From a virus: a DNA stretch of 25,547 nt. A model generated the notes under the pieces. The model had not been told where the DNA came from and searched no databases. It worked only from the letters and a program-made list of their open reading frames with translations. The DNA lies in the IMG/VR virus record IMGVR_UViG_3300004369_000131, positions 1-25,547 of that record; one strand, given 5' to 3'. Numbering within the stretch: position 1 is the stretch's first letter; every line of letters starts with the position of its first letter. Positions 1 to 25,547 of the stretch are shown piece after piece. Position numbers and translations under genes: made by a program.

Positions 1-63
1 TTTATCTTTTGTTATTGTTATCACACTCACTAAAATTATTACTGATTTGAAATGAAACTCTGA

Positions 64-92
64 TTGACAATAATATATAATCTAAGTATCAT
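64..92 (+). promoter_or_regulatory. Sigma-70 type promoter P1
   Basis: TTGACA (64-69), a 17-nt AT-rich spacer and TATCAT (87-92) match the bacterial housekeeping consensus (5/6 at the -10). Transcription would start near 99. The terminator at 120-144 lies only about 20 nt downstream, so most P1 transcripts would be about 45 nt unless the terminator is read through. Bases 1-63 hold no gene that I can see. Confidence 0.6.
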
Positions 93-119
93 AGAGGGGC
101 AACGCACTGTAATATACAA

Positions 120-144
120 GAGGGGTTGACACCCCTCTTTTTTT
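120..144 (+). terminator. Rho-independent terminator with a -35 box in its loop
   Basis: A 7-bp stem, GAGGGGT (120-126) with ACCCCTC (131-137), closes a TGAC loop and is followed by seven T. It is a standard intrinsic terminator. The loop and its closing pair spell TTGACA, the -35 of the next promoter. Confidence 0.85.
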
Positions 145-154
145 ATGTTATAAG
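126..154 (+). promoter_or_regulatory. Sigma-70 type promoter P2 for the 333-aa gene
   Basis: TTGACA (126-131), a 17-nt spacer and TATAAG (149-154) form a near-consensus promoter whose -35 is the terminator loop. The predicted start near 161 leaves a 5' leader of about 75 nt before the ATG at 237. Confidence 0.65.
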
Positions 155-160
155 TAGTAG

Positions 161-185
161 TGTTCACATCAAGTGAACTGTTCAC
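161..185. repeat. Operator-like GTTCAC/GTGAAC triple repeat at the P2 start site
   Basis: TGTTCAC (161-167), GTGAAC (173-178) and TGTTCAC (179-185) give two overlapping dyads that share the middle element, plus a direct repeat with an 18-nt period. The first pair can form a 6-bp hairpin at the very 5' end of the P2 transcript and the second pair an alternative one. It could be an operator at +1 or a two-state RNA element. Confidence 0.5.
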
Positions 186-236
186 CTCCCACGACCTTTT
201 ATTGGAAGTGGTTAACGTACTTACACCGAGGTTCTT

Positions 237-1238
237 ATGACCGTTACACGTAGCGATGGAACTCTTGTTCCAGAAATGCCCATTAGAGAAAGTGGTATCA
301 TCAATTCATATTGGATGACGTATGATGACTTTGCTGCACTCCCAGAAGTATTCTGTCAACGGAATACAGAAGGTCGTTTGAGTAAAGCACAGAAACACCT
401 TGCCAGTCTGATCCCCGAACACTGTGTTGTCTTCCTTGCCAAACTCACCGAACCAGGTGAAGTTTATGGTAAAAAGTATCCTGCTGGATTCAGATGGAGG
501 ATTGATTCTAACACCCGAGCATTGAACTGGGCACGAGCAGGGTCTGATTGTATTCCCAAAGATGTATTTGTAATTGAATATTCTTTTGATGATCCTGATC
601 GCATCCGTCAATCGTATAATACTTTTGATTCTCCTGATAGTGTAGAAAGAAACCAAGAAAAACTTTATGGTATTCTTTCTGGAATGTATCGTTATACTCC
701 ACAGTCCTCAAAACTTATTAAAGGACAGATTATTTCTGCTTTGAACAAAGCATCTCACTTCTATTTCCCTGACGTTTGGAATCAAGGTACTGTAAAAGCA
801 GCAGAACTTCCTGGTCAGGTTGGTGCCTTCCTTGAAGAGATCAAAGCACTTGACTGTGTGATGAAGGATGCTTCTTCTTGGGATCAAGCACTTGTTTGTG
901 CTGGTCTTATGGCACTCAAAAAGTATGGCACTCATAATCAAAAACTCTTGGATGGTTTGCAGGACATTAATGACAAGGCAGCGAACACCCGAGGTAAAGA
1001 CTGGGATGGTATTTCTCACATCGTAGATGAGTGGAAGACCCATAAGATCTTTGTTTCCAAGGAGACTCTTTGGCACAAGGAGAATGGTTTGAATCGTACA
1101 GTATCTTACTGCTGTTACTGGATCGATAAGTACATGAAGGATGAGACTGGTAGTAAGTTTGGTAAGGGTTGGGATAAGGTAGCATTCCAATACAAAGACC
1201 AGACAGTTACAACTTTGAATCGTCTGCTTGTGATCTAA
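237..1238 (+). CDS. Hypothetical protein with ParB-like N-terminal features
   Basis: A 333-aa protein that I cannot name. Residues about 60-150 have the look of a ParB/sulfiredoxin-type domain: a strand ending in FRWRIDSNTRALNW, a short strand (DVFVIEYSF), then a YNTFDSPDSVERNQ segment like the 'TFDS' stretch of phage ParB-like proteins. The rest is mixed alpha/beta with many aromatics and Lys (DKYMKDETGSKFGKGWDK near the C-terminus). The ATG at 237 is chosen because GAGG (228-231) lies five bases upstream. The gene is transcribed alone, from P2 or by read-through from P1, and ends before a second promoter/terminator pair. The ParB resemblance is a pattern impression; no catalytic residue is claimed. 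Confidence 0.7.
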   Translation: MTVTRSDGTLVPEMPIRESGIINSYWMTYDDFAALPEVFCQRNTEGRLSKAQKHLASLIPEHCVVFLAKLTEPGEVYGKKYPAGFRWRIDSNTRALNWARAGSDCIPKDVFVIEYSFDDPDRIRQSYNTFDSPDSVERNQEKLYGILSGMYRYTPQSSKLIKGQIISALNKASHFYFPDVWNQGTVKAAELPGQVGAFLEEIKALDCVMKDASSWDQALVCAGLMALKKYGTHNQKLLDGLQDINDKAANTRGKDWDGISHIVDEWKTHKIFVSKETLWHKENGLNRTVSYCCYWIDKYMKDETGSKFGKGWDKVAFQYKDQTVTTLNRLLVI

Positions 1239-1268
1239 ATAGTTTATATCGTCGCCGCTAAAATACTA

Positions 1269-1298
1269 TTGGCAAAATCCAATGGTATGTGCTATCAT
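1269..1298 (+). promoter_or_regulatory. Weak sigma-70 type promoter overlapping a terminator
   Basis: TTGGCA (1269-1274), an 18-nt spacer and TATCAT (1293-1298), the same -10 hexamer as P1. The predicted start near 1305 lies inside the terminator hairpin at 1301-1324, so new transcripts would not form the complete stem. Late-type TCTAAATAGT at 1234-1243 is an alternative promoter for the same gene. Confidence 0.35.
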
Positions 1299-1300
1299 CA

Positions 1301-1324
1301 GAGGGTCTTAGGACCCTCTTTTTT
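1301..1324 (+). terminator. Rho-independent terminator directly abutting an ATG
   Basis: GAGGGTC (1301-1307), TTAG loop and GACCCTC (1312-1318), followed by six T. The next gene's ATG begins at 1325, immediately after the T-run, and the AGGA within the loop and 3' arm (1310-1313) could serve as its Shine-Dalgarno sequence. Confidence 0.85.
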
Positions 1325-1984
1325 ATGCTCAAATATATCCTACCTGCTCTACTGCTGGGAGCACCAGCAATGGCAGAACCCACTAAGGGATACTACACCA
1401 TGGATGCCATGGGTTGTATGCTCCTGAAAGAATGCACCAAAGATGTAGAACGCATCTACTCATCTGGCGATCTTCGTGCAGCATTTCCTGATTCTGATTG
1501 GGATGCAGTTGCTAATGAGTTTGATCAGATCATGGTTGCTTTTGGTCAGATTGGTGTTGATGTTCACCTTGCTGATGAAAAGTATTTCCCTGTTGGTCAT
1601 CGTGGTGTTTATCATACTGTGAGTAATCACTTTTATCTCAACAGGACATATGTACATCGTCCTCATATTCTGATGAGTGTTGTCCGACATGAAGGATGGC
1701 ACGCTGCACAAGATTGTATGGCAGGTTCTATCAAGAATTCTATGATTGCTATCATCAGACCAGAGGAAGATGTTCCTATGATCTGGAAAGAGATGGTGAA
1801 GCGTACTTATCCACCGTCTGCACAACCATGGGAAGCAGAAGCAACCTGGGCAGGTAAGACTGAGAACATGACACAGGAAGCATTGGAGTCCTGTGCTCGT
1901 GGTACGATGTGGACTGACTACGAACCTACACCTCTGACAAGGCAGTGGTTAGAAGAGAATAAATACATTCGTAAAGTAAAGTGA
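1325..1984 (+). CDS. Exported HExxH metalloprotease-like protein
   Basis: A 219-aa protein with a signal peptide in its first 17 residues (MLKYILPALLLGAPAMA, probable cleavage after AMA). The mature part carries RHEGWHAAQ with H122-E123 and H126, the zincin HExxH motif. About 44 residues later PWEAEATW offers E170 and E172 as a third ligand, as in gluzincin-type enzymes. The most likely role is a zinc peptidase acting outside the cytoplasm, or a virion-associated protease; the substrate is unknown. Cys are present on both sides of the motif. An upstream in-frame ATG at 1289 was rejected because it lies ahead of the terminator and destroys the signal peptide. The late promoter of the next gene is embedded in its last codons. 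Confidence 0.75.
   Translation: MLKYILPALLLGAPAMAEPTKGYYTMDAMGCMLLKECTKDVERIYSSGDLRAAFPDSDWDAVANEFDQIMVAFGQIGVDVHLADEKYFPVGHRGVYHTVSNHFYLNRTYVHRPHILMSVVRHEGWHAAQDCMAGSIKNSMIAIIRPEEDVPMIWKEMVKRTYPPSAQPWEAEATWAGKTENMTQEALESCARGTMWTDYEPTPLTRQWLEENKYIRKVK
1958..1966 (+). promoter_or_regulatory. T4-like late promoter for the 1536-aa structural gene
   Basis: AATAAATAC lies inside the 3' end of the protease-like gene, 22 nt before the ATG at 1988. It matches the T4-type late consensus TATAAATA in seven of eight positions. Confidence 0.55.
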
Positions 1985-1987
1985 TAC

Positions 1988-2692
1988 ATGGTTGCTGGCA
2001 ATCCTTGTTATAGCGGTCCTCCACCGTCTCTACCAGAGCGTACAACGTCTGCTGCTACTCAGTATGTCAAACCAAGGACAGGAGTAGCACAGCCGATTGT
2101 ACTGCCACAACCTGGTGAGCAAGTGCGTATCACTGTGGGATCATGCTATGGTCCCGAGTCTCCCCTCCCCCAAGTGGGAGGGAACATCGCTTATACTAGA
2201 CCGAGAAAGGGTGTAGAACCTGAACCCCCTGCTCCCGTCAACCCAATTCAAATCACAGTAGGCAACTGCTACATCCCTGGTGAACCTCCCCGTGCGGTGG
2301 TCCCTCAGGAGGCAGGTAGTCCTGCTGTAAGCACTCCTAGACCCAGGCAGGGTACTCTCATCACCCCTCCTGCGGCACAACCTGGTGACCTGGTACGTTC
2401 TATTGTAGACAACTGCTACGATGGTCAACCTGTCACCCTGAAACCTGACCCTGGTCCTTACCTTCCGAGACCTAAGAAAGAGATTGAGTTAGAACCTATT
2501 CCCCCTAATGGTTCTGATGTCATTAGAGATCTGGTTGGTCAGTGCTATGGTCCCATCGGTCCTTTCTTGGGACCACGTGATCCTGATGATCCTGGTTCTA
2601 ACTATCCTAGACCTAGGAAAGGATTAGAGGAGGATCCCCCACACACTGATCCTGGTGAAGTCATTAGGGAGATCGTTCAGCGATGCTATCCT
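1988..2692 (+). repeat. Six-copy coding repeat ending in Cys-Tyr
   Basis: The N-terminal 235 codons repeat with spacings of 46, 41, 49, 43 and 47 residues between conserved Cys-Tyr pairs. Each later unit holds PRPRKG or PRPKKE, an acidic/Pro stretch and an I-R-x-I-V-x-x-C-Y segment. The copies have diverged at DNA level, so the array is old rather than a recent slippage product. Confidence 0.8.
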
Positions 2693-5600
2693 GAGATCGT
2701 TCCGACCCCGCACCCACCACCTGGTGATCTTGATCCGAGGACTCCTCCTCCACTCTTCCCTGACCCACCACCGTGGGAATGGTTGTGTGAATTGTTCCCA
2801 TACCTTTCTATTTGTGAACAGAATCCTGGTCCACTTATTCCACCGATGCCCCCCTATGATGGTCCTCGTATTCCTGATGGATTCGATTGTAATGAAGTAG
2901 AACTTGCAAAACTAGAAGGCGTGATTAAAAGATATGAGTATCCTAAATTCAAAGACAGATGGATTTATATCAAGGGTCCTAAGAAAGGTAAGATACTTAT
3001 TTGTGATGATAGAGAAATACCCACAACTGATGATCCAGAGTGGGAGAAGTGCGTCAAGAACTATCTGGACTGTCTGTTCAAACCATATGCAACAGGCACA
3101 TACAGATCTCCACCAGCGGACTGTGATACATTCTACTTCCGTGGTCAGAACTCAATCACTAAAAAGATCTGTGTTGCTAACTGCTTCCCAGAACGTATTC
3201 CTGTCTACGAATACAAGACAGCAGGTGTCCCTAATGTGATGGTCACTCCTGTTGCTGACGCTCTGGGTAATGGTACTGGTTCATTCGTGAAGCATAACTT
3301 GCGTGTCCAGACCACGGATGTGGCAGGTAACTACACTGGTGGTAAGGTATTTGTTGAAGCAGGTAACAAGTATTTCAATAGTGCTACGACTCATACGAGG
3401 AACGTAAGCGTTGGTGGTGCAACTGTAACCGTTAAGATTCAATCCATTAATGATAATGGTGAGTACGATAGTATATGGTGGGTGGATGGTTTCTCGGGTA
3501 ATCTTCCTGCAATCGGTACGGAAGTTGAACACACATTCAATGCTGGCAAGAGAGACCTGACCTTTAAGGTTGAGGTCATTGAGGCTGGTGGTAGTACCAG
3601 TGACCACAGGTATGGTCTTACATCTCAACCTGATAAAGGTGGGTACACTGTCACCAATCAAGGTGAACCTGCTTTCTATATCCTCAAAGAAAGGGTGAGA
3701 GGTACAGTACCTCTCTTCCGTTCCTACTCTGAGACCACACAGGATACGTTCCTGACCATCAACCCTGGTGCTCCTGACTCTAAGGGTCCTGGCGAACGTG
3801 CCACCATGGATGCAGCAGGGCAGGTGATCGATACAGTTCTGGGGTATGTGTTCCCCAATAAGGACCTTGCATCTGGAAATCTCGTAGAAGGTGAGAGGAT
3901 TCAAGAACTGCATCGTTACTACAACGGTGGTAAGGCAGAGATCAGTGCGATCTTCAACAGCAGTGGAAACATTGTTGTGAGTGGTGATGGTAGTGGTCAA
4001 CTGAAAATTAACGTACAGTGGGATGATAATCCTGGTATTGCTGGTACGTCCTTCGATACGATTGACTTCGGACAAGGACAAACTGTCACTCGAAAAGGAG
4101 AAAGGGGAAGCAAAGGTGTTTCTCTGAATGTCACTGCTGGTCAGACCATCAATGTTAATTACACTGGACTCAAAGGTCTTAGTGTGGAGGACAATGGTAA
4201 GAAACTCTGTCTCCGAGATAATGATGGTAGTGACTGCAATGCTTCTCTGTTTATTGGTAGCACCAGACCTGGACCCAGCACTGCAACTGATCACAAGTAT
4301 TCCATTGTGAAAATGCAAGGCAGCATGACGCCGCCTAAGTTTAATAGCAATAGACAGGCATACACTATTCCTAGTGATGCTGATGTTCCTTTCACTATTC
4401 ATTACAGTGTGAAGAAAGGATCTGCTGGATACGAGAACAGTTGGGGTGTCTGTATTGCTGACAGAGATGGTGGCAATATCCACTGGGCGAGAGTCATCGA
4501 AGCAAACACTACGAGGGACATTGAGTACACTCAGTACACTATCTCTGTCGGCACCTTGAAGCAGTATGCAGGTAAGGACATCGTGTTCTTCCTCATTCCT
4601 GATGGTAATGGTGGTGTGGGTAGCAATGGTTCTAGCATCTCCTTCTCAAAGACTGGCAATGCATACCAGCACCCTGCTTCTGTCGAAGGTAACTGGGTCT
4701 TCTTCGCTAACCAGAAGATGAATCCTGACCAGAGAAACAAGGTAAAGTTCCATGGACCTGGTGAGCAGTGGTGGGAAGATCTTCATGGTTCCGATAGTGA
4801 TGAAGACTATGATGACTTCAAACTGTACTATCGTGTTGGATCTCCTGGTTCGACTTGGAAGTATGAAGGTATTGAATGCTATGTGTATGACCAAGCAGCA
4901 CCTGCACCAGAATTGATTGACATCCTTGTCAGAGATCAGTGCGCTGAACCACTCTTTAACAAAGCGTTTGAGACTGGTATGGTCATGCGTTCTAAGTGTG
5001 GTCCCAAGACACCACCCAACAAGAACACTGAGAAGTACCAGTCTAATGCTGGTCTCTGCCGTGGTGAGTATGCTCACGAGTTTTACAGAAGACAAACTGT
5101 CCGTTGTAGACGCTCTGCTAACCTCAGCCTGAAAGCATTCGGTCTCCTTATTCGTTCTGTTGAGAGTGAGGAGATTAGATTCAGGTTCAAGTTGAAGAAG
5201 AACGGAACTACTATCATTAATTACGAAGCACCTATCGGAGCATGGCCACAGATCGGACATAACTTTGGTGACTTCTCTGTTGTTAAGGGTGATAAGTTGC
5301 TGTTCGAGATCGATGAGATCAAACGTGGTCCTAGTGCAGGTATGTCTACCGTATCTTGGATCATCTATGACCGAGACGATAGGGTCTTCGAGAAACCATG
5401 GCAGTATGACATTGGCACCACACCTATCACAGGCGAGGCAATGGGTAGGACTGAGGTTACTTCTAATACTCCTAGGATCGGTGAGTATCTAGGTTCGGCA
5501 GGCATTACTACTGGTGGTAGGATCAAGAAACTTTCTATCCGTCTCTGGGATAAACCTAGAAGACAATGGACTGATAAAGTTTATGTCTGGGATCAGGGTC

Positions 5601-6598
5601 AGATAGATACCAATGCTAACTCCTCCAACGGTCAAGCAGTAGAGTGGAATAACATCTACTATGATGGTCAAGAGTGGGCAGACAATCAGGGTTACAATGG
5701 TAACTTCTATGAGAGGAATGCTAACCGACGTGGACATGTCATGAGTTCCAACATCGATGGTGAAGGAAACTTCAATGGCAATCCAAACGTCAGAGGTGGT
5801 CGTGGTATCTTCTACAATGCACTGTTTGAATATGGTAGAGGTCTGATCTGTAAACCAGTTCTTGATAATGAGAATCTCAGGACGTATGTTCACATGTCTA
5901 ACACCCATGGTTTCATGGCATGGTACACGCAGTTCACAGCGGGTAGTCCTAGTAGTTTCAACTCAGCAATGAACGTTATTGATAACTACTATGCTGCTGG
6001 TATTAATCAGAGCAGCACTGGATATCCACAAGGAGTCATGGTGGGTGGTAATGGACAGTACAGTAAGATGTCATTTATGCATGACTATCGACTGGGTGAG
6101 TATGGTTCTAAGCAGAACTCGACAGATGTTGGTGGTAGTGGTAAGATACGTGTGGCATTCTGGCCATATACAGTGATGCCATCTCACTTACCTGGGGGTA
6201 CACAGAGATACTCTAACTCTATCTACTGGGCATGTGGTGTTGAGATCATGGATGTCATCAATGAAGGGTATGCATATGGTGTTGGGCAAGCGTTCGACTT
6301 AGTATGGCCACCCATTCAGGATGAGTCTGATGACTATCAGGACCTTGCAGGTTCTCAAACACCTTTCTTCCCTAGGGACATAGGTGCTAACGTCTTACCT
6401 GGTCACCCAGATAAATTACCTAATAAGATTAGGGTACAGACTGTCGGTGAGGATCCTGAGGATAGATTCAACAACTCCTATTCTCCTAAGGAATTGTTCT
6501 ATCAAGAATCGCACAACAGGAGTTCTAACCTCTGGTATCTTTGCCAGAAGACGAAGGACCGTGTTAAATTTAGAATTGAAATTGAGGAAGTTTACTAA
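1988..6598 (+). CDS. Large virion/appendage protein with Cys-Tyr repeats
   Basis: A 1536-aa protein, probably a tail-fibre or other surface structural component. Residues 1-235 are a Pro-rich tract with six copies of a roughly 45-residue repeat ending in a Cys-Tyr pair (C7, C53, C94, C143, C186, C233), with a recurrent PRPRKG element and an IRxIVGxCY element. Then follow a Pro-rich linker (to about 300), a Cys-containing globular stretch (300-410) and a long beta-rich, Gly/Asn/Thr-rich body. Near 900-955 the pattern WWEDL, SDSDEDYDDF resembles the Asp-rich calcium-binding end of DUF4114-type domains. The C-terminal third is rich in Tyr, Asn and Gly, as in adhesins. There is no signal peptide. 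It starts four bases after the protease stop, behind a late promoter, and overlaps the next gene as TAATG. No chaperone or receptor can be assigned. Confidence 0.75.
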   Translation: MVAGNPCYSGPPPSLPERTTSAATQYVKPRTGVAQPIVLPQPGEQVRITVGSCYGPESPLPQVGGNIAYTRPRKGVEPEPPAPVNPIQITVGNCYIPGEPPRAVVPQEAGSPAVSTPRPRQGTLITPPAAQPGDLVRSIVDNCYDGQPVTLKPDPGPYLPRPKKEIELEPIPPNGSDVIRDLVGQCYGPIGPFLGPRDPDDPGSNYPRPRKGLEEDPPHTDPGEVIREIVQRCYPEIVPTPHPPPGDLDPRTPPPLFPDPPPWEWLCELFPYLSICEQNPGPLIPPMPPYDGPRIPDGFDCNEVELAKLEGVIKRYEYPKFKDRWIYIKGPKKGKILICDDREIPTTDDPEWEKCVKNYLDCLFKPYATGTYRSPPADCDTFYFRGQNSITKKICVANCFPERIPVYEYKTAGVPNVMVTPVADALGNGTGSFVKHNLRVQTTDVAGNYTGGKVFVEAGNKYFNSATTHTRNVSVGGATVTVKIQSINDNGEYDSIWWVDGFSGNLPAIGTEVEHTFNAGKRDLTFKVEVIEAGGSTSDHRYGLTSQPDKGGYTVTNQGEPAFYILKERVRGTVPLFRSYSETTQDTFLTINPGAPDSKGPGERATMDAAGQVIDTVLGYVFPNKDLASGNLVEGERIQELHRYYNGGKAEISAIFNSSGNIVVSGDGSGQLKINVQWDDNPGIAGTSFDTIDFGQGQTVTRKGERGSKGVSLNVTAGQTINVNYTGLKGLSVEDNGKKLCLRDNDGSDCNASLFIGSTRPGPSTATDHKYSIVKMQGSMTPPKFNSNRQAYTIPSDADVPFTIHYSVKKGSAGYENSWGVCIADRDGGNIHWARVIEANTTRDIEYTQYTISVGTLKQYAGKDIVFFLIPDGNGGVGSNGSSISFSKTGNAYQHPASVEGNWVFFANQKMNPDQRNKVKFHGPGEQWWEDLHGSDSDEDYDDFKLYYRVGSPGSTWKYEGIECYVYDQAAPAPELIDILVRDQCAEPLFNKAFETGMVMRSKCGPKTPPNKNTEKYQSNAGLCRGEYAHEFYRRQTVRCRRSANLSLKAFGLLIRSVESEEIRFRFKLKKNGTTIINYEAPIGAWPQIGHNFGDFSVVKGDKLLFEIDEIKRGPSAGMSTVSWIIYDRDDRVFEKPWQYDIGTTPITGEAMGRTEVTSNTPRIGEYLGSAGITTGGRIKKLSIRLWDKPRRQWTDKVYVWDQGQIDTNANSSNGQAVEWNNIYYDGQEWADNQGYNGNFYERNANRRGHVMSSNIDGEGNFNGNPNVRGGRGIFYNALFEYGRGLICKPVLDNENLRTYVHMSNTHGFMAWYTQFTAGSPSSFNSAMNVIDNYYAAGINQSSTGYPQGVMVGGNGQYSKMSFMHDYRLGEYGSKQNSTDVGGSGKIRVAFWPYTVMPSHLPGGTQRYSNSIYWACGVEIMDVINEGYAYGVGQAFDLVWPPIQDESDDYQDLAGSQTPFFPRDIGANVLPGHPDKLPNKIRVQTVGEDPEDRFNNSYSPKELFYQESHNRSSNLWYLCQKTKDRVKFRIEIEEVY

Positions 6599-6957
6599 TG
6601 ACAGAAGGTTTTGGTTTCACTAACCGTCCTGGTAACGGTGGTAGATCTAAGAACATAGATCGTATGATTGTGGATGGTGTCAAGAAACTGACAGGTCTGC
6701 AAAAGATCCTACGCAAGTATCCTGACGATCCCAAGGGTCGTAAGAAGATGCTCAAAGCGTGGAAGAAATACCATTATGGTTGGTTGGGTGAGATGGATCG
6801 TCTCGAACAGGATCCAGAACTGTTGGAGGATGTTCCTTTGGCAATCGAAGAACTCAAACAGATCGTGCCTGACATGCCTGAGGAACCTGTTATGGTAGAT
6901 CAAGAACCTACACCAGAACAAGTTGAACAGATTCGTAATGCTCTAAGAAAAGAATGA
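6598..6957 (+). CDS. Small charged protein downstream of the large structural gene
   Basis: A 119-aa protein with no family that I recognise. The N-terminus is Gly/Asn rich (FTNRPGNGGRSKN). The middle is strongly basic and helical (KKLTGLQKILRKY, GRKKMLKAWKKYHYGW) and the C-terminal half acidic and Pro-rich (MPEEPVMVDQEPTPEQVEQ). Its ATG overlaps the stop of the 1536-aa gene (TAATG), so the two are translationally coupled and probably work together, for example as an assembly partner; that is inference. The next gene has its own promoter, so this one ends the late unit, although I see no hairpin terminator directly after it. Confidence 0.7.
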   Translation: MTEGFGFTNRPGNGGRSKNIDRMIVDGVKKLTGLQKILRKYPDDPKGRKKMLKAWKKYHYGWLGEMDRLEQDPELLEDVPLAIEELKQIVPDMPEEPVMVDQEPTPEQVEQIRNALRKE

Positions 6958-6987
6958 TCTTTTCCTCACAAGAATCTGCTCGTGTAC

Positions 6988-7016
6988 TTGACAGATGCAG
7001 GGGAACCTACTATACT
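6988..7016 (+). promoter_or_regulatory. Strong sigma-70 consensus promoter of the moron
   Basis: TTGACA (6988-6993), exactly 17 nt, then TATACT (7011-7016): perfect -35 and 5/6 -10. Predicted start near 7023, exactly where a 7-bp hairpin begins. It is a host-type promoter just after a unit that appears to be late. Confidence 0.75.
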
Positions 7017-7022
7017 TACTGA

Positions 7023-7247
7023 ACGAACCGACTGGTTCGTGCCATGTATGATTTCACCGACTTCTGGTCGTCGAATTGTGTTGGTTGTTACGTTTTCCTA
7101 ACCCAACTGTCACAAGGCAAACGATTTTGAACTCTGTGGTATTATACATATACCGTTAAGTCTTAACGGTCTGTAACAAACGGGACTAGTCGAGTCCCTA
7201 TTCATCTGCGGGTAACCATTCCGCAAGTAACTAACAGGTAAAAAGAA
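7023..7247 (+). ncRNA. Structured 5' leader or candidate small RNA
   Basis: About 225 nt between the predicted start site and the ATG at 7248, without an ORF. It contains a succession of hairpins: 7023-7040 (ACGAACC/GGTTCGT, 7 bp, loop GACT), 7058-7070 (4 bp), 7076-7115 (TTGTG/CACAA enclosing TTGG/CCAA), 7152-7170 (ACCGTTAA/TTAACGGT, 8 bp, loop GTC), 7182-7198 (GGGACT/AGTCCC) and 7207-7225 (TGCGG/CCGCA). The last ends 11 nt before the AGG of the ribosome binding site (7236-7238). It may be a regulatory leader or a separately processed RNA; it resembles no class that I can name. Confidence 0.5.
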
Positions 7248-7625
7248 ATGATCAAAACTGCTATCGCAACTCTCGCCGCTACTGCTGCTGTTGTGGCCCC
7301 GTCTGCTGCTCTTGCAGGTCCCTACGTCAACGTGGAAACCAATGCTGGTTGGACTGGCGCTGACTACACTGGTGCCGCAACTGATTTCCATGTAGGCTAC
7401 GAAGGTGCTCTGGGTGAATCTGCCTCTTGGTACGTTCAGGGTGGTGCTACCTATCTGACTCCCGATGGTTCTGATAGTGACACCGTTCCTTCTGGTAAGG
7501 CAGGCATCGGTCTCGCCGCTACCGAGCAACTGGGTGTCTATGGTGAAGTCTCCTTCGTCGGTTCTGGCGACAGCGACATCGACCGTGGCTACGGTGGTAA
7601 ACTGGGTGTGAAGTATTCCTTCTGA
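7248..7625 (+). CDS. Small outer-membrane beta-barrel-like protein (moron)
   Basis: A 125-aa protein with a clear signal peptide (residues 1-23: basic start, Ala-rich core, cleavage at ALA). The mature part is about 100 residues, Gly- and aromatic-rich with alternating beta-strand patterns (YVNVETNAGW, ASWYVQGGATYL, LGVYGEVSFVG). It ends in KLGVKYSF; a terminal Phe after alternating hydrophobics is the usual outer-membrane insertion signal. It is therefore probably a short porin or opacity-type barrel placed in the host outer membrane, for instance to alter adsorption or permeability, in the manner of lambda Lom. Its C-ending codons (ctcgcc, gtctccttcgtc) are more uniform than those of its neighbours, which suggests strong expression or host origin. 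It is flanked by its own promoter and terminator. Confidence 0.75.
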   Translation: MIKTAIATLAATAAVVAPSAALAGPYVNVETNAGWTGADYTGAATDFHVGYEGALGESASWYVQGGATYLTPDGSDSDTVPSGKAGIGLAATEQLGVYGEVSFVGSGDSDIDRGYGGKLGVKYSF

Positions 7626-7638
7626 TCCCAAGCGTTGA

Positions 7639-7644
7639 TATAAT
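7639..7644 (+). promoter_or_regulatory. Possible -10 box just ahead of a terminator
   Basis: A perfect TATAAT lies seven bases before the hairpin at 7651. The -35 at 17-nt spacing (TTCCTT) is poor, so this is weak. If used, the transcript would begin with the UUCG hairpin and lead into the glutaredoxin gene, which has no other visible promoter. Confidence 0.25.
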
Positions 7645-7650
7645 ATATAC

Positions 7651-7673
7651 AGGGGACTTCGGTCCCCTTTTTT
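7651..7673 (+). terminator. Rho-independent terminator with UUCG tetraloop
   Basis: AGGGGAC (7651-7657), TTCG loop, GTCCCCT (7662-7668) and a T-run to 7673. It closes the outer-membrane protein unit 26 bases after its stop codon. Confidence 0.9.
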
Positions 7674-7693
7674 AATCTCTATCTGAAATCATT

Positions 7694-7945
7694 ATGGCTA
7701 AGAATCCTGGTGGCACAGTAATCTACACTCGTCCTGGGTGTCCCTACTGCACAAAGATCAAAGAGGTTTACAGGATGCGAGGTTGGCAGTATAGTGAACT
7801 TGTTCTGGATCAGAACTTCACTCGCGATCAATTCCGACAGGAGTTTGGTCAACGAGCTACCTTCCCTCAGGTTCTGATCAATGGGAACAAGATCGGTGGA
7901 TGCACCGAGTCGATTGCCTATCTTCGTGAGAACAAGTGCCTCTGA
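7694..7945 (+). CDS. grx: Glutaredoxin
   Basis: An 83-aa single-domain glutaredoxin. The active site is CPYC (C16, C19) after a beta strand (TVIYTRPG). The cis-Pro is in TFPQV and the glutathione-binding GG in KIGGCTE. It would reduce disulphides with glutathione, most obviously in support of ribonucleotide reductase during phage DNA synthesis; the reductase is not in this window. It is normal in length for the family. It is the first gene of a run of overlapping cytoplasmic genes: its stop overlaps the next start (TGATG). A divergent paralogue lacking the first Cys lies at 15486-15728. Confidence 0.93.
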   Translation: MAKNPGGTVIYTRPGCPYCTKIKEVYRMRGWQYSELVLDQNFTRDQFRQEFGQRATFPQVLINGNKIGGCTESIAYLRENKCL

Positions 7946-8307
7946 TGACCCAACATAATGAACAGGAACTATATGAACTCGTGGACAAGTCCATAGATCT
8001 TGCCATGACTGAGCAGAAGTTCCTGTTCAGGTTGTACCCATACCTAAAAACAAACAAGTGGACACGACGACAAACCAATGATTTCATTGAGAGTCAGTGT
8101 GCTGCTAACCTAAACTTCATCATCTTGGAGTTGGAAGACTACATCGGGGGAGGTGATAAGCTCTTATGTGAAGCGTATGGTCACCTCCCTAAACCCAAAG
8201 CAAGAAAGGTCAGGGACTATCTCTATGGTATCTTGAAAGATGCTTGGGATTATCATGCCGAACGTAAACCAGGTCGTAAACCTGGAACCAAAGTGAGGAA
8301 GAAATGA
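7945..8307 (+). CDS. Conserved phage hypothetical protein, helical
   Basis: A 120-aa soluble protein that I cannot assign. It is predicted to be mostly helical (ELYELVDKSIDLAMTEQKF, NDFIESQCAANLNFIILELEDYI), with a Gly run (GGGDK) and a very basic tail (RKPGRKPGTKVRKK) that could bind nucleic acid. The ATG at 7945 overlaps the glutaredoxin stop as TGATG; a GTG three codons earlier is in frame but not needed. Its last codons overlap the next short gene by ATGA, so the three genes are coupled. Confidence 0.75.
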   Translation: MTQHNEQELYELVDKSIDLAMTEQKFLFRLYPYLKTNKWTRRQTNDFIESQCAANLNFIILELEDYIGGGDKLLCEAYGHLPKPKARKVRDYLYGILKDAWDYHAERKPGRKPGTKVRKK

Positions 8308-8471
8308 ATCTGAATCATCATCAATGGAAACTTATCTACGATGCTGTTCGTGCTAGGCAAGTGAACAGCATTGTAGATGGTAAAGACTACAAAGAATATG
8401 ATACTATCCTTAATGAGTTGTGGGATGTAGCATACTCGGAGAATTCTTTGGATTCTCCTATAAATACTTAG
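8304..8471 (+). CDS. Short 55-aa hypothetical protein
   Basis: An ORF of 55 codons from the ATG of an ATGA overlap (8304) to TAG (8469-8471). The product begins MNLNHHQWKLIYDAVRARQ and is an acidic, helical peptide with YKEYDTILNELWDVAY in the middle. There is no known domain. Support comes from the exact overlap with the preceding stop, the lack of any gap otherwise, and protein-like composition. Its last codons (SPINT) are formed by the late promoter CTATAAATAC, so coding and regulatory sequence overlap here. Confidence 0.65.
   Translation: MNLNHHQWKLIYDAVRARQVNSIVDGKDYKEYDTILNELWDVAYSENSLDSPINT
8458..8467 (+). promoter_or_regulatory. T4-like late promoter
   Basis: CTATAAATAC contains the full T4 late consensus TATAAATA and lies about 30 nt upstream of the ATG at 8497. 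It overlaps the 3' end of the 55-aa gene. Confidence 0.7.
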
Positions 8472-8496
8472 ACCACATAGCATAGGGAGAACAGCT

Positions 8497-8736
8497 ATGG
8501 CAGATGCTTCATTTCTTTACATTGCTTTCTTCCTCACCATCGGAAGTTTTGTTCTGGGATTCCTAGCATCCTGGAACTTAAAGCATATCTTTGATGTGTG
8601 GGTTGATCGTGCAGACTACGCTAGGATTGCTATGCATCCTGAGATGTATGACGAGAACGGAGAACTGACTGACCAGCCTCTGATCTACTTGCACATCGAT
8701 GACGAAGATGATATGATGTATGACGAAGACGATTGA
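8497..8736 (+). CDS. Small membrane protein with acidic tail
   Basis: A 79-aa protein with one hydrophobic N-terminal helix (residues about 5-26, FLYIAFFLTIGSFVLGFLAS) that would span the inner membrane, followed by a cytoplasmic region with an HPEMYDENGELTDQPLIYLHID segment and an extremely acidic end (DDEDDMMYDEDD). This layout, a membrane anchor plus HPEMYDE motif and acidic tail, is one I associate with conserved small cyanophage proteins; the function is unknown. AGGGAG (8483-8488) is the ribosome binding site. A perfect late promoter precedes it, and RNase H follows six bases after its stop. Confidence 0.75.
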   Translation: MADASFLYIAFFLTIGSFVLGFLASWNLKHIFDVWVDRADYARIAMHPEMYDENGELTDQPLIYLHIDDEDDMMYDEDD

Positions 8737-8742
8737 GGTCTA

Positions 8743-9618
8743 ATGATCCTTGTTGATATGAATCAGGTTTGCATCAGCAACCTGATGGTTTCTTTGTCAA
8801 CCAGTCAGACTATCAGCGAAGGACTAGTCCGCCATATGGTACTGAACTCATTGCGATACTATCGCTCTAAGTTTAGTAAGGAGTATGGTGAACTGGTCCT
8901 TTGTTATGACAGCAAGCATTACTGGCGACGCAAAGAGTTTCCTTACTATAAAGGTACACGTAAGAAAGATCGAGAGAAGTCTTCTCTGGATTGGAATGAG
9001 ATCTTTGATGTCTTGAATCGTATTCGCGACGAGATCAAAGAGAATCTTCCTTACAAGGTTATCGAAGTCGATGGTGCTGAGGCAGATGATGTCATCGCAT
9101 CCCTTGTAAAGGACCAGGCATACCGTAACATCAGGTTGCAGAACAACATGCAACCACCACAGAAAGTCCTCATCATGAGTGGTGACAAAGACTTCCAACA
9201 ACTTCAACGGTATAAGTTTGTCTCACAATACAATCCTATCCAGAAGAAGTTTGTCCAGTGTCTAGACCCCAAGAAGTATCTCTTGGAGCACATCATTAAG
9301 GGTGATAGAGGTGATGGTATCCCTAACTATCTGTCTGATGATGACACCTTCGTTGCTGGCAAACGTCAACGTCCACTGTCCAAAGTAAAACTTGAACGGT
9401 GGTTGGACATGTCTCCCGAACAATTCTGCGATGATGTAACCGCACAGAACTACGAACGCAATCGTAAACTCATTGACTTTGAATGTATTCCAGATGAAGT
9501 TAACGCTGACATCATAAATACGTTTGAAACTACTGAACCTCCTGGTCGAGGACAGATGTATGTCTACTTTGGTAGGCATGAGTTGACCGAAATGCTAGAT
9601 CACATCACTGACTTTTGA
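8743..9618 (+). CDS. rnh: T4-type RNase H (5'-3' flap/RNA primer nuclease)
   Basis: A 291-aa FEN-family nuclease like T4 RNase H, which removes RNA primers and short flaps from lagging-strand fragments with Mg2+. Diagnostic segments in order: ILVDMNQ (first metal Asp, residue 4), LVLCYDSKHYWRRKEFPYYKGTRKKDR (Asp plus the basic helical arch), EVDGAEADDVIASL, IMSGDKDFQQL (paired Asp) and KGDRGDGIPN (the helix-hairpin-helix region). The length is near that of T4 RNase H (305 aa). ATG at 8743 follows the previous stop by six bases. A late-type sequence near its end (9513-9521) may feed the following genes. Confidence 0.93.
   Translation: MILVDMNQVCISNLMVSLSTSQTISEGLVRHMVLNSLRYYRSKFSKEYGELVLCYDSKHYWRRKEFPYYKGTRKKDREKSSLDWNEIFDVLNRIRDEIKENLPYKVIEVDGAEADDVIASLVKDQAYRNIRLQNNMQPPQKVLIMSGDKDFQQLQRYKFVSQYNPIQKKFVQCLDPKKYLLEHIIKGDRGDGIPNYLSDDDTFVAGKRQRPLSKVKLERWLDMSPEQFCDDVTAQNYERNRKLIDFECIPDEVNADIINTFETTEPPGRGQMYVYFGRHELTEMLDHITDF
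9513..9521 (+). promoter_or_regulatory. Possible internal late promoter
   Basis: CATAAATAC inside the RNase H gene, about 100 nt before the next ATG at 9620. It is the same 9-mer as the site at 15450, but its coding location leaves it uncertain. Confidence 0.3.
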
Positions 9619-9619
9619 T

Positions 9620-10051
9620 ATGAAACTATTAATCTCCGAAGTCCTACAAAAGGCACACAGCGCAAAGACCAAAGCAGAAAAGATTAAGATCCTGCAAGAC
9701 CACGTAAGTCAAGCACTTAAATCTATTCTGATCATCAACTACGATGAATCCATTGTGTCTATGCTGCCTGAGGGTTCTCCTCCGTACAATAAGAACGAGG
9801 CACCTGTTGGCACTGAGCACACACGATTGGAGCATGAGTCACGTATCCTCCACCACTTCTTCAAGGGTGGATCTAACATCAGTGGCATGAAGCGTGAGCA
9901 GATGTTCATCCAACTGCTCGAAGGACTGCATCCTGATGAGGCAGAGGTTGTCATCGCTGCTAAGGACAAGGCTCTTGGTAAGAAGTATAAAGTTACCAAG
10001 GCATGTGTTAGTGAGGCATTCCCTCAGATTCAGTGGGGCAATCGTTCTTGA
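9620..10051 (+). CDS. DUF6433-type conserved phage protein
   Basis: A 143-aa protein matching, from memory, the DUF6433 family of T4-like phages. Recognisable segments are MKLLISEVLQKAHSAKTKAEKIK, the IINYDES motif, PPYNKNEAPVGTEHTRLEHE, then a ferritin-like helical stretch MKREQMFIQLLEGLHPDEAEV and the C-terminal AFPQIQWG. The biochemical role is unknown; the gene usually lies among replication and recombination genes, as here between rnh and thyX. It starts one base after the RNase H stop region and its own stop overlaps a TTG start of the next gene (TTGA). Confidence 0.85.
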   Translation: MKLLISEVLQKAHSAKTKAEKIKILQDHVSQALKSILIINYDESIVSMLPEGSPPYNKNEAPVGTEHTRLEHESRILHHFFKGGSNISGMKREQMFIQLLEGLHPDEAEVVIAAKDKALGKKYKVTKACVSEAFPQIQWGNRS

Positions 10052-10305
10052 AAATTAACATACTCTTTGAGGACTGTGACCCATCGTTGAGTCAAGACAG
10101 GTCCTTGCCTTACACTGCTTACTTGGTTGAATATACCTTGGATGGTATGACCAAGTTTGATATTGCTGTTTCACCTAAAAGAGTGGACATCTTTGATCAC
10201 TATTGGGATCACTACCGCCATGACTTTGTAAACATGACCCAGACAGAAGGGAGAGTTAATCCTAAACTGTATGGGTCTCAGCAAAAGGACAAGAAAAAGA
10301 AATGA
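10048..10305 (+). CDS. Conserved phage hypothetical protein
   Basis: An 85-aa protein, unassigned. It starts with a beta strand (KINILFEDCDPSL), then LPYTAYLVEYTLDG and FDIAVSPKRVDIFDHYWDHY, and ends in a Lys-rich tail (QQKDKKKK). I chose the TTG at 10048, which forms a TTGA overlap with the upstream stop in the style of this genome; GTG at 10033 would add five residues with no better ribosome site (GGGG at 10035-10038 could serve the TTG). Its stop overlaps the next ATG (ATGA). It was considered as gp33, but a better gp33 candidate lies at 13079. Confidence 0.7.
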   Translation: MKINILFEDCDPSLSQDRSLPYTAYLVEYTLDGMTKFDIAVSPKRVDIFDHYWDHYRHDFVNMTQTEGRVNPKLYGSQQKDKKKK

Positions 10306-10544
10306 AGAACTCCATGTACACATTCAACATCAAGAAACCTGATGATGAAGAACAACCTTGGACGGATCAAGACAGTAAGATGGTGGCGATGACCACGTTA
10401 GGTTTCCTTGGTGGATTAATCATCGCACCCTTTCTTGTATGGGCAGCGTGGAATGTTTCAATGCCTGCCATCTTTGGACTGCCCGTGATAGGATACGTTC
10501 AATCCTTGGGACTATACCTCGTCGCTAAACTCTTACTGAAATGA
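10302..10544 (+). CDS. Small membrane protein upstream of thyX
   Basis: An 80-aa protein with a soluble acidic N-terminus (NIKKPDDEEQPWTDQDSK) followed by two hydrophobic segments: about residues 28-50 (MTTLGFLGGLIIAPFLVWAAW) and 56-78 (IFGLPVIGYVQSLGLYLVAK). This predicts a two-helix inner-membrane hairpin with the acidic end probably in the cytoplasm. No family known to me. It is coupled at both ends by four-base overlaps, upstream ATGA and downstream with thyX, so it is co-translated with the DNA-metabolism genes. It could be an inhibitor of a host membrane process, but nothing in the sequence shows that. Confidence 0.7.
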   Translation: MKNSMYTFNIKKPDDEEQPWTDQDSKMVAMTTLGFLGGLIIAPFLVWAAWNVSMPAIFGLPVIGYVQSLGLYLVAKLLLK

Positions 10545-11242
10545 AAGCAAAAGTATGTCTGGTCTCTGTCACTCCCGATGCAGAGAAAACTATTGGTTAC
10601 ATTGCTCGCGTGAGCAACCCAGCAAACCAGGACAACCCTAAGGTTGCTGGTCTGTTGAAGTATTGCATCAAGCATGGACACTGGTCTGTGTTTGAGCAGG
10701 CATCTATGACCTTACAGATTGAGACTACCAGGGGACTGGCAGCTCAAATCCTGAGGCACCGTTCGTTCTGCTTCCAAGAGTTTTCTCAACGCTATGCAGA
10801 CTCATCTGAATTGGGTGACATCCAACTGCCTGAACTGCGTCGTCAAGACACCAAGAACAGGCAGAATAGTATCGATGACCTGGATCCTTTTCTGGTTCAG
10901 AAGTATGAGATTCTCTTGCAAGATTATTTCAAGCGTGGTATGGAACTCTATCAACAGATGCTTGAAGATGATATTGCAAAGGAGTGTGCTCGCTTCGTGC
11001 TTCCCCTCGCCGTAGGAACAAAACTCTATATGACAGGAAATCTCAGGTCATGGATCCATTACATCAATCTGCGTACTGCTAATGGTACACAGAAAGAACA
11101 CATGGAGATCGCTGAACTCTGTAAGCGTCACTTTATATGTCAGTTCCCGACTGTTGCTGAGGCATTGGGTTGGTGTGACAGCACATGTGATTGCCCTGAG
11201 CAAGAGGATCACTGCTATCAATCTGCACTTCTTATACCATGA
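10541..11242 (+). CDS. thyX: Flavin-dependent thymidylate synthase
   Basis: A 233-aa ThyX, which methylates dUMP to dTMP with methylene-tetrahydrofolate, FAD and NADPH. The signature RHRx7S is present at residues 72-82 (RHR, seven residues, S82) followed by QRY. HWSVFEQASMTLQIE upstream and RFVLPLAVGTKLYMTGNLRSW plus NLRTANGTQKEHMEIA downstream are the typical FAD- and dUMP-binding stretches. The length is normal. It supplies dTTP for phage replication and sits with RNase H, the nuclease and gp32. Its start and stop overlap the neighbours (ATGA). Confidence 0.96.
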   Translation: MKAKVCLVSVTPDAEKTIGYIARVSNPANQDNPKVAGLLKYCIKHGHWSVFEQASMTLQIETTRGLAAQILRHRSFCFQEFSQRYADSSELGDIQLPELRRQDTKNRQNSIDDLDPFLVQKYEILLQDYFKRGMELYQQMLEDDIAKECARFVLPLAVGTKLYMTGNLRSWIHYINLRTANGTQKEHMEIAELCKRHFICQFPTVAEALGWCDSTCDCPEQEDHCYQSALLIP

Positions 11243-11409
11243 AACAGTATCCCTATCAGATTACATACACCCTGAACAGTACAGGGAATCGTCATCACTT
11301 CAAGAAAGTCATGGCAGCATCTCAGAATGAGGCAAAGAAACTTTTCGAGGCAGACATGCCAACGGCAAGGTATATCTGTGCCATTGCACAACCACAGAAT
11401 AGGAACTGA
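11239..11409 (+). CDS. Short 56-aa hypothetical protein
   Basis: An ORF from ATG 11239 (overlapping the thyX stop) to TGA 11407-11409. The peptide starts MKQYPYQITYTLNSTGNRHH and continues FKKVMAASQNEAKKLFEADMP, a beta-hairpin followed by a helix. This simple beta-beta-alpha shape is seen in many small phage proteins that I cannot tell apart. It has the same strand and spacing as its neighbours: the next ATG is two bases after its stop. Confidence 0.65.
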   Translation: MKQYPYQITYTLNSTGNRHHFKKVMAASQNEAKKLFEADMPTARYICAIAQPQNRN

Positions 11410-11411
11410 CA

Positions 11412-11642
11412 ATGCCTACCTACGATTTTAGAAACAAAGAAACAGGTGAAATCATTACTGAGGTAATGTCTATTCACGCTCTCGATAAATACAAGGCAGA
11501 GCATCCAGAATTAGAACGGTACTTTGGTAATCAAATCAACGGTACTACCTATGGTAAACCAAAGCAGTCAGATGGATTCAAAGATGTAATGTCTAAGATC
11601 CAACAGGCTCACCCTGGTGCTAACCTTTCACGATACACTTGA
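11412..11642 (+). CDS. Small FmdB-like phage protein without zinc ligands
   Basis: A 76-aa protein that begins MPTYDFRNKETGEI, the start typical of FmdB-type zinc-ribbon proteins (MPTYxY...), but the Cys pairs of that family are absent. Then follow MSIHALDKYKAEHPELERYFG and a C-terminal GFKDVMSKIQQAHPGANL helix. FmdB-like proteins of this kind recur in cyanophages; the function is unknown, and without Cys this one cannot bind zinc in the usual way. A late-like GATAAATAC lies inside it (11484-11492), upstream of phoH. Confidence 0.75.
   Translation: MPTYDFRNKETGEIITEVMSIHALDKYKAEHPELERYFGNQINGTTYGKPKQSDGFKDVMSKIQQAHPGANLSRYT
11484..11492 (+). promoter_or_regulatory. Possible internal late promoter ahead of phoH
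   Basis: GATAAATAC within the FmdB-like gene, 152 nt upstream of phoH. It differs from TATAAATA only at the first base. Its coding location makes it tentative. Confidence 0.25.
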
Positions 11643-11643
11643 T

Positions 11644-12402
11644 ATGCCAGCAGCAAGAAAGCGTCAGAAGACTCCGAACATGAATGGTATGACAGCCAAA
11701 CAAATGAGACGGAAAAAGCCGATCAACCTTGACCACCTTAAAACTATCGAACCCCTGACTGATAATCAGGAGAAGGTGTTCAATGCATATGCCGAGGGGA
11801 AGAATCTGGTGCTGCACGGTGCCGCTGGTACAGGTAAGACTTTCATCAGTCTCTACCTTGCCATGCAGCAGGTGTTAGATCCTGAGTCTCCTTACGAGAA
11901 GATCTACATGGTCCGTTCACTGGTGCCTACCAGAGAGATCGGGTTCCTGCCTGGTGACCATGAGGATAAGAGTAACCTGTACCAGATTCCATACAAGAAT
12001 ATGGTGAAGTACATGTTCACCATGCCTGATGATAATAGTTTCGAGATGCTCTACGATAATCTCAGAGCACAAGAGACTGTCTCCTTCTGGTCAACGTCAT
12101 TCATCCGTGGCGTTACCCTTGACAAGTGCATTATAATTGTGGATGAGTTCTCTAACTTAAACTTCCACGAACTAGACTCCATCATCACCCGTGTTGGTGA
12201 AGACGCCAAGATTATTTTCTCTGGTGACTACACCCAGTCTGACCTCATCAAGAGCAACGAGCGCACTGGTGTGCTAGACTTCATGAAGATCCTTCAAACC
12301 ATGCCCTCGTTTGAGTGTGTGGAGTTTGGGATTGAAGACATCGTACGTTCTGGTATCGTTCGTGAGTATCTCATCTCCAAAAATAATCTCGGGTTTAATT
12401 GA
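11644..12402 (+). CDS. phoH: PhoH-like ATPase
   Basis: A 252-aa PhoH-family P-loop ATPase, a common marine phage gene once linked to phosphate stress but of uncertain role (probably an RNA- or nucleic-acid-related helicase-like ATPase). Walker A is GAAGTGKT (residues 59-66) and Walker B is IIIVDE followed by FSN. IFSGDYTQSDL matches the PhoH sensor motif GDxxQ. A basic N-terminal tail (about 35 residues, RKRQKT, QMRRKK) precedes the ATPase core. I start at ATG 11644, just after the previous stop (TGATATG), rather than at the in-frame GTG at 11617. The stop overlaps the next ATG (TGATG). Confidence 0.95.
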   Translation: MPAARKRQKTPNMNGMTAKQMRRKKPINLDHLKTIEPLTDNQEKVFNAYAEGKNLVLHGAAGTGKTFISLYLAMQQVLDPESPYEKIYMVRSLVPTREIGFLPGDHEDKSNLYQIPYKNMVKYMFTMPDDNSFEMLYDNLRAQETVSFWSTSFIRGVTLDKCIIIVDEFSNLNFHELDSIITRVGEDAKIIFSGDYTQSDLIKSNERTGVLDFMKILQTMPSFECVEFGIEDIVRSGIVREYLISKNNLGFN

Positions 12403-13082
12403 TGAAGACATTTAATCATGTTGGTCCTGCTTGTGAGTTACAGGAACTTGAAAGCAAGACATGTGAGAAAGGTCGCTTCTACAAAGCACCAAATGGTAAC
12501 TGGTATCCCTCGGTGACTACTGTCGTAGGACATCAGTCCATCGAGGGTATCAGGAAGTGGGAGAAGAGAGTTGGTTGGACTGAGGCGGAGAAGATCCGTC
12601 GTACATCATCATGGAGAGGTACTAAGTATCATGGCATCGTCGAGAACTACATCAAGGGCAATCTGGAAGCAGTTAAAGAGAGCACGGGTCTACCCGCGAT
12701 CCTTTTCAGGGCTGCTCGTGCGGTGCTTGATCGTATTGATAATGTTCACGTTCTTGAAGCCCCTCTTTATTCTGATGATCTATGCATTGCTGGCCGTGTT
12801 GACTGTATTGCTGAGTTTGATGATGATCTAGCAATCATTGACTTCAAGACAACCAAGGAACTCAAACAGGAGTCTTGGTTGGAGAAGTATTTCGTACAGG
12901 AAGCAGCGTATGCTTACATGTACTGGGAACGTACTGGTGTCGAAGTCAAGAAACTTGTGACACTTTCTGTTGCGGAAGACGGACAGACGCAGGTCGTTGA
13001 AAAGTATGATAAGATACCTTACATTGATACGCTCTGCCAATGGATTAAAGACTATCGATTCTTTCAGGAGAGTATCAAGTGA
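12402..13082 (+). CDS. PD-(D/E)XK family nuclease
   Basis: A 226-aa RecB/Cas4-like exonuclease domain. Motifs in order: RGTKYHGIVENYI (H77, E81), GRVDCIAEF (D134), AIIDFKTTK (D147-F-K149) and QEAAYAYMY (the Q-x-x-x-Y motif, Q167 to Y171 by my count). These are the metal-binding and catalytic residues of this superfamily, so it should be active on DNA, probably in recombination, repair or host-DNA degradation. Proteins of this type are common in T4-like cyanophages. ATG 12402 overlaps the phoH stop; a TTG one codon earlier is unnecessary. The stop overlaps the GTG start of gp33. Confidence 0.9.
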   Translation: MKTFNHVGPACELQELESKTCEKGRFYKAPNGNWYPSVTTVVGHQSIEGIRKWEKRVGWTEAEKIRRTSSWRGTKYHGIVENYIKGNLEAVKESTGLPAILFRAARAVLDRIDNVHVLEAPLYSDDLCIAGRVDCIAEFDDDLAIIDFKTTKELKQESWLEKYFVQEAAYAYMYWERTGVEVKKLVTLSVAEDGQTQVVEKYDKIPYIDTLCQWIKDYRFFQESIK

Positions 13083-13324
13083 AAGAATTAGAAGAAAACT
13101 TCATGACACAGAACAAGTTCAGTGCCCTCGTAGAACATACAGTGCAGAACAACAACGGTCTCATCAATTACATCGAAGCAGTCGCATCAGTATGTGAAGA
13201 GTATGAGATCGAGTTTGAACTGGTAGGTAAACTCATCAGCAAACCACTCAAAGACAAGATCAAAGCCAATGCCCAACAACTCAACTGCATCAAACGAACC
13301 AGTCGTGGGATCCTCCCGCTCTAA
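13079..13324 (+). CDS. 33: gp33-like late transcription co-activator
   Basis: An 81-aa protein with the pattern of gp33, which in T4 bridges RNA polymerase and the sliding clamp to activate late promoters with sigma factor gp55. The segment INYIEAVASVCEEYEIEFELVGKLIS followed by LKDKIKANAQQLN aligns by eye with T4 gp33's SYLEATTAFLEENSI... block, and the protein ends in a hydrophobic ILPL, as expected for a clamp-binding tail. Shorter than T4 gp33 (112 aa). GTG start at 13079 preferred: it overlaps the upstream stop (GTGA) and AGGAG lies eight bases before; ATG at 13103 is the alternative. It explains how the late promoters seen elsewhere would be used. Confidence 0.82.
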   Translation: MKELEENFMTQNKFSALVEHTVQNNNGLINYIEAVASVCEEYEIEFELVGKLISKPLKDKIKANAQQLNCIKRTSRGILPL

Positions 13325-13589
13325 ACTCTCCCAATCTTTTGGGGGTACAGTAGAGAAAGAGATTCCTCTGGACGTTAAGTGGATCGATGATGCTTTCTAT
13401 ATTAAAGAGACACGCTTTGGTCTCTTCACTTCTATCTTGAAGGACCCACTGGGTCAACACTTCATTACTGGTGCTATTTATGAGGGAGTTCTCTCAGTCT
13501 CCCGTTGGCATTTGAAATGTATTCAGGATGGATCACTAGACGATTACACCCGCGTCGTTAACAGTGGGGTAGTAGGAGGAAAACTATGA
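13269..13589 (+). CDS. Hypothetical protein overlapping gp33 out of frame
   Basis: A 106-aa protein with no named family. The N-terminus is Ser/Asn rich (NNSTASNEPVVGSSRSKLSQS); the rest is a compact mixed fold (DVKWIDDAFYIKETRFGLFTS, GQHFITGAIYEGVLSVSRWHLK). The ATG at 13269 makes it overlap the gp33 gene by 56 nt in another frame; a GTG at 13305 would reduce that to 20 nt. The first 20 residues look like a protein-coding tail rather than noise, so I kept the longer form. Its stop overlaps the next ATG by four bases. Probably another small replication- or transcription-linked factor. Confidence 0.65.
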   Translation: MPNNSTASNEPVVGSSRSKLSQSFGGTVEKEIPLDVKWIDDAFYIKETRFGLFTSILKDPLGQHFITGAIYEGVLSVSRWHLKCIQDGSLDDYTRVVNSGVVGGKL

Positions 13590-13948
13590 CTGACGAATTC
13601 TTTAAGTCAGAAATCGTTCAAGAAGAACTGAACGAATTGCAATCAACATACACTGACCTGCTCAAAATGTCTCAGAGTTTTGAGGGTTTTGATAACGGTC
13701 AGAAGATTGAACACATCAACAAGACACTAGAACTCATTGCTAAGCAGAAAGTTTTCTACTCTCGCTTAGAGATGATGGCAAACTATGTTGAAGAGGAAGG
13801 GGACGACGAGTCCGAGGTCAAGTCCATGAAGAATAGGATCGACACGATGTCATCCATCTACGCAGGAGGGCAGGGTAACCTGCTAGCGATCTTACAGGTC
13901 ATGGAAGACAAGTTGATCAGATGGAAAAAAGAACTTCAAGGGGGTTGA
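13586..13948 (+). CDS. DUF1825-type protein
   Basis: A 120-aa helical protein beginning FFKSEIVQEELNELQ, the signature start of DUF1825 (FFxSExVQxE), followed by two long helices (HINKTLELIAKQKVFYSRLEMMANY). DUF1825 is found mainly in cyanobacteria and cyanophages; its function is unknown. This gene is one of the best pointers to a cyanobacterial host. AGGAGG-like GTAGGAGGA (13573-13581) provides a strong ribosome site before ATG 13586. The stop codon TGA (13946-13948) is part of the terminator loop and of the -35 box of the gp32 promoter. Confidence 0.85.
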   Translation: MTDEFFKSEIVQEELNELQSTYTDLLKMSQSFEGFDNGQKIEHINKTLELIAKQKVFYSRLEMMANYVEEEGDDESEVKSMKNRIDTMSSIYAGGQGNLLAILQVMEDKLIRWKKELQGG

Positions 13949-13960
13949 CACCCCCTTTTT
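13940..13960 (+). terminator. Rho-independent terminator with a -35 box in its loop
   Basis: GGGGGT (13940-13945) pairs with ACCCCC (13950-13955) around TGAC, followed by five T; two more A-T pairs can extend the stem. It ends the thyX-phoH-gp33-DUF1825 run. The loop includes the DUF1825 stop codon. Confidence 0.85.
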
Positions 13961-13973
13961 CATGCCGTATATT
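13945..13973 (+). promoter_or_regulatory. Sigma-70 type promoter of gp32
   Basis: TTGACA (13945-13950), exactly 17 nt, TATATT (13968-13973). The -35 is formed by the loop and closing pair of the terminator. Predicted start near 13980, giving a gp32 leader of about 96 nt. Confidence 0.7.
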
Positions 13974-13979
13974 ATTGAG

Positions 13980-14075
13980 GTGGTCAGGAGTCCTCCTTTC
14001 TCCTCGCCTAAATACAGTACCCTGTTTAGCGTACGGGGTACACAGACCAAATACAAAACACATACGGAGAATACA
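13980..14075 (+). promoter_or_regulatory. Structured leader of gp32
   Basis: AGGAG/CTCCT (13986-13997) forms a hairpin near the 5' end. GTACCC/GGGTAC (14017-14022 with 14036-14041) forms a second one. A late-like CCTAAATAC lies at 14008-14016. A 25-nt A-rich unpaired stretch then leads to CGGAGA, the ribosome site. T4 gp32 represses its own mRNA by binding an unstructured A/U-rich leader next to a folded element; this layout is similar, but control is inferred. Confidence 0.4.
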
Positions 14076-14996
14076 ATGTCTTTCGCATCGCTCAAAAAGT
14101 CCAGCGGTTCTATTGCTGCACTGACCAAAGAACTGGACAAGATGAATAAAGGTTCGGGCAATGGTCCCGACGATCGCCTCTGGAAACCAGAGGTTGATAA
14201 AGCAGGTAACGGTTATGCTGTCATCCGTTTCCTTCCTGCTCCCACTGGTGAAGATCTGCCCTGGGCACAGGTCTGGTCTCACGCCTTCCAAGGTCCTGGT
14301 GGTTGGTACATCGAGAACTCCCTGACCACTCTCGGTCAGAAGGATCCTCTTGGTGACCTGAACCGAGTCCTCTGGAACAGTGGTCTTGACTCTGACAAGG
14401 AGATCGCACGTAAGCAGAAGCGTAAGCTGTCTTACTACTCCAACATCTATGTTGTCAAGGATCCCCTTCACCCTGAGAATGAAGGTCGTGTCTTCCTCTA
14501 CAAGTATGGTAAGAAGATCCACGACAAGATTGTTGAGGCAATGAAACCTCAGTTTGAGGATGAGAAACCCATCAATCCTTTCTGCTTCTGGGAAGGTGCT
14601 GACTTCAAGTTGAAGATCGTCAAGCAAGACGGTTACTGGAACTACGATCGTTCCGAGTTCGCTGCTGGTAGCACACTGGGTGACTTTGATGATGACAAAC
14701 TCGAAGAGATCTACAACCAGCAATACTCTCTTGCTGACTTCACCGACCCTAAGAACTTCAAGTCCTACGAGGAACTGGAAGCACGTCTGAACCTTGTTTT
14801 TGGCAAGACCTCCCGTGCTGCACGAGTCGATGAAGAAGAGCAGGATCCCATCCGCGTCGATGACTTCAACGCTCCTGATGTGACACCTAGCGAACCGACC
14901 TCATCCTTCCGTGCTGGGTTCGGTAAGAGTGTAGAATCATTGAGTGAGGACAGCGATCCTGACCTTGAATACTTTGCCAAACTCGCTAACGACTGA
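14076..14996 (+). CDS. 32: gp32 single-stranded DNA-binding protein
   Basis: A 306-aa homologue of T4 gp32 (301 aa), which coats single-stranded DNA in replication and recombination. It has the expected three parts. The basic N-terminal cooperativity segment is SFASLKKSSGSIAALTKEL. The core has FLPAPTGEDLPWAQVWSHAF, the YYSNIYVVKDP-type OB strand and the INPFCFWEGADFKLKI stretch. The acidic C-terminal tail (EEEQDPIRVDDF, EDSDPDLEY) recruits partner proteins. The Cys ligands of the T4 zinc site are mostly missing (one Cys in NPFCFW). The longer frame back to 13962 was rejected: CGGAGA sits eight bases before ATG 14076, and the upstream codons are leader. C-ending codons fit high expression. 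Confidence 0.94.
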   Translation: MSFASLKKSSGSIAALTKELDKMNKGSGNGPDDRLWKPEVDKAGNGYAVIRFLPAPTGEDLPWAQVWSHAFQGPGGWYIENSLTTLGQKDPLGDLNRVLWNSGLDSDKEIARKQKRKLSYYSNIYVVKDPLHPENEGRVFLYKYGKKIHDKIVEAMKPQFEDEKPINPFCFWEGADFKLKIVKQDGYWNYDRSEFAAGSTLGDFDDDKLEEIYNQQYSLADFTDPKNFKSYEELEARLNLVFGKTSRAARVDEEEQDPIRVDDFNAPDVTPSEPTSSFRAGFGKSVESLSEDSDPDLEYFAKLAND

Positions 14997-15376
14997 TGAC
15001 AACACCCAACTGGCAACACCATTCTAAAAAAGAAGCAAAGCGCACCCTGAAACCTCAGGCACTGCGCCAAGCAAAGAAGCGTCGTACTGCTCTCAAAGCA
15101 AAACTACTCGCCTCTACGGTGGCGTTGGTTGGGTTTGCTTCTCCTGCTCAGGCAATCACCTGGAATGATTTCTGGGAACCGTTTGACCATGACCACAGGA
15201 TTGAAGTCCACCACTACCACGATCGCCCACAGTACATTCGTCCCAAGACTTGTATCAAAGAGGTGCGTCGAACCAAGTGGGTCCCTGGACGTTGGAGAGG
15301 TGATGTCTACATCTATGGTCACTACAAAGAGGTAGTGAGAGACAGACTAGTTCCATGTCGTCGATTAGATTGGTAA
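14996..15376 (+). CDS. Exported basic protein with PGRW/GHY motif
   Basis: A 126-aa protein. Its N-terminus is unusual: about 35 very basic residues (KKEAKRTLKPQALRQAKKRRT) come before a hydrophobic stretch and a signal-peptidase-like site (LLASTVALVGFASPAQA, then ITWND). The mature part is about 73 residues, His/Arg/Tyr/Trp-rich (DHDHRIEVHHYHDRP) with WVPGRWRGDVYIYGHY, which resembles the PGxW repeats of small exported proteins of Gram-negative bacteria, and two Cys that could pair. Its ATG overlaps the gp32 stop, so it shares the gp32 promoter and ends at the 15405-15434 terminator. Role unknown; envelope modification is a guess. Confidence 0.7.
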   Translation: MTTPNWQHHSKKEAKRTLKPQALRQAKKRRTALKAKLLASTVALVGFASPAQAITWNDFWEPFDHDHRIEVHHYHDRPQYIRPKTCIKEVRRTKWVPGRWRGDVYIYGHYKEVVRDRLVPCRRLDW

Positions 15377-15404
15377 AACCAAAAACGACCTTTCGTTTCA
15401 AAAA

Positions 15405-15434
15405 TGCCCCGAAAAAAATTCGGGGTATTTTTTT
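15405..15434 (+). terminator. Rho-independent terminator after the gp32 unit
   Basis: CCCCGAA (15407-15413), an A-only loop, TTCGGGG (15419-15425), extendable by two pairs, then TATTTTTTTT. An A-run lies upstream of the stem, so weak termination on the other strand is possible. Confidence 0.9.
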
Positions 15435-15449
15435 GCCCTCAGGGTTTTT

Positions 15450-15458
15450 CATAAATAC
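15450..15458 (+). promoter_or_regulatory. T4-like late promoter
   Basis: CATAAATAC, matching TATAAATA in all but the first base, directly between the gp32 terminator and the glutaredoxin-like gene at 15486. Confidence 0.65.
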
Positions 15459-15485
15459 TTGACAGAACCACGAGTAACGCGACTA

Positions 15486-15728
15486 ATGATTCCACTAACA
15501 GCAGTAGTTTACTCTAACGGCAGTCAAGAATGCGAAAGGGCAGAAGCTTTGCTAAGGTCCCTAGGTGGTGAATATCTCGAATATCGCCTAAATCAACATT
15601 TTACACAAAGAGCATTTGAGCAAGAATTTGGTTCAGAAGCAGAATACCCACAAATTGCACTTGGAGCGCAACATGTGGGTCATTTGAAGGAATTGCTACA
15701 ATATGGCAAAGATAATGGTCTGTTTTAG
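15486..15728 (+). CDS. Degenerate glutaredoxin-like protein
   Basis: An 80-aa thioredoxin-fold protein clearly related to the glutaredoxin at 7694. VVYSNGSQECERAEALL matches VIYTRPGCPYCTKIKEV with a one-residue deletion; LNQHFTQRAFEQEFG matches LDQNFTRDQFRQEFG; EYPQI keeps the cis-Pro of TFPQV. The N-terminal nucleophilic Cys is replaced (S/Q) and only the second Cys (C16) remains; the GG motif is also lost (HVGHLKE). Normal glutaredoxin chemistry is therefore unlikely; a binding or structural role fits better, and its late promoter suggests virion assembly. The TTG at 15459 was rejected because it lies next to the late promoter, where the transcript would barely have begun. Its stop overlaps that of convergent gp53. 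Confidence 0.8.
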   Translation: MIPLTAVVYSNGSQECERAEALLRSLGGEYLEYRLNQHFTQRAFEQEFGSEAEYPQIALGAQHVGHLKELLQYGKDNGLF

Positions 15729-16648
15729 TAACCGTTGCTGCTGCCAGAACTGCCACTTGATCCACTGCTGCTAGAACTGCTAGAACTGCTCTGAGCGGTG
15801 CTAGAAGAGTCTGTGGTGCCTGCTATCACACCAGACGAGTTCACGAATGTAGAACTCGTTGCTTGATTGTTTGATTGAGTTATAGTAGCGCCAGAATCGA
15901 GTGTTGTGGTCGTAATCGTTCTGTTGGTCAATTCTTGCTGTCCAGCAAATCCCAGAGAAGGTGCCAGACCGTACTCTGTGGTGTAAATGAGTTTCTTATC
16001 GATGAAGATCTCTTCCACAGCATTTGGTGTCATCTTAATATCCTCTCCATCGCCCAATTCTGCATTTGGAGCATATTGAAGAAGTTCTTCAAATTCATCA
16101 ACGAAGTCATCAATGTACTCTTGACGCAGAACCCAAATATTTGACTTTTCGTCATTTATGGCTCTTTCGTGATCGTAGTTGGAAACAGGATATACGCTAG
16201 GAACGACAGTGATGTTATCTGTGGTGGTATATTGGAAAGTAGAGTTTACAACCTTTCCTTCTTTCATCAAGATATTACCATTATTGTCTTTGACCTCATA
16301 TGTCTCATGATGATGAACACCATTCACATCCTTGTATCGAGTCGCCACATATGTGTAAAGTTCCTTCTCACTCATCGGCCAATCATTGTAGATATTGATG
16401 ATATTGTTACAGAGAAGGACTATCCAGTCTAATTCAGGATCATCGTACAATTCAGTAGCAACCTGATCAGGTCTTTCGTTGTTTCCGACAGTATACTGTT
16501 CAAAACCAAGAATATCGTCTTGGATCTGATCTCTGATCTTCACTCTACGGAAGATATTCTTTGCAGCAACGAACGGTTCAACGTTATTCTTTCTAAACGA
16601 AGAAACACGTACTTTGACGTTAGGTAGGTATCCGAAGTAATGCGTCAT
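15725..16648 (-). CDS. 53: gp53 baseplate wedge protein
   Basis: A 307-aa homologue of T4 gp53 (196 aa), the last wedge subunit that joins wedges around the hub. ERPDQVATELYDDPELDWIVLLCNNIINIYNDWPMSEKEL corresponds to the T4 stretch RPEELANAIYGNPQLYWVLLMCND. It has an internal insertion with a polar beta-rich segment (HHHETYEVKDNNGNILMKEG) and, after residue about 230, a Thr-rich and then almost pure Ser/Gly tail (SSSSSSSSSGSSGSSGSS) not present in T4. Encoded on the minus strand with gp48, which it overlaps by ATGA. The tail converges with the glutaredoxin-like gene, sharing four bases. Confidence 0.88.
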   Translation of the reverse strand: MTHYFGYLPNVKVRVSSFRKNNVEPFVAAKNIFRRVKIRDQIQDDILGFEQYTVGNNERPDQVATELYDDPELDWIVLLCNNIINIYNDWPMSEKELYTYVATRYKDVNGVHHHETYEVKDNNGNILMKEGKVVNSTFQYTTTDNITVVPSVYPVSNYDHERAINDEKSNIWVLRQEYIDDFVDEFEELLQYAPNAELGDGEDIKMTPNAVEEIFIDKKLIYTTEYGLAPSLGFAGQQELTNRTITTTTLDSGATITQSNNQATSSTFVNSSGVIAGTTDSSSTAQSSSSSSSSSGSSGSSGSSNGY

Positions 16649-17664
16649 GGTGATTTCTTGCCGCCGTTGTACATATTACGAGTGATGAATGCAGTCTCAT
16701 CAAAACTGAGTTGCAGGTTGTAACTGGCAGGACCGTAATCAACACCATCCATGTTTGCAGTACGAAGAGATGTATGCTGACCTGATGGTGTCAGGTTAAC
16801 TTGCATGTTAGTGAGGACCATGTTCACTGGGAATGTCAGAAGAACAGACATTCTCTCAGGGGCAGAGAGTTTATCATTTAATTTTGCTTGGGTTGCTGAC
16901 TTACCAGGCGTGTATCTCACCAGTTCGCATCGGAAGAATCTAGGAACGGTCAACCAGCGAGCATCACCACTGATGTTAGGCAGCATGGCGTCTCTCAGTG
17001 CTGTAATGATGTTCTCAATCGCTTGTGCTTCCTCAGCATTGCGTGGTGCCATCGCAAAGTTAAAGTTGTGAGAACGATAGTTCACACCTTTGAAGACTGT
17101 CTCTTCATATGGGTTGAACACCTTACCCTTCGCCAAAGCAGCGAGTTGGTTCTTGTTCATGTTGCCATTAACACCAAACAGGCCAGCAGCGCCATTGAAG
17201 ATACCAGAGACTGCACTGAAAGCAACCTCAGGTTTGGCGTTCTTAGCACCTTGCTGGATGTTCTGGGCGATGTTGTCGATATTGCCTGATCTCATTGCTT
17301 CCACAGCAATGTCACCGAAAGGACCCAATGCAACCTTATCGTATGATGTACTATAAGTCTCGTTCAGGTCATGTGGAAGGTACAGATAGATGGTTTTAAG
17401 GATAGCGTCTTTGTTACCAGTAGAACCAGGGTTCTTGCCTTTTCCTGAATAGGTATATTGATTAGTCTTCTCAGAATCATAGATCATCAGTTTTAGATAA
17501 TCCATTTGCTCCGTACCAAAGGTACGGTCACGCGAAATCGATCCATCATTGTTACCTCGTGGACCACGAGGCATCTGCAATGGATAAATAAGTCTACCAC
17601 CACTCCTCGCCCCCTTTGACTGAGACTTGTTTTGATTCTTAGACTTTTTACCTTGCTTCGCCAT
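16645..17664 (-). CDS. 48: gp48 baseplate tail-tube cap
   Basis: A 339-aa protein fitting T4 gp48 (364 aa), which with gp54 caps the baseplate and starts the tail tube. It has a basic, disordered start (KQGKKSKNQNKSQSKGARSGG), the IYLYLPHDLNETYSTSYDKVALGPFG strand region, an Ala/Gly-rich insertion (SGIFNGAAGLFGVNGN) and the conserved NPYEETVFKGVNYRSHNFNFAMAPRNAEEAQAIENII tube-like segment, then FPVNMVLTNMQVNLTPSG and LQLSFDETAFITRN at the end. Like gp54 it is a tube-fold protein. Its start codon lies in the CATG shared with gp4 on the other strand. No Shine-Dalgarno is visible; a perfect late promoter for it lies inside gp4. Confidence 0.88.
   Translation of the reverse strand: MAKQGKKSKNQNKSQSKGARSGGRLIYPLQMPRGPRGNNDGSISRDRTFGTEQMDYLKLMIYDSEKTNQYTYSGKGKNPGSTGNKDAILKTIYLYLPHDLNETYSTSYDKVALGPFGDIAVEAMRSGNIDNIAQNIQQGAKNAKPEVAFSAVSGIFNGAAGLFGVNGNMNKNQLAALAKGKVFNPYEETVFKGVNYRSHNFNFAMAPRNAEEAQAIENIITALRDAMLPNISGDARWLTVPRFFRCELVRYTPGKSATQAKLNDKLSAPERMSVLLTFPVNMVLTNMQVNLTPSGQHTSLRTANMDGVDYGPASYNLQLSFDETAFITRNMYNGGKKSP
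17583..17591 (+). promoter_or_regulatory. Late promoter for gp4 inside the gp48 gene
   Basis: GATAAATAA on the plus strand, about 72 nt upstream of the gp4 ATG and within gp48 codons. Seven of eight positions match TATAAATA. Confidence 0.5.
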
Positions 17665-18097
17665 GAGTTATTCAGGAAAATTTAGACCATCAAACACTCA
17701 TAAGTATAAGGGAGATCCCACAAATATTATTTATAGAAGTTTGTGGGAGAGAAAATTTATGGTATGGTGTGATAAGAACGAAAACGTCTTGGAGTGGGGC
17801 AGTGAAGAAATTGTTATCCCCTACGTCAGCCCTGTTGATAATAGGGTTCATCGCTATTTTCCAGACTTCTATGTCAGAGCAAGGACCAGGACTGGAAGGA
17901 CTCAGAGGTTCATTATCGAGGTTAAACCATCGAAGCAGACCATTCCCCCCAAGAAGCAAAAACGAGTTACTAAAAGATTTTTGAATGAGGTGAAAACCTA
18001 CGCTGTCAATGATGCGAAGTGGAAGGCAGCGAGAGAATACTGTGCTGATCGTAAGATGGAATTCATGATACTTACAGAACACGAGTTAAAGGTATGA
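17663..18097 (+). CDS. 4: gp4 head completion protein (gp50/gp65-like)
   Basis: A 144-aa homologue of T4 gp4 (150 aa), needed to finish DNA-filled heads before tail joining. KYKGDPTNIIYRSLWERKFMVWCDKNENVLEWGSEE and IPYVSPVDNRVHRYFPDFYV are close to the T4 sequence. PDFYV, followed by FIIEVKPSKQ, gives the D-x(n)-E-x-K arrangement of TnsA-like PD-(D/E)XK nucleases, so it may trim or process DNA ends at the portal. Its ATG (17663-17665) overlaps the divergent gp48 start; no Shine-Dalgarno is visible. Stop overlaps the next ATG (ATGA). Confidence 0.92.
   Translation: MSYSGKFRPSNTHKYKGDPTNIIYRSLWERKFMVWCDKNENVLEWGSEEIVIPYVSPVDNRVHRYFPDFYVRARTRTGRTQRFIIEVKPSKQTIPPKKQKRVTKRFLNEVKTYAVNDAKWKAAREYCADRKMEFMILTEHELKV
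17728..17735 (-). promoter_or_regulatory. Late promoter for gp48-gp53 inside the gp4 gene
   Basis: On the minus strand this reads TATAAATA, the exact T4 late consensus, embedded in gp4 codons. The transcript would start near 17721, about 57 nt before the gp48 ATG. Confidence 0.65.
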
Positions 18098-18564
18098 GCA
18101 TCTTCAACGACGTTAAAGAACTAGCAGGAGGGAGCAAGCAGTCTAAGGACTGGTATAGGTCTCAGGTATTCTATGGGTTGGAAGACTCAAAAGGGTTCAA
18201 GGTAGGTGACGTTATATTCTTTGCATACTCTGCGGCAACCAAAGATCTGCCATTCTATGACAAGTACCCGATGGTACTGATCACAGATATTGACATGGCA
18301 AACCAGCAGTTCTCTGGTGGAAACATACATTATCTTAGACCTAGCACCAGAATATCTGTTGCTAAATCTTGGGGCGGGGGATCCGTATCATATCCTCGTC
18401 GCTGCCACCATAAATACTTTATGTCAAATGCAAGTAATATCAAGACGGTCTCATCTGCTGACCTCAAAGATATGAAGTATCCGCTCCCTTTGGAGCAATT
18501 TACTATGAATGTTGTGGGTCGATATCTTGACGTTCCTAGTTCCATCATTTGGAGTAGACAATAG
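18094..18564 (+). CDS. Conserved structural-type protein between gp4 and gp54
   Basis: A 156-aa protein that I cannot name. It is beta-rich with a compact SH3-like pattern: GDVIFFAYSAATKDLPFYDKYPMVLITDIDMANQQFSGGNIHYLRP. This 'PFYDKYPMVL ... GGNIHYL' combination recurs in small proteins of T4-like phages. A Gly-rich turn (SWGGGSVSYP), paired HH and the C-terminal QFTMNVVGRYLDVPSS follow. AAAGG just before the ATG is the ribosome site. Coupled by ATGA to gp4 and by TAGTG to gp54, so it is most likely a head- or tail-completion or baseplate component. A late-like CATAAATAC at 18409-18417 is inside it. Confidence 0.72.
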   Translation: MSIFNDVKELAGGSKQSKDWYRSQVFYGLEDSKGFKVGDVIFFAYSAATKDLPFYDKYPMVLITDIDMANQQFSGGNIHYLRPSTRISVAKSWGGGSVSYPRRCHHKYFMSNASNIKTVSSADLKDMKYPLPLEQFTMNVVGRYLDVPSSIIWSRQ

Positions 18565-19301
18565 TGGGAAGTCCCAATAGATTTAATACATTCAGAGATC
18601 TGGTTGCTACTAATGCCCTGGCACCAGCAACCACTAACCTGTTTCAAATTATGATTCCTGCACCTCCCATATTCGGTAACGGTGGTAATGGTGCAGTGTC
18701 TGGTGGTCGTATTAAAAGAGTCTATGAGACTATCAACTACTATGCTTCTTCTGTTACTACACCAAGTAGAGCATTGACGACAAGCGAAATCAATAACTAT
18801 GGTATGATGCGTCGCTTCGCCACAGGTCAGACTAACTCGGAGATTACTATCTCGTTCTTGGTCACAAAGGACCAGATGCATAGAGACTTCTTTGAAGCAT
18901 GGTTACACTCTGCTGCTTCTGACTCTGATAATAGCGTAGCATTCTATGATGATTATGTTGTTGATTTGCAGATCGTCAAATGGGAGCATGGTGCTAACTT
19001 TAAGTTGAAGCAGAATAGAGATAATAGCAAAAAAGGACTGCATCCGATGCAAGCAACTGGTGTGTGGAAACTGTTTGGTGCATTCCCCACTAACATCAGC
19101 ACTCAAACGTTTGATAACGAACAGACTGGACTTCTGCAAATGGATATTCAGTTCTACTTCGAGCGTTACAGATTCGACCAAGTATCTCCTAAGACCCTGA
19201 AAACGAAGGGTGGTAGAGCAGAAACATTCACGTTTAGTGAAGTTAGAACCAGAGTAGAAGGTTCTGGTAACCCCGATGTACAGAGATTCAGCATCGGATA
19301 A
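18564..19301 (+). CDS. 54: gp54 baseplate/tail-tube initiator
   Basis: A 245-aa protein, smaller than T4 gp54 (320 aa), with tail-tube character: FRDLVATNALAPATTNLFQIMIPAPP, then ASSVTTPSRALTTSEINNYGMMRRFATGQTNSEITISFLVTKDQMHRDFFEAW, ending with YFERYRFD. The 'SEITISFLVT...HRDFFEAW' element is the tube-protein signature shared by gp54 and gp19-type proteins. It would sit on gp48 and start polymerisation of gp19. A GTG start at 18564 overlaps the preceding TAG, with GGAG about nine bases upstream. gp19 itself is not in the window, so assignment as a tube protein paralogue cannot be wholly excluded. Confidence 0.82.
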   Translation: MGSPNRFNTFRDLVATNALAPATTNLFQIMIPAPPIFGNGGNGAVSGGRIKRVYETINYYASSVTTPSRALTTSEINNYGMMRRFATGQTNSEITISFLVTKDQMHRDFFEAWLHSAASDSDNSVAFYDDYVVDLQIVKWEHGANFKLKQNRDNSKKGLHPMQATGVWKLFGAFPTNISTQTFDNEQTGLLQMDIQFYFERYRFDQVSPKTLKTKGGRAETFTFSEVRTRVEGSGNPDVQRFSIG

Positions 19302-19305
19302 CTCG

Positions 19306-19315
19306 TCTAAATAAT
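19306..19315 (+). promoter_or_regulatory. Late-type promoter for gp26
   Basis: TCTAAATAAT in the 34-nt gap between gp54 and gp26, about 20 nt before the gp26 ATG. It keeps the TAAATA core; T-to-C at the second position makes it a variant. Confidence 0.5.
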
Positions 19316-19335
19316 TACATCGTCATTTTCTGATT

Positions 19336-20037
19336 ATGCCTTTACCTAAACTTGTAGTGCCTGATTACGAGTGTAAACTCCCTGTCAGTGGTACTAAGGT
19401 CACATACCGACCGTTTCTTGTAAAAGAAGAAAAACTCCTCTATCTCGCGATGGAGTCCCAGAACGAGAAGGAGATGATTCGCGCAGTGAAGCAAATCCTT
19501 AAAGCATGTACCAACATTCCTAATGTTGAGAAACTTGCCACGTTTGAGATCGAGTATCTTTTCTTGAAGATCAGATCCAAAGCAGTTGGTGAAGTTAGTG
19601 AATTCAAAGTAACATGTCAAGATGATGGAGAGACTCAGGTTGATGTTCAACTGAATCTCGATGAGATTGAAGTTAATGTTCCTAAGGATCACAAGAAGAT
19701 CGTCAAACTCACTGATACTGTCAAGGTACAGATGAGGTATCCTTCACTCGATGCATTCATCGACACCAACATGAAGGAAGATCCTGACATTGAAGATGTC
19801 TTTGAACTTGCTGCCGACTGCATTGAAAAAGTATACGATGGAGATGAAACCTATGAGGCTTTCACTAAGAAAGAAGCAAAGGATTTCCTCGGTGAGATGA
19901 ATAGTGAACAGTTCCAATCTATTCAAAAGTTCTTCGACACAATGCCTAAACTCAGGCATGAGTTCGTGGTAACGAATCCTAAAACCAAGGTGGATAACAC
20001 CATCATCCTGGAAGGACTCGCGGCTTTTTTCGCGTAG
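19336..20037 (+). CDS. 26: gp26 baseplate hub / tail assembly protein
   Basis: A 233-aa member of the T4 gp26-type baseplate family (T4 gp26, 208 aa). Features are LPVSGTKVTYRPFLVKEEKLLYLAME, the paired-strand region VSEFKVTCQDDGETQVDVQLNLDEIEV, YPSLDAFIDTNM, and the end FLGEMNSEQFQSIQKFFDTMPKLRHEF plus TNPKTKVDNTIILEGL. It is followed at once by a small ORF in the -1 frame and then the tape-measure gene, the same arrangement as tail assembly chaperones G/GT in other phages. Its final codons GCT TTT TTC contain a slippery heptamer. The usual product stops at TAG 20035-20037. No Shine-Dalgarno is evident before ATG 19336. Confidence 0.87.
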   Translation: MPLPKLVVPDYECKLPVSGTKVTYRPFLVKEEKLLYLAMESQNEKEMIRAVKQILKACTNIPNVEKLATFEIEYLFLKIRSKAVGEVSEFKVTCQDDGETQVDVQLNLDEIEVNVPKDHKKIVKLTDTVKVQMRYPSLDAFIDTNMKEDPDIEDVFELAADCIEKVYDGDETYEAFTKKEAKDFLGEMNSEQFQSIQKFFDTMPKLRHEFVVTNPKTKVDNTIILEGLAAFFA

Positions 20038-20091
20038 CGTTAATGCATGATAGTCTCATGAACTTGTTCAAGACTAACTTTGCATTAATGC
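20025..20091 (+). other. Programmed -1 ribosomal frameshift signal
   Basis: Slippery heptamer T TTT TTC (20025-20031) in the gp26 frame, five-nt spacer, then an 11-pair stem (20037-20047 with 20081-20091, one G-T pair). The loop contains an inner hairpin: TAGTCT/AGACTA (51-56 with 71-76 in the 20000s), a CA bulge, and TGAAC/GTTCA. The -1 frame is open from the heptamer through to 20231. The product would be 232 gp26 residues plus 66 more (298 aa). Confidence 0.82.
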
Positions 20092-20231
20092 AACACCACA
20101 AATACTCACTAACTGAGTTAGAAGACATGATCCCTTGGGAAAGGGATGTTTACGTGAATCTACTTATAGCATATCTACAAGAAGAAGAGCGCGAACGTGC
20201 CAAGCAAAAACAAGGTGGATCATTCCTATAA
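20043..20231 (+). CDS. Small ORF in the -1 frame, frameshift extension of gp26
   Basis: A 62-aa ORF: NLFKTNFALMQHHKYSLTELEDMIPWERDVYVNLLIAYLQEEERERAKQ. It is helical, with an acidic-basic C-terminal end. The 'LTELEDMIPWERDVYV..L' run resembles the C-terminal 'T' domains of GT-type tail assembly chaperones. It has no Shine-Dalgarno, and its ATG lies inside the frameshift stem, so independent translation should be weak; it is more likely made as a gp26 fusion. It occupies the place of T4 gene 51 (hub assembly), which is much longer. TAATG overlap with the next gene. Confidence 0.75.
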   Translation: MHDSLMNLFKTNFALMQHHKYSLTELEDMIPWERDVYVNLLIAYLQEEERERAKQKQGGSFL

Positions 20232-23200
20232 TGGCAGCAACGATCAGAAAATTTGTAACCATTAAACCCCAGTTTGGGTCAGACGAGTTAGGCAAACAGT
20301 TTAAGTCACAAACGTTTGCCTTCAATCGTCTTGGTGTGGTTCTGACTGACATTGGTCTGCTAACAAAAGAATTCAAAGAAGTAGTAACAACATACTCTGA
20401 TTCTGTACTCGCTTTCCAAGAAAGAGAGAAGGAAGTTACAGAGAAAGAGCACAAGCATAAGATAGAGATAATTGAAGCCCAGGAAGACATACTGGGCAAG
20501 AAGAAAGGATTGCAGCAGGATAAACTTGCAGAAGAGAAGCAAGAAGGACTGAGTGAGAAGAAAGAAGAGAAGATAGGTGAGGAGGAAGCAAAGAAGGAAA
20601 AGAAATCTAAGTTTGGATGGTTGAAGAACCTGTTCAGTCCCATGAAGATGCTCATGGGTGGACTGATCAAGTTGGTTGCTCCATTCCTTGCTCTGGGTGT
20701 ACTAGACTGGTTATCCAAACCAGAAAACTTAGAGAAGATCAAGACACTCTTGAAGTTCTTCAAGGGTATATGGGATCTTGCTCGATGGTTTACCAAGTGG
20801 GGGATGACTCAGGTTCTTGATGGGATCACGAAAGTATTTGGTAATGATCCTAACAAGAGTGCCGTTGAGAATGGTCTTGATAAGGTATTTGGTGTTCTGC
20901 AAATCGTTGCAGGATTAGCAAGTATCTTTGTAGGATCTCGTATCCTAATGCCTTGGAAGTTGATTGGCGACTTCAAGGCGATGCGTAAGATCGGTGAGAC
21001 ATTCCGAAAGTCGCAACAACCTAGAAGTGGTGGCGGTGGTAGTCGAGGAGGATCGGGAGATAGTTCTGGTAGAAGACTAACTGCACGAGAGAGATATAGA
21101 AGAAGATTTGGTGATGGACGTGCCAGAAGAAGATTCGGTCGTGGTGGTCGTCGTGGTTTAGGTGCAGTTGCTGGTGCTTTGTGTCCTAATCCTCTGGATC
21201 TGTTACCTGCTGGTGCAGATGATGCTACAAAGAAAGCAGTTGCTCAGAACGCTGACGAGGTAGCGAAGAAAACTGGTGTTGAGATTGCAGAAAAGAGCAG
21301 TAAAGGCGTCATGGGCGCTTTGGGTGATCTATTTGGCAAAGGTCAGAGACTCGCAGGTCGAGCAGTTGATGCTACTGTAACTGGTGCAAAGGCAGTTGGT
21401 TCATTCACCACTGGTGCGTTAAAAAATATAAACAACTGGTTTGCTGAGGGTGGCAAGAGACTGATCGGTGGTGTCAAGAGTATGGGTCAGGGTCTTTGGG
21501 ACTTTGGTGCCAAGGCAGGTAAAGCGATCGGTGATATTGCAGAACTGGCAAAGAATCCTGCTGCGCTTCGCGACAAAGCGATGGCGAAGGTCAAGGATTT
21601 CGTTGGTCCTATTCTAGAAAAGAATCCTATTGGTAAGCAGGTCAAGGATCTTGCCAACGCCCCACCGAAGGGTCTTTTTGGTGGCATCAAGATGGATAAG
21701 GTGAAGGATTCCATCGGTGGTGCTATTAAGTCAGGATTCCAGAATCCTGGATTCAAGAACATGCGTGAGTTCTTGAAAGCAGCAAAAGCAAATGCCAAGA
21801 TCGGTGGTGTTGATAAGATCGTTGCCACTGTCCTAGCACTCATGGACTATGGTATGTTCGGTGAGTCACCTATCAATGCTCTACTCAAAGCAACTGGTGG
21901 TCTACTAGGTTACTCTGCTGGTTTTGCTATTGGTGCTCCGTTTGGTGGTGTGCCTGGTTTCATCACTGGTATGGCAGGTGGTTTTGCTGGTGAGTGGGCA
22001 GCAGAACAGTTACTGAAACTCCTTTATAAGATACCCTGGTTGGCAGAGACTGATGACCCGATCGCTAAGATGATCGGTGGTGACTTTGCACAGAGAAAAC
22101 TGATCCGTGATCCTGACGGTGGATTCCCTGGTGAAGATGCACTGTTGTCAGCAGCAGAGTCTGGTGATACTGGTGAACCCATGACTCTCCCTGAGATGGC
22201 AGTGGGTGGTGCTGTAAGAGCACACAATAAGATGGCGAAGAAGATGGTCGATCCCATGGTGATGAGCACCAAGAAGTCGGCAAAAGATCCTGCAAGAGAT
22301 TGGGGTAAGTTTGCTTCTGGTGGTTCTGTCAATGGTAGATTGCCTGAGGATCAACTAGCATCGATTGGTAGTGGACATAAACTCGCCAAAGATGTTGCGC
22401 CTAAGTTCAAGGCGATGATGGCAAAGGCATCAAAAGATGGATTTAAGATGGGTTCTGCATTCAGAATCAACTCATCTTATCGTACATATGAGAAGCAGGC
22501 ACAACTTTATAGAGAAAAAGGACCTGGCACTGCTGCTGCCCCTGGTACATCTAACCATGGTCTAGGTAAGGCAGTTGACCTCTGGTTCACCAATGGTGCA
22601 TACAAGTGGTTGAGGATGAATGCTGGAACATATGGATTCAAGCAGATTCCTGGATATGAGACAGACAATCCTGATGGGCATGAGGCATGGCACTGGGAGA
22701 ATCTGACTGGTGGTGGTAGCACTGATGGATCTGGCAACTATACTGCACCTACAACAGGATCTACGACACAGACTGGTAGCGATTCCAGCAGTTCTAATAC
22801 TGGTGGTACGGATACTGCTAACCAGACTGCTGAACCCACAATAGATGCCAAGACCGAGTATCTGTCAGCACAGAAGATGGCAGAGATCTTTTCTCAGAAA
22901 CTAGGTATCCTTGGAAACTATGCTAAGGATGCTGAGGAGATGGGTGGTGGAACACCTAGTGAGGGTGTGTTTGATCCCACTCCACCACAAGCACCTCCGT
23001 CTGTTGCTCCTCCTGCCCCACAACCTCTTTCTGATCTCAAACCAGTCAAAACTAATGAGACAGAGGCACTAAATACTAAGATAGACAAACTGAGTACATT
23101 ATCTGTCGATAAGACACGTCGTGAGAAGGAACCTAAGACTAATCAACTAATGGTCGCGGTCCAACCTGTCGTTCAGACACAAGTCATTGGTGGCGGTAAG

Positions 23201-23248
23201 AAACAATCCGCTGGCGGTCCATCTGCATCTCCCCTCCTTAACGGTTAA
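20231..23248 (+). CDS. Tape-measure/baseplate hub protein with M15 DD-peptidase domain
   Basis: A 1005-aa structural protein in the position of the tape measure. Order: N-terminal domain (1-65), a charged coiled coil about 65-125 (EREKEVTEKEHKHK... KKEEKIGEEEAKKEKK), hydrophobic segments with the LDWLSKPENLEKIKTLL motif (about 145-175), an Arg/Gly-rich stretch about 260-310 (RRRFGDGRARRRFGRGGRRG), Ala/Gly-rich membrane-active helices (to about 640), and a VanY-type M15 peptidase about 745-825: RINSSYRTYEKQAQLY, SNHGLGKAVDL (H776, D783) and EAWHWEN (E818, H821) give the zinc and catalytic residues. A Ser/Thr linker and a YLSAQKMAEIF element precede a Pro-rich end. It should cleave peptidoglycan peptides during entry. 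The frame is open back to 20135, but ATG 20231 fits the TAATG overlap. Confidence 0.85.
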   Translation: MAATIRKFVTIKPQFGSDELGKQFKSQTFAFNRLGVVLTDIGLLTKEFKEVVTTYSDSVLAFQEREKEVTEKEHKHKIEIIEAQEDILGKKKGLQQDKLAEEKQEGLSEKKEEKIGEEEAKKEKKSKFGWLKNLFSPMKMLMGGLIKLVAPFLALGVLDWLSKPENLEKIKTLLKFFKGIWDLARWFTKWGMTQVLDGITKVFGNDPNKSAVENGLDKVFGVLQIVAGLASIFVGSRILMPWKLIGDFKAMRKIGETFRKSQQPRSGGGGSRGGSGDSSGRRLTARERYRRRFGDGRARRRFGRGGRRGLGAVAGALCPNPLDLLPAGADDATKKAVAQNADEVAKKTGVEIAEKSSKGVMGALGDLFGKGQRLAGRAVDATVTGAKAVGSFTTGALKNINNWFAEGGKRLIGGVKSMGQGLWDFGAKAGKAIGDIAELAKNPAALRDKAMAKVKDFVGPILEKNPIGKQVKDLANAPPKGLFGGIKMDKVKDSIGGAIKSGFQNPGFKNMREFLKAAKANAKIGGVDKIVATVLALMDYGMFGESPINALLKATGGLLGYSAGFAIGAPFGGVPGFITGMAGGFAGEWAAEQLLKLLYKIPWLAETDDPIAKMIGGDFAQRKLIRDPDGGFPGEDALLSAAESGDTGEPMTLPEMAVGGAVRAHNKMAKKMVDPMVMSTKKSAKDPARDWGKFASGGSVNGRLPEDQLASIGSGHKLAKDVAPKFKAMMAKASKDGFKMGSAFRINSSYRTYEKQAQLYREKGPGTAAAPGTSNHGLGKAVDLWFTNGAYKWLRMNAGTYGFKQIPGYETDNPDGHEAWHWENLTGGGSTDGSGNYTAPTTGSTTQTGSDSSSSNTGGTDTANQTAEPTIDAKTEYLSAQKMAEIFSQKLGILGNYAKDAEEMGGGTPSEGVFDPTPPQAPPSVAPPAPQPLSDLKPVKTNETEALNTKIDKLSTLSVDKTRREKEPKTNQLMVAVQPVVQTQVIGGGKKQSAGGPSASPLLNG

Positions 23249-25547
23249 TGGCAAAGATAAGATTTTACAAATATGTAACTCCCCCATCCACAGGTGGTAA
23301 GGGTATCACTGTCATTATTGATGGTAAGAAAGTTACGCAACCCACAGATGGTGCTGTAAAGAATATCAAAGCGATCAATAGTCTGGGTGCTACCACCAAC
23401 TCGATCGGTGTGGTCATGGAGGATATGACTACATCCATGAAGGGTTTCATGAGCACTTACATGAGGACACAGGAACAGATCCTGAATCTTCGTGAGGATC
23501 ATATTGATGATGAGAAGAAGAGACTGAAAGATGCATCAAGAGCGGAGAAGAGAGCAGAAGGGTTAGAGCAGGATAAGAAAGCAGAGGACTTACAAGAAGG
23601 AAAGAGAGATAAGAAATCTACATTTGGTAAGAAGTCGAAGAAGGTTGCTGCTGGTGCCTTTGGATTCTTCAAGGGATTGGCATCTCTATTCACGAATCTG
23701 TTTAGAACTTTGGTTATGTATGAGATTCTTGATTGGTTCTCTAAACCAGAGAACTTAAAGAAGATCAAGAAGATGCTTGAAGCAATCAAGGCGATTGGTA
23801 CTTGGTTGAAGGATACCTATGGATTCCTGATCAACATGGGTCTGGATGGTATCGTAGCATTCATGGAGAATCCTTTCAGTTTTCAAGGTGTCTTCGGTAT
23901 CCTCAAATTTATAACAGCACTGGGTCTTATCTTTGCACCTGTTGCTGTTGCTAAACTAGGACTTGGACTTCTGTTCAAGTTGATGGGTAGTCTTGGATCC
24001 AAAGGATTAGCGAATGCTGTCTTTGGATTCATGGGTAAATTGGGGATGGCAGTCTTCAATGTGATGAAAGGTGTCGTCAGTTTCCTTGTGGGAACTGGAT
24101 GGGGATGGGCACTGATGGGTATTGCTGGCATCGGAGCACTAGGTATTGCTCTGGGCAACAAGGCAAACACCCCAGGCGTAGAGAAAGGTAAGACAGAACT
24201 AGATGAAACCTCAGAGAATGGTGGCATGGTTGGCGCTCCTATGAGCGGTGACATGTTCTCCGATGAGGGTCTGGACGAGAAGGCAGACGGTGGTAAGGTC
24301 AAGAAGAAAGCAGCAGGCGGTGGATGGATCAATGGTCCGATGTCAGGTTACCCTGTGTCCCTGGATGGTGGTGCAACTACATCCTTCATCGGTCATGGCA
24401 CTGAATGGGTTGGTAGACGTTCTGCTGGTGGTGACGCATTCGTAATCCCGTTCAACACACCTGCAACTTCTGGTGGTCGAAATGGTCTGACCAGTCTGAG
24501 AATGCAGCAGGCAAAGGCAGGTGGATATACTCTCCCCTCTTTTGCTAAGGGTGGTACACTATCTAACACCAAGAACCCACGTCGTGATGGTTCTCAGGAA
24601 GAGAATCGTCTGGCAGGGATGGAATCTCTTAGAAAACTAGCACAGGGTGGTAAGATCTTCCTCCACTGGACTGCTGGTGGTGGTAACTTCAAACAGTCAG
24701 GTAAGTATCACTCTATTGTTCAGGGTGATGGTAGTATCTATCGTGCTCACCCATATGATCAGAGATCTGGTGTTGCACACACATATTTGAGAAATGGTGA
24801 AGGTATTGGCATGGCACTTGCTGCCATGGCAGGATCTGCTGGTAATTATGTATGGCCTAGTGGTAAACAGATCTCGGCAATGTCAGGAGAGATCGCTGAC
24901 ATCGCTAAGAAGCGTGGTTGGAAAGAAAGTGATATTAACGTCAAGAACATTATGACCCATGCTGAGGCAGCATCTGGTAAGGATGGTAAACTGCCTGGCA
25001 ATGACAACTATGGTCCTACTGCATGGGGTGGTGATGGCGCACGCTGGGACTTGTGGCACCTAACTAAGGATGGTGAGAAAGGTTCTGGTGGTCATATCAT
25101 TCGTAACCAAGTAAGAAAGATGCTTGGTATGAAACAGATTCCTGTTCCTCCCGATGCAGGATCTCCTAACCCCGCCAAAGCAGCAGCAAGTAAAGGTAGC
25201 ACCAAGAACAATGCCACCAATACTAACAACCAGTCAGGTAGTAGTGAGGGTAGCACTACTAATACTTTTGACTCTACTAGTTCATATCTGTCTGCCGAGA
25301 AGATGGCAGCATTCTTTACTGGTAGTGCTGGACTCATTGGAGATTATGCTGCTGATGCCAAAGAGATGGCAACAGGTGGTAACCTCAACTTGGGCATTTC
25401 TGGTCCATTCTGCCCCTGGTGCAAGTCTGGTAAGAAATATGCATCTGGTGGTAACTTGAATGTCTCCAATGTAAAAACAACATATTACGATCCATCATTA
25501 GGTGGTATTAATGCCAGTGGATATAAAACTGCCGAAGGACTTCCTGC
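23248..25547 (+). CDS. Second tape-measure-like protein with amidase domain (3' end outside window)
   Basis: At least 766 codons, open to the window end. ATG 23248 overlaps the previous stop (TAATG). The N-terminal half parallels the preceding protein: a charged coiled coil about 80-125 (EDHIDDEKKRLKDASRAEKRA), then LDWFSKPENLKKIKKML (matching LDWLSKPENLEKIKTLL) and hydrophobic helices. From about 465 to 625 lies a T7-lysozyme/AmpD-type amidase: FLHWTAGGGNF (H473), KYHSIVQGDGSIYRA, MTHAEA (H571) and RWDLWHL (D601) supply the three zinc ligands. After it come a Ser/Asn linker, YLSAEKMAAFFTG (again shared) and a CPWC pair. It would cleave the amide bond between muramic acid and alanine, complementing the M15 enzyme of its neighbour. 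Confidence 0.85.
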   Translation, partial: MAKIRFYKYVTPPSTGGKGITVIIDGKKVTQPTDGAVKNIKAINSLGATTNSIGVVMEDMTTSMKGFMSTYMRTQEQILNLREDHIDDEKKRLKDASRAEKRAEGLEQDKKAEDLQEGKRDKKSTFGKKSKKVAAGAFGFFKGLASLFTNLFRTLVMYEILDWFSKPENLKKIKKMLEAIKAIGTWLKDTYGFLINMGLDGIVAFMENPFSFQGVFGILKFITALGLIFAPVAVAKLGLGLLFKLMGSLGSKGLANAVFGFMGKLGMAVFNVMKGVVSFLVGTGWGWALMGIAGIGALGIALGNKANTPGVEKGKTELDETSENGGMVGAPMSGDMFSDEGLDEKADGGKVKKKAAGGGWINGPMSGYPVSLDGGATTSFIGHGTEWVGRRSAGGDAFVIPFNTPATSGGRNGLTSLRMQQAKAGGYTLPSFAKGGTLSNTKNPRRDGSQEENRLAGMESLRKLAQGGKIFLHWTAGGGNFKQSGKYHSIVQGDGSIYRAHPYDQRSGVAHTYLRNGEGIGMALAAMAGSAGNYVWPSGKQISAMSGEIADIAKKRGWKESDINVKNIMTHAEAASGKDGKLPGNDNYGPTAWGGDGARWDLWHLTKDGEKGSGGHIIRNQVRKMLGMKQIPVPPDAGSPNPAKAAASKGSTKNNATNTNNQSGSSEGSTTNTFDSTSSYLSAEKMAAFFTGSAGLIGDYAADAKEMATGGNLNLGISGPFCPWCKSGKKYASGGNLNVSNVKTTYYDPSLGGINASGYKTAEGLP

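Follow-up and report, generated by a model that had tools for sequence, protein, structure and literature searches.

The window, which is the whole 25,547 nt stretch of viral DNA analyzed (IMG/VR record IMGVR_UViG_3300004369_000131), carries on its plus strand a run of genes in the order tube, gp26, extension, giant gene. The nearest named record found is Synechococcus phage S-WAM1, in the Kyanoviridae. The upstream tail-tube-like gene (18564..19301) matches the PHROG 45 tail tube family (1.5e-37). gp26 (19336..20037) runs from an ATG at 19336 to a TAG stop at 20035-20037, and its 233-aa zero-frame product is, judging from Pfam, PHROG and its fold, a putative short form of the tail assembly chaperone (TAC-N, G-like). 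The final codons are GCT TTT TTC GCG TAG, which phases a slippery heptamer, T_TTT_TTC (20025..20031; called from sequence and conservation), for tandem -1 slippage. From 20025 the -1 frame contains no stop until a TAA at 20229-20231. A shift at the heptamer would yield a 232 + 66 = 298-residue fusion with the junction F-F-R-V-A-L, and translation of the shifted frame reproduces the product that a first-pass annotation of this DNA had predicted. The T-like extension (20025..20231; 66 residues after the shift plus the stop) matches the C-terminal part of T4 gp51. Within it, a gene-finder style call gives a 62-aa ORF (20043..20231) that is probably no free gene. Its ATG (20043) lies 5 nt past the gp26 stop, inside the 5′ arm of a predicted RNA stem, and by eye no Shine-Dalgarno (SD)-like sequence precedes it, in agreement with the earlier description of this start as buried and lacking a ribosome site.

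Candidate RNA signals lie on both sides of the heptamer. An internal SD-like sequence, GGAAGGA (20010..20016), is separated from the heptamer by 8 nt and from the P-site codon by 9 nt, and its pairing with the anti-SD comes to -5.5 kcal/mol. Downstream, a stem (20037-20047 / 20081-20091) encloses a nested hairpin (20049-20056 / 20071-20078 and 20059-20062 / 20067-20070), the whole spanning 20037..20091. The main stem has 11 pairs, carries two extra outer pairs and stands 5 nt from the heptamer. The fold of 20032-20110 has an energy of -23.3 kcal/mol (z -4.8), and 0/200 shuffles were as good. The heptamer, the 5-nt spacer, the 11-pair stem with its nested hairpin and the open -1 frame were all found where the first-pass annotation had put them.

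The ATG of the giant gene (20231..23248; 1005 aa) overlaps the extension stop as TAATG (20229-20233), and the gene has its own SD-like sequence, AAGGTGG, at 20212-20218. In 80 thinned relatives, the extension stop overlapped the first ATG opening at least 80 codons in 41 and lay within 20 nt of it in 34, these being raw counts with no chance control. The tape-measure gene had been said to follow at once. A giant gene does directly adjoin the extension, and it is long with hydrophobic segments; the match to a tape-measure family was not found. Its product fell into no PHROG tape-measure family and shared no PHROG with T4 gp29, and its PDB matches were to carboxypeptidases only. We regard this gene, next to the gp26 extension and with a VanY-like domain, as a likely tape-measure candidate. 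It forms a tandem with a second giant gene (23248-25545), the two sharing 28% identity over about 200 N-terminal residues. One has the VanY-like peptidase domain and the other an amidase domain; they are possibly tape-measure-like or tail-lysin paralogues.

Conservation of the heptamer and its RNA context

Among 27 hand-picked gene ends from the window's ORF list, the only X_XXY_YYZ within the last 11 codons is the gp26 site. The -1 open frame of gp26 (68 codons) is surpassed at 8/26 other gene ends, several of which merely enter an overlapping gene. Chance resemblance is better judged by conservation than by the window's own gene ends. With gp26 as query we obtained 79 IMG/VR loci, from the best 80 of 95 relatives, and with the extension as query 80 further loci, the top-ranking part of at least 600; one or more contigs occur in both sets. 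The collection then examined, named phages included, comprises 172 loci, 166 of them with an extension match.

An in-phase T_TTT_TT[C/T/A] was present in 78/78 gp26-seeded loci that reach the junction (from the best 80 of the 95 relatives; one locus, L058, is cut off). T_TTT_TTN was found in 166/166 extension-matching loci (best 80 of 95 for the gp26 query, best 80 of at least 600 for the extension query), read at the position set by the extension alignment, whose query starts with F-F; the 78/78 count is free of that dependence. The last base of the heptamer among the 166 is C in 145, T in 13, A in seven and G in one, and the first slip codon sits 2 to 10 codons ahead of the stop. The 6/172 loci without an extension match are two truncated contigs, T4, Klebsiella phage R3_1, Vibrio phage K476 and Stenotrophomonas phage YB07, the last of which has the heptamer by inspection. 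A Stenotrophomonas query recovered two IMG/VR loci. One of these (L174) has five T in the run, near position 2250, and its gp26 enters another frame, while the nearly identical L173 is intact; we read L174 as either mutated or misread in sequencing and count it as an exception. The gp26 of Vibrio phage K476 gave no IMG/VR match, and a mixed alignment (A1) was too variable as a search query for distant relatives.

A phage collection gave matches in 693 records for gp26 and 561 for the extension, and we read the junction in 26 named records. The heptamer stands in 18/26, nine of which are also within the 166 loci. The heptamer-bearing phages are S-CAM1, S-CAM4, S-PM2, S-WAM1, P-SSM2, BUCT-ZZ01, Vibrio nt-1, Aeromonas avDM6 and CC2, Acidovorax ACP17, Sinorhizobium phiM19, Caulobacter Cr30, Rhizobium AF3, Agrobacterium OLIVR5, Stenotrophomonas YB07, Xanthomonas X1, Pseudomonas pf16 and Desulfovibrio 7757. 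The conservation of the heptamer, put forward by the first-pass annotation as a check, therefore holds in nearly all relatives examined, and so does that of the -1 frame.

Codon choice at the first base of the heptamer points in the same direction. Ahead of TTT stands a codon for Ala, Ser, Asp, Asn or Gly that is NNT without exception: a final T is found in 135/135 distinct loci, where codon use would predict 77.6. Because many loci are near-identical, we thinned the set to 82 and to 43 loci, and the count remained complete in both (82/82 with 49.2 expected; 43/43 with 24.9 expected).

The internal SD-like site is less uniform. Across the 135 loci, the 8-mers that end 7 nt upstream of the heptamer pair most strongly with the anti-SD, at a mean of -5.73 kcal/mol against a mean of -4.64 (sd 0.15) in a synonymous codon resampling control, and in the thinned sets of 82 and 43 loci 0/200 resamplings reach the observed mean. 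Pairing of -5 kcal/mol or better is found in only 48/82 and 25/43 thinned loci, and the strongest anti-SD 8-mer within 45 nt in the window is a different one, 31 nt before the heptamer. Other positions also beat the synonymous control, e.g., 8-mers ending 24 nt upstream (z -5.7), where the mean energy is only -0.64. The signal stems partly from conserved Glu-Gly residues; its excess over the synonymous control argues for selection on the RNA. Internal SD sequences for -1 shifts are given as lying 9-14 nt from the shift site in the consulted part of a 2016 review (PMC5009743), so that GGAAGGA, at 8 nt from the heptamer or 9 nt from the P-site codon, sits at the lower end of that range or slightly below it.

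For the stem we compared 121 junctions in register, of 123 distinct. In the 44 junctions with extension identity of at least 70%, pairs are kept at 71% in the outer stem and 74% in the inner hairpin, against 23-50% for slid partners, in a comparison that favors the true pairing over slid versions since the structure derives from the window itself. The inner hairpin in these near junctions has two-sided changes at six pairs (19 cells), against 2-4 pairs (4-17 cells) for slid versions; the outer stem, at four pairs (5 cells) against 2-5 pairs (2-21 cells), has no excess of covariation. In the 15 most distant junctions (extension identity below 55%) pairing does not rise above background, and the stem as a general element of the family, beyond the near relatives that keep it, was rejected. 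Some of the conservation may be due to constraint on the protein, as Ala-Leu-Met is encoded by both stem arms. Folding after the heptamer has a mean z of -1.72 against -0.76 for interior gp26 windows (Mann-Whitney p 1.9e-4, computed over related loci with kinship ignored). Conservation of the paired bases, which the first-pass annotation had named alongside that of the heptamer, was thus borne out for most pairs in close relatives and failed in distant ones and in the covariation of the outer stem. The downstream stem and the internal SD-like site are candidate stimulators.

Phages without the heptamer and other possible routes to the extension

The heptamer is absent in 8/26 named records: T4, Klebsiella R3_1, Vi01, LIMEstone1, YC, 1.255, K476 and D493. 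Vi01, LIMEstone1, YC and 1.255 are Ackermannviridae, and K476 and D493 are Vibrio phages with no family in the record. The six records besides T4 and R3_1 are L175, L176, L177, L178, L187 and L090. In 5/6 of them the gp26 stop overlaps an ATG of the -1 frame as TAATG, Vi01 being the one without. The small ORF of K476 scores 3.8 bits with the extension profile and its PHROG family differs. The same stop-start overlap stands beside the heptamer in nt-1, phiM19, Cr30, AF3 and YB07, so reinitiation is possible in these five phages and both routes may coexist there.

These overlaps, in phages with and without the heptamer, are one argument for reading the 62-aa ORF of the window as a protein of its own, for which ribosomes would reinitiate at the ATG 5 nt past the gp26 TAG. 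ORFs of this type are also often annotated separately, as 'baseplate hub assembly catalyst', and 11 of the 17 annotated heptamer-bearing records have such a CDS. The other six give no CDS there, and in none of the 17 is the extension joined to gp26. The records in which the extension has no CDS are L081, L082, L084, L092, L179 and L185. Reinitiation leaves the in-phase heptamer unexplained. It also fits poorly with the distribution of start codons: extension residues 3-19 contain no ATG, GTG or TTG in 52/135 distinct loci, and the other loci have 125 such codons, of which four have an SD-like sequence. In many relatives a free small protein would thus have no usual start near the annotated place. 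Moreover, the conserved domain takes in residues upstream of the window's ATG. Among 53 sequences F-F is invariant and R-I-x-L is the majority ahead of that ATG, and these residues align to T4 gp51. We therefore consider reinitiation in the window quite improbable.

Slippage of the polymerase on the T-run, giving mixed mRNAs, would also open the -1 frame, and a T-run is present at the site in all 166 extension-matching loci. The run is mostly six T followed by C, shorter than polymerase slippage as a rule requires, and further T6-T7 runs occur in the window. The run's constant phase points to ribosomal slippage, as do the SD-like sequence upstream and the stem; the argument from phase is weakened because Phe-Phe is itself conserved. 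Transcriptional slippage is on this evidence less probable again than reinitiation. A chance motif beside an unrelated short ORF has a negligible probability. T-runs are common and the open -1 frame is longer at 8/26 other gene ends of the window, yet the heptamer is kept in 166 loci and is accompanied by the excess in codon choice.

Relationship to T4 gp51 and to tail assembly chaperones

gp26 matches Pfam T4_baseplate (5.5e-69) and the PHROG 150 baseplate hub family (3.5e-76), and the extension matches PHROG 634 (1.6e-29). Both frames match adjoining parts of PHROG 150, gp26 at 5-232 and the extension at 231-276. T4 gp51 is itself probably a member of PHROG 150, so its own match to that family is not independent. 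The scores of a fusion profile, made from 136 in-silico fusions with T4 excluded, are independent. T4 gp51 scored 46.7 bits with this profile, the best of 4000 shuffled T4 gp51/gp26 sequences reaching 9.4. It also scored with each half alone: 22.3 bits with the short-form profile (best shuffle 11.7) and 22.5 bits with the extension profile (best shuffle 13.2). T4 gp26 scored 77 bits with the short-form profile. T4 gp51 is matched by 1339/50,697 phage records. By these profile scores, T4 gp51 is homologous to the whole predicted frameshift fusion, as a G/GT-like reading of the locus predicts. T4 gp26 is thus the counterpart of the short form and gp51 that of the long form, with one gene each.

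An AlphaFold model of gp26 has a pLDDT of 89.5. The top VIA-align rows for its N-terminal domain, among 742 chains, are 3fgx, 2ob9 and 3klu, with Z of 7.6, 7.5 and 7.0 over 83-84 residues, in a method where Z below 8 can reflect a common arrangement; the next row has Z 4.8. 2ob9 is the HK97 tail assembly chaperone, and 3klu and 3fgx are described as tail assembly chaperones in the consulted part of PMC9603447. A Foldseek search of the gp26 model against the PDB gave nothing significant, with 2ob9_B at rank 4 (E 0.66, prob 0.63), and neither gp26 nor the extension had a sequence relative in the PDB at E below 0.3. The model of the extension is helical (pLDDT 78). The predicted fold of the gp26 N-terminal domain is chaperone-like, resembling the HK97 gp13 / YqbN chaperones at moderate scores. 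One record does not fit a chaperone role. The LIMEstone1 record (L176:1567-2373) notes gp26 as a 'confirmed structural protein', which is unexpected for a chaperone that leaves the virion and counts against the assignment.

Two proposed forms of a chaperone in a T4-like phage

Taking the evidence together, we are highly confident that this T4-like phage has its tail assembly chaperone pair in gp26 and the -1 extension, the long form arising by a ribosome slip. The first-pass annotation had proposed such a pair, and the proposal gains support from the conserved heptamer and -1 frame, from the gp51 homology and from the chaperones in the top VIA-align rows. The analysis shows the sequence elements and how well they are conserved, that the fusion is homologous to T4 gp51, and a predicted fold resembling chaperones; we infer the slippage itself, how often it happens, what each stimulator contributes and what the two forms do. 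Most ribosomes would stop at 20035 and release the 233-aa short form. In a minority, the two Phe tRNAs would slip back by one base, from TTT-TTC to TTT-TTT, and these ribosomes would continue to 20228 and make the 298-aa long form. If the lambda G/GT pair is a guide, the short form may coat the tape measure and the long form may recruit the tube protein. For two HK97-type chaperone genes, the consulted part of PMC3711429 gives a frameshift rate of 6-7%.

Several known systems resemble this locus. Lambda has the gene order tube, G, T, tape measure, which would match the order here if the giant gene is the tape measure, and its heptamer is G_GGA_AAG, which differs from T_TTT_TTC. The lambda proteins gpG and gpGT, as described in the part of the 2016 review consulted, are a short and a long form with a common N-terminus and a -1 shift near the gene end (PMC5009743). 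The same source describes G-T frameshifting as widely conserved among long-tailed phages 'except T4'. Profile scores place T4 gp26 and gp51 in the same families as the two parts found here, with the difference that T4 has two separate genes where this phage has one gene plus a shift. T4 gene 51 lies at L080:8480-9229, on the strand opposite to gene 26, and because the two are separate and divergently oriented T4 has no slip. The E. coli dnaX shift makes a shorter product, unlike the one proposed here, its heptamer is an A-run, and the gene is that of a cellular polymerase. It shares with this locus a heptamer, an upstream SD-like stimulator and a downstream hairpin, according to the part of PMC3711429 consulted. 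Phage P2 E / E+E′ is a -1 shift in a myovirus tail operon, in another phage group. The P2 heptamer is T_TTT_TTG.

The chaperone genes of T4-like phages were identified by Vladimirov, Gautam and Davidson (2022, Virology 566:9), as reported in consulted parts of PMC10885494 (the PRFect paper, which cites them) and PMC12846349. The locus of the Vandenendeviridae / Andersonviridae (phage Adele) also has a short chaperone gene, a -1 extension and a poly-T slip site, there before the tape measure gene; it differs in its motif, GTTTTT, and in the phage families concerned, and the chaperone section of that source mentions no internal SD (PMC12846349). As the T4-like chaperone pair is already in print, the site here adds a member to a known type of system. 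In the literature searched, in which Vladimirov et al. is represented by the papers citing it, we found no description of the cyanophage gp26 shift site, of its internal SD-like sequence or of the Ackermannviridae contrast. Added here are the internal SD-like site, a stem limited to near relatives and the contrast with the heptamer-less Ackermannviridae and Vibrio phages.

A further reading is tentative, and we rate it as possible and doubtful. The slip might set the dose of the tape measure together with that of the long chaperone by translational coupling, in a family that makes the two forms in three ways. Only shifted ribosomes would reach the TAATG at 20229-20233, where the extension ends and the giant gene starts, so that production of the tape measure would be linked to that of the long chaperone. 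The giant gene's own AAGGTGG speaks against coupling and weakens it. The three ways, within the same joint reading, would be the slip, a separate full-length gene as in T4, and perhaps the stop-start overlap in the Ackermannviridae.

T4-like cyanophages are abundant in the sea. The marine, T4-like phage of this window very probably makes a second, longer tail-building helper protein by a ribosome slip at a run of T. The extension is never joined to gp26 in the 17 annotated records, and the long chaperone is therefore missing from those annotations. The comparison also explains T4's place as the odd one out, with gp51 as the counterpart of the frameshift product, encoded as its own gene. If the internal SD and the coupling to the tape measure are true, the family would offer natural variants on the chaperone ratio and how it is set.
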